Source: Microvenator marinus
GTDB lineage: Bacteria > Myxococcota_A > Bradymonadia > Bradymonadales > Bradymonadaceae
DNA length: 64,000 nt
Assembly (NCBI RefSeq): GCF_007993755.1
Contig: NZ_CP042467.1
Span: 4,240,001-4,304,000, forward strand
Direction: 5' to 3'
The translations under genes and the position numbers were made by a program. How positions within the stretch are numbered: the first letter of the stretch is position 1; the number at the start of each line of letters is the position of its first letter. The notes under the pieces are model-generated. The model was given only the letters and a program-made list of their open reading frames with translations. It was not told the DNA's origin and searched no databases. Shown in pieces: positions 1-64,000 of this stretch.

Positions 1-1
1 G

Positions 2-856
2 CGTTTTGATGACGGGACAGGCATTGTTGGGCTTTTTGACTCGGTTGAGAGTAAGGAGGTCAGCCATGCGCTTCTCCACGTCGCCCAAGACTGGTTGCGG
101 GTCCGCGGTGCCAGGCGCGCTATCGGGCCGCTCCTTCCTGGCGCGATCGTCAACGGCGGCCTGATGACGAGCGGATTTGAAGAGCCAAACCCTCAGGGTG
201 CTCTGCCTGGCCACCCCTATTATTGGGAGCATTGGGAGTCAGCCGGGTGGAAACACGAAATCGACCTCTACACGTGGAAAGTCGGGCATCAGCCAGCGCC
301 TAAACAGGTTCGGCAGATCGCACGTCTGGTTCAAGAGCGGCGGGATCTGGAGGTTCGTCGTCTGAGCAAGACCCATTTTGAACGCGATCTGGATCTCATG
401 ACGATGATCTACAACGCGGCGTGGGCAGGCACGTGGGGCTGGGTCCCGGCGGATCGGGAGGATTTGCGGGCCTATCTGCAGCCTGACCTCATCGATTTTG
501 AGGTCTCAAGGCTGGTTTTCATCGCCTCCAAACCCGCTGCTATGGCCATTGTGATGCCCAATCGCACTCCGCTTTCTAACCTGAGCCGCCCCCAGCGAGT
601 GCTCAGTCGACTGATGCGTCCGGAGACCTTTCGGGTCGCACTTTTTGGTGTCGTACCCGAATACCGCGGTCATAAGGTCGGCGGGCTTGCTATTCATCTC
701 TATATCCGTATGCTCCACGCCGCGCGAATGGCTGGATATCATAGCGGTGAAGCTACGTTTACGAGTTCTCTAGACGAGATCCCCAACAATGGAATGGCCA
801 TCATTGGGGCCGAGCTTGCTCATACGTATAGAATCTGCTCAAAGTCCTTTGTTTAA
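2..856 (+). CDS. GNAT-like N-acetyltransferase, 5' end cut by window
   Basis: The reading frame is open from base 2, so the gene begins outside the window and 284 codons are visible. The first visible residues (FDDGTGIVGLFDSVES) and the later RGARRAIGP and GFEEPNP segments look like the family of roughly 380-residue GNAT-fold proteins found beside predator or lipid genes in deltaproteobacteria. The C-terminal part has the GNAT acetyl-CoA loop region (FGVVPEYRGHKVGG, around bases 651-686). An internal ATG at base 95 is not credible as a start because homology-like sequence continues upstream of it. The substrate is unknown. The next gene follows after about 50 bases on the same strand. Confidence 0.72.
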   Translation, partial: RFDDGTGIVGLFDSVESKEVSHALLHVAQDWLRVRGARRAIGPLLPGAIVNGGLMTSGFEEPNPQGALPGHPYYWEHWESAGWKHEIDLYTWKVGHQPAPKQVRQIARLVQERRDLEVRRLSKTHFERDLDLMTMIYNAAWAGTWGWVPADREDLRAYLQPDLIDFEVSRLVFIASKPAAMAIVMPNRTPLSNLSRPQRVLSRLMRPETFRVALFGVVPEYRGHKVGGLAIHLYIRMLHAARMAGYHSGEATFTSSLDEIPNNGMAIIGAELAHTYRICSKSFV

Positions 857-905
857 TGATGGATGAAAGAAGTTGCGCTACGATAGCGCAGCGGTCTGGA
901 ATCAA

Positions 906-2486
906 ATGGAAAAAATCACAAGCACATCCGAAATGGAGGAGCCACGGGTACTTCTCGCTGCTGAAGATCTTCTCGGCTACGTGATCGATGGGCGCTACCG
1001 TCTCGATGAGGTGCTTGGCGAGGGCGGCATGGGCGTGGTGTATCGCTCTCATGAGCCGAGGCTGCAGCGGGATATTGCGGTCAAGCTTCTGAAGCCAAGC
1101 GAGGTCCAGGGCACTAAGCGAATCGAGAGGTTCCAGCGTGAACTCTCGATCATCGCGGGCCTCTCGCATCCAAATATCGTGCGGGTCTACGACTCAGGGA
1201 TGGATGAAGACGTTGCGCTGCACTTTATCGCCATGGAGCTTGTGGAGGGGATTTCGCTCGACCGTGTGCTTCGGCATCACCGAGTGGCACCGAATCTCGC
1301 GCTAGAAATTGCTTATCAGATTTGCGGTGCCCTGACCGAGCCTCACGCTCACGGCATCATCCATCGTGATATCAAGCCCGAGAATACACTCGTCACCGTC
1401 ATGTCCGACGCGAGCCTTCAGGTCAAACTCCTGGATTTTGGCATCGCTCGGACTCACGCGACGGAGTCCGAGCGGCTCACAACCACAGGCGTTGTGATGG
1501 GCACGCCAAGGTATATGGCGCCGGAGTCGGTTCAGGGCGGCGAGATAGACGCACGCACAGACCTCTATTCTGTGGGCGTGATACTCTATGAGATGTTGGC
1601 CGGCAGGACCCCGTTTTCTGGCGTGACCCCCGTGGCGACGATGATCGAACACGTGACCAAGGCGGCTCCTCGTCTCGATGAGGCCGTGCAAGGCTTTGAG
1701 TATCCTCGCATCGTCGAGTTGGTGCGTCTCCTCCTTGAAAAGGACCCGCGAAAACGCCTCGATTCGGCGCGATCGGTGCGCGAAATGATCGATTCGATTC
1801 GCGACGAACATGGATTCAAACGGCTCCGGCTCAGCCCGGGGAACACCAAGGCAGCCCTCCAGCCCTATTTGAGCGAGATTGAGCCCACTCAGACGGACCC
1901 CGATGAACTCTTCGGGACCTACGAATCCACTTTGCCACTAGGACACGACGAGACGCCCACGGAATCAGCCATGTTCCCTGTCCCGGCGGGAGTGGCTCGT
2001 AAGCACTTCAAAGAGATGGGTTGGTCTAAACAGCTGCCTGATGTGTCCACCGAGATCGCGGTAGCGCAGAGCGATAGGCGTTCCGCAACCTATGAGATGA
2101 CCGTGGCGTCGAGCTCCAATCCGCTGGTGTGGGTTCTGCTTGTGGTTCTTATTGGGGCGGCGGTTCTCGGCGTTGTGTTTTGGCAACAACGCTCCGCGCC
2201 TGTGGTCAACCTCGGGTCCAAGTCTACGCTGCCGGCTCAAGTAGAGGCTGAGAAGCCTGACGAGAAGGTGGTTGAAGAACCAGCGCCTATCGAGCCAGAA
2301 AAGGTAGAAGAGCCGGAGGTGGTTGAAGAGGTCGAGGTGCCTAAGGAAGCCGAGAAAGCCGAGAAAACCGAGCCCAAACCCGAAGCGAAGCCAAAGAAGA
2401 CTGAGCCGGCCGTCGAAGAAAAGGCCGAGGAAAAAACCAAAGAAAAAGACGCGGTAAAAGAGGGACTCGAATGGCTAAAGCAATAA
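906..2486 (+). CDS. Membrane-anchored Ser/Thr protein kinase (Hanks type)
   Basis: A eukaryotic-like protein kinase of 526 residues. Visible motifs, counted from ATG 906, are the glycine loop GEGGMG (38-43), the AVK lysine (60), HRDIKPEN with HRD at 153-155, DFG (177-179) and MAPE (APE 205-207). After a linker there is one membrane segment at about 405-427, followed by a long Glu/Lys/Pro-rich tail that probably lies in the periplasm. A TTG at 873 would add 11 residues; I prefer ATG 906, which keeps about 30 residues before the kinase domain. The stop overlaps the start of the PEGA gene by 16 bases, so the two are probably co-translated. The kinase should phosphorylate cytoplasmic targets; the tail may sense envelope signals (inference). 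Confidence 0.92.
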   Translation: MEKITSTSEMEEPRVLLAAEDLLGYVIDGRYRLDEVLGEGGMGVVYRSHEPRLQRDIAVKLLKPSEVQGTKRIERFQRELSIIAGLSHPNIVRVYDSGMDEDVALHFIAMELVEGISLDRVLRHHRVAPNLALEIAYQICGALTEPHAHGIIHRDIKPENTLVTVMSDASLQVKLLDFGIARTHATESERLTTTGVVMGTPRYMAPESVQGGEIDARTDLYSVGVILYEMLAGRTPFSGVTPVATMIEHVTKAAPRLDEAVQGFEYPRIVELVRLLLEKDPRKRLDSARSVREMIDSIRDEHGFKRLRLSPGNTKAALQPYLSEIEPTQTDPDELFGTYESTLPLGHDETPTESAMFPVPAGVARKHFKEMGWSKQLPDVSTEIAVAQSDRRSATYEMTVASSSNPLVWVLLVVLIGAAVLGVVFWQQRSAPVVNLGSKSTLPAQVEAEKPDEKVVEEPAPIEPEKVEEPEVVEEVEVPKEAEKAEKTEPKPEAKPKKTEPAVEEKAEEKTKEKDAVKEGLEWLKQ

Positions 2487-3427
2487 GCATCTTGCTGATC
2501 GCCAGTCTTGTGTTCACCCCGATCAGCGGCTTCGCTCAAGATCCATCTGCGCTATCTGATGCTCAGCGCGAATTGTTGGGAAAGCTCTTGACCGAGGCCC
2601 GAAACGCCTATGACGCGCGAGACTATCCGGCCTCGATTCAGCGCCTCGAAGAGGCGTACGCGATCTTTCCTGAGCCGAATATGCTCTACCGAATCGCCGA
2701 AATGTACGAGGAACTCCAGGAGGTCGATAGAGCCATCGAACTCTATGAAAAGTACCGCACCGAGCGGCCAGAAGCGCCGAACTCGGCGGTCGTACAGACG
2801 CGCATCGAAAGGCTTCGAGCCAAACAAGAAGCCGAGCGCCCAAAGACCGCGCGCCTGACTGTCGACTCCATTCCACAAGGCGCACAGGTCTTCTTGGAAA
2901 AACGCCGAGGGACAACCCCGCTTGAATTTGAGGTCCCGCCTGGCGCCTACGAAATCAAGCTCACGAAGTTTGGCTATGAAGAGGCCACGCGTAGCGTCGA
3001 AGTCAAGGCTGGCGAGCTCCGGACTTTTGAATTTGCGATGGTTGAGCGCGAGGTCGAAGTAGCACCGCTTCCTCCACCTCCAGAGCCCTCGATCGGCCCG
3101 TGGATCCTCGGTGGTGTCGGGCTCGCCTCGGGCGTGACCTCGGTCTTTTTTTGGGTACTAGCGTTTGACCGACAGAGCCAGATCGATGCCTGGGACGCGG
3201 ACAGAAACGCATCGGGGCGTCCTTCCAATTACGACCAGGTCTTGGATCAGGAGCTCACCTACCGAAATGTGGGCTGGGCTACGGCGGGCATTGGTGCGGC
3301 GTCTTTGATCGGTGCCGGAATCTGGTTTTGGTTAGACTCGGACTCCGAGCCAGACGAGCCCCAAATTGGGCTAAGACTCAATCTTGAACAAGAACGAACT
3401 CAGTTGGAATTGAGAGTCGTTTTTTGA
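2471..3427 (+). CDS. TPR and PEGA domain membrane protein
   Basis: 318 residues with an N-terminal signal peptide (cleavage near GFAQD). A helical repeat region (about 30-110, with AIELYEKYRTERP) resembles TPR units. A PEGA domain follows at about 127-193 (SIPQGAQVFLEKRRGTTPLE), then a Pro-rich stretch and two membrane segments (about 210-234 and 267-288). PEGA domains are common in surface or S-layer-like proteins and in proteins linked to bacterial Ser/Thr kinases. The start overlaps the kinase gene, so this may be a partner or target of that kinase (inference from context). Exact role unknown. Confidence 0.85.
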   Translation: MAKAISILLIASLVFTPISGFAQDPSALSDAQRELLGKLLTEARNAYDARDYPASIQRLEEAYAIFPEPNMLYRIAEMYEELQEVDRAIELYEKYRTERPEAPNSAVVQTRIERLRAKQEAERPKTARLTVDSIPQGAQVFLEKRRGTTPLEFEVPPGAYEIKLTKFGYEEATRSVEVKAGELRTFEFAMVEREVEVAPLPPPPEPSIGPWILGGVGLASGVTSVFFWVLAFDRQSQIDAWDADRNASGRPSNYDQVLDQELTYRNVGWATAGIGAASLIGAGIWFWLDSDSEPDEPQIGLRLNLEQERTQLELRVVF

Positions 3428-3439
3428 ACGGAGAAGAAT

Positions 3440-5452
3440 ATGTCGAAGTGGTTTCTACTTGGTCTTTTGGCAGTATCGCTCACCGCCTGTGAAACGGATT
3501 ACGAACCCCCGACTCCCGAACCGGATATGGGCGAGGACGACGCGGGCTCCGATGCCGATGATATGTCTGAAGATGCGCCACTCGATCTGCGGTCGATCTC
3601 GCCTTCAAGTGGCCCAGCCGAAGGTGGAACTCAAGTGACCTTGCAGGGCACCGGTTTTGCGAACGGCGTGGAGGTCTTCTTCGGCGATTCTGTCGCAACC
3701 AACATTCAAGTTGAGTCTTCTACACGGATCGTGCTCGCGGCCCCGGCTGGTGAGGGCGTTGTGGACGTGAGAGTTGTGCTCGGTGAAGAGACGGACACGC
3801 TTCAGCAGGCGTACTCGTACAATGCGGAGCTCGAGTACCAGATTACGTATTGCCAGCTTCAGGCGCAGAGCCCGGTCTCTGTGGAGAGTGGGCAGGAGTC
3901 TGCTGGGATTTATTCTGTGGTTTTTGTGGATGGCTTGACCAACTCCGCCGGCCAAGGCTCGGGCATTGAAGGTGAGCTCGGATGGGGTGACACAGGGGCG
4001 GACGCCGCGGAGTTTACTTGGAAGGCGATGACCTACAACACAGACATCGACGGCTTAAATGCTGGCGATTTGGCGAATGACGAGTACGGTGCGACACTGC
4101 AAATCGCCACCGCTGGAACCTACGATTACCTAGCGCGATACCGTGTTCAGGGCGGTGATTGGGTCTATTGCGACCTTGGCGGAGACCTTGCAAATCCAGG
4201 GGCAAGGGGCGTAATCGAAGTCACCAATCCGCCCGTAGCTGAGGTAGGTTTCTGTCAGACACGTCCGTCGAGTTTGACCCTCGAGAACGGTGCTACTGCA
4301 GATGTTGAAGGCGTGGTCTTTGTGGCGGGTGCCACCAACGGTGCCGGTGCGGGCGCGAATGTGAGTGCTGAGGTAGTTTGGGGTCCGATTGGAGACGACC
4401 CTTCTGCATGGACCCTCTCTGAAAGTGCCATTTATTCTGGCGACGAAGATGGCCTTAACCAGGGTGACCTCGCGAACGATGTTTTCGCGGCGCAATTCGT
4501 GCCGACTGGGGTCGGAGAGTACGGGTTCGCAATGCGTGCGAGCGCTGATGGAGGAACAACCTGGACGTGGTGCTCCAACGATGGGAGCGAGTTCGACGCG
4601 TCCAAGGTTGGCGAGCTCGAGGTCGTCGAGGAACTCACCGTAGTACCGGATTCCTGCAAGATTCAATTCCCTGTGATTGTGACGGATGCCGTAGTCGGAG
4701 AGCCCTTGACCATCTTCGGAAGGGTGACAAAGGCTGGTGTGACAGGGCAGGACAATGCGGACGTTGTGGGCGATCTTATGGTCGGACCAGCAGGTGCGAG
4801 CCCGCTCACCAATGCTGCAGCATTTACGGTGGTCAATGGCACGAGACGTACCACGGGCGTGATCAATCCCGGCCCGGACGAAGACGAGTTTGAGGCAACG
4901 TGGACCCCAACAAACGACGGCGAATACGTGTTTGCTTGGAGGTTCAGCGTGAACCAAGGACAGGACAATGTCTTGTGTGATCTCTCGTCCGACACCAACT
5001 TTGAGCCCACTGAGATGGGAGTTGTGAGAGTCTGGCAGACCCTCCCTGACCTGGTGGATTATTGCAACGTGTGGCAGGCGAGCGTGAGCGGCAGCGTGGG
5101 ACAGACGGCTCCGGTTTTGACGATTGAGACGTACGAGGCTGGGGTCACGGATGGCACGTTTGATGCCGCGGATTTGGTGGCTGAGGTTGGTTGGGGTGGC
5201 CTTGCTGACAACCCCGCTCTTGGCTACACATGGGAGTCTATGGCGTACAAGGGGCCTCGTCCTGGCGTGCCAAACAACCAGGAATATGAGTCGCCGATTT
5301 GGTCCGGAACGACGTCTCCTGCCGCGGGTACGTACCGTGCTGCGGCACGAATTAGACCGGCTGGCGTAACCGACGGTTGGGTCTACTGTGACACCAGCAA
5401 TCTAAGCATGGACTACCTATTGGAGAGCGCTACATCATTGGACGTTCAGTGA
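3440..5452 (+). CDS. IPT/TIG lipoprotein with four repeated Cys-bounded domains
   Basis: 670 residues. The N-terminus MSKWFLLGLLAVSLTAC is a lipoprotein signal with lipobox LTAC. An acidic linker (PEPDMGEDDAGSDADDM) leads into an IPT/TIG immunoglobulin-like domain (about 50-125, SPSSGPAEGGTQVTLQGTGF). The rest consists of four units of about 130-140 residues. Each opens with a Cys (YCQLQ, FCQTR, SCKIQ, YCNVW) and closes with another (VYCDL, TWCSN, VLCDL, VYCDT), and each has a Gly/Trp-containing core and an Ala-Gly-x-Tyr strand. A disulfide per unit is likely. The gene starts 12 bases after the PEGA gene and ends 16 bases before a convergent gene. Probably a cell-surface binding or adhesive protein; function unknown. 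Confidence 0.8.
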   Translation: MSKWFLLGLLAVSLTACETDYEPPTPEPDMGEDDAGSDADDMSEDAPLDLRSISPSSGPAEGGTQVTLQGTGFANGVEVFFGDSVATNIQVESSTRIVLAAPAGEGVVDVRVVLGEETDTLQQAYSYNAELEYQITYCQLQAQSPVSVESGQESAGIYSVVFVDGLTNSAGQGSGIEGELGWGDTGADAAEFTWKAMTYNTDIDGLNAGDLANDEYGATLQIATAGTYDYLARYRVQGGDWVYCDLGGDLANPGARGVIEVTNPPVAEVGFCQTRPSSLTLENGATADVEGVVFVAGATNGAGAGANVSAEVVWGPIGDDPSAWTLSESAIYSGDEDGLNQGDLANDVFAAQFVPTGVGEYGFAMRASADGGTTWTWCSNDGSEFDASKVGELEVVEELTVVPDSCKIQFPVIVTDAVVGEPLTIFGRVTKAGVTGQDNADVVGDLMVGPAGASPLTNAAAFTVVNGTRRTTGVINPGPDEDEFEATWTPTNDGEYVFAWRFSVNQGQDNVLCDLSSDTNFEPTEMGVVRVWQTLPDLVDYCNVWQASVSGSVGQTAPVLTIETYEAGVTDGTFDAADLVAEVGWGGLADNPALGYTWESMAYKGPRPGVPNNQEYESPIWSGTTSPAAGTYRAAARIRPAGVTDGWVYCDTSNLSMDYLLESATSLDVQ

Positions 5453-5468
5453 GCATGCTTGTACGGCT

Positions 5469-6626
5469 TCAAAGGTCGCGGCAATACGTCACGCACGAAA
5501 CCGTCTGGAACGGAGGCACACAATCATCATTGGTGTCACACGCGTAGGTGCAGCGGCGCGAACCCGTGAATGTGCGGCAAAGGCCGTCGTTTAGTCCTGG
5601 CACGCCACACTCGGCGTCCTCGTCGCAATAATCCCCGTACCCTCTCAAGGCCTCACACGTAAGCTCGTCTTCGTTAATCGTGCAGTAGGTCTGAGGTGTG
5701 GTCTCGCCGATCGGTGTCCGCTCCACACGAATCCCATACGGACGTCCACAGGCGAACTCGTTGGACCGATAGAGGCAATAGCCGCCAGGTCGGTCGACGC
5801 CCCTGAATTTCATTGGAACGCAGTCCTCAGAATCATAGCGGCAAGCGTCTCGAGATACGCAGAAGCCGCACGTTTCGACCGACGCGATCAGTGTTTCGGT
5901 GCAGGTATTGGTGGCTGGATTGCAGGTGTTGCCATCGCATGCGGTCTTCTTGTCTTCGGTACATTCCACACACGCGCCATCGCTGCACACGCTGAGGCCG
6001 TCACGAGCGGTACAGTCTGCGTCACTTCGGCACCCTTTACAAACGCCGGCATCACACACGGGTTCATCGTCGGGACAATGAGAGTTTTCGAGGCACTCAG
6101 CGCACTCAAGTTCCGTGACGTCACAGGTTTCGTCGCATCGGAAGAAGTCTGGATTACAACCGATTTCACACGTTTCGGCCTCGCAGAAACCAAAACCATT
6201 TGCCGTTCCAGGGCACGGCTCGCACCGGTCTCCGCAGGTTTCATCGGCATCGTTGGAGACACATTGATTTCCACACCGATGAGTTCCCGGCTCACACGTG
6301 CACTCTCCAGTAGCCGCGTTGCAGAGCGCATTTGTCCCGCATTGCGCGTTGAACTCACACGCGAAGCACCTACCGGTGTTTTGGTTGCAGGCTTGAGGAA
6401 GGCAAACGGTGGTATTGATGCGGCAATCACGGGTGTCCGGAGGTAGGTCCGGCGACTGATCCTCAGGCATATCTCGGGGCATATCAGGTTCAGGTTCGGG
6501 CGCGGCAACGCACACGCCCGCTGAACAAAGCTCGCCCACAAAACAATCGTCTGAGTCTGCACAAGGTGGTCGTTGTGCATCGCAAGCTGCGCTCAGAAGG
6601 ACTAGTAAGATTAGCCTGCGCATCAA
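5469..6626 (-). CDS. Cys-rich lipoprotein (tandem paralogue 1)
   Basis: 385 residues. The start MMRRLILLVLLSAAC is a lipoprotein signal. Then come a CADSDDC-type Cys motif, a Pro/Asp/Met linker (PEPDMPRDMPEDQSPDLPP) and many short Cys modules (CEFNAQCGTNALC, CRSDADC, CEDDAEC-like) of the kind common in myxobacterial surface lipoproteins. The C-terminal third (CGFCVSRDACRYDSEDC to the end) matches the layout of the neighbouring paralogue. Its ATG overlaps the stop of that gene by 4 bases (ATGA), so it is the second gene of a two-gene unit. Function unknown; probably displayed on the outer surface. Confidence 0.8.
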   Translation of the reverse strand: MMRRLILLVLLSAACDAQRPPCADSDDCFVGELCSAGVCVAAPEPEPDMPRDMPEDQSPDLPPDTRDCRINTTVCLPQACNQNTGRCFACEFNAQCGTNALCNAATGECTCEPGTHRCGNQCVSNDADETCGDRCEPCPGTANGFGFCEAETCEIGCNPDFFRCDETCDVTELECAECLENSHCPDDEPVCDAGVCKGCRSDADCTARDGLSVCSDGACVECTEDKKTACDGNTCNPATNTCTETLIASVETCGFCVSRDACRYDSEDCVPMKFRGVDRPGGYCLYRSNEFACGRPYGIRVERTPIGETTPQTYCTINEDELTCEALRGYGDYCDEDAECGVPGLNDGLCRTFTGSRRCTYACDTNDDCVPPFQTVSCVTYCRDL

Positions 6627-7729
6627 ATCCCGCCGCAGTAGTCGCCACTGATACAGCCGATTTCATCGAACTCGAAGTCACCGATTTCGCGGCATTGGTT
6701 GCTCGATGTGCAATCGTACGTGCATCGCAAGGTATTTTCGAAGGTCGTAGGCTCGCATCGGCCATCTGTAAGCCCTTGCGCACCACACTCGTCTGCGTTG
6801 ATGCAACTCTCGCCGGCATCCAACACGGCCTCGCACGTAGTCACTGCTTCATTCGGACCACAAGCCGTGACTGTAGCGCCTTCGACGCTGAGCTTTTGGA
6901 CCTCAAAAACCCAGGGTGACGGGCACTCGTCGGCGCCTTTGATGGGCAAGCAGAACGATTCGGTTCGAGTTGCCCCGTCAAACTCCATGGCTACACAGGC
7001 GTGGCCTTCGGTACACGCTTCGCTTGCGGTACACGCTTGACACGGGTTCACGGAGCCTGCGGCGATATTGGTGCAAACTCCGCCCGCGCAGACGTTGCCG
7101 CCGCAGTCGGCGCTTTCGGTGCACTCTACGCAAGTGCCTTCGGCGCAGATCGGAGCGCTGGCGATATGCGAACAATCCGCAGAATTGTTGCAGGGCGCAC
7201 AGTTCCCGGCGTCGCAAAAAGATGCGCTTGGGCTCGTACATTCGGCATTTGTCTCGCACCCGACACATTCGCCGTTGACCGCCACAAGCGGGGCCTCACA
7301 CGCGATTCCACAGGTCACGCCATCGCAGGTGGCTGTCCCGTTTTCGGGGACTGGGCACGCCTCGCACGAGCCTCCACACGTCTCGGGGCTAAACGAGTTC
7401 ACGCACACGCCATCACACGCGTGATATTCGGCATCGCACTCACAGAGTTTTTCAGGATTGCAAAAACCGTTTTCCCCGCACTCAACGTTGGTTTCACAAT
7501 TGACGCATTGCCCAGTGTTTTCGTTGCAAATAAGCCCGGGAACGCACCCGTCTTCGACGCAGTTTTCGACGAATTGGTCGGGTGTGTTGACCATGTCGTT
7601 CATGTCCGCTTCGCCCTGATCGGACTGAGCCATATCGTCGTCCAGAATGGTGACTGGAAGACGGTTATCGGGATTGTCATCGGAGCAAGCAAGCAGGCCA
7701 AGGGCCAAAAGTGCAAATACGATTTTCAT
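6623..7729 (-). CDS. Cys-rich lipoprotein (tandem paralogue 2)
   Basis: 368 residues. The signal MKIVFALLALGLLAC ends in a lipobox and is followed by an acidic linker (DDDMAQSDQGEADMND). Repeated Cys modules follow (CETNVECGENGFC, CETNAECTSPSASFC, CNNSADC, CTESADC), then a distinct C-terminal region (CQACTASEACTEGHACVAM, later CEAVLDAGESCINADECG). The same C-terminal order appears in the downstream paralogue at 5469-6626, which suggests duplication. It is the first gene of the pair and is read away from the plus-strand gene that starts at 7861. No enzyme motif is seen. Confidence 0.8.
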   Translation of the reverse strand: MKIVFALLALGLLACSDDNPDNRLPVTILDDDMAQSDQGEADMNDMVNTPDQFVENCVEDGCVPGLICNENTGQCVNCETNVECGENGFCNPEKLCECDAEYHACDGVCVNSFSPETCGGSCEACPVPENGTATCDGVTCGIACEAPLVAVNGECVGCETNAECTSPSASFCDAGNCAPCNNSADCSHIASAPICAEGTCVECTESADCGGNVCAGGVCTNIAAGSVNPCQACTASEACTEGHACVAMEFDGATRTESFCLPIKGADECPSPWVFEVQKLSVEGATVTACGPNEAVTTCEAVLDAGESCINADECGAQGLTDGRCEPTTFENTLRCTYDCTSSNQCREIGDFEFDEIGCISGDYCGGI

Positions 7730-7818
7730 TTGGAAATCCAGTGGTGACTAAGCTGTTCGTTGCCTCAAAGGATAGGTCGCGTGCGCATCAAGCGCAAGCA
7801 AAGGTGACGCAATGCACG

Positions 7819-7848
7819 CTGTGGTTTACAATTGGGCCAGAACCACAG
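7819..7848. promoter_or_regulatory. Inverted repeat in divergent intergenic region
   Basis: Arms CTGTGGTT (7819-7826) and AACCACAG (7841-7848) form a perfect 8-base inverted repeat with a 14-base spacer. It lies between the minus-strand Cys-rich lipoprotein gene (start 7729) and the plus-strand gene starting at 7861, only 12 bases before that ATG. It could be an operator or a hairpin in the leader. No other copy was noticed. Confidence 0.3.
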
Positions 7849-7860
7849 AAACTCTCGCGC

Positions 7861-9240
7861 ATGCCATCAGAATCTTTCTCAGTCATTGTCGATCCAAACC
7901 GGTGGCAACGCTCTACCGAGGAGCTCGCGCGCACTTTGTCGCCACTGATGGGGGTATCGCCGCCGGTGCTCTCGTCCTTGTTGCTACGTGGGCCGATGAC
8001 CGTAGAGGCAGACCTCAGTCACTCAGCTGCGATGACCCTCTGCTCTAAGTTGGTGGGGGCCGGGGTGCCCGCAACCATTGAGGGAGCGGGTGATGAGACG
8101 ATCAGCGACCATATCAATGTGAGTGATATCGAGAAGATGCTCAACGCCATGGGGATCGACGCGATCGAGGTAGACGACGAGCTTGAATTGATGCCCAGAA
8201 CCGCGCCATTTGAGCCATTGGAGCCGCGCCAGATGCCGGCTGCGGCACCAGTGGACAGCGGCCCCATCACCGAACCCGGCTGGCAATCGCTCTTTCCGGA
8301 CATCACCACAAATCCCGTGCCGCTCTTCGATGAGGGGGAGACCGCGGAAGAGACGCCCCGAAGCAAGGCGTCGTTGATGGGTCTTTCTTCGGACGTGATG
8401 GATGACCTTCCACCGGAGCCTGAAGCTCGGATTGAACCTCCAAAACGACCTGAACCACCCCAGAGTATGGGGGCTTTGCTCGAGAAAGCTGAAGAGTCTA
8501 GGCCGCCTTTTGCTCCCACAGGTTTTGACGATCGTGCGCCTCATATCCCGAAGCTCGCCCGGCTTTTGAGCGTGCTCGCCCCGGGGGCGGGCCAGGTTTA
8601 TAACGGTGACGACGAAGTCGCGATCGATTTTGCGCTCAACGCGTGGAAGCTCAAGCCTTGGGCTGATTCCGTGAGACACGCCGAGCGCCGAGCAGAGCGC
8701 GTGCAAACCTTTTGGCTGGCGTGGCCAAAACCCGGCAATGTGTTCAGGGCAATTAAGTTCTTGGCTGCGTATTGGCTGGTTTTGGGGGCGATTTTTGCGC
8801 TCGTTTTCTTCGTGGTTCGTGCGGGCCTTGCGGTTGTTGACCGCGAACCCGTCGAGACGGTGACCGAGCAAGACCGGGAGTTTGCCTTCTCGAATGCAAA
8901 GGGGAAGGTCCTCGAGGCTAGAGTTGCGGCCTTGGATGCCTTGAGCGATTCGATTGCGAACGCGCAGCACGAACGCTTCACCATGACGGATGAAGAACGG
9001 GCTGAGCGCCTCTATTTAACGGGCTATCAGGACTGTGTCGCTCGGCGGTTTGACGTGTGTGAGGCCGCGATGCGAAAGGTCACGGCGTTGGATCCGGCGA
9101 ATCGAAACGCGTTTAGATTGCAGACATGGGCCAACGCCCAACGGATGAATCCCGACGGAACCAAAATGCCCGATGTGGGCGAGGTGCCGACGCTGGAGGA
9201 TTTCGAGATGGAACAACTCGAAGAGGAGGTCCAACCATGA
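7861..9240 (+). CDS. Single-pass membrane protein of unknown function
   Basis: 459 residues from ATG 7861; the frame is open further upstream, but that part (FTIGPEPQKLSR) does not look conserved. The N-terminal 75 residues (SFSVIVDPNRW to VPATIEG) look like a compact alpha/beta module of the kind that opens many deltaproteobacterial signalling proteins. An acidic, Pro-rich linker follows. Then comes a region beginning LARLLSVLAPGAGQVYNGDD, a hydrophobic segment at about 295-325, and a C-terminal helical repeat (YLTGYQDCVARRFDVCEAAM) resembling one TPR. The stop overlaps the next ATG by 4 bases, and the three genes 7861-12360 form one overlapping set. Function unknown. Confidence 0.72.
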   Translation: MPSESFSVIVDPNRWQRSTEELARTLSPLMGVSPPVLSSLLLRGPMTVEADLSHSAAMTLCSKLVGAGVPATIEGAGDETISDHINVSDIEKMLNAMGIDAIEVDDELELMPRTAPFEPLEPRQMPAAAPVDSGPITEPGWQSLFPDITTNPVPLFDEGETAEETPRSKASLMGLSSDVMDDLPPEPEARIEPPKRPEPPQSMGALLEKAEESRPPFAPTGFDDRAPHIPKLARLLSVLAPGAGQVYNGDDEVAIDFALNAWKLKPWADSVRHAERRAERVQTFWLAWPKPGNVFRAIKFLAAYWLVLGAIFALVFFVVRAGLAVVDREPVETVTEQDREFAFSNAKGKVLEARVAALDALSDSIANAQHERFTMTDEERAERLYLTGYQDCVARRFDVCEAAMRKVTALDPANRNAFRLQTWANAQRMNPDGTKMPDVGEVPTLEDFEMEQLEEEVQP

Positions 9241-10529
9241 GCGAACTCACGTATATCCCTCTTCCTGCCGCGAAAGGCGCACGTCTCGAACTCAGAGACC
9301 TCGCCGATCATCCCTCTTCGCTCCTTCGCGTGATCTGCGACACCGTAGAGAAACCCTGGCTCAAAGGACTGTCTTTGCTTGTCGGGCAGGCCGGCGACCT
9401 AGAGCTCTGGACCATGAATCTCAAGTCCCACGTGGCCGAGAAGTCGGAGGTCGAGCAAGGGCCCTCGGAGTATTCGGACGAGTTCTGGCGCTCGGAAGTC
9501 GCCGCCCTTAAACATCAAGGGCAGGACTCAGAAGTCATCGTTTGCCTCGCGGGTCAACGCCATCGTGACTTTGTGTTGATCAAGGCAAAATTCGAGGGAG
9601 ATTCAAGCTGTCTTAAAGGCCTCGTCGAAGTATTTTCGGAGATTCGGCCGCTCGCGAGAATCACTCTTAACTTCCAGAATTTGCAGCGACTAAGCGCCCG
9701 TGCTTCGGAAGAGATCCGGCACTATCGCGATAAAGAGCGCCGACACTACGTCTTCAAAGAATTGATTCGCGAAAGTCACGAAATGCAGCGGATGTATACG
9801 TCCTTAAACGCGTTTGTGGATATGGATGTCCCAGTTTTGCTCGGCGGCGAAGGGGGCACAGGCAAGGAATTGCTCGCGCGTGCGCTCCATCATCTCTCGA
9901 AGCGCCCCGGTTTGATGGTCGCGCTAAATGTACGCACGACCCCAGCTGATGAGCTTGATACCGACCTCTTCGGTGCCGTTGAAAGCGTCTTCGCCGGGAC
10001 CACGACGGCTAGAAAGGGCGCTTTTGAGTTGGCCGAAAACGGCACGGTCTACCTTCAAGAAATCGACGCGCTCTCGCTCGTCCAACAAGGAAAACTCCTG
10101 CGTGTTCTCGAAGAATCGAAGGTTCGTCGCCGCGGTGCGACACGTTCGTATTCCGTCAGCGCGCGTTTCGTCGCGAGTTGCCATCAAGATTTGAGTGTTC
10201 TCGTGGAAGCGGGTAAATTTCGCGAGGACCTCTACACCTTCCTTTCTCGCCATATCCTTGTGGTGCCGGCGCTCCGAGAGCGAAAGGAAGATATCATGCC
10301 TTTGGCGCGTATTTTCCTGCGTATGTATGCAGAGCGGCATACACGGGCGGCACAAAAATTCGCCGAAGGGGTCTCCGACTTTCTGGTCACGCAGCCATGG
10401 CCAGGGAACGTGCGAGAGCTGCAAACTCGCGTCGAATCGGCTGTTCTACACTCTCAAGGTACTGAAGTACTCTTGAGTGATTTTTGCCCAGGGGGACTCG
10501 ATGTCTCAACCGACCCAATCCAATCATGA
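9237..10529 (+). CDS. Degenerate sigma-54-activator-like AAA+ protein
   Basis: 430 residues from ATG 9237, which overlaps the previous stop (ATGA) and has GAGGAGGT just upstream. Residues 1-170 have no recognised sensor motif. The AAA+ domain (about 175-415) keeps Walker A GGEGGTGKE (203-211), the LRERKEDI segment (346-353) and WPGNVREL (388-395). The sigma-54 contact loop, normally GAFTGA, reads ESVFAGT (249-255), and the Walker B aspartate is replaced in VYLQEID (271-277; normally FLDEIG). There is no C-terminal Fis-type DNA-binding domain. It is therefore unlikely to activate sigma-54 polymerase in the usual way and may be a signalling or scaffold AAA+ protein. The tail overlaps the P-type ATPase gene by 29 bases. 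Confidence 0.85.
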   Translation: MSELTYIPLPAAKGARLELRDLADHPSSLLRVICDTVEKPWLKGLSLLVGQAGDLELWTMNLKSHVAEKSEVEQGPSEYSDEFWRSEVAALKHQGQDSEVIVCLAGQRHRDFVLIKAKFEGDSSCLKGLVEVFSEIRPLARITLNFQNLQRLSARASEEIRHYRDKERRHYVFKELIRESHEMQRMYTSLNAFVDMDVPVLLGGEGGTGKELLARALHHLSKRPGLMVALNVRTTPADELDTDLFGAVESVFAGTTTARKGAFELAENGTVYLQEIDALSLVQQGKLLRVLEESKVRRRGATRSYSVSARFVASCHQDLSVLVEAGKFREDLYTFLSRHILVVPALRERKEDIMPLARIFLRMYAERHTRAAQKFAEGVSDFLVTQPWPGNVRELQTRVESAVLHSQGTEVLLSDFCPGGLDVSTDPIQS

Positions 10530-12360
10530 GCGTCAGTGGCTCACTCAAGAGACCTTAATCGCGGGGTTCGCGCTCCTCGGCATCGCAATTCATCTTGTGA
10601 TGCGCTTTGTGCTCGAATCACCCCATATGGACTGGCCCGTTTTGGTCGTTCTCATCGTGGGCGGAATCCCGCTTGTTTGGGAGCTTCTTGGGCAGCTAAA
10701 AAAGCTTGATTTCGGGGCGGATTGGCTGGCCGGAATAGCGATTGTAACTGCCGCAATTTTGGGCGAATACCTCGCCGGTGCGATCATCGTCCTGATGCTC
10801 TCAGGCGGCGAGGCGCTTGAGCGTTATGCAGCGGGCCGGGCGTCCTCTGTGCTTGAGGCGCTGGCACGCCGCGTGCCAAGTATTGCCCATCGGCTTGAAG
10901 GAGGAGTGCCAGTTGAGGTGGAGCTCAGCTCCATCAAGATCGGTGATGAACTCGTTGTGATGCCGCATGAAATCTGCCCGGTAGATGGTGTGGTGGTGGA
11001 AGGACACGGAGTGATGGATGAGTCCTTCTTGACGGGAGAGCCTTATCTTCTGCCAAAGGCGCCGGGTTCTATGGTGATCTCGGGTGCAGTCAATTCCGAT
11101 GATGCCCTTACGATTCGGGTCGAGAAACTCCCCGAGGATTCGCGCTACGCCCAGATCATGAAAGTGATGCGCGAGTCCGAACAAAAACGCCCTCAGATTC
11201 GACGTCTGGCCGACCAGTTGGGCGCCTGGTACACCCCGCTCGCCGTGGGTGTTGGTGCCGCTGCGTGGGCCTTTAGCGGGGAACCCGGGCGGTTTCTGGC
11301 GGTGATTGTGGTGGCAACCCCTTGCCCACTTTTGATCGGAATTCCGGTGGCCCTGATTGGCTCGATTTCCGTGGCCGCGCGCCGCGGAATCATCATCAAG
11401 GACCCGCGTGTGCTCGAGCAAGTCGGTGAATGCCGAACGCTGATTATCGACAAGACCGGAACTCTGACCTCGGGCAAACCAGCATTGACCGAAATCGATG
11501 GCGTGCTCGCAGATTCAAGAGTTCTTCAGCTCGCGGCTTCTGTTGAAAAGTACTCGAAGCACCCACTCTCTCAGGCGATTCTCGACGCGGCCAAATCTCG
11601 TGGCGTGGCCCTAGTTGCGGCTTCAAGTATCAGCGAGCGCCCAGGGCAGGGGCTCACCGGCGAAGTCGGAGGCGCCCATGTGCGCATCACCAGCCGAAAC
11701 AAACTCGTCAAGTCGGAGCATCCCGACGTGGGGCAGATTCCACCCGTGCAATCTGGTCTTGAATGTGTGGTGCTTGTTGACGAGTCTTACGCAGCGACCT
11801 TCCGGTTTCACGACCAGCCTCGCGCCGAAGGCAGAAGTTTCATCCAACACCTCGAGCCCAAACACCATTTCGAAAAAGTCATGCTCGTCTCCGGAGACCG
11901 TCAGGGTGAGGTCGATTATCTGGCGAAGATCATGGGCATCGAAGACGTCTATGCCGAGCAGAGCCCCGAAGAAAAGGTCGAGATCGTCAAGGCTCAGACA
12001 GCGCATTCGAAGACCCTTTTTGTTGGAGACGGCATAAACGACGCGCCGGCGATGACCCAGGCCACGGTTGGAATCGCTTTTGGCCAAACCCATGAAATTA
12101 CGGCTGAGGCAGCTGGCGCCGTGCTCCTCGACCCGTCTTTGCGAAAGCTCGATGAGCTCATTCACATCGGGCAACGCATGCGAAAGATTGGGCTTGAGAC
12201 CGCTATTGGTGGCATGGTCTTGAGCATGGTCGGGATGGGTTTTGCTGCAGTGGGCCTACTGCCGGCGGTAGCTGGAGCCGTGATGCAGGAAGTGATTGAT
12301 TTACTTGCGGTCCTAAACGCGCTACGAACCTCGCGTCCAAAAAACCTTTCGGATATGTAG
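10501..12360 (+). CDS. P1B-type heavy-metal-transporting ATPase, TPC motif
   Basis: 619 residues from ATG 10501 (GGGGG upstream). P-type ATPase signatures are TGEP (178-181), the phosphorylation motif DKTGT (317-321), SKHP in the nucleotide domain, and GDGINDAP near the C-terminus. The membrane metal-site motif reads TPCP (273-276) rather than CPC or SPC. The usual N-terminal CxxC metal-binding domain is absent. Transport specificity cannot be read with confidence; TPC-type pumps form their own P1B subgroups. The gene start lies inside the end of the degenerate AAA+ gene, so expression is probably coupled. Confidence 0.88.
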   Translation: MSQPTQSNHERQWLTQETLIAGFALLGIAIHLVMRFVLESPHMDWPVLVVLIVGGIPLVWELLGQLKKLDFGADWLAGIAIVTAAILGEYLAGAIIVLMLSGGEALERYAAGRASSVLEALARRVPSIAHRLEGGVPVEVELSSIKIGDELVVMPHEICPVDGVVVEGHGVMDESFLTGEPYLLPKAPGSMVISGAVNSDDALTIRVEKLPEDSRYAQIMKVMRESEQKRPQIRRLADQLGAWYTPLAVGVGAAAWAFSGEPGRFLAVIVVATPCPLLIGIPVALIGSISVAARRGIIIKDPRVLEQVGECRTLIIDKTGTLTSGKPALTEIDGVLADSRVLQLAASVEKYSKHPLSQAILDAAKSRGVALVAASSISERPGQGLTGEVGGAHVRITSRNKLVKSEHPDVGQIPPVQSGLECVVLVDESYAATFRFHDQPRAEGRSFIQHLEPKHHFEKVMLVSGDRQGEVDYLAKIMGIEDVYAEQSPEEKVEIVKAQTAHSKTLFVGDGINDAPAMTQATVGIAFGQTHEITAEAAGAVLLDPSLRKLDELIHIGQRMRKIGLETAIGGMVLSMVGMGFAAVGLLPAVAGAVMQEVIDLLAVLNALRTSRPKNLSDM

Positions 12361-12372
12361 GTTAAAATCTCC

Positions 12373-13701
12373 ATGAAATTCGCAGTACTTTCCTCATTCC
12401 TGGGAGCATTCTTCTCTCTTTTGTTGATCAGCTCCTCAGTGATGGCTCAGTCCGCCCCGGAGTCTGAGCCAGAGGCAGAGACTCAAGATTCGGACGAAGT
12501 CTTTGTGATTTCAGAGGTCGAGATCAACGGCCTTGGGCGCACAAAAGAATTTGTGGTCTGGCGAGAGTTCGACTTCGAACTCCACTCTCCAACTACGCGC
12601 GTGGTACTCGAAGAAAGTGCTCAACGTCTAAGGAACATGGGGCTCTTCGCCAAAGTCGAGTACACCCTTGAGCCCAAAGGCGACTCCCATAAAATTATTT
12701 ATGATGTCTTGGAGCGCTGGACCATTCTTCCCGTGGTCAAGGCGTCGAGCGGTGGAGGGATCAACCAGCTCATCGTGGGACTTTACGATATCAACGTACT
12801 GGGCAGATACCTCGAGATGGGCGGCCAGTACGAGAGGTTAGGCCCTACGAACTCGGGAGTGGTTTGGTTTCGTGACCCGAGGCTCTTTGACCAACGACTC
12901 TGGTTTAGTGCAGACGTTTGGCACGTCAACCGCATCTACACACTCTACGATAACGATGGCGAGGAGGAGGGTGGGTTCTTGTTGCAGCGCAACATGCTGG
13001 CTCTGGCACTCGAGAAAGAGGTCGTCTGGTGGTTCAGGTTCGGAGGGCGCATTCAGGTGGTTCAAGACCAAACATCCCTAAATTTGATCGAAGATGATAT
13101 CCGTCAACTTCAGGCGCGTCGCGGGCTTCCTGAAGATACCTTGCGCATCCAACCGGGCCTCACATTTCAGCTCGGTCGTCTGAATCAGGACAACTACCTT
13201 GTGGAGGGGGCTCAGCTAAATCTGCGTCTCGACGGTACCGATACGATCCTAGGATCCACCTTTTCGTTTGGGTCGATCGAGAGTGATTTGGTCTTGGCGA
13301 AAACCCTTCCTTTCAAAAGCACCATCGCGTTTAGATGGCTCGTTGGAATCTCGAGCACTGAGGCTGAGACGCATTTCTACTATATCGGTGGGTTCGACCG
13401 AGTTCGTGGCTTTTTGGACGCCAGATTTAGGGGGCCTGCCCATACGACCGCGAATCTCGAGTTCCGCATCCCCTCATTGGACACCTCTTGGTTGGTGTTG
13501 CAGCACGTGGGTTTTGTGGACGTGACTTCGGTGGGGCAGGGAGCATCGGATTTCGCAGACATCACGGCGGCTAGTGCAGGTGCGGGCATTCGCCTGATCA
13601 GTCCTCGAATCTATCGACTAACGCTGAGGCTCGACTACGCCGCCTCACTGGTGAATTCGGGCGATTCCGCGATAAGCTTTGGTGTTCAGCAGTTTTTCTA
13701 A
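12373..13701 (+). CDS. POTRA plus beta-barrel outer-membrane protein (BamA/TamA-like)
   Basis: 442 residues. There is a signal peptide ending near VMAQS, then a single POTRA-like domain at about 44-117 (ISEVEINGLGRTKEFVVWREF, SAQRLRNMGLFAKV). A region rich in alternating beta strands follows, containing the conserved barrel-loop motif VRGF (about 343-346, in GGFDRVRGFLDARF), and the protein ends in Phe (VQQFF), as outer-membrane barrels do. One POTRA and a short barrel fit a small Omp85-superfamily member or patatin-type/FhaC-like translocase rather than BamA itself. The gene begins 12 bases after the ATPase gene and ends 10 bases before a small lipoprotein gene. Confidence 0.82.
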   Translation: MKFAVLSSFLGAFFSLLLISSSVMAQSAPESEPEAETQDSDEVFVISEVEINGLGRTKEFVVWREFDFELHSPTTRVVLEESAQRLRNMGLFAKVEYTLEPKGDSHKIIYDVLERWTILPVVKASSGGGINQLIVGLYDINVLGRYLEMGGQYERLGPTNSGVVWFRDPRLFDQRLWFSADVWHVNRIYTLYDNDGEEEGGFLLQRNMLALALEKEVVWWFRFGGRIQVVQDQTSLNLIEDDIRQLQARRGLPEDTLRIQPGLTFQLGRLNQDNYLVEGAQLNLRLDGTDTILGSTFSFGSIESDLVLAKTLPFKSTIAFRWLVGISSTEAETHFYYIGGFDRVRGFLDARFRGPAHTTANLEFRIPSLDTSWLVLQHVGFVDVTSVGQGASDFADITAASAGAGIRLISPRIYRLTLRLDYAASLVNSGDSAISFGVQQFF

Positions 13702-13711
13702 AGAGGTAGTC

Positions 13712-14341
13712 GTGTATTTGAAAAAGTTGCTGGTGTTGAGTGTTGTCGCGATGGCCGGTTGCGTTTCTGGTAGCTACCATACCGCTACACCCATCCCCTC
13801 AGGTGCCGTCGAGTTAGGAATTGCCGCTGGCGTGGTAGCCCAAACGAGACAGGAGCAAGTGTACGACGACTTGATAAACACGTCGGACGGCACATTTTTG
13901 ATGTACGACCTGTTCCTTCGCTACGGGGTCAATAGCTGGAGTGATCTGGGGCTACAGTTTAACATCTTTGGCGCGCTTGCTGGCTCTTTGCGGGCCGACT
14001 ATAACGTCAATCTCATAAACACTGATAGTTTTGCGCTTTCGATTGCTCCGGCACTTCAATTGCTGGGGTCCACAGGTGGAGGTGCGGAGAGGATTTCAGG
14101 TGATCTTGGACTCTTCTTTGATGTGTACAAGTCGCAGTCAACGATCTTCTCGTTGAACCTCAAGCCAGGCTATGAGTACTTTTCAGAGAGCGTTTCGCTA
14201 GGCTCAGGGGTGTTACTTCATCATCGCATCGCGGAGGGTTGGTTCTTAGCGCCTTTTGTTGACGTTTACATGAAGCCGGGTCAGAAAAACTACGCGTTTG
14301 AGTTGTACGGTGGAATTGGTCTGGTGTACCGGATCCTTTAG
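13712..14341 (+). CDS. Small lipoprotein, beta-rich, unknown function
   Basis: 209 residues from GTG 13712, with AAGAGGT just upstream; the open frame extends to 13679 inside the previous gene, but GTG gives a proper signal (YLKKLLVLSVVAMAGC). After the lipobox Cys, the sequence alternates hydrophobic and polar residues (VELGIAAGVVAQ, FNIFGALAGSL, YEYFSESVSLG) and ends ELYGGIGLVYRIL, like a small outer-membrane barrel. It directly follows the Omp85-like gene, so the two may act together at the outer membrane (inference). Confidence 0.65.
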   Translation: MYLKKLLVLSVVAMAGCVSGSYHTATPIPSGAVELGIAAGVVAQTRQEQVYDDLINTSDGTFLMYDLFLRYGVNSWSDLGLQFNIFGALAGSLRADYNVNLINTDSFALSIAPALQLLGSTGGGAERISGDLGLFFDVYKSQSTIFSLNLKPGYEYFSESVSLGSGVLLHHRIAEGWFLAPFVDVYMKPGQKNYAFELYGGIGLVYRIL

Positions 14342-14349
14342 CTTGCCAG

Positions 14350-15423
14350 CTAAGCTGCGGCTTCCATCTCGTCGAAGATGGTGCCGTCAAAGGCGCCAAG
14401 ATCGCCGGCTTCCCACGCCTCAAGCAGCGAGAAGTAGGTGCGGATATGGTCCAAGGCCTCAGACGTCTCTTGTGAACGCGTCACGGCTTTGCGGAAGGAT
14501 TTGCCAAAAACTAGGGGTTCAGCAAAATACTTGGCTACCATCTTGAGACGGTTCAGTGCGGCTCGTTCTGCGCCAAACGCCTCGCTGATTTTCTCGTGGT
14601 AGAGCAGGAGCACACGTTCTCTTTCACGCGCATTGATAACAGGCTGTGGTTCATTGCGCATCCAACGCGCGATCTTGAGTAGAAGCCAGGGGTCCTGAAC
14701 TGCGCCGCGGCCAATCATGACGCCGGCACACCCCGTCTCCTGCATCATCGCGTGTGCGCTCGGAACATCCACAACGTCTCCGTTTCCAAGCACCGGGATC
14801 TTCACCCGTTGCACAGCTTCGGCAATCGGGGTGACGTCGCGAACGCCGCTATAGAGGTCAACTTTGGTACGCCAGTGGATGGTCAGCGCGTCCACGCCCT
14901 CTTCCTGAAAGCGCCAGGCGAGCTCAGGGGCGTTCTTGTTGTCGTGGTCGTAGCCAGTGCGCATTTTGACCGTAAGTGGCACTGTGACCACTTTGCGGAC
15001 CGCACGCACGATTTCCACAGCAAGTTCAGGCTCGCGCATCAATGCAGAGCCGCCCGAGCGCGCGCAAACCTTCTTAGAAGGGCACCCCATATTGATATCC
15101 ACAATGGTGGCACCCAAATCCTGAACTACTGCGGCGGCCTCAGCCATCACGGCCGGGTCGCGACCAAAAATCTGGATCGCGATCGGGTACTCTTCGGGAT
15201 CGAAGGCGATCTCGTCGAGCACCTTACCTTGGGTCTCCGCGATGGATTTTGATGGGAAGAACTCCGTGTAGGTCAACCCTGGCCCGCCAAGCGAGCGGAT
15301 TAGCCGGCGGAACACGATATTGGTCACACCTTCCATGGGCGCCAGAACGACAGCCGGGGAAATCGTGATGCCGCCTACATCGTAAGAAATCTTCTCGGGT
15401 GAGGGAGGTAGTTGTTCGTTCAT
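14350..15423 (-). CDS. dus: tRNA-dihydrouridine synthase (Dus family)
   Basis: 357 residues from ATG 15423; the open frame extends to a GTG at 15462, but that would overlap the upstream gene. It is an FMN-dependent enzyme that reduces uridine to dihydrouridine in tRNA. The FMN-barrel start LAPMEGVTN (28-36) is seen, as is DINMGCPSKKV with the catalytic Cys at 114. SGGSALM, the VPLTVKMRTGYD strand and the C-terminal phosphate-binding GNGDV and GVMIGRGA motifs also match. Length is normal for DusA/B/C-type enzymes; the subfamily cannot be fixed. It converges on the small lipoprotein gene that ends at 14341. Confidence 0.93.
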   Translation of the reverse strand: MNEQLPPSPEKISYDVGGITISPAVVLAPMEGVTNIVFRRLIRSLGGPGLTYTEFFPSKSIAETQGKVLDEIAFDPEEYPIAIQIFGRDPAVMAEAAAVVQDLGATIVDINMGCPSKKVCARSGGSALMREPELAVEIVRAVRKVVTVPLTVKMRTGYDHDNKNAPELAWRFQEEGVDALTIHWRTKVDLYSGVRDVTPIAEAVQRVKIPVLGNGDVVDVPSAHAMMQETGCAGVMIGRGAVQDPWLLLKIARWMRNEPQPVINARERERVLLLYHEKISEAFGAERAALNRLKMVAKYFAEPLVFGKSFRKAVTRSQETSEALDHIRTYFSLLEAWEAGDLGAFDGTIFDEMEAAA

Positions 15424-15451
15424 GGTCTCTGGATTTCCGCGTTCAGAGGGG

Positions 15452-16570
15452 TCAATTCCCACCGATGCCGGTGGTCATGGTCCACCAATCGCCATACTGC
15501 GATCCGGGAGCAAGGTAATACCCAATGCCCATGCGGTTGATACCAGAATTCATGATGTTGCGACAGTGCCCCGGACTATTCATCCAACCGTTGACCACGG
15601 TTTGTGCGCTTCCGTATCCGGCGGCCACGTTTTCGCCGCGTGGCTGCCCGTTGTATCCAGCCGTGCCGAGTCGTTGCGAGAAAGACGAGCCGTCCGAGCC
15701 GTCGTGGCCGAGTCGGTTTCTCTCGCCCATATCCACGCTATGACAGCGCGAAGCGATGCGCATTTCGTCGTTCATCTCCACAGGCCCTGCGGGGTCGAAG
15801 CTTCCGTACTGACCACATGTTTGTGTCTGAGCACGAACCTCGTTGACCAACACAATCACCTCGTCCTCCATAGCCGCCCAATTTGAGGGCCACGCTGCGA
15901 TGTCTGTGCAGTCCACCTGGCAGTCGTTGTCGTTGGTGTTGTTGCACGCAGATGGGCAACAGCCGTCATTGTCCACGCAGGCTGTGATGGTGTTTGAAAC
16001 CGTGCATTCGGCGTCACATGTTGCCGCCGCGCCGCTCAAACTCATGGTCACACAGGCATCTGGGCTCTCGCACGTAGTCGGGCAATCACCGTCACAGGTT
16101 TCCTCAGCCTCGACGACCCCGTTCCCACACATCGTCCCGCAGTCGGAGTCCGTCGTGGAATCGCAGGCACTTGGGCAACACCCGTCGCCGTCGGAACACA
16201 TGGTGATCGACGGCTCGGCCTCACACTTCGCATCGCAGGTGGCGGCGCTGCCCACAAGAACTTCAGGGGTACACGCGTCTGAGGTTTGGCACGTGGTTGG
16301 GCAGTTTCCGTCGCAGGTCTCGTCGCCTTCAATCACGCCATTCCCGCACACTTCTTCACAATCCTCGCAGCTCTGGCACTCCGGAATCGGGTCCCACACG
16401 CACTGATTATTCTCACACGCTGTCTTCATGCAGACTTTGAGCTCGCACTGAGCTGCGGTGGTGCATTCAGGTGTGTTGATGCCCGCACGATCGGCGAGTA
16501 TCTGCCCCTCGCATGCTGCTAGGGCGAAGGAGAGGACCAGTAAAGCTATCGCTCTTCGAAGGTTTTTCAT
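15452..16570 (-). CDS. CAP/SCP-domain lipoprotein with Cys-rich repeats (tandem copy 1)
   Basis: 372 residues from ATG 16570 (MKNLRRAIALLVLSFALAAC, lipobox LAAC). The N-terminal half holds repeated Cys modules of the form CGNGVxExxETCDGxCPTTC followed by CxxxDGCCPSAC, seen three times in varied form. The C-terminal 150 residues form a CAP (SCP/PR-1) domain, with RCHSVDMGERNRLGHDGSDG, GENVAAGYGS, SPGHCRNIMN and WWTMTTG carrying the His/Glu/His cavity residues. CAP proteins are secreted and may bind sterols or lipids or act on other cells; the role here is unknown. A second copy lies directly upstream at 16618-17619. Confidence 0.87.
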   Translation of the reverse strand: MKNLRRAIALLVLSFALAACEGQILADRAGINTPECTTAAQCELKVCMKTACENNQCVWDPIPECQSCEDCEEVCGNGVIEGDETCDGNCPTTCQTSDACTPEVLVGSAATCDAKCEAEPSITMCSDGDGCCPSACDSTTDSDCGTMCGNGVVEAEETCDGDCPTTCESPDACVTMSLSGAAATCDAECTVSNTITACVDNDGCCPSACNNTNDNDCQVDCTDIAAWPSNWAAMEDEVIVLVNEVRAQTQTCGQYGSFDPAGPVEMNDEMRIASRCHSVDMGERNRLGHDGSDGSSFSQRLGTAGYNGQPRGENVAAGYGSAQTVVNGWMNSPGHCRNIMNSGINRMGIGYYLAPGSQYGDWWTMTTGIGGN

Positions 16571-16617
16571 AAGGCATAGAGTAAATGAATGTACTCGGAG
16601 CTTCCAGTAGAATTGAC

Positions 16618-17619
16618 TCAGTTGCCGTTGATGCCGCCAACCATGGTCCACCACCGGCCAGAGGTCGCGTGGAGGTAGTACCCAACGCCCACACGGTTGA
16701 TGTTGGGGTTCATCACGTTCGCGCAGTGTCCATCCGAGTTCATCCAACCCTGGACCACGCTAGCTGGCGTCGAATAGCCTTTTCCGGCGTTTTCGTTCGC
16801 CGCGAAACCCGTGTAGCCAGCCGCGGAAGCACGCTGCGAGAACGAGCTACCATCAGACCCCGTGTGCGTCAGAGTGTTATGAACGCCCATATCCACCGAA
16901 TGACAGCGCGAAGCTTCTTGGAGTGTCGGGCTCATCACCAAGGGCCCTGCCGCCGAGAACGTTCCCCGAGTCCCACAATTCTGAGAGCTTGACCGATATT
17001 GGTTGAGCAGGGTCACGACCTCTTGCTCGTAAGTTGCCCAGCCGGTTGGCCACGACGCCGGGTTCCGGCAGTCCACCACACAATCGTCGTCGTTGTTCGC
17101 GTTACAACCCGGCGCACAACATCCGTCATTATTCGTGCAGGTCACGATCGCCTGATAGGAGCACTCGACGTCACAATTTTGAGGAGTTCCGCTCATGGTG
17201 GCGGTCTGGCACACCATCGCTTCACAACTCTGGGGGCAGTTTCCGTCGCAGGTCTCAGGCGCTTCGGTCACACCATTTCCGCAAACAGGCCCCGTCGCCT
17301 GGTCTGGCATATCTGCAACCATGTCCACGGGCATATCCGGGACCATGTCTGCGGGCATGTCCCGAGGCATATCTACGACCATGTCTGCCGGCATATCGGC
17401 CAGAGTCATATCCTCCGTCGCCACATCCAAATCTTGGTCTGGCATCTCAGCAGGCATGTCCGCAACCCCGCCCATATCCAAAAGACCCACATCACCCGAG
17501 CTGGAATCCGGGTTTGAGACGTCGGGAGTCTCGGCCGGATCAACGTCGTAGTTAGTAGTGAGGCTTGCTTCGCACCCACTGACTATCAAAAACAATGAGA
17601 TAAACACGCGTTGAAGCAT
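16618..17619 (-). CDS. CAP/SCP-domain lipoprotein with Asp-Met-Pro linker (tandem copy 2)
   Basis: 333 residues. The signal MLQRVFISLFLIVSGC ends in a lipobox. A long linker (about 45-110) is made of repeated DMPxDM units. One Cys module follows (CGNGVTEAPETCDGNCPQSC, then NNDGCCAPGC), then a CAP domain with RCHSVDMGVHNTLTHTGSDG, NENAGKGY, SDGHCANVMN and RWWTMVGG. The domain order and C-terminal INGN/IGGN ending match the downstream copy, so the pair arose by duplication, but this copy has fewer Cys modules and a far longer linker. A possible -10 element (TATAAC, complement of 17643-17648) lies upstream. Confidence 0.87.
   Translation of the reverse strand: MLQRVFISLFLIVSGCEASLTTNYDVDPAETPDVSNPDSSSGDVGLLDMGGVADMPAEMPDQDLDVATEDMTLADMPADMVVDMPRDMPADMVPDMPVDMVADMPDQATGPVCGNGVTEAPETCDGNCPQSCEAMVCQTATMSGTPQNCDVECSYQAIVTCTNNDGCCAPGCNANNDDDCVVDCRNPASWPTGWATYEQEVVTLLNQYRSSSQNCGTRGTFSAAGPLVMSPTLQEASRCHSVDMGVHNTLTHTGSDGSSFSQRASAAGYTGFAANENAGKGYSTPASVVQGWMNSDGHCANVMNPNINRVGVGYYLHATSGRWWTMVGGINGN
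17300..17465 (-). repeat. In-frame Asp-Met-Pro coding repeat
   Basis: A tract of roughly 12-base units encodes DMPxDM / DMVxDM in the linker of the CAP lipoprotein 16618-17619. It is a low-complexity protein linker, not a DNA element with spacers. Such tracts can change length by slippage or recombination. Confidence 0.7.
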
Positions 17620-17687
17620 AGGAGAACCTTTGGGGCGAATTCGTTATAGCCCAAGTATCTCATAGCTTTGGCGGCGAGTATAGGAGG

Positions 17688-18395
17688 TCAGATAAGGCCA
17701 AGGGCGCTGAGTTCGTCCTCAACAATCGGAGCCCATCCCTGATTGGCTTTCGGGCTCGCCGGCGATGGGTGCAGAATTCGCCCAAACTTCGTACCGGACT
17801 TCTTCAGAGCTCGTTTGGCCTGCTTCTCCGCCCAGGTTCCAACTCCGACCACCATCTCGATCTCCATGGCTTCAACGACCTCTCTGAGCGCGTCGTCACA
17901 TGGTCCGAAGATGGTCTCGCGCTCCTCCTTCGGGAGTTGGTCTGGCGTGCGGTTTCGTCCAGATTCTTCCATGAACGAGAGTGGGCAATAGTTCCAAATG
18001 AAGAACTCCTTGAAGAAGCTTTCCGGCGTCTCGTAGCGCTCTTGGACCCAGCCCCAGAGCCGCGATCCGCTGACTTCGCTTCGGCTGCACTCAAAGCCTT
18101 CAACAAGTCGCTTGGGGTGTTCCAGCGCAGGCTTAGAGACGGGCTTCTCGATGCCAAGGAAGTCACGCACAAATCCCACATCGCCAAAGGGCACTCCCGT
18201 TTGAGCCATTCCCCACGGCCCGGGGTTCATCCCCATGAAGAGGACTTTTGCGCCATGGTCGGCGAACTCAAGATACGCGGCGTGACTCTCCCAAGCGTAG
18301 TCGAGTGGGTTGTAAACATGAGTCACCGGCTCTTGAAACTCGAGGTCGTGAAGTCGGCTCGATAGGCGTTTCGAAATCTCGTGAATTTTGTTCAT
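17688..18395 (-). CDS. SMUG1-like uracil-DNA glycosylase
   Basis: 235 residues. It carries the SMUG1 signature GMNPGPWGMAQTGVPFGD starting at residue 55. The second active-site motif is HPSPASPKANQGW, with His at about 209. These match the single-strand-selective monofunctional uracil-DNA glycosylase family, which removes uracil and oxidised uracil from DNA in base-excision repair. Length is close to the bacterial family norm. SMUG1 is uncommon in bacteria and patchily distributed, so an ancient transfer is possible. The gene stands alone between the CAP pair and apaH. Confidence 0.93.
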   Translation of the reverse strand: MNKIHEISKRLSSRLHDLEFQEPVTHVYNPLDYAWESHAAYLEFADHGAKVLFMGMNPGPWGMAQTGVPFGDVGFVRDFLGIEKPVSKPALEHPKRLVEGFECSRSEVSGSRLWGWVQERYETPESFFKEFFIWNYCPLSFMEESGRNRTPDQLPKEERETIFGPCDDALREVVEAMEIEMVVGVGTWAEKQAKRALKKSGTKFGRILHPSPASPKANQGWAPIVEDELSALGLI

Positions 18396-18430
18396 GGTGA
18401 AGCCCTGGTGTTGTAGTCGACTACCCTTTA

Positions 18431-19240
18431 TCAGATCACCGGTACGGACGTTAAGGTGTATTGGGCAACACCTTGAGCGTAGCTCAATTCAAGGGCGCTG
18501 AGCTCTCGTCCCCATGCAGCACCACTATCGAGCGCGAACGCATTTCCAAAATCGCGCGCCCCAAGCGCCGACCAATGACCAAAGATGATCTTTTGCGGCG
18601 GATTTTGTTTGGGCCAGAGGTCAAACCACGCGTGCAGCCCGCTCGGGATCTCGTCGTAGAGCCCCTTGTATTCGAACTCGAGACGGCCATCGCCATGTAG
18701 GACTCTGGCACGGGTGAGCGCGTTCACGGCAATCCGAAGGCGATCCACACCTTCGATTTCCGGACTCCAGAGCGAAGGCTGATTGCCATACATATTCTCG
18801 AAGAACGAATCGGGATCGGATCGAAGCGCCGCCTCAACCTCGCCGCTGAGCTCCAGAATCGTCTCCTCGGTCCACCCAGGAAGTACGCCTGCATGGACCA
18901 GAATGTGGGATGCATCGATCGAAAGGGCCAGCGGTTGAGACACGAGCCAGTCGAAAATCTCTTGCCGGTCACGCGCCTCCAAGATGTCATGGAAGGTGTC
19001 TTTCGGCCGAGCCTTCGACTTTCCTCGCATCACCGAAAGCATATGAAGATCGTGATTCCCAAGCACGACCTTGACGTTGTTTTCCATGGCCCAACGGACC
19101 ACGTCAGCCGAGTTTGGACCCACGTTGACAAGGTCTCCGCAAAAATAGGTCTGGCACGAATCATGCCATTTTAGCTCGTCGGTGAGGGCCATCAGGCTCT
19201 CGAACTGACCGTGAATATCTCCGATGATGATGGTCCTCAA
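18431..19240 (-). CDS. apaH: Symmetrical bis(5'-nucleosyl)-tetraphosphatase ApaH
   Basis: About 269 residues from a TTG at 19240. The enzyme cleaves Ap4A to two ADP and belongs to the metallophosphoesterases. Metal-binding motifs are GDIHGQ (residues 7-12), CGDLVNVGP, LGNHDLHML and a C-terminal GHWSALG plus LDSGAAWG. The frame stays open to 19351, but the family begins at the strand just before GDIHG. The TTG has GGAG six bases upstream, which supports it. It is divergent from the histidine kinase gene at 19334. Confidence 0.9.
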   Translation of the reverse strand: MRTIIIGDIHGQFESLMALTDELKWHDSCQTYFCGDLVNVGPNSADVVRWAMENNVKVVLGNHDLHMLSVMRGKSKARPKDTFHDILEARDRQEIFDWLVSQPLALSIDASHILVHAGVLPGWTEETILELSGEVEAALRSDPDSFFENMYGNQPSLWSPEIEGVDRLRIAVNALTRARVLHGDGRLEFEYKGLYDEIPSGLHAWFDLWPKQNPPQKIIFGHWSALGARDFGNAFALDSGAAWGRELSALELSYAQGVAQYTLTSVPVI

Positions 19241-19333
19241 TTTGCACTCCGCTGGACAACGAACACGCGGCACCTTAAGGATTTTCTCCGGCGGCGCAAT
19301 TGGTGATTGAGACCCTATCGGTGATTCGACTCT

Positions 19334-21361
19334 ATGAGTGACGAAAAACAAGCCCAGAATAGAAAGCTTCTCATCGCACTGGCGCTGCTCTCGATAGCGA
19401 TGACCGCCGTGCTACTCGCAACCTTCTACCTGATTCAGCGCGATTCGGACGAGCTCGCCCTGCGGTTCCAGGAAGAAAGGGTTGCGCAGATTCAGGACGT
19501 CTCAAGGATTGTCACGGAAAGCGTTGGCGACGTAACTGCCGACCTTGAGTTCCTATCGAGGCTCGTGGTCGGGGCATCCGACGCAGAACGAGAGGCCTTT
19601 CTTCAGGCTCTTCTAGGCGGCGTCGGAGCATATCGCGCGGGAGCTGTGGTGGGCAAGAATGGGGTCGCGAGGCAGGTCATCGTGGACCCTCGTGCAGGGG
19701 AGTTGCCCGGTCGCGATGATATCGCGGCCATGGAAAAGGCTGCAATGCAGGCCCTAAAGGAAGGGACCTCCGTGTCTCCTTTGGCGCTCAATCAAGACCC
19801 GTGGCTCCGCGCCTTCGCGCAGAAGACAAGCGCTTCCGAGGCAGTGGTTCTTCTTGTCGATACGCAAAGTTTCCTCGATGAACTTAGGATTTTGGCCTCG
19901 GATCCTCATACCTGGCTCCTCGTCCTTGGGCCGCACGGCTCTCCCGCACCTTCAACGTCAAGCCCGATTTTGGAGCACGTCTCCAACCCGCCAGAAGCAC
20001 TCGCGGAGGTTCTCGAACGCATGAGAAAGGGGGAGCGCGGCGCGCTCAAGATTAAGGCGGCGGATGCTCAGTGGGTTGGCTTTGAAGACGGTGACGTGGT
20101 TGTTGCCATGGAACGCGTGGAAGTGCGCGATGGCGTCTTCTGGTCCATCGCGAGCTTCTCATCGCTCGCCTCGATTCGAAACGCTCAGTCTTCCCTGCAA
20201 AGTCGATTGATTGGTTTTGCGACCGCGCTCATCTTGGTTCTGATTTTGTTCGGTGGCTACGCGTTTGTCGTGGTCAGAAAGACGGCAATTCTAGAGGAGA
20301 GATTGCGCACTACGGCCTACCTTTCTCACCTGCACGAGAAGGCGCATAAGGTGGTTCAATCCATCCCGATCGCGGTTGGGATATTGGACTCTAACCTCGA
20401 AATCAGCGACCAAAACAAGGCGTTTAAAGAGATTTTCGGGCCTGAGTTTTCTGCGATCCGCGAGCTCCTCGTCGAGGTCAGCCAAACCCGAACGCCTCGT
20501 AGCAAGATTTTTGAGAACGCCTTGCCCTTTGGAGACGGGGTATTCCAACTACACGTCGTGCCTATCGAGCCGCAGGCTGAGGACGCAAGCGTCGTGGTAA
20601 TCGTCGAGAACCTCTCGGATCTGCGGACCCTGGAAGAGCAACTCTTGCGAATGGAGAAGCTCGCCACCGTGGGGGTGCTCGCGGCCGGAATTGCTCATGA
20701 GATCGGTACCCCATTGGGTGTGGTCCGGGGCCGTGCTGAGCTCATTCAACGCAAGCTAGAATCCGAGAGCACGCATCAACGCGGGCTCGAGGTCATCATC
20801 GAGCAGATCGATCGCGTCAGCCGAACCATTCAAGAGTTGCTCGACTTCTCACGCATCAAAGAGGCCAGCGTAGAAAGTGTAGACCTCCACGCGGTTGCGC
20901 TTCAGGTCAGAGAGCTTCTCTCGTACGAGCTTCGAGAAGGGCTCACCATTGACGTCTCCATTCCGAACGATATCTCCACCATTCAGGCCAACCCTGATCA
21001 GGTACAACAGGTGCTGCTGAATCTGGTAATCAACGCGATTGATGCGGTGCAAGGGATGGAAGAGGCGCGAGTCGAGATCGGCGCCCGAGATGAATCCGGC
21101 CACGTTCTGATCTGGGTTGAAGATAATGGCCCAGGCATACCCTCAGCAGATCGGCATCGGGTCTTCGACCCCTTTTACACCACGAAGAAGCGAGGCCAGG
21201 GAACTGGGCTCGGGTTGACAGTGGTGGGCCAGATCGCTCGTAACCACGGGGTGGAAGTGAGTCTCTCTGAGGTTTCCAAGGGCGCGCGTGTTGAACTGCG
21301 ATGGCCGTCTTCAAGAAATCACAACGGCCACCGTGCGAACACGATGGCCGTTGTTCAATGA
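19334..21361 (+). CDS. NtrB-like membrane sensor histidine kinase
   Basis: 675 residues. Membrane segments at about 11-35 and 291-314 flank an extracytoplasmic sensor region of about 255 residues. A PAS-like domain (about 335-430) follows, then HisKA with AGIAHEIGTPLG (phosphorylated His 455). The HATPase domain has the N-box NLVINAID (563-570), DNGPGIP (597-603) and GTGLGL (623-628). HEIGTPL and the layout fit the kinases that pair with NtrC-type regulators. Such a regulator lies 1.1 kb downstream at 22490, with a lone receiver and a sigma-54-driven pal gene between them, so these probably form one circuit (inference). Confidence 0.93.
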   Translation: MSDEKQAQNRKLLIALALLSIAMTAVLLATFYLIQRDSDELALRFQEERVAQIQDVSRIVTESVGDVTADLEFLSRLVVGASDAEREAFLQALLGGVGAYRAGAVVGKNGVARQVIVDPRAGELPGRDDIAAMEKAAMQALKEGTSVSPLALNQDPWLRAFAQKTSASEAVVLLVDTQSFLDELRILASDPHTWLLVLGPHGSPAPSTSSPILEHVSNPPEALAEVLERMRKGERGALKIKAADAQWVGFEDGDVVVAMERVEVRDGVFWSIASFSSLASIRNAQSSLQSRLIGFATALILVLILFGGYAFVVVRKTAILEERLRTTAYLSHLHEKAHKVVQSIPIAVGILDSNLEISDQNKAFKEIFGPEFSAIRELLVEVSQTRTPRSKIFENALPFGDGVFQLHVVPIEPQAEDASVVVIVENLSDLRTLEEQLLRMEKLATVGVLAAGIAHEIGTPLGVVRGRAELIQRKLESESTHQRGLEVIIEQIDRVSRTIQELLDFSRIKEASVESVDLHAVALQVRELLSYELREGLTIDVSIPNDISTIQANPDQVQQVLLNLVINAIDAVQGMEEARVEIGARDESGHVLIWVEDNGPGIPSADRHRVFDPFYTTKKRGQGTGLGLTVVGQIARNHGVEVSLSEVSKGARVELRWPSSRNHNGHRANTMAVVQ

Positions 21362-21389
21362 AGAGGTGCTGGTCAAACCTCAACATCGA

Positions 21390-21428
21390 ATCCTGTCGAT
21401 TCGGAAGGGATGGTCAATTCGACAGGAT
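21390..21428. terminator. Hairpin between convergent genes, possible terminator
   Basis: A perfect 10-base inverted repeat, ATCCTGTCGA (21390-21399) and TCGACAGGAT (21419-21428), with a 19-base loop. It lies between the convergent kinase (ends 21361) and pal (ends 21414); its right arm includes the last codons of pal. There is no T-tract, so termination by it is uncertain. Confidence 0.35.
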
Positions 21429-21911
21429 GAACTCTGCACGACGATTCTTAGAGTGGGCGGATTCTGTATCGCCCATGGCGGCGGGACGCTCTTCACCGTA
21501 AGAAATCGTGTTAACATTTTGTCCGGAGACGCCTAGACGCACCAAGTACTGCTTGGTCGACTGTGCCCTGCGCTCACCAAGAGCCAGGTTGAACTCCGTG
21601 CTTCCTCGCTCGTCGGTATGGCCTTCGATCACCAACTCTCCGTTAGTTGAGCGGATTTCAGTGGCCAGAGCCTGAAGCTGTCCAGAATAACTCGAATCGA
21701 TTTCCGAGGAGTTGTAGGCGAAATACACCGGACTGGTGATGTCGTCTCCTGCACGGTCGGGCTCTTCGCTACGCGACGGTGCGGTCTTCTCCTCAGCCGG
21801 TGCCGCGGTGCCGAGACTGGTCTCATCAGGAACCACCGCCTTTTTAGGGGCCGACGCGCACGCAGAGGTCATAAATAGCGCCAACACACTCAACACCAAC
21901 ACACGATTCAT
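21414..21911 (-). CDS. pal: Pal-like peptidoglycan-associated lipoprotein
   Basis: 165 residues from ATG 21911, with AAAGGAG upstream. Lipoprotein signal MNRVLVLSVLALFMTSAC (Cys 18), a short Lys/Glu/Pro linker, then an OmpA-like peptidoglycan-binding domain: VYFAYNSSEID, IEGHTDERGSTEFN, LGERRAQS, ISYGEERP and KNRRAEFIL. Pal links the outer membrane to the cell wall, normally with TolB. Here it does not sit with tol genes. It is preceded by a near-perfect sigma-54 promoter and lies among two-component genes, so this copy is probably an inducible paralogue rather than the housekeeping Pal (inference). Confidence 0.92.
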   Translation of the reverse strand: MNRVLVLSVLALFMTSACASAPKKAVVPDETSLGTAAPAEEKTAPSRSEEPDRAGDDITSPVYFAYNSSEIDSSYSGQLQALATEIRSTNGELVIEGHTDERGSTEFNLALGERRAQSTKQYLVRLGVSGQNVNTISYGEERPAAMGDTESAHSKNRRAEFILSN

Positions 21912-21970
21912 AGTTAGATTCTCCTTTGTTCCGAATGGTTGTTTCGGTCTCTTTAACAAAATTCTTATTG

Positions 21971-21986
21971 AGCAAGCGGTGTGCCA
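21971..21986 (-). promoter_or_regulatory. Sigma-54 (-24/-12) promoter of pal
   Basis: On the minus strand the bases read TGGCACACCGCTTGCT, which fits the sigma-54 consensus TGGCAC-N5-TTGCW exactly, with the required GG-N10-GC spacing. It points at pal; the expected start is near base 21961, giving a leader of about 50 bases before ATG 21911. A sigma-54 activator gene with an intact GAFTGA loop lies at 22490-23821. Confidence 0.8.
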
Positions 21987-22044
21987 AGATTCGGAGGAGG
22001 TAGTCGAATTCGCGATCGCCTTGGTCTGGTGCGGCACTCCGTGA

Positions 22045-22455
22045 TTATGTTGAAGCGCGAGACGGTCCAAAGCCTTCAGAGTCTTGCAATCTGCTAGAGT
22101 CGTCTTGCAAATTGCCAGTCCCCAACACTCGCTCAACCAACTCAAAGAGGTCTTGAAGCTCGAAGGGTTTGCGCAAGAAGAACACACCATCGGGCTCAGG
22201 CACATCGAGTGCGCAGGAAACCAGAACGATGGAGGGTCTCGAAGGTGCGAGCTCTGCCAGCTTTCTAAGCGTAACCGCCGGAATTCGGGTGTCGCTGATG
22301 ACCACGCCTTGCGCTCCGCCCAAGGCATGCGCGCCTTCGAGATCATTTAAGACGATGACTTCAAAGCCATGATCGCTGAGCGCTTGGGCAAGGAGCCCAG
22401 TCATTTCGTCCGAGTCATCCACCAAAATTGTGAGCTTTGAAGAGGCTGTCGTCAT
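22045..22455 (-). CDS. Single-domain response regulator (receiver only)
   Basis: 136 residues from ATG 22455. It is a CheY-like receiver with the acidic pair at D13-D14 (ILVDDSDE), phospho-acceptor D55 (VVISDTRIP), S80 in the switch position (VLVSC) and K96 (FLRKPFE). There is no output domain; the last 25 residues are polar and contain the repeat LQDD/LQDS. It is divergent from the NtrC-type gene, with only 34 bases between the two starts, and lies upstream of pal on the same strand. It may serve as a phosphate sink or relay for the kinase at 19334 (inference). Confidence 0.85.
   Translation of the reverse strand: MTTASSKLTILVDDSDEMTGLLAQALSDHGFEVIVLNDLEGAHALGGAQGVVISDTRIPAVTLRKLAELAPSRPSIVLVSCALDVPEPDGVFFLRKPFELQDLFELVERVLGTGNLQDDSSRLQDSEGFGPSRAST
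22081..22115. promoter_or_regulatory. Possible sigma-54 enhancer: two phased TTGCAA repeats
   Basis: GTCTTGCAA occurs at 22081-22089 and again at 22102-22110, a period of 21 bases (two helical turns). Each copy holds the palindrome TTGCAA, and the similarity extends to 12 of 14 bases. They lie about 95-125 bases upstream of the -24 element of the pal promoter, the usual place for activator binding. They also fall in the 3' end of the receiver gene, where they encode a repeated Leu-Gln-Asp, so a coding cause is possible. Confidence 0.35.
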
Positions 22456-22489
22456 ACTGAGGGTAGCCGAAAAGAAGGTTTCACGTAGA

Positions 22490-23821
22490 ATGGTTGAAGC
22501 AGATAACGTGCCACTTATGAAACGACATGCCCGAATTCTAGTGATCGACGACCATGAGGAAATGGTCGAACTACTCGCCGAACAATTGCGAGACGAGGAA
22601 TTCATCGTGGATGTATCCACCGATGGGCGCACTGCTTTGGTACTCGCCATTGAGAGGCTTCCTGATCTCGTGATCACCGACCTCAGGATGCGTGGATTTG
22701 ACGGCTTTGATGTACTCAAGGCCTTCAAAGAGTTGGACCCCGACTTGCCGGTTCTCATCATGACTGCGTTTGGTGGTGTGGACTCTGCCGTGGAGGCCAT
22801 CAAACAAGGCGCAGCCCATTACTTCACAAAACCTTTTCGGCTCGACGAAGTCTTGATTTGGGTCAACCGCGCTCTCGAAGCACGGTCCATGCAGAGCGAA
22901 AATCGCCGCCTTCGCGCCGAACGCTCCCAAGGCATCGACCGATTCGTGGGGCAATCAGCCGCCATGCAACGCCTGCGCGAACGCATCGGCAAGATTTCGA
23001 GCGTGGATGCGCCGGTTCTGATTCGAGGTGAGAGCGGGACGGGAAAAGAGCTCGTTGCGCGCGCAATCCACGAAGCCGGCCTTCGCGCCGCCGCCCCATT
23101 TGTGGCGGTCAACTGTACATCTCTGCCGCAAGAACTCTTGGAGAGTGAGCTCTTTGGACACGCAAAAGGCGCCTTTACGGGGGCTGCGAACGCAAGGCGC
23201 GGACTCTTCCTCGAGGCCGATGGAGGCACCCTTTTCTTGGACGAAATCGGCGATATGCCGGCTGAGCTTCAGGCCAAACTCCTGCGCGTTCTTCAGGAAA
23301 AGGAGATCCGCCCCGTGGGATCGGATGCCTCACGCAAAGTCGACGTCAGAATCATCGCTGCCACTCATCAACCGCTCGAAGAACTCATCAAATCCGGGAA
23401 GTTTAGAGAAGACCTCTTCTTTAGGCTCGACGTGCTCAACGTCCAGGTGCCTGCGCTCAGGGAACGTCGCGAAGATATCGAAACGCTCACGAGGCATTTT
23501 TTCGATAAGTACCGAGTGGAGTTTAAATCGAGCGTCCGTGAGCTACCCTCCGAGCTTCTAGAGCGATTCTTGCGCGCACCATGGGCTGGCAACGTCCGAG
23601 AGCTCGAAAACGCCGTACAGCGCTACGTAATTCTCGGTGAGTTCGACCCCGTTCAGTCCCATGCCGAAGACTCGGCTCCGCTGGACCTCTTCAACCTGCG
23701 TGAAGTCGAAGACCGTCATATTCGGCGAGTGTTGGACTATTGTGGAGGGAACAAAACACAGGCCGCGGAGCTCCTCGGGATAGATGCTTCAACCATCCAT
23801 CGGAAACTCTCGCGGCCTTAG
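22490..23821 (+). CDS. NtrC-family sigma-54-dependent response regulator
   Basis: 443 residues from ATG 22490. The receiver domain has D20-D21, phospho-acceptor D64 (VITDLRM), T92 and K114. The AAA+ domain has Walker A GESGTGKE (180-187), GAFTGA (227-232), Walker B LFLDEIG (248-254), the FREDLFFRL segment and WAGNVREL. A C-terminal Fis-type helix-turn-helix (KTQAAELLGIDASTIHRKL) completes the protein, so all parts needed for a working sigma-54 activator are present. It is divergent from the lone receiver gene and is the obvious candidate activator of the pal promoter at 21971-21986, with the kinase at 19334 as partner (inference). Confidence 0.95.
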   Translation: MVEADNVPLMKRHARILVIDDHEEMVELLAEQLRDEEFIVDVSTDGRTALVLAIERLPDLVITDLRMRGFDGFDVLKAFKELDPDLPVLIMTAFGGVDSAVEAIKQGAAHYFTKPFRLDEVLIWVNRALEARSMQSENRRLRAERSQGIDRFVGQSAAMQRLRERIGKISSVDAPVLIRGESGTGKELVARAIHEAGLRAAAPFVAVNCTSLPQELLESELFGHAKGAFTGAANARRGLFLEADGGTLFLDEIGDMPAELQAKLLRVLQEKEIRPVGSDASRKVDVRIIAATHQPLEELIKSGKFREDLFFRLDVLNVQVPALRERREDIETLTRHFFDKYRVEFKSSVRELPSELLERFLRAPWAGNVRELENAVQRYVILGEFDPVQSHAEDSAPLDLFNLREVEDRHIRRVLDYCGGNKTQAAELLGIDASTIHRKLSRP

Positions 23822-23846
23822 GCTTTGAGTTAGTTTTGACCGGGGA

Positions 23847-25724
23847 TTAGAACGCGGTTTGACCAGCGTTCAGGGCGCCAAAGGTGAAAGCCTGTGGTGC
23901 CGTCGTCCAGTCAGCGGCAGTGTTGGTGTCCCCGTCATCGACGCGCTGGATCGACACGTCTTCCTGATCCAATCCTGGGGCGGCATTGGCGCAGAAGTCA
24001 GCGTCGATGTATCCACCAGCAGGCTGTCCACCGCCTACATTTTCCCACTCGTTTGCTGCTGCCACTTGTGCCGCACGCGTTTCAGTACCACCCGCAGCAC
24101 TTGTACAAGCATCACGTGCCGCAAAGATGGCATCTTCGATATCGCCTGCACGATTCACCACTGTAAATACGTTATCCGTGCTCGTGAGACCGCTGTCGGT
24201 GGAGTAGAAATCCCAAGCGTCATCGTAATTTTGGGCGACGGTCGCTTGTGGGAACTCATTCTTAGCCGTGGTTTCCGAAGTTCCGTTACCGCAGTTTGCG
24301 TCGTTCGCATCAATATGTAGAACGATCAAATCGTTGGTGGCCACGTCGATGGAAGGGAAGTCGAAGATATTCGATGTTCGCTCGTTGAAGCTCATGCCAC
24401 CGAGAGTTCCGCCACTAATCACTCGAAACTCGACAAGGTCGCAACCACCAGTTTGTTCTGCCGCGACTTCGTTGATTCGAAGCACTGCAGGCGTGGCGTA
24501 GCCTTCGAAGATCTCCTCGTTGTCCGGAGCTACAACCGCGCCACCGAGGATATCCAATACGGTATCCGCAACGGTGACGATATAGGCTTCGCCAGGAGTT
24601 TGAGTACTGACAGTCAAGGTGACTCGATTTCCACTTACACTTGCCGCACTCACAGTCAGACCGCCGTCCAGGGTGAACTGAGAGCCGTCTGGAAGCACGG
24701 ATGCAGCGTCAAGGTGGCGATTGAAGTCGATCACAACTTCGGTTGGAGCGGTGCCCACAGCACCCGTGACTTTTGGTGCAGGGCAGGTTGCGTCCGAGAG
24801 GTCGTCGATACTGTAGAACGAGATCTGCGCGCGGTCCTGAAAACGCCAAACGTGGGCGGTCTCGAGCGTGAGCAAGCAGAATGGCTCAAACGTGTACACG
24901 TCTTGGAGGTCGTTAGGGACGCGGAATTCGAAGTTCAAGTCGCCAACGAGCACGGTGTTGTTCACGTCGGAGCCCGAGTGGCCGCTTCCGGCGAACCCGA
25001 TATCGGTCAAGACCTCGATCTGACCCGAAACCAACTCAGCCTCATAGGTCGGAAGTGCCGACACGATATCGTTCACGGCCGTGATGTCTTGAGCGAGCGT
25101 GGTCACATCAAACCCACCACCAGCCACGGTGAGGTTGGAGATGGCGTTGGCCACGGTATTTCCATCGATGTCGGTCAGAGTATCTACCGTGAACCCGACG
25201 ATATCCCCAACATTGAGGGCGGGTGTCGTGGTGGCTGGGTCTACAGCTACGAAGATCGCTGGACCCTGCTGAGTCGCTTGCACGAAGAAGCCCGCCACAT
25301 CATTTCCAACTGCTGGCTTGATATAGGTCACTGCAGCAGCCGTGACGCTCCCGAGCGTGCCTCCTCGAATGAGTGCGATCTCGGCCTCTGAGGCGGGGTC
25401 TGGCATGGCAGGTGGATCCATGTCGACCTCCATATCCACTTCCATGTCAGGTTCCATATCCGGCTCCATATCCGGCTCCGGCATGTCTTCTTCCATGTCC
25501 GCAGGCATATCTGGCTCCGGCATATCCGGCTCCAAATCTGGTCCCATATCCTCCTGAGGATTATTGGTAGGCATGTCCTCGACATTATTCATGTCGTCTG
25601 GACCCATGTCCTCAATATTGTTCACGGTGTCATTGTTGGTGTTGTTTCCACCCTTCGGCGGATCATCATCACCACACGCAGCCGTGATTCCTAAGACAAG
25701 CATCATCAACGCAAATTTTTTCAT
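23847..25724 (-). CDS. Large secreted lipoprotein with Asp-Met repeat linker and Ig-like domain
   Basis: 625 residues. Lipoprotein signal MKKFALMMLVLGITAAC (Cys 17), then an Asn/Asp stretch and a long acidic linker of DMEPDM / DMPEPD units (about 38-108). The middle region (about 115-320) resembles OB-fold-like or nuclease-associated extracellular modules (VGDIVGFTVDTLTDIDGNTV). A bacterial Ig-like (SbsA-type) domain follows at about 325-415 (PTEVVIDFNRHLDAASV). The C-terminal part (INEVAAEQTGGCDLVEFRVISGG) looks like a lamin-tail-like domain. No catalytic motif is seen. An AGGGAG ribosome site precedes the start. Probably a surface-displayed binding protein. Confidence 0.82.
   Translation of the reverse strand: MKKFALMMLVLGITAACGDDDPPKGGNNTNNDTVNNIEDMGPDDMNNVEDMPTNNPQEDMGPDLEPDMPEPDMPADMEEDMPEPDMEPDMEPDMEVDMEVDMDPPAMPDPASEAEIALIRGGTLGSVTAAAVTYIKPAVGNDVAGFFVQATQQGPAIFVAVDPATTTPALNVGDIVGFTVDTLTDIDGNTVANAISNLTVAGGGFDVTTLAQDITAVNDIVSALPTYEAELVSGQIEVLTDIGFAGSGHSGSDVNNTVLVGDLNFEFRVPNDLQDVYTFEPFCLLTLETAHVWRFQDRAQISFYSIDDLSDATCPAPKVTGAVGTAPTEVVIDFNRHLDAASVLPDGSQFTLDGGLTVSAASVSGNRVTLTVSTQTPGEAYIVTVADTVLDILGGAVVAPDNEEIFEGYATPAVLRINEVAAEQTGGCDLVEFRVISGGTLGGMSFNERTSNIFDFPSIDVATNDLIVLHIDANDANCGNGTSETTAKNEFPQATVAQNYDDAWDFYSTDSGLTSTDNVFTVVNRAGDIEDAIFAARDACTSAAGGTETRAAQVAAANEWENVGGGQPAGGYIDADFCANAAPGLDQEDVSIQRVDDGDTNTAADWTTAPQAFTFGALNAGQTAF
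25400..25620 (-). repeat. In-frame Asp-Met-Glu/Pro coding repeat
   Basis: Short units encoding DMEPD, DMEVD and DMPEP run through the linker of the lipoprotein 23847-25724. On the plus strand they read as CATATCCGG / CATGTC-type units. This is coding low complexity and parallels the linker in the CAP lipoprotein at 17300-17465. Confidence 0.7.
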
Positions 25725-25843
25725 CTCAATCTCCCTGAAAGAGCGGTTTCATTTCCAAACTCTCCTTATGGGTTTCGAGCCAAACTTTCAAGTCTGGACC
25801 CGTCCCCCCTCAAAGATTGTGCGTCGAAAAAGGCTGGATTAAT

Positions 25844-26692
25844 TCAGGCTTTGGGCCCAAATCCAATGATGACGTAGCCGCCAGACTTCTCGTCCTTCTG
25901 AATATCCAGAAGTTGTTGGGTCTGGCTTTCTTCGATGAGCTCGTTGAAACTTCTAAACCCGTAGAATGTTTCTGAGAACTGAGGCCGCTTTCTCTTGATG
26001 ACCTGCTTGACGTGCGAGGCCCAGATATTCTCGTCTCGCTCACGGAAAAGGGCTTCAACGGTCTCGAGCACAAGGTCCACAGCTTCCTGCCTTGCTCCCG
26101 CGCGGTCCGCGTTGGTCTCGCCTTCTTTCGCTGGCGCACCGTTGCTGGGCTGAGTCTCGGTGGTCTCTCGTTTTTGGCGACCTTTTTGCTGGGCATTCCT
26201 CTCGGACTTTCGTTTTTCGCGAACGAGGTCGTCGTAGAAGATGTATTCGTCGCAGTTCTCGAGCAAGAGTTTTGAGCTTGAGGATTTGACACCAATTCCG
26301 ATCACAAACTTATTGTTCTCACGAAGCTTCGAGACGAGCGGTGAGAAGTCCGAATCACCGGAAATGATCACGAAGACGTTGACGTGAGGCTTGGTGTAGC
26401 AAAGGTCGAGCGCGTCGACGACCATTCGAATATCCGCCGAGTTCTTTCCGGAATACGAGACGTGCGGGATCTCGATGAGCTCGAACGCCGCCTCGTGCAT
26501 GGGCTTTTTAGCCTGCTTGAACGTGTCCCAATCGGAGTAGGCGCGCTTGACCACGATCGTGCCCTTGTCGAGCAAACGCTCAATGATAAGGCTGATATCG
26601 AGGTTCGTGTAGTTCGCGTCTTTGGCGCCGATGGCCACGTTTTCATAGTCACAAAAAATCGCAATATTTGGGTTGGTTGGCAAAGATGCCAT
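25844..26692 (-). CDS. NYN-domain (LabA/DUF88-type) protein with C-terminal LOTUS-like domain
   Basis: 282 residues from ATG 26692, which has GGAG six bases upstream; a second ATG four codons earlier (26704) is weaker. The N-terminal NYN domain has the acidic residues of a PIN-like nuclease: IAIFCDYENVAIG, SADIRMVVDALDL and IISGDSDFSPLV. A Lys/Arg/Gln-rich linker (about 160-195) leads to a C-terminal region (EAVDLVLETVEALFRERDENIWASHVKQ, FNELIEESQ) that looks like an OST-HTH/LOTUS RNA-binding domain. It probably acts on RNA. The gene is divergent from the OmpA-domain gene at 26839. Confidence 0.88.
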   Translation of the reverse strand: MASLPTNPNIAIFCDYENVAIGAKDANYTNLDISLIIERLLDKGTIVVKRAYSDWDTFKQAKKPMHEAAFELIEIPHVSYSGKNSADIRMVVDALDLCYTKPHVNVFVIISGDSDFSPLVSKLRENNKFVIGIGVKSSSSKLLLENCDEYIFYDDLVREKRKSERNAQQKGRQKRETTETQPSNGAPAKEGETNADRAGARQEAVDLVLETVEALFRERDENIWASHVKQVIKRKRPQFSETFYGFRSFNELIEESQTQQLLDIQKDEKSGGYVIIGFGPKA

Positions 26693-26838
26693 TGAATTCT
26701 CCATTTAAGTGGTTCGCAAGCTCTATCTAACACGCTCACCCCCGACTTTGCACCACTTTGTTTTGAATCTTGCTATGCCGCGCTGCGTTTCTTAGAGTGC
26801 CGAGGGAACCTTTGGCGCGCTGCCGCAATGAGGAAAGA

Positions 26839-27888
26839 ATGAAAAGACGATATTTCTTAGGATTTTTGGCTGCTGGACTCGTGAGCTTGAGCACAGGGGG
26901 CGTCGCTTTCGCTCAGGCCGGCCAAGCCCTTTTCGACTACCAAATCCGCAACCTCGCCCAGACCGATTCGGAATCGCCGATGCTCATCATGAGAGCAAAG
27001 GAGTACATCAAATCTGGCGAAGTCGTGATGAAGAGGAGTGACGGACAGACCCAGCGCACAAAGCTTGGAAGCCTTAAGCCTGGTCAGGAAAAGCGCGTCC
27101 CATTCAAGCAGAAGAAGGGCTCTTTCGATTATGAAATCAGCGTCACCGGCACCACAAATTTTGATCAGACCCTCGAGACCTCTTTTACAACGACCGTGCA
27201 TTATGTGGACCCTATCCAAATGACGGTGGACCGTGAGCAAGTCCGCGTGGCTGAAGGCGAGCTCATCCTTGGCGTCAATGTGCCGCTGGATAAAGTCGAG
27301 ATCGAAATCTATGACGAAAACGGTACCAAGGTTGTAGAGCGAACACAGGCTATCGGAGGCAAGGCCGGAGATATCAAGATCACCTGGCCGGCGACCAAAG
27401 CTGGCGTAGGCGGCATCAAACTCGTGGCGCACGACGTCGCAGGCTTCTGGGCAGGCGTCATCCTTGAGCCATTCTGGGTAGACATTCCACACGAAGATAT
27501 CGTCTTTGATTTTGGTAAGGACACCTGGCAGCCCTCAGAGGAGCCGAAGCTCGAAGCCACCTTAAAACGAGTACAAGAGGCGATGAGCAAACACCGGTCT
27601 AAGGGGCTCGATATGTCACTCTACGTGGCCGGATACACGGACACCGTGGGAGGGGCCGCCGACAATATCAAGCTTAGTCAGGCTCGCGCTCGCGCGATTG
27701 GAGCGTGGTTCAAAAAGAAGGGCCTCAAGATCAACGTCTTTTCCCAAGGCTTTGGAGAGTCAGTACTCGCGGTTCAAACCGCCGACAATGTTTCGGAAGA
27801 AAAGAACCGGCGCGCTCTCTTGATCCTTGGAAATGCCCCACCACCGACTTCCTCGCAAATTCCAAAGGCCAACTGGAAGAAGCTCTAA
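26839..27888 (+). CDS. OmpA-domain exported protein
   Basis: 349 residues from ATG 26839, with GAGGAAAG just upstream. Signal peptide MKRRYFLGFLAAGLVSLSTGGVAFAQA. The middle (about 30-225) is beta-rich with no named domain. The C-terminal domain (about 240-335) is OmpA-like: VFDFGKDTW, VAGYTDTVGGAADNIKLSQARARA, VFSQGFGES and EEKNRRALLIL, matching the peptidoglycan-binding family. It lacks a lipobox and is probably periplasmic, bound to the cell wall. It stands alone and converges on the glutathione transferase gene. Confidence 0.85.
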   Translation: MKRRYFLGFLAAGLVSLSTGGVAFAQAGQALFDYQIRNLAQTDSESPMLIMRAKEYIKSGEVVMKRSDGQTQRTKLGSLKPGQEKRVPFKQKKGSFDYEISVTGTTNFDQTLETSFTTTVHYVDPIQMTVDREQVRVAEGELILGVNVPLDKVEIEIYDENGTKVVERTQAIGGKAGDIKITWPATKAGVGGIKLVAHDVAGFWAGVILEPFWVDIPHEDIVFDFGKDTWQPSEEPKLEATLKRVQEAMSKHRSKGLDMSLYVAGYTDTVGGAADNIKLSQARARAIGAWFKKKGLKINVFSQGFGESVLAVQTADNVSEEKNRRALLILGNAPPPTSSQIPKANWKKL

Positions 27889-27895
27889 TTACTCG

Positions 27896-28621
27896 TTATC
27901 GGTGAGCGTCATAGGTCTTCATCACGAATTGCCCGGCGGGGTGATTTCGATATGCCTCAACCTCTTCGCGAATCTCATCGGGAAGATCCTCCACGACGGG
28001 CATGGTCCACCCATAGCCTTTAGGCAGTACTAAGGGCGCGGCGAGCGCCGCAAACGTCAGATCTGCCGCGCTGAGCTTCTCGCCCACGATATAGTCGCGC
28101 CCGTCCAAAACCTCGGCCACTTCGGCGAAGATCGCGTCGAGCTTAGCCTTCGACCTCGCCACGCCGTCCGGCGTGATATTCAACGACTTTCTCAAGCCTG
28201 CTGCCGCCAACGGATACGATACCTGCAACGAGCGGCTCTCCCACGTCTTAGCTTTGCCGTGCATCATCGTCATCACCAAGTCTTTGTGCGGCAGCATCCA
28301 GCCATAGGCGAGTCGCCGCGCATGCGGGCCTACGATCTGGTCAAACTTCTCTTCCCACTCAAGCGCGGCTTCGTGCTCGTACGGGTCCCACGTCGAAGCA
28401 GGGTGTGCGCCAATCCATTTGAGAATCTCAGTCGAGTCGCCAATCACGCGCTCGGCCACAAGCACTGGGACCGTTCGCCCGGCGCCCACGGACTTGACGT
28501 AGGGGATGTGGAAAATCGGAGCGTGCGCATCTTCCGTGAAATCGAGACCCGCCAAGTCAAGCGCCCATCGCGCTTTTTCGCAGTAGTGAGAGACCCCGAT
28601 CGTAATCAATTTGATGTGCAT
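27896..28621 (-). CDS. Glutathione S-transferase family protein
   Basis: 241 residues from ATG 28621. The N-terminal thioredoxin-like domain begins IKLITIGVSHYCEKARWALDLAGLDF, where SHYCEKARW matches the GST active-site helix start, and it includes GRTVPVLV (cis-Pro) and IGDSTEILKWI (the Glu/Ser glutathione-binding pair). The C-terminal helical domain has DYIVGEKLSAADLTFAALAAPL, the GST N-capping/hydrophobic-staple motif. It probably conjugates or reduces xenobiotics or lipid peroxides; no specific substrate is indicated. It is divergent from the deacetylase gene, with 61 bases between the starts. Confidence 0.9.
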   Translation of the reverse strand: MHIKLITIGVSHYCEKARWALDLAGLDFTEDAHAPIFHIPYVKSVGAGRTVPVLVAERVIGDSTEILKWIGAHPASTWDPYEHEAALEWEEKFDQIVGPHARRLAYGWMLPHKDLVMTMMHGKAKTWESRSLQVSYPLAAAGLRKSLNITPDGVARSKAKLDAIFAEVAEVLDGRDYIVGEKLSAADLTFAALAAPLVLPKGYGWTMPVVEDLPDEIREEVEAYRNHPAGQFVMKTYDAHR

Positions 28622-28682
28622 GTTTGCTCCGGCTTCGTTCGTGGAATCGCTCGTGATATGGTCCAAGGCCTTGGAGCACTTT

Positions 28683-29624
28683 ATGTCAAACGACGTGCAG
28701 ATTGCCAGCATCAGCGTAGATCTCGACTCGATGGCTTGTTATCGGGAGATCCACGGCCTGGACGCGGCCAAAGTTGAAGGGGCGGACGCCGCCTACGCGG
28801 TGGGTGTGGATCGTCTTTTGGGCTTTCTCGACGAGCTTGGTCTAAAGTCCACCCTCTTTGTGGTGGGTAAAGACGCAGAAAACCCCGCGCACCATGGCTT
28901 GCTCAAGGATGCCTCGACTGCTGGACACGAGCTTGCGAACCATTCCTGGGCTCATGATTACGCCATGCGCAAGTTCTCCGAAGTGGCGCTCATCGCCGAT
29001 TTCGAGCGCGCCGAAGAAGTGCTTGTGGAGATTAGCGGTCAAAAGCCGCGTGGGTTTCGAACACCTGGCTATAACGTCGACTCGAGGTTGATTAATATCT
29101 GCGAGCGGCGAGGCTACGCGTACGATTCTTCTGTGTTTCCATGCCCGTCGTATTACACGGCTAAGGGGGCTGTGATGGGCTGGCTCAAAGTGCGGGGCCG
29201 CCCGAGCCGTAGCTCGATGACCCGCGCAGAGGCCTTGATCGCTCCGATTCACCCCTACCATCCGGACCCGCAGAAGTTTTGGCGGCGTGGCAACTCAAAG
29301 ATCGTCGAAGTCCCAATGGCAGTCACGCCGGGGACTCGCCTGCCCATCATTGGCACGAGCTTGCACCTTCTGAAGGCCAAGGGATTTGATATCGCATACG
29401 CCATGATGCGGCGCACAAATCCTTTTCTGAACCTAGAGTTCCACGCGATCGACTTCATGGACGACTCCGACCCTGGCGTAGAGTTTTTGCGTCCACATCA
29501 ACCTGATTTGCAGGTCCCGTGGGCAGAGAAGAAGGCCCTCTACAGGCACGTGTTCAGCCGAGTAAACGAGGATTACGACTTCGATACACTCATCAATCTG
29601 GCGCGCGCAGCGAGAGAGAAATGA
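28683..29624 (+). CDS. Polysaccharide deacetylase (NodB-type)
   Basis: 313 residues from ATG 28683. NodB-homology motifs are SVDLDS (catalytic and metal Asp 13/15), HELANHSWAHDY (metal His 87 and 91), FRTPGYNVD (motif 3), and a C-terminal LEFHAIDFMDD carrying the catalytic-base His. No signal peptide is visible, so it may act in the cytoplasm or at the inner face, as PuuE/HpnK-like or glycan-precursor deacetylases do. Its stop overlaps the next ATG by 4 bases. Confidence 0.9.
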   Translation: MSNDVQIASISVDLDSMACYREIHGLDAAKVEGADAAYAVGVDRLLGFLDELGLKSTLFVVGKDAENPAHHGLLKDASTAGHELANHSWAHDYAMRKFSEVALIADFERAEEVLVEISGQKPRGFRTPGYNVDSRLINICERRGYAYDSSVFPCPSYYTAKGAVMGWLKVRGRPSRSSMTRAEALIAPIHPYHPDPQKFWRRGNSKIVEVPMAVTPGTRLPIIGTSLHLLKAKGFDIAYAMMRRTNPFLNLEFHAIDFMDDSDPGVEFLRPHQPDLQVPWAEKKALYRHVFSRVNEDYDFDTLINLARAAREK

Positions 29625-30421
29625 GGTGGGTTTTAGGTCTGGTTCTGATGACGCTGGCCCAGCCGGTATGGGCTGAAAGTCCACGAGACGCTTTTGCGTT
29701 GGAAGCGCCTGAGATTATCCCACCACTTCTCGACTCGTGGACGTTTAGGGCGGGTGCAACCCTCTCGGGACTCTTCAACTCCAACCAGGGCCGGCCATTT
29801 GTCTATTTTGACTTCGGTCTGAGGCTCAAGAACGACGTCGCCTTTGTAGATATCCACGCGCCAGTTGTACCATTTGGGTTCGATATGCTCTTCTACGCGA
29901 TTCGTGAAGCCCTCGACATTCCTGGCTCAGAGGACTTCGCTCGTGCGATCAACGAAGAGTTCAATATGGTCTACTTCGAGCCACTGAGCTTGAAGTTGGG
30001 GCGTACATTTGTGTCTGGTTCAGACAGGTTTTCCCTCGGCCTTGTGGCAGCGGCGGAATTTGTCTTCTTTCAGGCGCTCATCAGTCAGGTCGATCCAGAA
30101 GAATTCAGAGGAATCGACGACCGATTTGCGGTGGATCCACTTATCGTTTTAGTGGGCGGTTTTGTGAGCTGGGGTCAGGCCTTTGATAACCACCGAGGCG
30201 CATTTAATATCGCCGTTGGTGGCGGTCCCGACGTCTTTACTTTTGACGCAGAGTACCAACCGAATTCAGGTGCCGTCATCTTTCTTGACTCCGAAGTAGC
30301 CTACCAGTTTACCTACGGTGTGGGTGGTTATATCCGCACACGACTTGCCACTTACACCCACCTCATCGACCCACTCACAGTCACACTCGTCGTCAACTTC
30401 GGCCTCCTCTTTAGGCCTTGA
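29621..30421 (+). CDS. Exported beta-rich protein, putative outer-membrane protein
   Basis: 266 residues from ATG 29621, which overlaps the deacetylase stop (ATGA). Signal peptide MRWVLGLVLMTLAQPVWAES. The remainder alternates hydrophobic and polar residues (FVYFDFGLRLKNDVAFVDI, LSLKLGRTFVSGSDRFSLGLV, YTHLIDPLTVTLVVNFGLLF) and ends near an aromatic residue, in the manner of outer-membrane barrels. No family recognised. Coupling to the deacetylase suggests an envelope-glycan role (weak inference). Confidence 0.72.
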   Translation: MRWVLGLVLMTLAQPVWAESPRDAFALEAPEIIPPLLDSWTFRAGATLSGLFNSNQGRPFVYFDFGLRLKNDVAFVDIHAPVVPFGFDMLFYAIREALDIPGSEDFARAINEEFNMVYFEPLSLKLGRTFVSGSDRFSLGLVAAAEFVFFQALISQVDPEEFRGIDDRFAVDPLIVLVGGFVSWGQAFDNHRGAFNIAVGGGPDVFTFDAEYQPNSGAVIFLDSEVAYQFTYGVGGYIRTRLATYTHLIDPLTVTLVVNFGLLFRP

Positions 30422-30512
30422 TGACTTGTCTTGAAGTTCAGACATAAAACGTCTACGGTCCGTTAAACACAGATGCCCAGATGGGCGGGTAGAATACAAA
30501 CTGAGGACGGTT

Positions 30513-33500
30513 ATGCGTTTGAGTCTCTGGAGTCTCATTGGAGCGATTACTTTGTTCTCCGCCGCGTGCGGAGGATGTGATGATGATGAGGGTGAATCGC
30601 CCGAAGAAGTCGCCTTTTCGGAGGTGATATTTGAAACCTGCGGTAACGGAATCGACGACGACGAAAACGGTCTGACCGATTGCGAAGAAAGGATCTGTCA
30701 ACGGCATGAATCATGCCGTTTTGAGCCGGCCGACCCATCGAGTTTGGCTGGGCCAGTTGGAGTAGCCGAGGTTTCAAACTTCTACGAATCGGTGAAGTTT
30801 CTCGTTGAAGGGGAAAACTCGGTCGTCAAAGGGGTAGACCTCGATAGACTGAACAAATCGGACGTCTCGGTTGTCCGAGCCCAAATCTTGGACCGCGAGT
30901 TTCAACCGCTTCAAGGTGTACGTGCAAGGATCCCGGGAAAAACCCAGTACGGCTACACGTTCTCGAGGCCTGACGGTTGGGTCGACTTCGTGATCAATGC
31001 CTCCGAAGGCGAGACGGTCATCCGGTTTGAAGACGACAACGTTCTTGGCGTGGATGCTGAGGTTGAGGCCCAATCCAATGCGTTCTCGAATGGCAGAACG
31101 GTCGTCGCTACGCCACAAGATTCGGTGGTCACACGAGTTCGAGCGGGCGAGGCTGCTCTAATAGACTCTACGCCTGTCTCGGATGATGATGGAGCACGTA
31201 CCTCGCGCGCTTTCGTTCAAGAGGGAACCAAAGCCCGCGTCCGGCTTGCGGATGGTCGAATAGCCGTTCTCGACGAATTCAACGTGCGGGCCACCGAGTA
31301 TACGGTGGGCGAGTCTGGCCCAGCTGCGATGCCCGGCCTGCTTCCTGAGGAAACGGGATACACCTATGCCGTTGAAATGAGCATCGATGAGCTCCGTGAC
31401 GTGGAGATTGATACGGTTGAGTTCGACAAGCCCGTCTCGCTCTACGTGGATAACTTCCTCGGGTTTCCGGTGGGCTCCGTCGTGCCTTCTGGGACCTACG
31501 ATCGGCAACAAACCAACTCGTGGGTGCCCAACGACAACGGTGTGGTCGTGGCCATCGTAGACGGTGGTTTTGACGTAGACGGTGACGGTTCGAAAGACTC
31601 CGGTGAAGCACTCAGCGCGCTCGGAATCACTGGGGAAGAGGTTCGTTCAGTGGTAGGCGCATACGGCGACGGGACTGAGCTCTGGCGCGCTCCGGTAGTG
31701 CACTTTAGTCCGCACGACCTAAACTGGCCCACCGAGTTTCCGCCTGACGCAATTCCCCTAGACCCTGACGAAATCCCAGACTTTCCGCCTGAGCCCGAGC
31801 AGGACCCGTGCGAACAAAGTGGCTCCATCATCGAATGCGAAAACCGTGTGGTTGCGCACGCTTTGCCGGTGCCTGGAACAAATTTTTCGCTTTGGTATCG
31901 AAGTGACCGAGTCCCCGGCCGTGGTCGAAGTCTCGTCGTTAGGCTCTCGGGTGATTCCGTGCCGAACTCTCTCAAGCGAATCGAAGCCAAAGTCATGGTT
32001 GCCGGCCGCGAATTCACGCATCAGGTCGACCCAGGACCCAACCTCGATTGGACCTTCGATTGGGATGGCACCAATGCGTACGGTCAGACTGTGGCACGCG
32101 AAGTGCCGGTCCGTGTGCAGGTCGACTATATCTACGACGTGAGCTACGTGATTCCGGCCAACTCTGAGCAGGCGTTTGGGGTCCCCGGACAGACACTTCA
32201 GGAGTTGCGTGAAGCGAGAATTGAGCGAGCCTATTCACAGGTTTTTCGGGGAAGGCTCGGGTCCTACGACAACCGTACAGCTTTCGGAATGGCTGGGTGG
32301 GCGCTTGATGTCCAGAGTTTCTACAATGGAAATGACCGTTCGTTGATCCTGCCTGATCGACCCGCTCAGAAAGGAGCTGCAAACGTTTCAAATCTCATCC
32401 GCACGTTCACGACGTGGAGTGCCGAAGAAGGGCCAGCATTCGATATGTTCCCGTTGTCCGATGGACGGGTCGCACTTGTGACAGGACTGGCTCTCGGACT
32501 GAGGAAGGTCTACGTCATGAACACTTCCGGAGACGTTGAGGAAGTCGGTGGGAGTCTGATGGGCGACGGTGAGTTCTTGGACGAATGCTTTTTGGGGCAG
32601 TCGGACTGTGGCGTCGGAGGCGATCCCGATCGTTGGAAGTTTGTTGGTACGGTAGACGCAGGGCCAGACGATTCCCTGTATTTCATCAACAGTGGGTGTA
32701 TCCGTAGGCTTGATATCGATGGCGGGGTTTATGAAGAATACGCTGGTAGCTGTGGTGGAGATTACGACAACTATCTGGAGGGATTCAGTATTGCGGTATG
32801 TAGTCACGGTCTCTTCATCGGAGGCTCCGAAGAGATTTTCCGTGTGGAGCCCAGTGGGGCAGCAACGGTGGTGGCTGGCAGGCCTGAGAACGGTAGTGAG
32901 GAATATGATCCCGCGAGTGTCTCCGGAGCCGTAGCGACCGAGGTCTATCTGGGCGGAATCGGCCAGATGGCATGCGGAAGAGATGGAAATCTCTTCTGGA
33001 TAGACGGGGTGGGCTCCATCATCGAGCTAACCTCCGATGGACGACTTGAAGTTGAATGGGCAAACGATGGAAACGCGATCGGACTGCTTCAACTCGAGGC
33101 ATCGGCCGAGGGTGGTCCGCTCGCCGTAGGCCGCGAACAAGATACTGTACGCCTGTGGAAAGCCGATGACGGAGCGCTGAACCTCATCGCAGGGTCGCTC
33201 ATAATTGATTTAGTAGGGCTTTCGAATGAAGAGCAAGAACGGCGTCAAAACGCAGATAACATCCCCGCTGTGGATGTCTTCTTCGCGACATTATACGCCG
33301 TTGCCCAATTCGACGACGGCAGAATCATTGTGCAGGATACGTCGGCGAACGCTTCGCAAGCAGGTGACAGATATCGGATAATCTCGAGCTCGACTCCAGG
33401 GCTCGATGCCTCCGGTATTCGACTCATCGATCCCGACGGCAGTGTGCTGACCTCTTTCGATACCTCAGGTCGGCCGCTGAAGATGATCAACGTGCGCACG

Positions 33501-36482
33501 GGCGTGGAAGTGCTCACGTTTGAGTACGATGAAGCTGGACTCCTTACGGCACTCGTCAATCCGCTTGGGGAGCGGGTCACGATTGAACGCGACGCCAATG
33601 GGGCACCACGTGCCATTGAGGGATACTATGGCGTAAGGACCGACCTCGACGTCGATGAGGCCGGATTCCTGACCGGTCTGACGTACGCGGATGGTTCAAC
33701 GCGTGTGTTCGAGACCGACGAAAACGGTCTTATTACGGCCTATGTAGACGGCCGCGGGCAACGCACGGAGTACGAGTTTTCGGCAGATGGTGGGCTCGCT
33801 CGCGTGGACCATCCGGACGGCAGTTGGAAGACCTTTGAGGCTGATCGAAGCACCGTAACCATGGAGGCGTCCGATGGGCGCAGCATGGTCTATGCACGCG
33901 GAGATTCAGGTTTCACAGCACGCCAAACCACAGATGCAGCGGGCCGAACGTGGCAGCGGACTCGAACCGTGGATGGCATCACCACCACGCTTCGCCCTGA
34001 CGGTGTGGTGACACGAACCTCGCGGTCGGACGACCCTCGATTTGGTGGGCAAGCGCGATACACATCGAGCATGGAAACTGAGCAACCCAACGGGCTTGTT
34101 AGCCGGACGCTCGTTGAGCGGCAGGCCGACTACAATCCTGAGGACCTACTCGATGTTGAGCAAACCCGCGACCTACTCACGGTCAACGATAAAACTTGGG
34201 AATCGGTCTACGACACGGCTTCGCGAACGTTGACGATGACAAGCCCCGAGGGCCGGACACAAACCGCGGTTTTCGACGAGTTCGGTCGCGTGATTCGTGC
34301 ACAAGCTGGCACCCTCGATCCCGTGGAATACACGTATGACGGAAGCCTGAAGTCCACGATGACCTGGGGAGAGTTCGAGACGAGCGCGACTTATAATGGG
34401 TCTGGTTTCTTGACGCGTTTTGAGCGCAAAGATGGTCAGGGGTTGGACCTTGAGCGTGATGCTATTGGGCGCGTCGTGAACTCAACCACGGCAAGTTCAG
34501 ATTATGATTTCAACTTTGACGGCCAGGGCAATATGACTTCAATCAGTACGCCAAGTCCATGGATTGCCAATGAGTTTGATCCCATGAACCGTCTATCGTC
34601 CATGAGCTGGGCGGATGGCACCGAGTTCACCTTTGATTGGGGTATGGATTCGAGACTTGTCTCGGCCACGGCGCCCGGTGTCACCCCGATAACCACCGTC
34701 TACGATGCGGCCGGGAGAATTGAAGAGGCCTCGAGTGGCACCAGTCAGATGAGCTTTGTCTACGATCAGGAAACGGGGCACATACTGAGCACGACGGCTG
34801 ATAATGTCGCGCAGACCTTTGGGTATAACGGGTCCTTGCGAACGCGTTTTGAGACCAGTATCGGAGCCTTGAGCGCAAGCATCGAGCGTGATTTTGACGC
34901 TGACTTCCGGGTGAGCCGAAGAACCATTGGAGGTCAGGTTGTTGACCATGCCTTTGACGACGATGGACTCCTGGTGGAGGCTGGCGACTTGCAACTCACG
35001 TGGGCGTCCGATGTGGCGTTTCTAGAGTCCACCGAAGTGGCCGGAGTTACTAAGTCGATTACCTACACATCCACTGGGCTTCCAGAGTCTGTGACATGGC
35101 TGCGTGGAGGAACGGTGCTCTTCGAAGAGGTCTTGGAGTTCGATAGCGCCCTGAGAGTTCAATCCCATTCGGTGCTCGCCGGCCCGGGAACGGGAACCCA
35201 TGAATACACCTACGACGGCGCCGGAAGACTCACCGATTGGGCAGAAGGAGGAACCTCGCAGGCCAGCTACACCTACGATGAGCGTGGAAACAGGCTGAGC
35301 GCGAACGGCGAGGCGCAAACCTACGACGCGGCTGGCCGCCTTCAAAGTGTCGGTGCCGTTACTTATAATTTTGACGCTGCTGGTCGTCTGCAGTCCCGAA
35401 ATGGTGGTGGCATCAACCAAACCTTTGAGTTCGATGGGTTGAACCGTATGACGGGAGTCATGGACTCAGGCGTAGATTATCAGTACAACTACGACACCGT
35501 GGGACGCCTGGTCTCAAGGTCCACAAACGGTGTGGTGGACTTCGTGTATCTTTACGATGACTCCAACCGGCCGCGTGCTGAGGTCGACTCAAACGGAGAT
35601 GTTGAGTCGGTCTTCGTTTATGGAGAACGAGAGTCCACTCCCGCCTATATGGTGCGAAACGGTCAAACTTACGTCTTTGTGACGGACTACCTTGGAAGCG
35701 TACGCCGGGTGGTGGATGAGTCGGGAACGGTGGTTCAAGAACTGACATACGACCCATGGGGCCGTGTGCTCAGCGATACCAATCCAGGGTTTCAGCCTTT
35801 CGGGTTCGCCTCGGGCCTGACTGATCCGGATACAGGTTTGGTAACTTTTGGCGTTCGCCACTACGATCCACTGTCTGGGCGATGGATTTCACCGGATCCT
35901 TTGGCCGTTGGTGGAGGAATCCATCCATGGGTTTACGCTGCCAACGCGCCAACTTCCTTTGTTGATTCAAACGGTGAAAATCCGTTTCTCGTCGTTCCCA
36001 TTCTGGTTGGTGGCGGAGCTGCCGTAACGATGTATCTACTCGGTGTTCAGTCAACCGCATATTCTGCGGCTAGCGATGCGGTTCAAACTGGGAATAACGC
36101 CGGAGGAGGAGATGGACCTGTGGATGCTCTAAGGCATTGCACCATGAATTGTCGCATGACGAGAGTTCACGGGAGAACTATCGCAAGGTTGGCGTCTTGG
36201 TATCACGAATCTCCACTCGACGCGCCTGCCGATAATGTAGGTACACCTTCGAATCTTATGGACGAAAAGAACAATCAATGTGGTCGGGACCTTGTGGATA
36301 AGATCCCGAGCGACCAGTCCTGTCTAAATGCTTGCGAAAAGGCACTTCTGGATGGAACACTAGATATACTACCGCCCGATAAATGGTCCAATCGGAGTGC
36401 GACTCAACAAGAAATGGAAGCTGAGTGGACGCAATGGAAAAAGGATGGGCCACGCTCGAAGAGGTACGGGCCTTGGTGGTGA
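30513..36482 (+). CDS. RHS/YD-repeat lipoprotein with toxin-like C-terminal tail
   Basis: 1989 residues. Lipoprotein signal MRLSLWSLIGAITLFSAAC (Cys 19), then the surface-protein motif CGNGIDDDENGLTDC (43-57). A region of about 570 residues with carboxypeptidase-regulatory-like parts follows, then a propeller-like segment (about 640-960), then an RHS/YD-repeat shell (about 1000-1760) with motifs such as YTYDGAGRL and YDAAGRLQS. The RHS core ends with FGVRHYDPLSGRWISPDPL near 1780-1800. The last 160 residues are unlike the shell: a hydrophobic stretch, then DALRHCTMNCRMTRVHG, WYHESP and MDEKNNQCGRD with several Cys. This is the usual place of a polymorphic-toxin warhead. A lipid anchor on an RHS protein is unusual. 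A small gene follows six bases later. Confidence 0.88.
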   Translation: MRLSLWSLIGAITLFSAACGGCDDDEGESPEEVAFSEVIFETCGNGIDDDENGLTDCEERICQRHESCRFEPADPSSLAGPVGVAEVSNFYESVKFLVEGENSVVKGVDLDRLNKSDVSVVRAQILDREFQPLQGVRARIPGKTQYGYTFSRPDGWVDFVINASEGETVIRFEDDNVLGVDAEVEAQSNAFSNGRTVVATPQDSVVTRVRAGEAALIDSTPVSDDDGARTSRAFVQEGTKARVRLADGRIAVLDEFNVRATEYTVGESGPAAMPGLLPEETGYTYAVEMSIDELRDVEIDTVEFDKPVSLYVDNFLGFPVGSVVPSGTYDRQQTNSWVPNDNGVVVAIVDGGFDVDGDGSKDSGEALSALGITGEEVRSVVGAYGDGTELWRAPVVHFSPHDLNWPTEFPPDAIPLDPDEIPDFPPEPEQDPCEQSGSIIECENRVVAHALPVPGTNFSLWYRSDRVPGRGRSLVVRLSGDSVPNSLKRIEAKVMVAGREFTHQVDPGPNLDWTFDWDGTNAYGQTVAREVPVRVQVDYIYDVSYVIPANSEQAFGVPGQTLQELREARIERAYSQVFRGRLGSYDNRTAFGMAGWALDVQSFYNGNDRSLILPDRPAQKGAANVSNLIRTFTTWSAEEGPAFDMFPLSDGRVALVTGLALGLRKVYVMNTSGDVEEVGGSLMGDGEFLDECFLGQSDCGVGGDPDRWKFVGTVDAGPDDSLYFINSGCIRRLDIDGGVYEEYAGSCGGDYDNYLEGFSIAVCSHGLFIGGSEEIFRVEPSGAATVVAGRPENGSEEYDPASVSGAVATEVYLGGIGQMACGRDGNLFWIDGVGSIIELTSDGRLEVEWANDGNAIGLLQLEASAEGGPLAVGREQDTVRLWKADDGALNLIAGSLIIDLVGLSNEEQERRQNADNIPAVDVFFATLYAVAQFDDGRIIVQDTSANASQAGDRYRIISSSTPGLDASGIRLIDPDGSVLTSFDTSGRPLKMINVRTGVEVLTFEYDEAGLLTALVNPLGERVTIERDANGAPRAIEGYYGVRTDLDVDEAGFLTGLTYADGSTRVFETDENGLITAYVDGRGQRTEYEFSADGGLARVDHPDGSWKTFEADRSTVTMEASDGRSMVYARGDSGFTARQTTDAAGRTWQRTRTVDGITTTLRPDGVVTRTSRSDDPRFGGQARYTSSMETEQPNGLVSRTLVERQADYNPEDLLDVEQTRDLLTVNDKTWESVYDTASRTLTMTSPEGRTQTAVFDEFGRVIRAQAGTLDPVEYTYDGSLKSTMTWGEFETSATYNGSGFLTRFERKDGQGLDLERDAIGRVVNSTTASSDYDFNFDGQGNMTSISTPSPWIANEFDPMNRLSSMSWADGTEFTFDWGMDSRLVSATAPGVTPITTVYDAAGRIEEASSGTSQMSFVYDQETGHILSTTADNVAQTFGYNGSLRTRFETSIGALSASIERDFDADFRVSRRTIGGQVVDHAFDDDGLLVEAGDLQLTWASDVAFLESTEVAGVTKSITYTSTGLPESVTWLRGGTVLFEEVLEFDSALRVQSHSVLAGPGTGTHEYTYDGAGRLTDWAEGGTSQASYTYDERGNRLSANGEAQTYDAAGRLQSVGAVTYNFDAAGRLQSRNGGGINQTFEFDGLNRMTGVMDSGVDYQYNYDTVGRLVSRSTNGVVDFVYLYDDSNRPRAEVDSNGDVESVFVYGERESTPAYMVRNGQTYVFVTDYLGSVRRVVDESGTVVQELTYDPWGRVLSDTNPGFQPFGFASGLTDPDTGLVTFGVRHYDPLSGRWISPDPLAVGGGIHPWVYAANAPTSFVDSNGENPFLVVPILVGGGAAVTMYLLGVQSTAYSAASDAVQTGNNAGGGDGPVDALRHCTMNCRMTRVHGRTIARLASWYHESPLDAPADNVGTPSNLMDEKNNQCGRDLVDKIPSDQSCLNACEKALLDGTLDILPPDKWSNRSATQQEMEAEWTQWKKDGPRSKRYGPWW

Positions 36483-36488
36483 ATCTTT

Positions 36489-36893
36489 ATGAACAACACC
36501 GTCCGGAACGTTTTGGGGTTTTTGAAGACGACTGGCATCGTAATCTTGATTTTCATACTCATCATTACAGTCGCGATCTTGTCTCCGTTTGCCTACCGCA
36601 TGGCAACGAACACGGACTTTGTTGCCGCTGAATGGCATGACAATAAAGAGCGGAGGTTTGACCGCTTGCCACGCGAACGTATGGCCTCCGACGTGGTGGA
36701 TTGGCTTATGGATGAGCGCCCAACCCCCGACGAGGTCTTAGATCGTCTAGGCGAGCCCCACAGGCGTTTTGAGAGCGACGAATGGCGAGGTGATTTCTCG
36801 TACTGGCTAGGAGATAGCAGCGGCTCATTGCTTACCCTGGAAATCTGGTTCCATGAAGAGAAGGTCTCGCGGGCCTCGGTCAGGCAACACTAG
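36489..36893 (+). CDS. Small membrane-anchored protein, candidate RHS immunity protein
   Basis: 134 residues. One N-terminal membrane segment (about 11-35, TTGIVILIFILIITVAILS) and a soluble domain outside the cytoplasm (RMASDVVDWLMDERPTPDEVLDRLGEPHRRF, DFSYWLGDSSGSLLTLEIWF, EEKVSRASVRQH). The order helix, LGEP turn, then paired strands resembles the BamE/SmpA-like fold. It starts six bases after the RHS gene, and the RHS tail is exported, so a membrane-anchored periplasmic immunity protein would make sense (inference). No homologue recognised with certainty. Confidence 0.7.
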   Translation: MNNTVRNVLGFLKTTGIVILIFILIITVAILSPFAYRMATNTDFVAAEWHDNKERRFDRLPRERMASDVVDWLMDERPTPDEVLDRLGEPHRRFESDEWRGDFSYWLGDSSGSLLTLEIWFHEEKVSRASVRQH

Positions 36894-36977
36894 GGCCCGC
36901 GTACGCTTTTGGTTTTGGTTTTTCGGATTTCATGACATCTTTCGCCGCCTAATTGTAGCGCGGTGAGAGGTTCCCTC

Positions 36978-39257
36978 ATGTTCAAATCAGTTCTTCTTTT
37001 CCTAGTCCTCGGTTTTGCGGTCGGATGTGATTCCAAGCCAGAGGCTACGGCCCCAAGTCCCGAAGAAAAACCGGAGGCGAAAGCTCCAGAAGCCAAAGCT
37101 GAGGAGTCCGAGGCTAAACCGGCTGCCGCGACCGATGAAAATCTCACCACCATCTTTGATTTCGTGGACAATCGCCATCTAGCCCATATCTGGGACGAAG
37201 GTGTGGTTCTGGACATGGGAGCTGCTGGCTACCTCAAGTACATTCAGGGCTCGTGGAACGCCCCGTGGCATCAAGGAAAGACCGAGGAAGGCTTCCACTA
37301 CGCGCTCCCTAAAGGCGTGGGCGGCACCGTGCGTTTCCCGCTCTATGACCCGGTGCTCAAAGGAAAAACCGCCGAGCCTTGGAAGATGGTGGTTCGGCTC
37401 AAGCCCTATGGAAATCAACGCTCGGACTTGTTCTTCCGTGCCGCAAACGGTGAGGAAAAGAAGTTCGCCTCCCTCAATGAGATTGGAGAAGGGTTCAACA
37501 CCTATTCCGTGGACTTGCCTGCAGGCTATGAGGTCAATCAGGAGCATACGCTCCGCCTTCATTTCTCACGTTCTCAGGACGTAGGCGGACTTCGTGCGGC
37601 CGCAGCCATCGACTGGATCAAGGTGGGCCCTCAGGCTACCGAGAAGGAGCCCGCGCGGATCTCAAACATGGTGGACGCCGAGGCTCGGACCATCACCTTG
37701 CCGCCCAAAACGCGCCTGCAATGGTATCTGACCCCAGCCAAGGGGGCCACGTTTGAGACGATGGTTGAGGGCAGGGGAGAGATCGTCGTGACCCCACATG
37801 GAAAGCCCGGAAAGACTGTGAAATCCGAGAACGGTGGCCGACTCCCCGTGGATCTCTCTGTGTATCCAGGCACACCGCTTCGATTTGAAATGGTCAACAA
37901 CACAGCAGAGCCAGTGACCTTCAAGAACCCTCGACTCGTGGTCAAACCGCAGGCCAAACGGCCAAAGACTGACGCGCCTAAGTACGTCTTGGTCTGGATT
38001 GTCGACACCCTGCGTGCAGACCATCTTCCACTCTACAACCCTAAGACGGATGTGAAGACGCCTATCCTCGATGAATGGGCAAAGAACGAAGCCGTGGTCT
38101 TTGAGCGCACCACCTGCCAGGGAAATAGCTCGCTCCCAACCTCGGCCTCCATCTTTACGTCCACGTATTCGCCCATTCACAAGATGATTACCGACAAGGC
38201 GCGCCTACCTAAGGATGGAGCAGTGTTCGCCGAACCGTTCAAGCAGGCCGGATGGGCCACCGCCCTCTACTCGTCCAACGGCTACGTCTCCAATACCTGG
38301 GGTTTTGCGCGAGGCATGGAGAAGGAAGTCAATCCGATCCGTGAGAATCGCCCTTCAGACTCCGAATACCTCTGGCCAGAGGCCCATGCCTGGCTTCAAA
38401 AACACGTCGAGACCAACAAGGACAAGCCCGCACTACTCTACATCAACACCGTGGACCCACACGTCCCCTACGACCCGCCACAAGAGCAGTTGGCGCCGTA
38501 TCATACCGGCGGCAAAGTCGGCAAAGTCTCTCCGCGTGCAACCGGTCAACTCCTGCACGATATGGCCGCTGGCAAGGTCTCTCTAAACGCTGAAGAAGCA
38601 CGCTACATGCACGCGCTCTACAAGGGCGAGATCACCTACAACGATATCTGGTTCGGCAAGATGCTCGAGGCTCTGGACGCGATGGGAATTCACGACCAAA
38701 CCATGATCATCGTCAGCTCGGACCACGGCGAGGAGTTCGGCGAGTATGGGAAATGGGGACATGGCATCAGCGTGAATCAGGAGCTTGTGGATATCCCACT
38801 AATCATCGGCTATCGCCCCTGGACCAAAGGCGGCCTACGAGTCCCGGACGACGTCGAAGTTGTGGACCTGATGCCGACCGCACTGGACTCCGCAGGAATC
38901 GCGATCCCCGCATCTGTTCAGGGCCGCAGCCTTGTCACGGAAATGCTCGACCCCACGCCTCGTCATCCGCGCGCCGGCTTCAGCTACCACAACACCTTCT
39001 TGCGCGGTGCCAGAATTGGAGACTGGAAATACCAACTCTTCAATGGAGACCGAGACCCTGTCTACGAACTCACGGGCCCCGAAGGTGGTTGGGACAAGAA
39101 CGACGTCTCCGACGCCTCGCCCATCGTACGTCGCATGATGCGAGACGCTATGGCCTTTCAAGTCGGGCTCGATACACAGCTCAAAAAACAAACCCACGGC
39201 TTCGCCAACAACCACAGCCCGGCGTTGGCCGAACTTCTGGACTCCAAGGCCTGGTAA
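36978..39257 (+). CDS. Sulfatase-like hydrolase lipoprotein (alkaline phosphatase superfamily)
   Basis: 759 residues from ATG 36978, with AGAGG upstream. Signal MFKSVLLFLVLGFAVGC (lipobox Cys 17), a Lys/Glu/Ala/Pro linker, then a beta-rich N-terminal domain (to about 330). The sulfatase/phosphodiesterase fold starts at VLVWIVDTLRADHLP, with metal Asp in VDTLRADH, CQGNSSLPTSASIFTS around the nucleophile, TVDPHVPYDPP and SSDHGEEFGEYGKWGHG. The sulfatase CxPxR motif needed for formylglycine is not present; the region reads SLPTS, so a Ser or Thr nucleophile is likely, as in phosphoglycerol transferases and phosphodiesterases. Substrate unknown; probably an envelope glycan or lipid. Confidence 0.87.
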   Translation: MFKSVLLFLVLGFAVGCDSKPEATAPSPEEKPEAKAPEAKAEESEAKPAAATDENLTTIFDFVDNRHLAHIWDEGVVLDMGAAGYLKYIQGSWNAPWHQGKTEEGFHYALPKGVGGTVRFPLYDPVLKGKTAEPWKMVVRLKPYGNQRSDLFFRAANGEEKKFASLNEIGEGFNTYSVDLPAGYEVNQEHTLRLHFSRSQDVGGLRAAAAIDWIKVGPQATEKEPARISNMVDAEARTITLPPKTRLQWYLTPAKGATFETMVEGRGEIVVTPHGKPGKTVKSENGGRLPVDLSVYPGTPLRFEMVNNTAEPVTFKNPRLVVKPQAKRPKTDAPKYVLVWIVDTLRADHLPLYNPKTDVKTPILDEWAKNEAVVFERTTCQGNSSLPTSASIFTSTYSPIHKMITDKARLPKDGAVFAEPFKQAGWATALYSSNGYVSNTWGFARGMEKEVNPIRENRPSDSEYLWPEAHAWLQKHVETNKDKPALLYINTVDPHVPYDPPQEQLAPYHTGGKVGKVSPRATGQLLHDMAAGKVSLNAEEARYMHALYKGEITYNDIWFGKMLEALDAMGIHDQTMIIVSSDHGEEFGEYGKWGHGISVNQELVDIPLIIGYRPWTKGGLRVPDDVEVVDLMPTALDSAGIAIPASVQGRSLVTEMLDPTPRHPRAGFSYHNTFLRGARIGDWKYQLFNGDRDPVYELTGPEGGWDKNDVSDASPIVRRMMRDAMAFQVGLDTQLKKQTHGFANNHSPALAELLDSKAW

Positions 39258-39283
39258 TCTCCACCTCATCTTGTCGCTCGATT

Positions 39284-40522
39284 CTAATCGCTCAGTTGAG
39301 ACCGATAGGGGAGTCTACGATTTCGTATTTGGTGCACTACGCAGACCTGTGAGACATCATATTCATCCGCAAGGCGGAACACTGCGTCATCATCAAACTC
39401 GCCCGAGGAGGGAAGGTTTTTATTCAGTGCTTCTGTTGGGACAAGCAACTCTGCGGCGAAGGCGCGCTGAGCCTTCTGACGGAACTCTAGACCCGTCGTC
39501 ACCATTGAAATCTTTTGATTCTGAAAAAGCAAAAGGTCCCCTAGTAGTCGGGCTTTCTCGAAGCGTAGGCTCTTTGGATGAGCGGCCGACCTCAAGAGAA
39601 TTTTAATCTCTTCGTTCTGGGAAATCGCGCCCGAGACCGTAAGGTCTGGTGTCTCACCGAATGAATCTAAAAACGGGATGTCGTGCAGAGGAGCATCCAC
39701 GTTCGCAAGATATTGGCGGAGCATTTTCGCGCCTTGAGCACCGAGGTCCCATGCAACTGACTGGGGAGGTCGCACATGTTTCTGCAAGGCCGCAATCTCC
39801 TTAGATGGCGAACCCTGACGAGTCTCAAAGGCGCTAAAAAGTGCTTCCGTTTCTAGTTTGGACGCGCTCCCTGCCAAGCTTAAGACTTCCGCTTCTCCAT
39901 ACTTCTGAGCTAGATCTTTCCAAAATTCCAATTCCTCCGAACGCCCTTCTGGGTCAAGACCAACCTGTGCTTCGAGCTGGCGCAATGGGTCGCTCTTTTC
40001 ACTGGCAACACATTGCCAGAGCTCTTTCAGATAGTGACTAGGAATCCCTCGATCATCCAATCGGGCGTTTACGCTCCTAATCAGTTCGGATACTGCAGAA
40101 TCAAATGCCTCATAAGATATCCAAAACGGCTCGGTGTTCCCGCGAATAAACACCGGCGAAATTCCAGTTTTGGTCGAATCTGCTACCGTTACTTTGATCC
40201 TCTCACCATCTGCGCTGAAGTCGATGTTGGGCCAAATGAAGCCTGAGCCAATCGCTGAGAGTCGGTGAGAAAGGGCATGATCGAAAGCGTCGGTGACTCG
40301 GACTTCATGTTTGAGTCGAAAGTAGTTCTCCACCAACCAGACAGCAAGTGGGTATGCAGATACTCTGATGTATTCACGAGTCGACTGGGAGCGAAGATCT
40401 TCCACCATGAAGAGCGATTCATTCGCTGTAGTAATCTGCAACTCACAGGCCGTAGCCCGTTCCTTTTCGTCTGTGGTCGTGAGCTCGACCCAATTGTTCA
40501 CCTTAAATGCCAAGTCGTTCAT
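39284..40522 (-). CDS. ImmA/IrrE-family-like protein with degenerate HExxH
   Basis: 412 residues from ATG 40522, with GGGAGGAG upstream. The C-terminal part has the ImmA/IrrE layout: a helix where HExxH is expected, then QKAQRAFAAELLVPTEAL and a final ADEYDVSQVCVVHQIRN segment. The zinc motif is replaced by RFEKARLLGD (320-329), so the metal His/Glu/His are Arg, Leu and Asp and peptidase activity is unlikely. The first 250 residues are not recognised. The partner gene ends two bases upstream, so the two form a tight bicistronic unit. It may be a regulator or toxin-antitoxin-like protein. Confidence 0.8.
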   Translation of the reverse strand: MNDLAFKVNNWVELTTTDEKERATACELQITTANESLFMVEDLRSQSTREYIRVSAYPLAVWLVENYFRLKHEVRVTDAFDHALSHRLSAIGSGFIWPNIDFSADGERIKVTVADSTKTGISPVFIRGNTEPFWISYEAFDSAVSELIRSVNARLDDRGIPSHYLKELWQCVASEKSDPLRQLEAQVGLDPEGRSEELEFWKDLAQKYGEAEVLSLAGSASKLETEALFSAFETRQGSPSKEIAALQKHVRPPQSVAWDLGAQGAKMLRQYLANVDAPLHDIPFLDSFGETPDLTVSGAISQNEEIKILLRSAAHPKSLRFEKARLLGDLLLFQNQKISMVTTGLEFRQKAQRAFAAELLVPTEALNKNLPSSGEFDDDAVFRLADEYDVSQVCVVHQIRNRRLPYRSQLSD

Positions 40523-40524
40523 GG

Positions 40525-40941
40525 TTAGGACTCCTCCCAACAGCTCTTGACCATCGCGTGAAGAGGGTCATCCTCAGTCAACGGATATCCATGGTACTCG
40601 CCCTTGATTTCATTCTCCAGCTGTGATTCCAGTACCCAACCGTTATGAACCGACCATACGTTCTTAGGGAAGCCATTCAAGAAATTTTCGCTGACCAGAC
40701 CTCGAGAAATGCCTTCTTTTAAAAGCTTCGTGGCTAACTCCTTCTCGGTGATCTCTGTCGGGTCGCAGAGCGTCTTCTCGAAATGTGGGGAAGACGGAGG
40801 CGTCAGTCCAAAATCACCAGGATTTCTTTTGTGATACGGGCTGCCGTTGTAGGAAACTTTCGCCACCAACTCTTCGAGTTCGGCTTGGTCCGGAATTGAG
40901 GACACAAGGCGCCTCTTAGGATTTTGTTTCTGGCGAGCCAT
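40525..40941 (-). CDS. Small protein paired with the ImmA/IrrE-like gene
   Basis: 138 residues from ATG 40941 (MARQKQNPKRR). Basic N-terminus, then NGSPYHKRNPGDFGLTPP, KTLCDPTEITEKELATKLL, GLVSENFLNGFPKNVWSV and YHGYPLTEDDPLHAMVKSCW. The frame extends to 41070, but that stretch has no conserved look. Similar small proteins with SPYHKRxPGDFGLxPP next to ImmA/IrrE-type proteins are something I recall only as unnamed families, so I give no function. It is first in the two-gene unit and is divergent from the GNAT gene at 41088. Confidence 0.72.
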   Translation of the reverse strand: MARQKQNPKRRLVSSIPDQAELEELVAKVSYNGSPYHKRNPGDFGLTPPSSPHFEKTLCDPTEITEKELATKLLKEGISRGLVSENFLNGFPKNVWSVHNGWVLESQLENEIKGEYHGYPLTEDDPLHAMVKSCWEES

Positions 40942-41029
40942 ACTGCTGCAGGTTAACCACTTTAGTGTAGGCGAGCAACACCGATTGGCTCGCCCGAAAA
41001 CGGTGGAACGGTTTGTATATGTTTCTAGA

Positions 41030-41058
41030 ACGACAGGTCTCGGGGTGCCTGATACAAT
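41030..41058 (+). promoter_or_regulatory. Sigma-70-type promoter for the GNAT/M20 unit
   Basis: -35 ACGACA (41030-41035), a 17-base spacer and -10 TACAAT (41053-41058), about 30 bases before the GTG start at 41088. The -10 matches 5 of 6 and the -35 matches 4 of 6 consensus bases. Confidence 0.45.
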
Positions 41059-41087
41059 CGCCGTCAACAACCTGAGCGGAGGATTTT

Positions 41088-41657
41088 GTGGATTCGGAAG
41101 GAAGTCAGGACAAGAAGAAAAAGGCCAAAGATAAGGTCGAAATCAGAGAGATTGAGCTTGAGGATTTGGCGCCCGTCTACGCGCTGGGAGAAAAGCTCTT
41201 TACGGCTGATTTGTGGTCGAGCCTCCACAGGACCTGGGATGAGTACGAGGTTCTGAACCTCTACATGACGGATGGGGACACCTGTTTTGTGGCCATACTC
41301 GACGATGAAGTGGTCGGCTTTGCGCTGGGCGCAATGATCGAGAAACGCCGTAGTTCATGGAAATATGGCTATATGCTTTGGCTCGGCGTGAGTCCCGTGC
41401 TCAAGGGCATGGGTATCGGAAAGAAGCTAGTCAAACGCCTCACCGACGCTTTCATCAATGAGGGAGCCCGAATCATGCTCGTGGATACAGATGGCGAAAA
41501 TGACGACGCGATCGAGTTCTTCCATCGCATCGGATTTGGGCAGGACCAGCGCCACGTCTACCTCTCCATGAATCTCACCAAGTTGCCAAAATACGAAAAG
41601 CACCGCGCGAAGAAAGATGAAGATAAACCTAAGAAAAAAGACGAGCACGACAAATGA
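41088..41657 (+). CDS. GNAT-family N-acetyltransferase
   Basis: 189 residues from GTG 41088, preceded by CGGAGGA. After a Lys-rich start, the GNAT domain covers about 17-165: VEIREIELEDLAPVYALGEKLF, FVAILDDEVVGFALGA, and the acetyl-CoA loop LGVSPVLKGMGIGKKLVKRL (consensus V-x4-R/QGxG). The C-terminus is strongly basic and acidic (KKDEDKPKKKDEHDK). Such enzymes acetylate ribosomal or other small targets; the substrate is not evident. The stop overlaps the ATG of the M20 peptidase gene by 4 bases. Confidence 0.9.
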   Translation: MDSEGSQDKKKKAKDKVEIREIELEDLAPVYALGEKLFTADLWSSLHRTWDEYEVLNLYMTDGDTCFVAILDDEVVGFALGAMIEKRRSSWKYGYMLWLGVSPVLKGMGIGKKLVKRLTDAFINEGARIMLVDTDGENDDAIEFFHRIGFGQDQRHVYLSMNLTKLPKYEKHRAKKDEDKPKKKDEHDK

Positions 41658-42787
41658 CCCAAGAATCTAGCCCAGAACGCCTTGAGCGCTGGCTCCGTGA
41701 AGTTGTGGAGACCTATAGTCCTACGTGGGCTGAGCAAAGCGTGCTCGAGGTATTTGGTGAGATTCTTGACGAGGCCCGCCTGCCTTATCGCAAACAAATG
41801 GTGGACGAGGAGAGGTACAACCTCATCGTGGAACTCGGGCCGCAACCAGCCTCATTGGTGTGGGTGGGTCACGTGGATACCGTGGCGCTCTACGACGAAG
41901 AACACAGACACCCGCGCGTCGAGGACGGCATCATGTGGGGGCTCGGCTCTGCCGATATGAAGTCAGGTTGCGTGGCGGCAATTGAAGGAATGCGTCGCCT
42001 GCGAGAGCGTCGCTCGCCGCTTGAATCCGGTGTCACGCTCGCGCTAGTGGTCGGTGAAGAGGAGTATGGCGATGGTGCCGAGGTCTTGATTCAAGAGCTC
42101 AAGGATAGCGGTGTGTTGCATCCCTGGGTGGTTATCGGTGAGCCCACCGATCTCAAGCTATGCCTCTCTCATTTTGGATACTACGAGTGCTTCCTAACCA
42201 CCCGCGGGGCTAGAGCTCACGCGGCTCTGCCCGAGGTTGGGGACAATGCGATTCACGCCATGCTCGCGTGGATGACGCGCATTCTTGAAGCACAGCGAAA
42301 GATGGAATGGGGGGGTGAGGTGGCCCTTACGCCACGTAAAATCGACGGAGGGTCACCACTTTTCGCGGTTGCCGAATCATGTGAAGCCGTCTTGGACATT
42401 CACCTTCCGCCTAACGTTGAGTTTGAAAAGGTCGAGGCTTTGTTGAACGCCACCTTGGCTGACACTAGGGCAGACCACGGTGGCTGTCAGCTTGAGTTTG
42501 AGATAGCGTTTGCATCGCCCGGCTTCGCGGCCTCAGACCTTCCTGAGACCCTCGCTAAGGCTTATAGGGACACGTTTTCCGAGCTCGAGCCCTCGGCATT
42601 CAGAAGTCACTCAGATGCCGCCATGTTTCACTCCGCAGGGATGCCTACCGTGGTAGTTGGCCCTGGACGTCTTGAGGTGGCCCACACGCCCGACGAACAC
42701 GTTGAACTACGACAAGTTGAACTCGCAGCAGAGCTCTATGCGCAGATGTTCGTCAACGCGGGAACCGGAGGTCTTCTGCCGCGTTAG
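41654..42787 (+). CDS. M20 family metallopeptidase (ArgE/DapE/ACY1-like)
   Basis: 377 residues, starting inside the GNAT stop (ATGA). Dinuclear zinc peptidase or deacylase motifs: VWVGHVDTVALYD (His and Asp), GLGSADMKSG (bridging Asp), VVGEEEYGDGA (Glu pair), FRSHSDAAMFHSAGMP and VAHTPDEHVEL. The middle dimerisation domain is present (RGARAHAALPEVGDNA). It resembles ArgE/DapE-type amidohydrolases. Paired with an acetyltransferase, it could be part of an acyl-amino-acid cycle (inference). Confidence 0.9.
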   Translation: MTQESSPERLERWLREVVETYSPTWAEQSVLEVFGEILDEARLPYRKQMVDEERYNLIVELGPQPASLVWVGHVDTVALYDEEHRHPRVEDGIMWGLGSADMKSGCVAAIEGMRRLRERRSPLESGVTLALVVGEEEYGDGAEVLIQELKDSGVLHPWVVIGEPTDLKLCLSHFGYYECFLTTRGARAHAALPEVGDNAIHAMLAWMTRILEAQRKMEWGGEVALTPRKIDGGSPLFAVAESCEAVLDIHLPPNVEFEKVEALLNATLADTRADHGGCQLEFEIAFASPGFAASDLPETLAKAYRDTFSELEPSAFRSHSDAAMFHSAGMPTVVVGPGRLEVAHTPDEHVELRQVELAAELYAQMFVNAGTGGLLPR

Positions 42788-42802
42788 TTGAATAGATCTC
42801 TC

Positions 42803-44023
42803 CTATTCACACTCGCCCAATTGAAGCTGATCTTTTGTATAACCCTTTACATCCCAGAAGGGCGGCTCTAACTGTTCAGAAAACTGGAAGAATATTCTGT
42901 TGCCCAAAGTGGTAGGCCAGGACGTCTCTTTGAGCTCTAGATTCGTCAATACACCAAGGCATACGGGTTCTGCCGAATTGGCATCATAGACTCGATACTC
43001 GGTTTCTCCGCTAAACGTCTCGCGATTACCGAGAATCAACCAGTCTCCCAAAACACTGAGATAAAAAGTGTGGGTATCCCCGGGTGCAAACTCGCTGAGG
43101 TCCCACGTTGCCGCAAGAGATGGTGTGGGCATGAGATTGAAGACGTGTACATATGGGGCGTTACTGGCAAATGCAAAGTTCACATCCGAGAGAACCATTC
43201 TACTAAAGCTTCCGTCAACCCATTCAGATTCACCAACCCACACATTCTCTGGGCTAGACAAATCCCAAGAGACCAGCCTTGATCGACCAGCAGTCGAGTA
43301 GAGTCGATAAATCATTGAATCACGAATGACTTGTCGGTCTGCGGAACTCGACCCGGTAGTGTTCGGGTAACGCTCTTCGATAATCGATCTTCTGTCGATT
43401 CGATTTGTAGCCTCAAGTCCAAGCAGCCTCCTGCGCAGGATGACAAACTCAAATTCTGTCACCAGAACGGGGCCAACGTCGTAGGGCAATATCGAATCAA
43501 TGCGCCCAAATTGGTTGGCATCTGGTAGCTCCGCAATGAGGTCGAACTCTCCGTTGGTGAGGTCGTAATATTCAACGTGTCGAGTCGATGTTTCGGTTTC
43601 CTCGCGCACTATGATTGCACCGTCTTCAAAAGGTAAAGCCGCGAGCTGCGCCGATTGAGGTCCAATTGCGACTCGCTCCAACCAATCTTCTCCTTGTCGG
43701 AAGATGGCGAGATTGTAGACGAATTCGTTGTATTCAGGTGGCGCATAGCTGCGATGAGGAGCGATGAAATAGCCGTTCGCCAACTCTCGTAGGCCTGCCA
43801 CTCGTGCGTTGACCTTGCGCTTTTCCAAAATTGGCTCATCCAAATCCGCTAGGTCATCTTGGTCAGATTCCAAATCCTGTCCAATGTCCGGAGTCGGTGG
43901 AACGAACATGTCTCCGGGCCAATTCATGTCCATGTCAGGAATCTCCGGATCAGTCGCAGGTTCGGATGAACATCCAGAAACTAAGACGACCCACCCAACG
44001 GGAATCAAACTCAGAATTCGCAT
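42803..44023 (-). CDS. Lipoprotein of unknown function, possible beta-propeller
   Basis: 406 residues from ATG 44023. Signal MRILSLIPVGWVVLVSGC (lipobox), an acidic Asp/Met/Pro linker (PEIPDMDMNWPGDM, later ESDQDDLADLDE), then a long beta-rich region with repeated strands (AQLAALPFEDGAIIV, VEYYDLTNGEFDLIAELP, WLILGNRETF). This resembles an irregular beta-propeller or secreted sensor; no catalytic motif seen. Its start lies inside the end of the upstream gene (13-base overlap), so the two are co-translated. Confidence 0.72.
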   Translation of the reverse strand: MRILSLIPVGWVVLVSGCSSEPATDPEIPDMDMNWPGDMFVPPTPDIGQDLESDQDDLADLDEPILEKRKVNARVAGLRELANGYFIAPHRSYAPPEYNEFVYNLAIFRQGEDWLERVAIGPQSAQLAALPFEDGAIIVREETETSTRHVEYYDLTNGEFDLIAELPDANQFGRIDSILPYDVGPVLVTEFEFVILRRRLLGLEATNRIDRRSIIEERYPNTTGSSSADRQVIRDSMIYRLYSTAGRSRLVSWDLSSPENVWVGESEWVDGSFSRMVLSDVNFAFASNAPYVHVFNLMPTPSLAATWDLSEFAPGDTHTFYLSVLGDWLILGNRETFSGETEYRVYDANSAEPVCLGVLTNLELKETSWPTTLGNRIFFQFSEQLEPPFWDVKGYTKDQLQLGECE

Positions 44024-44550
44024 ATTCTCACATCTGTTATGTATGGTTCGTTGAAATCGACCTCGCATGAGTCGGTAATGTGATGAATGATCGCATAGGC
44101 TATCTCGTCCACCGGGCCCAATCTGACCACTTTCGTTTGGTTAAATACGCTGGTCTGAATTGTCTGAACAAAGTTTCCGCCGGTGTCGAAAGTCGAAATC
44201 TCGAAGTATCCGCCACCGGTTAGAGCAAACGTAAATACAGTACCAGATACCGGGAAGTGTACCACCGAACTCTGGCCGGGAACAAAGAGCCAGTTTCCGT
44301 TTATTCCAAGCGTTTGGATTTGAAACTGTGGTCCCGTTGTTAGTCTTTCAAAAAAGAAGCCATTGGGTGATGTGAAATTGGATCCAAGAAAGCTTGGTGT
44401 TGAATAAGTCGAGAAATCCTCAACAACACATGCGGCATCGTCCCCCGGACCGTCACTGGTGCATTGCAGCTCAGTGTCATAAGCCGACAAGACTCCTGGT
44501 GTAAGCAAGGTAAGAATGGTTGAGGTTGTGATTAAAAACTTGATGGTCAT
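44011..44550 (-). CDS. Secreted protein of unknown function
   Basis: 179 residues with signal peptide MTIKFLITTSTILTLLTPGVLSA and GGAGGG upstream. The mature part has a few Cys (LQCTSDGPGDDAACVVEDF and, near the end, DSCEVDFNEPYITDVRICEF) and a beta-sandwich feel (SVVHFPVSGTVFTFALTGGGYFEISTFDTGGN), like a small carbohydrate- or lipid-binding domain. It is followed by the lipoprotein gene with a 13-base overlap, so they probably work together. Confidence 0.7.
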   Translation of the reverse strand: MTIKFLITTSTILTLLTPGVLSAYDTELQCTSDGPGDDAACVVEDFSTYSTPSFLGSNFTSPNGFFFERLTTGPQFQIQTLGINGNWLFVPGQSSVVHFPVSGTVFTFALTGGGYFEISTFDTGGNFVQTIQTSVFNQTKVVRLGPVDEIAYAIIHHITDSCEVDFNEPYITDVRICEF

Positions 44551-44630
44551 GGTCCCTCCAGTTCTAGGGCTTTGTGGTCAACTCACACTTCGTTTTGAAC
44601 GAAGCCTGAATCCTGAGCTTAGCAAAAACA

Positions 44631-44643
44631 GGGGGGGGGGGGG
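44631..44643. repeat. Run of 13 G bases
   Basis: A homopolymer of 13 G in the 226-base gap between the exported-protein gene (44550) and the flavoprotein gene (44828). It could vary in length by slippage. It may also be a length error of sequencing. Apart from the poly-G and an inverted repeat TTCGTT/AACGAA at 44590-44604, I see nothing else in this gap. Confidence 0.8.
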
Positions 44644-44827
44644 CAAGCGCTTATGTCTACTTGCATCACCATGGTCCGACTCGGGCCCTCGGTTCAATCA
44701 CATCAATTCTGAACGCCCTCCGATATAGTGGAGTGGTGTAGAACTACACACACACCAAGGTCTCTGATAGCGTTGAATGTCAAATCCACTCATCTCAAGC
44801 GGCTACAAGCCGATTGTACTTGTAAAT

Positions 44828-46405
44828 ATGACGCAACCAAAACGACGAAGTCACTGGGCATGGGGCTGGGAGCACAAGATGCCCTCCATTGAAGAACGCC
44901 ACAGGCTCGCCGAGCTGCTCGAGGGTGTGCTCGGGATTAAGGCAGGTGAGGTGGAGGAAGCCGTCCCTATCCAAGCGGTGGAATTGCCTGGAACCGAGCT
45001 CAAGGCCACATGGCTGGATACCACCAACGACGCGCGCATCAGGCATACCTATGGAAGAAGCTGGCCGGACCTCATGCGAGGATTCCTCGGGGATTTTGGG
45101 CCTGCGCCACTCGCCGTCGCGACGCCTTCGTCCACCGAAGAACTAGAAAAAGTCTATGATTGGGCACAGGATAGTGGCGTCAAAGTCCAGATTTATGGCG
45201 GCGGGACGAGCGTTGTAGGTGGGGTGGAGTGTGACCCTGAATACCCCACGATAAGTCTTGATACGTCCAATCTTTCAGGGGTGCTGGAGATCGATAAAAC
45301 GTCCCGAGGTGCCCTGATTGCGGCCGGGGCTTTTGGACCCGATATCGAGGACGCCCTTCGCCCACACGGTCTCACGCTTAGGCACTTCCCGCAGAGCTTC
45401 GAGTTCTCCACACTTGGTGGCTGGATTGCCACGCGCTCAGGTGGGCATTTTGCCACGCAACGAACTCATATCGAAGACTTTGTTCAGTGGATGGAGGTTG
45501 TCGCGCCTTGCGGCGCGGTACGTACCGGTGAGTATCCGGCTTCAGGGGCTGGGCCTGATATGAACCGTGTGTTCGCGGGCTCGGAAGGAACTATGGGGCT
45601 CATCACCAAAGCCTGGATGCGCCTCCAAGAACGCCCCAGATACAAGGCTCAGGCATCGGTAAAGTTCGCCGCGTGGAATGACGCGATTGCGGCCCTGCGT
45701 GCCATCGCTCAATCGGGCCTAAACCCAGCAAACGCGCGCCTGCTCGACTCCCGTGAGGCGCTGATGAATCAGGTGAGTTTCGACGGCTCGAACATCCTGG
45801 TTCTTGGCTTCGAGTCCGCTGACCGCCCGCTTGCTGCGCAAATGGAGCGCGCTTTGGAAATCGCGCGAGACCACCACGGCCAGTGCGACGGTGCCGTCTA
45901 CATCGATACCAACGGGCCGGGAGCAAAGGAGAGCGAAAGGTGGAAAAGCGCCTTTTTGGACGGCCCATACATGCAGAGCGCTCTGCTGACGATGGGAGTT
46001 TTTGCCGATACCTTTGAAACGGCCGTGACTTGGTCTGGTTTCGAACGGCTCCACAACGCCGTGATCGCAAATATGAAAGACGTTCTAAAGCGCACCTGTG
46101 GTCGAGGGTTTTTGACCTGTCGAATCACCCATATCTACCCGGACGGATTGGCGCCCTACTATACGTGGGTGGCCCCGATGCCCACTCGCGATCGGAGCGC
46201 AATCGAGGTCTGGAAAACCATCAAAGACGAGGCGATGAAAACGCTCCGGACCAACGGCGGCACCATCACGCACCATCACGCTGTCGGCCGAATTCACCGC
46301 GATGCATGGCATCAAGAGGCTGGCCCACATTCAATCGCCGCGCTCGACGCCATGAAGTCGTCTTTCGACCCTAAGCATATCCTGAACCCTGGCGTTCTCC
46401 TATGA
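44828..46405 (+). CDS. FAD-binding oxidase of the alkyl-DHAP synthase type
   Basis: 525 residues from ATG 44828; an ATG at 44777 would add 17 residues without homology-like sequence. VAO/PCMH-type FAD fold with a PP loop (VQIYGGGTSVVGG) and RTHIEDFVQ, GSEGTMGLITKAW and the ADPS-type C-terminal THHHAVGRIHRD motif. Alkylglycerone-phosphate synthase makes the ether bond in plasmalogen and ether lipids, known in myxobacteria. Some relatives are other lipid or hydroxy-acid oxidases, so the exact substrate is open. The stop overlaps the YheT-like gene (ATGA). Confidence 0.85.
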   Translation: MTQPKRRSHWAWGWEHKMPSIEERHRLAELLEGVLGIKAGEVEEAVPIQAVELPGTELKATWLDTTNDARIRHTYGRSWPDLMRGFLGDFGPAPLAVATPSSTEELEKVYDWAQDSGVKVQIYGGGTSVVGGVECDPEYPTISLDTSNLSGVLEIDKTSRGALIAAGAFGPDIEDALRPHGLTLRHFPQSFEFSTLGGWIATRSGGHFATQRTHIEDFVQWMEVVAPCGAVRTGEYPASGAGPDMNRVFAGSEGTMGLITKAWMRLQERPRYKAQASVKFAAWNDAIAALRAIAQSGLNPANARLLDSREALMNQVSFDGSNILVLGFESADRPLAAQMERALEIARDHHGQCDGAVYIDTNGPGAKESERWKSAFLDGPYMQSALLTMGVFADTFETAVTWSGFERLHNAVIANMKDVLKRTCGRGFLTCRITHIYPDGLAPYYTWVAPMPTRDRSAIEVWKTIKDEAMKTLRTNGGTITHHHAVGRIHRDAWHQEAGPHSIAALDAMKSSFDPKHILNPGVLL

Positions 46406-47370
46406 TTATTGAGCCGATACAGAGCGTACTCGGGCACCTTTACACCGTCGGGCCTACGGTGGCTGGCTGGATTCCCCGAAAGGACCCCGCCACCGAGTGG
46501 GTTGGCCACGTAGATGACCCTGAAGTCGGTGGGATTACGCTTCGCGGGAAAGTTCATTTTCACTCGAACCCGCTGAGTGACCCGACCGTTTCGACCTTGC
46601 TCGTTCTCCTCCATGGTCTTGGCGGAAGCTCCGATTCCACCTACATGCGAGACGCCGCCAAGGACGGATTCCAGATGGGGTATGACGTGCTTCGACTCTC
46701 GCTGCGAGGGGCCGACGCCTCCGGACAGGACCTCTACAACGCGGGACTGACGGCGGATTTACACGCCGCAATCGCAAGCCCTCAGTTTTCGGCTTATCAA
46801 AATATCGTGGTCATGGGCTTTTCTCTAGGCGGGCACATCGCGCTGAAGGCGGCCGTTGAAGGACTAGACAAGAGAGTTAAATCGGTGGTCGCCATCGGCT
46901 CTCCGGTTGACCTCTCGCCAGGTGTTAAGGTGCTCGATGGCAAGTCGCGAAAGATCTATCGCGAGTATATCCTTCGGGAGTTGCGAGACCTCTACGCTGC
47001 GTACGCCTCTCAAACAGGCCGCGCCGAGACGCCTCTCGAGCGTGTCCAAAAGGTTCGATACATCCGCGAGTTTGATGAGCTGACGATCGTTCCTCGGTTT
47101 GGCTTTGATGACGTAGAAGATTATTACCAAAAGAGCAGCGTCGGGCCCGTGCTTCCCGACTTAACCATCCCGTGTCTCTACGTCGGTAGCACCTACGATC
47201 CAATGATTCCGCGAAGACTCGTTGAACCCTGGGTTTCCAAAGCCGGCCCGAATCTAAAAGTCATCTGGGTGGATGATGGTGGCCATGTCTACTTCCCAAT
47301 GGTGGACCTCGGGTTTGGTGAAAGACGCGGTGTGGTTGCGCAGAGTCTCTCGTACGTTCAGGCGATGTAG
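46402..47370 (+). CDS. Alpha/beta hydrolase of the YheT/ABHD1-3 type
   Basis: 322 residues. Features of the YheT-like hydrolase family are LLVLLHGLGGSSDSTYMRDAA (oxyanion region), nucleophile motif GFSLGG, an acid in STYDPMIP and His in DDGGHVYFP. YheT/ABHD hydrolases act on esters of lipids. The gene overlaps the preceding flavoprotein gene by 4 bases, so both are probably parts of one lipid pathway (inference). Confidence 0.88.
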   Translation: MIIEPIQSVLGHLYTVGPTVAGWIPRKDPATEWVGHVDDPEVGGITLRGKVHFHSNPLSDPTVSTLLVLLHGLGGSSDSTYMRDAAKDGFQMGYDVLRLSLRGADASGQDLYNAGLTADLHAAIASPQFSAYQNIVVMGFSLGGHIALKAAVEGLDKRVKSVVAIGSPVDLSPGVKVLDGKSRKIYREYILRELRDLYAAYASQTGRAETPLERVQKVRYIREFDELTIVPRFGFDDVEDYYQKSSVGPVLPDLTIPCLYVGSTYDPMIPRRLVEPWVSKAGPNLKVIWVDDGGHVYFPMVDLGFGERRGVVAQSLSYVQAM

Positions 47371-47459
47371 AAGCAGTGGTGGATTTGAAGTCTATCCTAC
47401 TGTATTCTCGCGGTTTCAACACCTGTCGAACGCGCAGAGCTGCCTCTGTCTGGGATTCA

Positions 47460-49673
47460 ATGAAGAAGCTTCTACTACTCACACTCGTCTTGGCGAGCTG
47501 TTCGGATGACGCCCCCGTAGTCTCGAACAACTCGAATAACACATCGAATCAGACGGTCGCGCCGAACAACACTACGGGCCCGAATAACCCGCAAGATATG
47601 GGCGAGGACCAGGGGCCTGAGCCGGAGCCCGCGGAGTTTGGTCTCGACCAAAGGCCACCAAATACCACCTGTGTGGCACCGGCACGCCCGACCTCCACCA
47701 CCGGTCTTGAGCTCGAGCGCGCGTTCTCGTCCCTTAGTTTCAATCAGCCGCTCGCCATGAAGCAGGCACCGGGTTCAGACACACATTGGTACCTGCTTGA
47801 ACAACCTGGCCGGATCATGCGCTTTGAGAATCGCGCCGATGTCTCTGAATCTGACGTCTTCATCGACCATCGTTCAGAAGTCATCGACGGAGGAGAACGC
47901 GGCATGCTCGGGTTCGCTTTCCATCCAGGCTGGCCTCAAGAGGCGCGGGTGTTTATCTCGTACACCGCCAATATCAACGGCAACTTGCACTCGATTATCT
48001 CCGAGTTTAGCGCGAACCAAGACCTCGCGTCGCTAGACCCTGCCTCAGAGAGGCGGATCCTCGAGGTGCGCCAGCCCTATTCGAACCATAACGGTGGTCA
48101 GATCGACTTTGGACCGGACGGCTATCTTTACATCTCGCTTGGAGACGGCGGCTCAGGAGGCGACCCCGACGGCAACGGTCAGAATATCGAGACCATGCTC
48201 GGGTCCATCTTGAGGATTGACGTCGATGGCGCCGAGCCTTACGGCGTGCCCTCTGATAACCCATTTGTGGGCCAAGACGGCGCAGATGAGATTTTTGCCT
48301 GGGGTTTGCGCAATGTCTGGCGATTCAGCTTTGATCGCGAAACTGGCACGCTATGGGCCGGAGATGTGGGCCAAAATGCACACGAGGAGATCTCGATTAT
48401 CGAGCTCGGCGGAAACTATGGCTGGAACCGAAAGGAGGGTTTTGAGTGCTTTGGTGGCTCACCATGCGACGGAAACTACATAGATCCGGTGGTCGATTAC
48501 CCACACTCTCAGGGCCGCTCCGTGACTGGAGGCTACGTCTACCGGGGCACTGATATTCCGGCGCTCGTCGGCACCTATCTCTTTGGCGATTACGTCTCTG
48601 GCCGCATTTGGAGAGTCGTCTACGACACCGACGGCCAAGCTGGAATTGAAGAAGTTATCGGCACTGGATTCAACGTGTCTTCATTCGCCGAAGCCAATAA
48701 CGGCGAGCTCTTCGTGCTCAATTATGGCGGAACGATTCATAGGGTTCAGGCTGCCGACCAGACCGGGGAAGACAACTTCCCAAGGACTCTGAGCGCAACG
48801 GGTTGCGCAAACCCGGAAGATCCCACGGAGCCTGCGGCAGGGTTGATTCCATATCGTCCGCAAGCCGAGTTCTGGTCTGACGGCGCGGATAAGTTCAGGT
48901 GGATGGCGCTCCCAGAAGGCCAGAATATCAGCATCGGCCCGGACGGAGACTTCGATTTCCCTAATGGAACCGTGCTTGTGAAGTCGTTTGAACTCGATGG
49001 CAAACTCATCGAAACCAGACTCTTTGTGCGTCACGACGATGGAGAGTGGGCAGGATATTCTTACGAATGGAGGGATGACCAATCCGATGCCGACCTGCTC
49101 TTGGCTGGAAAAACCAAGGAGTTTGGCGCTCAGACGTGGATCTATCCGAGTCGCTCAGATTGTATGGTGTGTCATACAGCGGCAGCCGGCCGATCGCTGG
49201 GTCTCGAGCTCGGACAGCTCGATCACGCTGGCTACTACGCGTCTACGAATCGACTCGCAAACCAGGTCAACACCTTGGAGAATATCGGCTTGCTCTCCAA
49301 CGCCCGCGACACCGAATTCACTCGCCTCGTAGATCCACAAGGTGAGGCCACCTTGGACGAACGGGCACAGTCCTACATGCACACAAATTGCGCTGGTTGC
49401 CATCGCTCGGACGCGACCCTCCGGACAACGTTTGACCTGCGTGCCGGGCTAGACCTCTCGGAGCGCGGCCTCTGCGATGGGCCCGTCTACAATACTCTAG
49501 ACATTCCCGACGCCGCGCTTCTTGCGCCTGGGTCCGTGGAACGTTCGTTGATCTATCAGCGCACAGCCACACGCGGGGTGCATAGAATGCCACCAATCGG
49601 CTCCACACTCGTGGATGAAGACGGCGTGAGTCTGCTCAGCGAATGGATTCAAAGCCTGCAGAACTGCAACTGA
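47460..49673 (+). CDS. Lipoprotein: PQQ-type sugar dehydrogenase plus dihaem cytochrome-like region
   Basis: 737 residues from ATG 47460 (MKKLLLLTLVLASC, lipobox Cys 14), then an Asn-rich linker. Residues about 60-430 form a soluble glucose/sorbosone dehydrogenase-like six-bladed propeller: YSNHNGGQIDFGPDGYLYISLGDGG, AWGLRNVWRFSFD and GDVGQNAHEEI. The C-terminal part (about 450-737) has two haem-c motifs, CMVCH (568-572) and CAGCH (644-648). A propeller dehydrogenase fused to a cytochrome suggests direct electron passage to the respiratory chain at the cell surface. Sugar or polyol oxidation is inferred from family. Confidence 0.88.
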   Translation: MKKLLLLTLVLASCSDDAPVVSNNSNNTSNQTVAPNNTTGPNNPQDMGEDQGPEPEPAEFGLDQRPPNTTCVAPARPTSTTGLELERAFSSLSFNQPLAMKQAPGSDTHWYLLEQPGRIMRFENRADVSESDVFIDHRSEVIDGGERGMLGFAFHPGWPQEARVFISYTANINGNLHSIISEFSANQDLASLDPASERRILEVRQPYSNHNGGQIDFGPDGYLYISLGDGGSGGDPDGNGQNIETMLGSILRIDVDGAEPYGVPSDNPFVGQDGADEIFAWGLRNVWRFSFDRETGTLWAGDVGQNAHEEISIIELGGNYGWNRKEGFECFGGSPCDGNYIDPVVDYPHSQGRSVTGGYVYRGTDIPALVGTYLFGDYVSGRIWRVVYDTDGQAGIEEVIGTGFNVSSFAEANNGELFVLNYGGTIHRVQAADQTGEDNFPRTLSATGCANPEDPTEPAAGLIPYRPQAEFWSDGADKFRWMALPEGQNISIGPDGDFDFPNGTVLVKSFELDGKLIETRLFVRHDDGEWAGYSYEWRDDQSDADLLLAGKTKEFGAQTWIYPSRSDCMVCHTAAAGRSLGLELGQLDHAGYYASTNRLANQVNTLENIGLLSNARDTEFTRLVDPQGEATLDERAQSYMHTNCAGCHRSDATLRTTFDLRAGLDLSERGLCDGPVYNTLDIPDAALLAPGSVERSLIYQRTATRGVHRMPPIGSTLVDEDGVSLLSEWIQSLQNCN

Positions 49674-49680
49674 TCCTTGT

Positions 49681-50172
49681 CTAGATTCCTCTGGCTGCAA
49701 TCATCATGAGTAGGAATATTGCACTCAGAACAACCATGGCTACCCGCGGTACTTTCTGAATTACCACATGGAACTTGGCCATCGCCTGTGGGTCTGCGGA
49801 TGAGTCGAAACCCATTCTCTTGGCGAGAATCGACTCCACCACAAAGTGAAAGATTGTGATGCCCCAGGCCAATCCTCCGCCCAAGAGCAAGGCGTGGCCC
49901 CAGCGACCTGAGCTCAAAAGTCGTGTCCAATCCCCATCCACCATTCCGTGAAGCATTAAGGTTCCCGAGACCACAACCGTCGCGGACACGATTGAGGCGA
50001 GACGGAAGATTCTTGGGAAGAGTTCGTCCAAGATCACCGGGTCTTTTGGATTCTTTTTAAGTGCCGGAAGGATCACTACGTTGATGAAGAACACCAGCCC
50101 AAACCATAGAGCGCCGCTCATGATGTGAATCCAGCGTAACGGATTCATGATTGCATTGATAAGGTCCAACAT
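49681..50172 (-). CDS. Small integral membrane protein, CopD/DUF-type
   Basis: 163 residues with about four hydrophobic helices: HIMSGALWFGLVFFINVVILP, a second helix near SIVSATVVVSG, a third at ALLLGGGLAWGITIFHFV and a fourth at VAMVVLSAIFLLMMI. His residues occur in WIHIMSG and IFHFVVES. Similar four-helix proteins belong to CopD-like or urate-oxidase-type membrane families and often bind haem. Precise role unknown. It converges on the dehydrogenase gene, with seven bases between the stops. Confidence 0.75.
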   Translation of the reverse strand: MLDLINAIMNPLRWIHIMSGALWFGLVFFINVVILPALKKNPKDPVILDELFPRIFRLASIVSATVVVSGTLMLHGMVDGDWTRLLSSGRWGHALLLGGGLAWGITIFHFVVESILAKRMGFDSSADPQAMAKFHVVIQKVPRVAMVVLSAIFLLMMIAARGI

Positions 50173-50302
50173 CGTCGTCTCTCGAAGGTCTCAGTGAAAA
50201 TGAATATCAAATTCAAGATGGTGACTCTGTGATCTGAATCATGATGTTCTAAAAACATTTCATTGGGTGTACTCTGCCCTCAGAACAAAGCTTGGTTTTA
50301 AG

Positions 50303-51556
50303 ATGAAAAATTTGTGGATACTGGCAAGTGCCCTGCTGATCGGTTGTTCTGCGCCTCAAGATTCCAAACCAGTTGCCGATGAAGGTCAGACGAGCCAGGA
50401 GCTTGAATCTCAGCCTTCAGAAATGCACTCGTCTCTAAGAGGCGAGGAAGGCAGCGAGCTGCCTCCACCGACGCGGGAGAAGGTGGTCAAGGAAAAGCCA
50501 AAGCCGGTGGTTCAGCGCGTGGTCGTCGCCACACCGAGGGCCAGGGGCGTGGTGCTCTTTGAATCCGAGCTCGAATTCCTGCGCGGAGCGCTCGAGTCCA
50601 GACTTCAGGCTGATGATCTCTTTGAAATCAAAGATCATTCCGAGCTCGAGGACGAGATGAAGGTCCTCAAGAAAGGAAAACTGCCAAACCAGAAAGCCTG
50701 CAAAGTGCTCCCAGATCCATTCCTTGCCGCGGCGGGATTTGAGGGCGTCAACGTGGTCTGGCCGAGCCTAGTCTGTGGCGCTGAAAAGTGTACGTTGAAG
50801 GCCACAAGCGGCCCGCAAACGAGAATCTACGAGCTCTCCGCGAACCCTGAGAATTGGGCAGAGGAACTGACCAGCGCTGCAGCGGTGGCCAAAGAGGCTG
50901 AGGTTGAAGGCACTTCAGTAGAACTTGGGAAGTACAAGGAGCCCTATCTTGTAGTTGAGGATATTGATGGCACCTGGGACGAGTCATTTCAGAAGCCGCT
51001 TCAGCGTGCGGCCAAGCAGGCTCGCCGCTGCGACGAAGGCCCAGACAGGTTCCTGGTATCGATTGCCGAATCGGGCAAGGTGAACTCGTGCGAGTCAGAC
51101 CGCAGGCACACGCGTAAGCCCAAATCCGAGGATTGTTTTTGCAAAGCCCTCAAGCGTGTGCGCTTCCCAAAGGTCGAGAAAAAGTCTGGTGAACGCCGAT
51201 TTTCAGGTCACCTAAAGGTTCTGGCGAAGAAAGAAAACGAGGCCCGGGCTCAAAGCAAGCGGGCCGAGCTTCAACTCTTGTCCAGCGACGACCCCATCGC
51301 CCATTTGAATTCGATTCATCTCAACGAGAAAAACCTCCGCAAGTGCGCTGATTTGACGGAGGCACCAACCGAGGTTGGGTTCATTCTCGAGGTGGCAGGG
51401 CAGGGCGAACACGTCGCCCATTCCACCAGCTGGACGGGCGAGGTATCTCCAGAGCTCAAATCATGTGTTAAAGGGCTCTTGCGCGGGGTCACCATGGATT
51501 GCCCCGCCACCGAACGCGCGACCGTTCGCGGCCGTATCGTTCTTAGACCCGAGTGA
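50303..51556 (+). CDS. Lipoprotein of unknown function
   Basis: 417 residues from ATG 50303 (MKNLWILASALLIGC, lipobox); the frame is also open from a GTG at 50267. After the lipid-anchor Cys comes a polar, Pro- and Lys-rich linker, then a region with VVVATPRARGVVLFESELEFL and Cys residues (KACKVLPDPF, VCGAEKCTL, SCESDRRH, DCFCKALKRVRFPKV). The segment with VSIAESGKVNSC and CFCKALKRVRFP resembles the TonB-C-like AgmX/PglI units seen in myxobacterial proteins. Role unknown; 15 bases before the TPR gene. Confidence 0.7.
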   Translation: MKNLWILASALLIGCSAPQDSKPVADEGQTSQELESQPSEMHSSLRGEEGSELPPPTREKVVKEKPKPVVQRVVVATPRARGVVLFESELEFLRGALESRLQADDLFEIKDHSELEDEMKVLKKGKLPNQKACKVLPDPFLAAAGFEGVNVVWPSLVCGAEKCTLKATSGPQTRIYELSANPENWAEELTSAAAVAKEAEVEGTSVELGKYKEPYLVVEDIDGTWDESFQKPLQRAAKQARRCDEGPDRFLVSIAESGKVNSCESDRRHTRKPKSEDCFCKALKRVRFPKVEKKSGERRFSGHLKVLAKKENEARAQSKRAELQLLSSDDPIAHLNSIHLNEKNLRKCADLTEAPTEVGFILEVAGQGEHVAHSTSWTGEVSPELKSCVKGLLRGVTMDCPATERATVRGRIVLRPE

Positions 51557-51571
51557 TGTCACGAGGCGTAG

Positions 51572-53572
51572 ATGGACAGTCAAAAAGCAAAAGTGCAGTG
51601 GTGGATGCCTGTGTTGGGCGTGGTGCTTCTAATCGGCGTGGGCCTTGGCATCTGGGCGTATCTTGGCCACCAGGAACGTCTGGAACAACAAAGGGCCGCT
51701 GACGCGCTCTTTGATCCGATTGAAGCAGCCGTTGAGGAGGCCAAGGCTGAACCGCGCTACGATATCGATCGTACCGTGCAGGTCATTCACGGCCTCGATA
51801 GCGCGCTTGATGCACAGGGCTCGCTCGAGGACTATCTCAAGTATATGGCCCGTCAAGACTACCGCGGTGTGGCGCCTGACGTGCTCGAGGCGCGTCTCAA
51901 GGTGCTGAGCATCCTGAAGCGTCTTTACGCGACCCAGACCAAGCTTGAAAACCAGGAGTCTACGTTCACGGTCACACGTACCGTGCTCTCCGCTCTTTCA
52001 CTTGCGAAGGCCGACGTGGACATCATGTCCGGCGTGATGCCTTCGCTTGATTCTGAGCAGGCAAAGACTGTGCTCGAGGACCTGAGGAAAGACCAGGCCA
52101 TCAAGAAGGAACTCCTCGACGAGCTCGCTGAGCTCGAAGTCGAGCTTATCTCAGTCATGACCGAGTATAGCGAAGTCTACTACAAGTACATTGCCGAGTG
52201 GGACAAACTGGTGCTCTTGCGGGATCGCGCCTACCTCGCGGCCGCTGAGGGCCAGTGGGCCACTGCCGCAAGTGCGGCCGACAAGGCCATCGAGATGGCC
52301 CCTGAGGAGACTGAGGCGCATCTGCTAAAGGCCCGCGCGCTCATCGAAGCCGTTCAAACGCCGGAGAGCCAAAACCTCGAGCAAGCAGTGACCCTGCTTG
52401 GCGAATACATGCAGGAGAATCCGGACAGAAGTGCCCCAGCGCTCTTGCTCCTTGGAGTGGCCTACGAGCGAATGGGGCGCATGGACGATGCGCGTCTTAA
52501 TTACCAACAAGCGGCCGCCTACTACCCGAAGCAGGCTGAGGTCCTCTCGGATATGATGGACCCCTATGAGGTTCGTGGGTTCTTGAGGAAGTCCCGCGAA
52601 GGCAGAATCATTCTCGATCAATACTCCGCCACCATGCTCGGCGCCGGCTACTTCAGTCCGGACTTGCACATGGCCCGCGTGAGTTTTCTCGCCGGCGATA
52701 TGGAGGAGGGGAAGAAGAAGGTCCTCGATCACTTCTCACGTAGGAGAAATCAGGCCAGCTGGGACCTCGTGCTCAACGATATCGAGTTCTGTGAGTCCTA
52801 TCTCGGTGCCTATTTTGATGGGTTGTTTGTGGAGGATTCTCACCTCTTTTTGGAGGCCGAGCCTACACTGATTGGCTCAAAGCTCGACGTCTCAGTCAAG
52901 AATCAGTCCCCTAAACCCCTGCATAACGCCACCCTGCTTCTAGCCGTGCGTTTTACCGACATGCATCGAGACGATTTTCAAGTGTTCAAGGTCGGCGAAA
53001 CCGTACCGGTCGTGACCGAGCACGCGACAACGAATTTTGGCTCGCTCACGGTGGAGTATCCGCTCTTCGGGCAAACTCGTGGAGTGGATGATATCGTACT
53101 GACCCGTGCAATTCTCTTGACGGACACAGCGGTGGTCTGGGTTGATTCGGACGAGTACCGGTTGGCATTGGCCAGGACTTCAGAGAGCGCTCCCCCGCCT
53201 GAGGAGCGCAAGACCTGGTTTGACGTGATGAAAGTGGACCCTGAGATGCTCACTGGGCTTCTTAACTCCAGTGATGTGGGTCTTGACCTCTCGCTAGGGC
53301 GCGACGATGTGACGCTAAAGTTACCTCGCGAACTCTCCATCTTGAAGCCCTCATTCCGGCTTCATGACGAGGGCCAAACGTATGCGCCCGAGGTCAACAA
53401 ACTCAACGAGGATGGTATCGAACTCAGGTTTGATAGCGTGAGAAATTTTGAGGGGGACGGCGTCTCAAGCGCCAATCCCGTCGTCAAAATTCATACGCGC
53501 TTCGGAGACTTTGACGTCACGATCGACTGGAAGAATCGCCGAATTGGTGGTGTCGATTTTGTGGCTCGATAA
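51572..53572 (+). CDS. Membrane-anchored TPR protein
   Basis: 666 residues. One membrane segment (about 11-31, WMPVLGVVLLIGVGLGIWAYL) followed by a large domain outside the cytoplasm. Residues 205-330 carry TPR-like repeats (AAEGQWATAASAADKAIEMAPEETEAHLLKA, LLLGVAYERMGRMDDARLNYQQAAAYYP). The C-terminal half is beta-rich, with a VSVKNQSPKPLHNATLLLAVRF strand pair and the ending VKIHTRFGDFDVTIDWKNRRIGG. It probably holds other envelope proteins together. Its last 108 bases overlap the minus-strand gene 53465-55030. Confidence 0.75.
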   Translation: MDSQKAKVQWWMPVLGVVLLIGVGLGIWAYLGHQERLEQQRAADALFDPIEAAVEEAKAEPRYDIDRTVQVIHGLDSALDAQGSLEDYLKYMARQDYRGVAPDVLEARLKVLSILKRLYATQTKLENQESTFTVTRTVLSALSLAKADVDIMSGVMPSLDSEQAKTVLEDLRKDQAIKKELLDELAELEVELISVMTEYSEVYYKYIAEWDKLVLLRDRAYLAAAEGQWATAASAADKAIEMAPEETEAHLLKARALIEAVQTPESQNLEQAVTLLGEYMQENPDRSAPALLLLGVAYERMGRMDDARLNYQQAAAYYPKQAEVLSDMMDPYEVRGFLRKSREGRIILDQYSATMLGAGYFSPDLHMARVSFLAGDMEEGKKKVLDHFSRRRNQASWDLVLNDIEFCESYLGAYFDGLFVEDSHLFLEAEPTLIGSKLDVSVKNQSPKPLHNATLLLAVRFTDMHRDDFQVFKVGETVPVVTEHATTNFGSLTVEYPLFGQTRGVDDIVLTRAILLTDTAVVWVDSDEYRLALARTSESAPPPEERKTWFDVMKVDPEMLTGLLNSSDVGLDLSLGRDDVTLKLPRELSILKPSFRLHDEGQTYAPEVNKLNEDGIELRFDSVRNFEGDGVSSANPVVKIHTRFGDFDVTIDWKNRRIGGVDFVAR

Positions 53573-55030
53573 GTACTCCAACACAAGCCCGCGAGCCGTC
53601 TGACCGAGCGTCTCGGACTCCATCAATCCCACCAGATGTTCAAGCTCGGCCGGAAGATTGAATCCCAAATCTTGATTGGCCCCTACTTGCAGCCACTCAA
53701 GAGCCTTGGGGCCCGTCAGCACAACCTCTAGGCCGGGGCGTCCCGCAAGGTCTTGGCAAATTGCACCCAGCTCCAACGTTTCAGCGCCGATCCCCTTGTT
53801 GTAGAGCAGGCTGAAAACCCGCACCGTTGTTGAGGCAGAGACCTCGGCGAAGTCTGCGCCTAAGAGCGTGGCCGAACGCAAAATCTCGCTCACACCCACT
53901 AAATCCGAAGGCTCAAGTTGGTCCAGCGCATCGATAAATGGCTGACAAAGGCTCAGGTCAATACGACCCATGCCGACCAATCCCTTCGACGGTGAGCCTT
54001 CAAACCAGAGGCCAGAGAGCCGCGCCAGTCGGTCTGCGAGGCGGTGTAGGTTGGGCTTTGCTGGCCATGGATCGATCGCACGCTCAAGGGTAGCGGCATC
54101 CACCAACTCATCCGAAGCGCGCATCTGCGCGATCTCCTTGAGCGCATCTTCAACATCCATCATGGAGCGGCGGCATTCCTCGTTGAGCTCCGCACCGAGT
54201 GTGCCTTCCAAGTCCGAAAAGTTGACCACGTGAAAACAAAAATGCGCGAAGCTAAGGGCTTCCTTTCGACTCAAACCCAGAGCGTGTGAAAGCGCCTTTG
54301 TGCCGACAATCAGGTAGTTGACCCAGGCGACCAGATCTCGGACGGGGCGAATGCCTCGCACAACATCAAAGACGCGCTGCCGCGAAGCTGCGATGGCCCT
54401 CGCGAGCTCCCTTAAGTGCGGGTTGTCTCGGAAAGCACTGAGTTCGTGGAACTCGGGACCGTCCACCTCGAACGCGAGCGCGGCGCGCACGACAGGCATG
54501 AATCCATGCGCACGTAGGTGGTCGATCGCGGCGAACTCAAACTTCTTCGAACGCTCGCCTAGATCCGTGTGGTCGAGGCGCCGAGGATTCCAGGCCTCTT
54601 CAAGTTTCATCAGCGCGATGAGGCCGCTTCGTTCTCCAACAAAATTAAGCAGAAGCTCCGTGTTCTCAAACACCGCGTCCACTTGCTCAGCCGCTGATAG
54701 GCCATCCAGTTTCTGGAGTTGTTGGTCAATTTGAATCAGGTGTTCGAGGGTTGATTCGGGTCCTGCTTCGGAATCGAAATTCGTGCCTTCAACGCAAAGT
54801 CTGGCGACGACGGATGAGACCCGTGTGTTTGACTCTACGAGGTCAGCGATCTTATTCGGGTCCAACTCGGAGCAAGTCAACTCGTGCCAAACACGCATCC
54901 AGACCAGGGACTTCTCAACGGCAACCAGCGCGTCGGGTCCAGCCTCGTCGCTGAGGGCCTCAAGCGTTCTGAAAACGAGACGTAGCGTATCCTGAGGTAG
55001 CTCAGGAAGCATCTTGGTGAGTATATTCAT
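53465..55030 (-). CDS. Large helical protein of unknown function
   Basis: 521 residues from ATG 55030, with AAGGA upstream. Almost entirely predicted helix and rich in Leu/Ala/Glu, for example LRLVFRTLEALSDEAGPDAL and LEHLIQIDQQLQKLDGLSAAEQ. No membrane segments or signal. Nothing matches a family I know. The last 36 codons lie antisense to the end of the convergent TPR gene; codon-rich sequence continues to the stop, but that tail may be an extension. A possible sigma-54-like site lies upstream at 55083-55098. Confidence 0.68.
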   Translation of the reverse strand: MNILTKMLPELPQDTLRLVFRTLEALSDEAGPDALVAVEKSLVWMRVWHELTCSELDPNKIADLVESNTRVSSVVARLCVEGTNFDSEAGPESTLEHLIQIDQQLQKLDGLSAAEQVDAVFENTELLLNFVGERSGLIALMKLEEAWNPRRLDHTDLGERSKKFEFAAIDHLRAHGFMPVVRAALAFEVDGPEFHELSAFRDNPHLRELARAIAASRQRVFDVVRGIRPVRDLVAWVNYLIVGTKALSHALGLSRKEALSFAHFCFHVVNFSDLEGTLGAELNEECRRSMMDVEDALKEIAQMRASDELVDAATLERAIDPWPAKPNLHRLADRLARLSGLWFEGSPSKGLVGMGRIDLSLCQPFIDALDQLEPSDLVGVSEILRSATLLGADFAEVSASTTVRVFSLLYNKGIGAETLELGAICQDLAGRPGLEVVLTGPKALEWLQVGANQDLGFNLPAELEHLVGLMESETLGQTARGLVLEYLSSHKIDTTNSAILPVDRDVKVSEARMNFDDGIGA

Positions 55031-55082
55031 TCGGTCCTTCCTTGGTCCGCATAAGTGTTCAAGCGCCGATCCGTGGCGCCAT

Positions 55083-55098
55083 GGCATGCACTATGCCA
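55083..55098 (-). promoter_or_regulatory. Possible sigma-54-like promoter
   Basis: On the minus strand TGGCATAGTGCATGCC shows GG-N10-GC spacing and a TGGCA -24 element. The -12 element reads ATGC instead of TTGC, and the sequence is partly palindromic, so this may be chance. It points at the gene starting at 55030. Confidence 0.3.
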
Positions 55099-55141
55099 GA
55101 AATCTCCTGAGTATTAAAACCTATTGATCATCCAAGAAACG

Positions 55142-55171
55142 AAAAAAGGTCCTCTTGCGAGGACCTTTTTT
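55142..55171 (-). terminator. Perfect intrinsic terminator, works on both strands
   Basis: AAAAAAGGTCCTC (55142-55154) pairs perfectly with GAGGACCTTTTTT (55159-55171) around the loop TTGC. The U-tract forms on both strands. On the minus strand it directly follows the structured small-RNA candidate; on the plus strand it would block read-through from the other direction. Confidence 0.9.
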
Positions 55172-55321
55172 CAGCGTCTTGTCAGGGGGAGGTGACAATA
55201 ACGCAGACTTGCTAGGTGCAAGTCATCGGGTCTGGTGCTTGGAGGGGAACCCACCAGACCCAAGGTTGAAGACTACGTCCGGAGAGCCAGGGGGGACACG
55301 CTCAACCGAACCATCAACCTG
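55142..55321 (-). ncRNA. Candidate small RNA, about 180 nt, with C-rich loops
   Basis: The 350-base gap 55031-55380 holds no credible gene. On the minus strand a consensus promoter (55328-55356) is followed by about 180 bases that end in the perfect terminator. The RNA would have a 10-base-pair hairpin GGGTCTGGTG/CACCAGACCC (55228-55237 with 55252-55261, loop TTCCCCTCC inside), a 7-base-pair hairpin (55206-55212 with 55218-55224) and a long-range pairing AGCGT/ACGCT that closes the whole. Three C-rich single-stranded stretches (CCCCCC, CCCCTCC, CCTCCCCC) could pair with ribosome binding sites. Alternatively the length and rod-like shape suggest a 6S-like RNA. Not SRP RNA, tmRNA or RNase P RNA, as their conserved cores are absent. 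Confidence 0.6.
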
Positions 55322-55327
55322 ATTGGA

Positions 55328-55356
55328 AAATTACAGTCCGAGTGTGTTGCGGTCAA
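55328..55356 (-). promoter_or_regulatory. Sigma-70 promoter of the small-RNA candidate
   Basis: On the minus strand -35 TTGACC (55356-55351), a spacer of exactly 17 bases and -10 TAATTT (55333-55328). Transcription should begin near 55321. There is no ribosome binding site or open frame just downstream. Confidence 0.7.
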
Positions 55357-55380
55357 GTCTTTTTTTAAAAGAAAACCAAA

Positions 55381-56280
55381 TTATTTCGCTGAACTCAAGA
55401 ATGTTTTCATCCATTGGACGATTTTGTCTGTCGCGTCTTCTACAACATAATGCCCGGCGTCTTTGAGGGCATGCACTTCCGCTGCGGGGAATCGCCGCTC
55501 CCACTCCTTCCTGAACTCCGGGTGAAAGCAAAAATCGTCGTCGCCCCAAACGATGAGCATCGGTTTATCCAAAAGGCGTTCGAGGCCGTTTTCCACCTCC
55601 AAGAGTGTCGTGTATGAAGGATGGCTCTCGGACATTGGGATGTCCTCGACAAAACGTTGAATTGCCACACGATTTTCCCAAGAATCATAGGGTGCGAGGT
55701 ACCCGTTGCTGACCGGAGGGATCAGGTTGCTCCGATCGTAGATCGCCCGGAATTGTGCGACGCGTGCAAAGGCGTTTAGTCCACGTACAGCGAGGGGGCC
55801 AAAGCCCGGAACCCTGCACAATGCAATGGAGAAAGGCATCGAGGACGAACGAAAAGCCGCCGTATTGAACACGATGTTTCGCTCGATTTTCTCAGGGTGA
55901 CGCGTCGCAAACCCCATCCCGATCGCTCCGCCCCAATCGTGGACGACCATGGTGATCCGATCCAACGACAGGTGTTCCGAAAGGGATTCTAAATCCTCGA
56001 TTCGCCGCGCAAGTGTGTAGGGATAGTCTTCGGGTTTTTCCGAGAGCCCGCACCCAATATGGTCGATGGCCACACATCTGAACTCGCCGCGAAACGCCAG
56101 GATTAGCTCGCGCCAGTAGAAGGACCAGGTCGGGTTCCCGTGCACAAACAAAAGCACAGGCGCATCTTTTGGGCCCTCGTCCACAAAGTGTAGCTTCGCA
56201 CCGTCCAGCTCCAGAAAATTGGACTCAAAAGGATAAAGATCGCGCCAATCTTGCGCCGCCACTCGCTCTGCACTCACCAT
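55381..56280 (-). CDS. oleB: OleB-type beta-lactone decarboxylase (alpha/beta hydrolase)
   Basis: 299 residues from ATG 56280, which overlaps the oleA stop by seven bases. Haloalkane-dehalogenase-like fold: VHGNPTWSFYW (oxyanion region, 46-56), VVHDWGGAIG with nucleophile Asp 115, VWGDDDFCF (acid) and DAGHYVVED (His). OleB turns the beta-lactone made by OleC into a cis-olefin in long-chain hydrocarbon synthesis. The direct pairing with oleA makes this more likely than a dehalogenase. OleC and OleD are not in the window. Confidence 0.85.
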   Translation of the reverse strand: MVSAERVAAQDWRDLYPFESNFLELDGAKLHFVDEGPKDAPVLLFVHGNPTWSFYWRELILAFRGEFRCVAIDHIGCGLSEKPEDYPYTLARRIEDLESLSEHLSLDRITMVVHDWGGAIGMGFATRHPEKIERNIVFNTAAFRSSSMPFSIALCRVPGFGPLAVRGLNAFARVAQFRAIYDRSNLIPPVSNGYLAPYDSWENRVAIQRFVEDIPMSESHPSYTTLLEVENGLERLLDKPMLIVWGDDDFCFHPEFRKEWERRFPAAEVHALKDAGHYVVEDATDKIVQWMKTFLSSAK

Positions 56281-57290
56281 CGAATCTCCATCATCGAGCA
56301 ATTTAGACCGCTGCCAATCCCCATCAGGGCAATGCGATCGCCAACCTTAAGGTGCCCGCTACTCGCCGCCTGCGAGAGGGTAAACGGAATGGATGCTGGT
56401 CCCATATTTCCATACTCAGGGTAGCTTAAATGGGCCTCTTCTTGGGGGAGGCCAAGCCGCGAGAGCACGGATCTTAAGTGGGCAGACCCAACCTGGTGCA
56501 TCATCAGATGGTTGAGATTAGTCTGAGTCCATCCGAGTTCGCGTTGTGCGGCGCTAAACGTCTGGCCCGCGAGCTCAACGCCCGCCTTGAGCAGGCCAGG
56601 GGCATCGGTGACCATATGATCGCGCTGACCGCGGCAGAGGTGGTTTTGATTGGATGCGCTCAGGCTCACCCCGCCGGTGAAGCGATGTGGAGTACGGCAG
56701 AGATTGGCATGGGAGAGCACCATCGCTGAGGCACCGCTTCCGAGCGTCAGGGTCGCAAAATTATCGCGTAGTTCTTTTTCGCCCACATTTGGCTGCGCCA
56801 ACCACTGAACGGTGGTCTCGACCGGAAGACGGCTCGACTCACCCACCACGATCAGGGCTCGGCGAGCACTTCCGCGCTCGATCATCATCGCCGCGACTTC
56901 CATCGCGTTTAGGAATGCAAGGCACGCGTTCGAGATATCGAAATTAAGGCATGCCGGCCCAAGGCCAAGATTCGCATGAACCGTACTCGCGATACTCGGT
57001 TCGATATAGTCCTTCGAGACAGACGTGCTGATCAATACGTCGATATCATGGGCTTGGACTCGGGCGAGCTCCATCGCACGGCGTCCGGCGTCGGTGGCAG
57101 CGTGACTTGACTCCTGGCCTTCGGGGAAGAACCGCCGAGCCACTACTCCGGTCAGCGAACGGATCAACCCCTGTTTATGACCAAGTCTTGTCAATGTTTG
57201 TGCGAACCCAGCTTCAAGCAGCTCGGATTCCACCCGAATCGGTGCCTCGATATGCGCCACCGACTCGACGCCCACATTCTCAAATTTCAT
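56274..57290 (-). CDS. oleA: OleA-type acyl-CoA condensing enzyme (3-oxoacyl-ACP synthase III-like)
   Basis: 338 residues from ATG 57290, which overlaps the upstream stop (ATGA). Thiolase-fold condensing enzyme with active-site Cys 123 in DISNACLAFLNAM, a Glu at 97 (DYIEPSIAS) in the place of the glutamate typical of OleA, MMHQVGSAH with the active-site His, and PEYGNMGPASIP with the Asn. OleA joins two fatty acyl-CoAs head to head, the first step of long-chain olefin synthesis. FabH-like ketosynthases are the alternative, but the oleB neighbour and the acidic residue favour OleA. Confidence 0.88.
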   Translation of the reverse strand: MKFENVGVESVAHIEAPIRVESELLEAGFAQTLTRLGHKQGLIRSLTGVVARRFFPEGQESSHAATDAGRRAMELARVQAHDIDVLISTSVSKDYIEPSIASTVHANLGLGPACLNFDISNACLAFLNAMEVAAMMIERGSARRALIVVGESSRLPVETTVQWLAQPNVGEKELRDNFATLTLGSGASAMVLSHANLCRTPHRFTGGVSLSASNQNHLCRGQRDHMVTDAPGLLKAGVELAGQTFSAAQRELGWTQTNLNHLMMHQVGSAHLRSVLSRLGLPQEEAHLSYPEYGNMGPASIPFTLSQAASSGHLKVGDRIALMGIGSGLNCSMMEIRW

Positions 57291-57724
57291 CCGCGTCCCT
57301 TCAGTCCAAATACCGGTTCCAACTCCTTCACGATCTTGAAATAGACGTCTTTTTTGAAAGGTTGGTTCAGAATATGGAACTCCTTCTTCACGAGACCTAC
57401 ACACCCAAAGCAAAAAACACAATCATGACAATGGGTTGAGAGGTTGACGTAAGAGCAGCCACTCAGGAATGCTGAATGTTGGCAATACGACGAATTGGAA
57501 AGTCTTGAGCTCGAATGGCAATGGGTGCATCCCGTGCATTCGACCACTTCGGTGCAATAGGTGCACCGGTAGGAGTCGCGGCTTGAACTCGTGAACATGC
57601 ACTCGAAGCAGCGCTCATTCTTCTCGGATTGGTAGGATCCGGGGTTGTCTTTTTGGCCTTCAAACTCTCGCTTAAGCTTGCTTAGCGCCGCCTCGAAGTC
57701 TTTTTTACTACGCGGAATGTCCAC
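57287..57724 (-). CDS. Cys-rich small protein heading the ole genes
   Basis: 145 residues from GTG 57724, with AAGGAG well placed upstream. The centre holds a dense set of Cys and His: ERCFECMFTSSSRDSYRCTYCTEVVECTGCTHCHSS up to SSYCQHSAFLSGCS and HCHDCVFCFGC, spaced at two to five residues and resembling a Cys ladder or zinc/iron cluster domain. The tail (HILNQPFKKDVYFKIVKELEPVFGLKG) is conserved-looking. It overlaps oleA by 4 bases, so it is probably co-translated with it. I do not recognise a function; relatives in deltaproteobacteria are often mislabelled as CaiB/BaiF. Confidence 0.75.
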   Translation of the reverse strand: MDIPRSKKDFEAALSKLKREFEGQKDNPGSYQSEKNERCFECMFTSSSRDSYRCTYCTEVVECTGCTHCHSSSRLSNSSYCQHSAFLSGCSYVNLSTHCHDCVFCFGCVGLVKKEFHILNQPFKKDVYFKIVKELEPVFGLKGRG

Positions 57725-57725
57725 G

Positions 57726-58424
57726 CTAATCTCCTTGACACGTCACCGGTGCTTGTCCGCAAACTCGCGCGCCATTTGCGTCTGAAACACAGTTTTGGCT
57801 AACGCATTCGTCATTGCGGGTGCAGGGTTCACCACTTGGGCGCTGAGGCGTACACGCTTCCGCCTCGCAGTACAACCCAGAACCGTTGCCGCAACTCGAC
57901 TCTTCACAAGGAGAACCTGCTTGAGGGACAAGCTTGCACGAGCCTTCCTCAGCACCCGGCGCTCGCGCACAGAACCCCGAAACACACTCAAAGTCCTCGC
58001 GGCAAAACGAACTCGTGGCGAGCTGCGGGGCCAGGAAGTCTCGGCAGGCCGGGATCGTCATGATAGATGCGGCCTGACCAGGCGAAAGCTCCGCGCAATT
58101 GCGCGCCCGCAAGGCCTCGAGACAGCCATCCTGCGCGTCTGCCTCAACCCTTATGGAACCCCGGCTCAAGGCACTCTCCCATGCAGGAGTTGCAAACGCA
58201 GAGAAAAACGAGGTCAGCTGCCCGGGGCACGCCGCCTCTTCTATCTCAGCGGAGAACAAGGTCTGCCTTTCGGCCGTGTCACAACACTCAAAGATTCGCT
58301 CACATTGCGCTGCGCTGAACTCCTCGACGATCACGCTCAGTTCGGGCCCGGGGTCGTTTCGCTCTTCGCCGCACGCTGAGACGGCAGCTACGCAAATCAG
58401 GATGGTATATAAGTTCCGGTTCAT
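57726..58424 (-). CDS. Cys-rich lipoprotein of unknown function
   Basis: 232 residues; start ATG 58424 with GGAG upstream. Signal MNRNLYTILICVAAVSAC ends in a lipobox. The N-terminal half has Cys pairs (CERIFECCDTAERQ, ACPGQL, GCLEALRARNC), like DUF-type Myxococcota lipoproteins; the C-terminal part has modules of the type CREDFECVSGFC, CEESSCGNGSGLYC and CTRNDECVSQNC. The stop is one base before the GTG of the Cys-rich small protein, so it is probably part of the same operon as oleA and oleB. Confidence 0.75.
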   Translation of the reverse strand: MNRNLYTILICVAAVSACGEERNDPGPELSVIVEEFSAAQCERIFECCDTAERQTLFSAEIEEAACPGQLTSFFSAFATPAWESALSRGSIRVEADAQDGCLEALRARNCAELSPGQAASIMTIPACRDFLAPQLATSSFCREDFECVSGFCARAPGAEEGSCKLVPQAGSPCEESSCGNGSGLYCEAEACTPQRPSGEPCTRNDECVSQNCVSDANGARVCGQAPVTCQGD

Positions 58425-58541
58425 GCGCTCCTGATACCCCTAAGCATGGCTCGGACTCAATTGTTTTCTTGTCTTAGTTTTGCGAATGGTCCAATGATCA
58501 GATAGAAACATTCGAACCGCTCTTGTGATTGTGAGACGTCT

Positions 58542-59900
58542 ATGTGGACTCGTTTAGGTGTTGGAATCGTGGTGCTCTTCGCTGCGGCGTGTGGAGTACA
58601 AATTGAACCCGGGCAGCAACAGGCCGGCCAAGTTTGTTATCAGACCAATGATTGCGCCGATGGGTTGACTTGTTTTGACAGGCGTTGTGCGCCGCTAGCC
58701 ATCCCAGGGGAATCGCCCGGGAACAACATTCCCGGCAATAATCTGAACAACGACAACAACGATAACAACGACAATAATCAGAACAATCCACCGAATAATC
58801 GCCCGGATATGCCGCCCGATATGCCAGCCTGCGTGGTCGGAGAGGCGCGGTGCCTCGACTCCCAAACTCTCGAGATTTGCGTGGATTCGCCTGATGGGCC
58901 AATCCTTGTGGACCAGCGCTGTGACTCTTGCGTGGCCGGGCGCTGTATTCCCGCCGGCGAGTGTGTAGACCGCGATGGTGACGGTTTCGGAATTGGAGAG
59001 TGCAACGGCCCTCAGGACTGCAACGACAGCAATCCGGCAATCAACCCCGGAGCCCCGGAAGATTGCAGTACCCAAGAGGATGACAACTGTAACGGTCGTA
59101 CCAATGAAGGGTGCGAAGAATGTTGTCCAAACGGCTGCGCCGATGGGACGTTTTGCAACACCGAGTGTGTTTGCGAGGACTTCAATCCTAATATCTGTAC
59201 TGAACAGAATCAGCCGTGCAATACCGAAGGCTCGTTCAATAACGGCTTATACTGCGCCTCGTTCAGCGGTGAAGCTCCGAAGTGTTACGGGCTTTGCGAC
59301 CGAACCGATCCGGACCCTGATTCCACGTGTCCATTTCCCAACAGCCGCTGTGCATTCGGAGAAGACGAGTTTGGAGTTTGCCTAACCGAGTGTGTGCCCG
59401 GTAGCTCATGTGGCGCAGCAGACCTCGGCTGCCTCGCGTTTGGAAGTGAAGATCCAGGAGGGATCTGCACGCCGACCACGCCGGGCATTCAGATCGGAGA
59501 CTCATGCGATCCTCTACAGGGTTTCTCGTGTGGCGCAGGCGGGCTTTGTGTTCCGAATCCGAACAATCCCGACCGTGGGCGTTGTGAGCAATCATGCAGA
59601 CCGTTCAGGTTCGCGCTTCAATCCGGCACGGATTGTGACGAAGGTCATTGTATTCCGTTCGCCGAGGACTTCGGTGTGTGCCGCCGAGATAACATGCGCA
59701 CCGAAGGCCAGCCTTGTGCTGCCGAAGGCACCGCATGTAACGCGGATGCTGTCGGCTGTTTCCCATCCTTCCAAGGGCGTCGCTGTCAGCGACTCTGCAG
59801 ATTAGGCCAGGGGAATAATGATTGTACCGCAGGTACTTTCTGTAATCAGTTTGCACCCGACCAAACTGAAATAGGAGTTTGCACGGTGCTGGCACCCTGA
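58542..59900 (+). CDS. MopE-like Cys-rich surface lipoprotein
   Basis: 452 residues. Signal MWTRLGVGIVVLFAAAC (lipobox). A Cys module (CYQTNDCADGLTCFDRRC) leads into an Asn/Asp linker (NNDNNDNN units, bases about 58742-58800) and PDMPPDMP. Next is a MopE-type metal-binding motif (DRDGDGFGIGECNGPQDCND, PAINPGAPEDC, DDNCNGRTNEGC). The rest is many short Cys loops (CTEQNQPCNTEG, CAAEGTACNADAVGC, DCTAGTFCNQF). Probably an outer-surface protein with Ca or Cu binding at the MopE-like motif; role unknown. Confidence 0.82.
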   Translation: MWTRLGVGIVVLFAAACGVQIEPGQQQAGQVCYQTNDCADGLTCFDRRCAPLAIPGESPGNNIPGNNLNNDNNDNNDNNQNNPPNNRPDMPPDMPACVVGEARCLDSQTLEICVDSPDGPILVDQRCDSCVAGRCIPAGECVDRDGDGFGIGECNGPQDCNDSNPAINPGAPEDCSTQEDDNCNGRTNEGCEECCPNGCADGTFCNTECVCEDFNPNICTEQNQPCNTEGSFNNGLYCASFSGEAPKCYGLCDRTDPDPDSTCPFPNSRCAFGEDEFGVCLTECVPGSSCGAADLGCLAFGSEDPGGICTPTTPGIQIGDSCDPLQGFSCGAGGLCVPNPNNPDRGRCEQSCRPFRFALQSGTDCDEGHCIPFAEDFGVCRRDNMRTEGQPCAAEGTACNADAVGCFPSFQGRRCQRLCRLGQGNNDCTAGTFCNQFAPDQTEIGVCTVLAP

Positions 59901-59942
59901 AGACTGAAAGATCAGGTCAAGACATGGACGTCTGGAGTACCT

Positions 59943-62081
59943 ATGAAGATTTGGATAATTTCCGCGCTCGTCCTCTTTCCTCTCTGGGCGACGGCTCAAA
60001 CACCCGATGCATCCCTTGTAAATGCGGGTGATGAAACCAAATTTCGAGTGATCTCGAGATTTGGGCCGGAGAGCAACCAAGAGACCAAACAAGAGACCGG
60101 CGAGGTCGAGTTCTCGCGAGCTTGGGCCCACTACGAAGCCGGGCGACATGCCCAAGCCCTCGCCGAATTCGAAGGCCTGACAAACGGGCTTTTCGCGGAC
60201 TATGCGCTTAGATTTGGGGCCGAGTCCGCTCTGAACCTCAAGGAGTTTGAAAAGGCGCGAAAGATGGCATTGCGCGTCGATAAAGACTCGATCCCTGGCA
60301 CCGAAGCTCAAAGAATCGCTGCGCTCGCCTTGCTCAACTCGGATGAGAAAGCCGCCTCACAAGAACTGGTAAAATTTGCTGACCGCTACCCTACGCGATC
60401 TACAGCGTTGGATGCCCGAGTTTTGGTCACAGGGCTTAAGTCGGTTTCGTCAGAATTGGTCAACGAACAATGGTACAGAATCGCGCGCGATTTTCCTCGG
60501 TCGTCGCATCGTCAAGCCGCCCTGACCGCACTCAAAAAGTCCAAAAGCAAAGACGCAAAAGCTCATCTTGATGAACTCAGCTCTCCCGCTGGCCAACTAC
60601 GATATTGGAACGCTGTCTACGACGCTCATCAAAGCCAGGAGGTCGTCGATGGCCTCGGAAAGGAGCTCCCAAAGTTCAAGACAGGCAGCGACGCCTGGTG
60701 CGAAGCTAACTTCCTGGTCGCACATAGCCTCACGAAACTCAGGAAGCACGCCGAGAGTGTGGCGCCGTACACTACCGTGATCAAGAAATGCAAAGGGGTT
60801 GGGAATTGGTATCTGAGGGCGCTTTACCTTGGCGGCAAAGGCCACTGGAACGCCGGAGATACGAAGGCCGCGCTTGAAGTCTTCGAACGGATCTGGACCG
60901 AGTTTCCGAATCACTCGTACGCCGACGATGCCGCTTATTTTTCGGCACGGATCCACCGTTCGGCCAACGACGACAAGAAAGCGGAGAGTCTACTCGAAAA
61001 ACAGGTCAGGAGCTGGCCAGACGGAGACATGGTCTCGGACGCCCATTGGTTGAAGATTCGACCACTCTTCGCGGCCAAAAAGTACAAAGAGATCGTCGCC
61101 TACATCGACTCGCTCAAGGAGACGGGAGAGCAAGACCTCTACTCGATGGGACGCATGGCCTATTTCAGGGCCAGGGCGCTGGAGCTCAAGGCCGGAAAGG
61201 TTAAGGGAGCCGCAGAACAAGCCTACCTCGCCGTGATTGAGCAGTACCCGATGTCCTATTACGCGCTCATGGCGCTCAACCGGTTGAACGGCGCTGGAAT
61301 CGAGTTTGAGCCAAAGCCCACCAAAGGTGAGGCGGTTGAGACGTCCGCGGAGCTTGAAGCAGATTTACGGTTTAGGCGAGGCATGGCGTTTGTAAGACAG
61401 GGCATCGACTCGTTGGCCAAGCTGGAGTTTCAGGAACTCACAAAGGCGAAGACCGATCTCTGGCAGGTAGCACTACTCATGCACAAGGCCGCCGCCTACA
61501 CCTACTCCCATGATATCGCACGTCGGCGGATCGATGGGTGGATGACGCACTACCCGGACGAGAACGCTCTCAGATGGCAGATTGGGTTCCCCGCCCCGTT
61601 CGAAGAAGATGTGAGACTCTGGGCTAAGAAACGAGAGATCCCTGCAGCGCTCGTCTGGGCGATCATGCGCGAGGAGTCAGGGTTTTCGCCTGGAATTGAG
61701 AGCTGGGCAAACGCAAAGGGCCTTCTGCAACTCATGGACTCCACTGCGGAAAGGATGGCGAAACTCGATGCGCTCAAGGGATTCGAGCCGCGTATCCTCT
61801 TCGACTCGAAGACCAATATCCGTCTCGGAACGCGTTATCTCTCCGAACTCTCGTCTCAAGTCGACGATCACCCCGTGCTCATGATCGCTGGATATAACGG
61901 AGGAATGGGCAATGTGGGCAGGTGGCTCAAGGAAAAAGAGTCCGAGGATCTCGATCTCTTTGTGGAGGATATCCCGTTTGGCCAGACCAGAAATTACACC
62001 AAACGTGTGCTCCAGACCTATTGGATCTACGCCTGGCTTTGGGACGAACATACCGTTCCGAAGTTCGATATGAAGTTGTAG
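59943..62081 (+). CDS. slt: Soluble lytic murein transglycosylase (Slt type)
   Basis: 712 residues with a signal peptide (MKIWIISALVLFPLWATAQT). A long alpha-helical superhelix with TPR-like repeats (about 50-520) is followed by an SLT goose-lysozyme domain: IMREESGFSP (catalytic Glu 578), SWANAKGLLQLMDSTA and MIAGYNGGMGNVGRW, the standard Slt signature. It cleaves peptidoglycan between MurNAc and GlcNAc, forming 1,6-anhydro ends. Length and order match Slt70. It stands 43 bases after the MopE-like gene. Confidence 0.93.
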   Translation: MKIWIISALVLFPLWATAQTPDASLVNAGDETKFRVISRFGPESNQETKQETGEVEFSRAWAHYEAGRHAQALAEFEGLTNGLFADYALRFGAESALNLKEFEKARKMALRVDKDSIPGTEAQRIAALALLNSDEKAASQELVKFADRYPTRSTALDARVLVTGLKSVSSELVNEQWYRIARDFPRSSHRQAALTALKKSKSKDAKAHLDELSSPAGQLRYWNAVYDAHQSQEVVDGLGKELPKFKTGSDAWCEANFLVAHSLTKLRKHAESVAPYTTVIKKCKGVGNWYLRALYLGGKGHWNAGDTKAALEVFERIWTEFPNHSYADDAAYFSARIHRSANDDKKAESLLEKQVRSWPDGDMVSDAHWLKIRPLFAAKKYKEIVAYIDSLKETGEQDLYSMGRMAYFRARALELKAGKVKGAAEQAYLAVIEQYPMSYYALMALNRLNGAGIEFEPKPTKGEAVETSAELEADLRFRRGMAFVRQGIDSLAKLEFQELTKAKTDLWQVALLMHKAAAYTYSHDIARRRIDGWMTHYPDENALRWQIGFPAPFEEDVRLWAKKREIPAALVWAIMREESGFSPGIESWANAKGLLQLMDSTAERMAKLDALKGFEPRILFDSKTNIRLGTRYLSELSSQVDDHPVLMIAGYNGGMGNVGRWLKEKESEDLDLFVEDIPFGQTRNYTKRVLQTYWIYAWLWDEHTVPKFDMKL

Positions 62082-62205
62082 GCGCGCATTAAATTGATGA
62101 ACTTAGAATTTCTGTGATAGGAATGTATGGAAAATTCCGTTCAGGGTTGCGTCTTCAGTTGGGTAGACTATCCTTGTGGCTCGGAATTGTGCGTAAGGTC
62201 AGTGC

Positions 62206-63912
62206 ATGTTCAAGCTCGTGATAGAGGATGACGAAGGTAATAAGACCGTCGTCCCAGTCATCCGAGATGAAATTTCCATCGGGCGTCAGGAAGGTAATAC
62301 CATCCGGCTGACCGAAAGAAACGTCTCCAGACGCCACGCGAAGCTGGTTAGGGCCAGCGATAATTCGATCGTGGTGGAAGAACTTTCAGCCCGTTATGGG
62401 ATTCGAAAGAATGGCGAGAAAATTGCGGGCAAAGCTGACTTCGCCATCGGGGATGTATTCCTGATCGGTGATTATCGCTTGACCTTGCAAGGTGACGCGC
62501 CTCCGGAAGCCAAGCCTGAGCTTCCGAAATTCAATGGCGCTCCGCCGCCAGCCTCCTTCCCGAAACCCTCGGGCGGGGGATTTTCGAATCAGCCCACGCA
62601 GATCACACGGACCGAAGATCTCGAGAAACGCGCCTCTCAGGGCACCGAGATTATCCCGGCAGCCCCCGCGAAAATCGTCGTCGTATCCTCGAATTTCGCA
62701 GGGCAAGAGTTTCCGCTCACCAACAAAGAGATGGTGATCGGCCGCGGTGATGAGTGCGATATCATCGTCGACCACAGGTCCGTCTCACAATCCCATGCCA
62801 AGATCGTTCGCGAAACCAGCGGCACCTATAAAATCGTCGACCTGAACAGCAAGAATGGCATCAAGGTCTCTGGCGAAGAGTATAAGGCTGTTCACCTCAA
62901 ACGCGGCGATATCATTGAGCTTGGCCATGTGAAGTTCAGATTCGTTGAGCCGAATGAAAACTACGTCTTCACGCCTCAGGCCGTCATCCCCGACGATGAT
63001 GATATTGCTCCGCCAAAGGGTGGAAATAAGAATCTTTTGATCGGCGTGCTTGGATTCGCGGTCATCGGTGCACTGGCGGTAGCCGGTTACGCCCTGACCC
63101 AGATGAATTCGACCAAGTCGGAAGGTGAAGAGCCCGTTGCGGTTCAGGCAGAACCCGCCGCAGAAGACGCGCCAAAATCCTCCGTTCAACCTCAACTCGA
63201 CAAGGCAGTCGAAGAGCTGAACCAAGGAAACGCTGACCGCTCAATCGCCATTCTGGAACTCGCCAGGGACACCCTGAGCCCAAGCCCAGAAGAAAAGACT
63301 AAGATTTCAGACCTCTTAAGCCAGGCGCGTCGTGAAAAACCGCTTGAAGAAGCCCTTAAGGAAAGCCGGGCCTCGTTTGAGGATAAGCGCTATGTAGACG
63401 CTCTCAAGCGGCTCAAGAGCATTCCTCCAGAGGACTCTATTATCTATGGCTTGCTCAAAGAGGAGGGTCTTGTGGAGAAATCCATTGAGCAAGTCCTCGC
63501 TCAGGCTGAAGCTGCACACGAAGAGGGCGATTCTGAAGAAGCCATGGGTCTTGTGGAAGAGGTCCTGCTTTTTGACTCGGAAAACCAGGCCGCCGCGGCG
63601 CTTCGGTCGAAGATCGAGGCAGCAGAGCCGGCAGAACCTGTGGCCGTAGCCCAGAAGTCGTCTCCATCCAACGCGGTTAAGAGGCCTCCCGTTAAGAAGG
63701 GAATGACTCCGGAAGAGAGGGATGCCCGTATCGAACGCGCTCAAGAAGCCTTCAAGGGTGGCGATTGGCAAGCCGTGATCGACGAGTGTAAGCCCATCAA
63801 AAATGCCCGCTGTTACCGCCTGATGGGTGTCGCCTATTCCAAGATCGGCGACAAAGAAAAGACCTGTGAGTATTTTGAAAAAGCAGGTACAAAACACCCC
63901 GACTGTCCGTGA
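62206..63912 (+). CDS. Double FHA-domain membrane protein with TPR-like tail
   Basis: 568 residues. Two FHA phosphothreonine-binding domains: first at about 1-100 (ISIGRQEGNTIRLTERNVSRRHAKL, ARYGIRKNG), second at about 160-255 (MVIGRGDECDIIVDHRSVSQSHAKI, NSKNGIKVSG). Both keep the G-R, S-x-x-H and N-G residues. A membrane segment at about 272-296 separates them from a helical C-terminal part with TPR-like units (AIAILELARDTLSPSPEEKTKISDLL, YRLMGVAYSKIGDKEKTCEYFEKAG). It probably binds phosphorylated proteins, such as substrates of Ser/Thr kinases like that at 906-2486. A possible HflX-like gene follows. Confidence 0.9.
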   Translation: MFKLVIEDDEGNKTVVPVIRDEISIGRQEGNTIRLTERNVSRRHAKLVRASDNSIVVEELSARYGIRKNGEKIAGKADFAIGDVFLIGDYRLTLQGDAPPEAKPELPKFNGAPPPASFPKPSGGGFSNQPTQITRTEDLEKRASQGTEIIPAAPAKIVVVSSNFAGQEFPLTNKEMVIGRGDECDIIVDHRSVSQSHAKIVRETSGTYKIVDLNSKNGIKVSGEEYKAVHLKRGDIIELGHVKFRFVEPNENYVFTPQAVIPDDDDIAPPKGGNKNLLIGVLGFAVIGALAVAGYALTQMNSTKSEGEEPVAVQAEPAAEDAPKSSVQPQLDKAVEELNQGNADRSIAILELARDTLSPSPEEKTKISDLLSQARREKPLEEALKESRASFEDKRYVDALKRLKSIPPEDSIIYGLLKEEGLVEKSIEQVLAQAEAAHEEGDSEEAMGLVEEVLLFDSENQAAAALRSKIEAAEPAEPVAVAQKSSPSNAVKRPPVKKGMTPEERDARIERAQEAFKGGDWQAVIDECKPIKNARCYRLMGVAYSKIGDKEKTCEYFEKAGTKHPDCP

Positions 63913-63924
63913 TGAGGCAAGACT

Positions 63925-64000
63925 ATCGCTAAGATATTTGGGGATCTGAGTAAGCTCAAAGCTAGCCAGATCAAATCTCTAGAAAAATTCTACAAACGAA
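63925..64000 (+). CDS. hflX: N-terminus of an HflX-like GTPase, 3' end outside window
   Basis: 25 codons are visible: (ATC)AKIFGDLSKLKASQIKSLEKFYKR. The pattern GDLxxLKxxQxxxLExxYKR is the usual opening of deltaproteobacterial HflX ribosome-splitting GTPases. No ATG, GTG or TTG is in frame after the stop at 63913. The only well-placed start is ATC 63925, seven bases after GAGG; CTG 63946 is an alternative. An ATC start is rare, so a sequencing error or a later start is possible. It follows the FHA gene by 12 bases. Confidence 0.5.
   Translation, partial: MAKIFGDLSKLKASQIKSLEKFYKR

Follow-up and report, generated by a model that had tools for sequence, protein, structure and literature searches.

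Predicted small RNAs with C-rich loops in bacteria of the Bradymonas family: an apparently undescribed family with a divergent member

The alphaproteobacterial RNAs ar14 and mmgR and the anti-hemB RNA of Burkholderia have C-rich loops. In Mycobacterium, the C loops of the B11/6C RNA (RF01066) are reported to pair with G tracts or ribosome-binding sites, and Hfq is not needed (PMC10470900). The sX13 RNA of Xanthomonas, whose three stems each carry a C-rich loop at the apex, represses mRNAs carrying G-rich motifs near the start, also independently of Hfq (PMC3771888). Pxr of Myxococcus, an hfq-less bacterium of the same phylum as the one analyzed here, is a stem-loop small RNA in which a C to A change in the SL1 loop abolishes function (PMC5684412, PMC5568312); the sequence complementary to the published Pxr probe is C-rich and contains CCCCCCACCCC (PMC5568312). 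We analyzed a 64-kb window of DNA (G000:C1:4240001-4304000), part of a 5.85-Mb genome. An RNA predicted on its minus strand apparently belongs to an undescribed family of Bradymonas-family bacteria, as one of its more divergent members.

The candidate RNA is intergenic, with an oleB-like hydrolase gene on one side and a second minus-strand gene on the other (Table 1). A first-pass annotation of this DNA had read a promoter here, TTGACC and TAATTT with a 17-base spacer, and a perfect 13-base-pair terminator with a T run. Both were present as claimed, and the terminator stem has 13-15 pairs. A consensus promoter scan of the window did not report TTGACC-17-TAATTT, because TAATTT agrees with TATAAT at only three of six positions; the call of this putative promoter is supported comparatively by the spacing of TTGAC, which was kept in all 12 members examined. 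A terminator likewise lies 3' of the other members with complete contigs. The oleB stop is ~60 bases upstream of the RNA on the same strand, and the RNA is also close behind oleB in G004, the nearest genome, so that it might be taken for a piece processed from the 3' end of the oleB mRNA and not an independent gene. However, the RNA is preceded by a conserved promoter of its own and, in most relatives, does not adjoin oleB, and we regard this origin as very improbable.

Table 1. Features of the small RNA locus and its neighbors in the window
Feature	Coordinates	Strand	Remarks
A-tract, UP-element-like, just 5' of the -35 box	55360..55366	minus	AAAAAAAGACTTGACC; AAAAAAGACTTGACC in relatives G013/G016/G018
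-35 box TTGACC	55351..55356	minus	TTGAC to first helix: 35-37 nt in all 12 members examined, 36 nt in the window
-10 box TAATTT, as TGTAATTTT	55328..55333	minus	TGTAATTTT identical in G004, G005; TGTAATTAT in G010, TATAATTT in G011
Predicted small RNA, ~180 nt	55142..55321	minus	start inferred from promoter; fold z -7.45
5' domain: closing helix P0 (55320-55314 with 55269-55263) enclosing H1, then GUAGUCU	55263..55320	minus	G004 geometry
Hairpin H1 inside P0	55311-55277; loop GUGUCCCCCCUG 55299-55288	minus	6-2-4-12-4-6 plan as in G004
Hairpin H2, 10-11 pairs, loop GGUUCCCCUCCAAG	55227..55262	minus	from fold
Hairpin H3, 7 pairs, loop ACCUA, not C-rich	55206..55224	minus	from fold
Hairpin H4, loop CCUCCCCC	55174..55204	minus	from fold
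Intrinsic terminator and U-tract	55140..55173	minus	stem 55173-55142, 13-15 pairs, T run
Gene downstream of the RNA	53465-55087	minus
oleB-like hydrolase gene	55381-56301	minus
oleA-like and oleB-like genes between Cys-rich gene and RNA	55381-57422	minus
Cys-rich protein gene, usual RNA neighbor in relatives, outside RNA	57287..57724	minus	homolog in 20/21 family genomes

We then analyzed the fold of the RNA. The minus strand folds at -82.8 kcal/mol, compared with -53.7 +/- 3.9 kcal/mol for shuffled sequences (0/200 shuffles). With the terminator removed, the fold was -63.9 kcal/mol (z -4.92, 0/200 shuffles), and that of the plus strand was less extreme (z -4.43). Of 364 stretches of the window with comparable G+C, only two folded as well as the core. 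The two perfect hairpins of 10 and 7 base pairs that had been described earlier are real and correspond to H2 and H3, whereas H1, which lies inside the closing helix, and H4 had gone unnamed. The long-range closing pair also exists as a helix, although it closes the 5' domain alone. Three unpaired C-rich stretches had been noted as well, and these proved to be the loops of H1 (CCCCCC), H2 (CCCCUCC) and H4 (CCUCCCCC).

A divergent 6S RNA, which would bind RNA polymerase, would fit the length of the RNA (~180 nt) and was the alternative kept by the first-pass annotation. However, the RNA forms separate hairpins, not a rod with a central bubble, the window locus has no Rfam 6S (RF00013) match, and the genome carries its own 6S-like match elsewhere (L012, G000:C1:3247588-3247772; 44.0 bits, E 3e-7). 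We rejected this alternative as extremely improbable. The 6S-like RNA at L012 scores just below the Rfam cut-off of 46.4 bits; the Rfam 6S model appears to be weak in the Bradymonas family, because several family genomes fall below its cut-off.

Nor did the window RNA match a described family. Comparison with Rfam 15, a check that had been proposed with the candidate, gave no match over the gathering score, none for 6S, and up to E 10 only weak terminator-like or chance matches. BLASTN against 96 relatives, plasmids and phages found the window alone, besides a chance plasmid piece, and a covariance model made from this one sequence had no match in 58 genomes except the window. A search of the open literature for the order together with small RNA also gave no match. 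Taken alone, the negative Rfam, BLASTN and one-sequence results would have suggested an orphan.

Synteny revealed a counterpart behind the oleB ortholog of G004; it is 181 nt long, as is the window RNA when cut out by the same rules. The G004 stretch has TTGAC and TGTAATTTT at the window spacing, three C-loop hairpins and a terminator. Its first hairpin has the 6-2-4-12-4-6 geometry of the window; the loop motif GUCCCCC and the GUAGUCU that follows the hairpin are invariant in both, and four of the 10 pairs show compensatory changes (none in slid controls). The pattern GTCCCCCN{12,16}GTAGTCT, searched in 96 genomes, matched only the window and G004 besides three loci (L144, L146, L147) that we set aside as chance matches without promoter, hairpins or terminator. 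No such RNA was found downstream of the oleB orthologs in G012, G009 and G006, and 80 oleB-like loci were uninformative, because the RNA is tied to a gene for a Cys-rich protein and not to oleB.

A covariance model of the promoter and first hairpin (R2), built from the window and G004, picked out the full set of these features at two further loci, one in G005 and one in G011, and also recognized the RNA of G010. Other matches to R2 (L151-L155) were dismissed by eye; C loops before a terminator were absent. In 439 kb of both-strand sequence, no unrelated locus had at least two C-loop hairpins ahead of a terminator. Seven members were then aligned by hand, and the alignment gave a plan of a closing helix enclosing two hairpins, two more hairpins and a terminator. 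The family loops are mostly 5-9 consecutive C, and the closing helix includes one with the sequence CUCCUCCCU. In this alignment 95.8% of the cells of 48 pairs were paired, compared with 30-44% in slid controls, and 24 pairs had compensatory changes (0/500 shuffles). With 11 members, in an alignment fitted to the model, 96% of the cells of the 48 pairs were paired and compensatory changes were seen in 35 (0/500 shuffles). The earlier proposal to look for covariation in related genomes thus gave strong conservation and compensatory change.

A second covariance model (R3) was made from the seven hand-aligned members, to which the window does not belong, after mostly-gap columns had been dropped. 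It recovered members outside its training, in G020 (E 1.5e-23), G019 (8.7e-18), G005 (1.2e-10) and G015 (27.9 bits). Altogether, a member is present in 15 of the 21 Bradymonas-family genomes, the window and G004 counted, with C-rich loops as the hallmark, and the original reading as a small RNA with C-rich loops is supported. The remaining six (G001, G003, G006, G007, G009, G012) gave no member near the Cys-rich gene and no R3 match with a credible E-value; these genomes have either lost it or carry a diverged copy. R3 was also run over 379 sampled genomes of the phylum, a non-exhaustive sample searched with the strict filters of Infernal, and no credible member was found outside the family; the matches in G343, G331 and G214 were discarded, as they have no C-run loops or terminators and lie in stretches that look coding. 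The RNA thus appears to evolve fast: BLAST, Rfam and a single-sequence model fail, whereas synteny and covariance succeed.

In relatives, the usual neighbor of the RNA is the Cys-rich gene. A gene resembling it lies beside the RNA of G005, and the RNA adjoins it in 11 of the 20 family genomes that carry its homolog, usually in divergent orientation; C-loop RNAs beside it include those of G002, G005, G008, G010, G011, G013, G014, G016, G017 and G018. In the window, the Cys-rich gene is just beyond oleA and oleB, whereas in relatives the RNA is mostly directly beside it. The two genes in between, oleA-like and oleB-like, we presume to serve hydrocarbon biosynthesis. These data suggest that the Cys-rich gene probably marks the ancestral locus of the RNA, and it is possible that its protein is a functional partner of the C-loop RNA. 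The small Cys-rich protein of the window has no Pfam match.

Few members of the family diverge as far as the window copy. It keeps the promoter, the closing helix, the first C-loop hairpin, two further C-loop hairpins (H2 and H4) and the terminator, and it has an additional small hairpin, H3, between H2 and H4. Its 5' domain lacks a second hairpin, the one with the CUCCUCCCU loop; GUAGUCU follows the first hairpin instead, as in G004. Because G010 likewise departs from the full plan, this second hairpin is typical of most members and not all. R3 matched this RNA alone in the 64-kb window, and the score was low: 15.5 bits, with E 0.054 when 138 kb were searched and 0.0002 for 501 bases. Its homology is argued from the chain that leads from the window to G004, then to G005, G010 and G011 and then to the rest, together with the nearby Cys-rich gene.

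Next, we compared the family with the known C-loop RNAs. It resembles 6C/B11, which works in bacteria that lack known chaperones (PMC10470900), in having hairpin loops of about six C; the six-C runs of 6C are matched by C6-C9 loops in most relatives and by one C6 loop in the window. However, B11 has two C loops, whereas the window RNA has three and relatives have up to four, two of them inside the closing helix. The best family member reached 34 bits with the 6C model, whose gathering score is 47, the window gave no match up to E 10, and 6C belongs to actinobacteria, another phylum. Compared by description, sX13 is 115 nt long and apparently without a closed 5' domain, and we saw no sequence relation to it; Pxr, also by description, has three stem-loops and a sigma-54 promoter, whereas the C-loop family has sigma-70-like TTGAC and TAATTT-type boxes. 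Of the members tested against Rfam, none matched a family above threshold, and the sub-threshold matches of relatives were ar14, 6C, anti-hemB and mmgR. With ar14, mmgR and anti-hemB some relatives reached 36.5/58.8, 26.9/41 and 31.8/49.5 bits, all below gathering, and none of the three matched the window copy; we read such matches as convergence on C-rich loops. The best reading is that of a new RNA family that may function like 6C/B11 and sX13, perhaps also like Pxr. Judged from Rfam 15 and the open literature, the family is undescribed, and its host lineage consists of predatory bacteria.

Hfq (PF17209) was undetected in G000 and 23 relatives (24 genomes), while the control genomes were positive. 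In the part of the genome that was sampled, 36% of 332 start codons have a GGAG ahead of them, a frequency to be read with the fact that the choice of starts favors such sites; with the same reservation, the earlier remark that GGAG-type ribosome sites are common holds. We also compared the loops of the window RNA with upstream regions in a duplex scan of 464 kb, ~8% of the genome. Duplexes of <= -14 kcal/mol were found in 14.8% of the upstream regions and in 10.8% of the internal control windows, a slight excess, and the energies over these 464 kb gave a signal too weak for naming any target.

We consider it likely that the RNA acts in trans, without Hfq, and represses translation through pairing of its C loops with G-rich ribosome sites. 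Transcription, pairing with mRNAs, repression and the identity of the targets we infer as follows. A housekeeping-type promoter of its own would produce the RNA, and the intrinsic terminator would end the transcript. Rigid GC-rich stems would display several unpaired C runs in hairpin loops, and these loops may pair with several mRNAs at ribosome-binding sites that are G-rich or of the GGAGG type. Such pairing would block ribosome loading and thereby repress translation. The main rival is a decoy or sponge, whose C-rich loops would titrate an RNA-binding protein or a G-rich small RNA, in the manner of CsrB but with a C-rich motif. Similar loop motifs repeated on separate stems typify titrating RNAs, poly-C is found in most loops of every member, and the enrichment of pairing at ribosome sites is weak. 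On the other hand, the loops hold CCUCC or CCCC, complementary to GGAG and GGGG, as in characterized antisense RNAs, and we know of no C-specific RNA-binding protein with such a role in the Bradymonas group, which we counted against a decoy. Weighing the absence of a detectable Hfq, sX13, B11/6C, Pxr, the frequency of GGAG and the slight duplex excess, we consider antisense repression most likely and titration quite unlikely.

Among bacteria without detectable Hfq, the family joins mycobacteria (6C/B11) and perhaps myxobacteria (Pxr) as an independent example of small RNAs in which poly-C loops are probably the working part, and we propose that pairing of C loops with G-rich sites may be a mode of trans-acting RNA regulation in chaperone-free bacteria. 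A bolder idea, to which we give a small though real chance, is that the family is a multivalent, chaperone-free global regulator of translation, the counterpart of Pxr in the predatory Bradymonas group, in which poly-C loops on one RNA would act on many ribosome-binding sites at once and set a switch between growth and predation or starvation.

Reading frames and downstream genes bear on two further alternatives. As the first-pass annotation had it, the RNA holds no reading frame of note; the longest ATG or GTG frames vary among members from 5 to 36 codons, and none is conserved. Since each member has frames of this size, a dual-function RNA or a small-protein gene with a short reading frame could be imagined, but their place, length and sequence vary among members, and the stems covary and shift length regardless of frame. 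Because the frames are not conserved, we rejected this as very unlikely. In the window, the downstream gene begins ~50-110 bases past the terminator on the same strand, as it would if the RNA were a cis-acting leader or attenuator of that gene with the terminator as a switch. However, the homolog of this gene in G004 is convergent, the next downstream gene is convergent in nine of 12 members, and the conserved neighbor is the gene on the opposite side of the RNA. Because of the nine convergent cases, a leader is largely refuted and has very little probability left. The downstream gene of the window encodes 540 amino acids with no Pfam match, and homologs of ~31-38% identity are present in 11 of the 20 other family genomes. 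In G016 and G018, a second strong terminator-like hairpin (L171, L172) is located ~100-200 bases past the RNA terminator.
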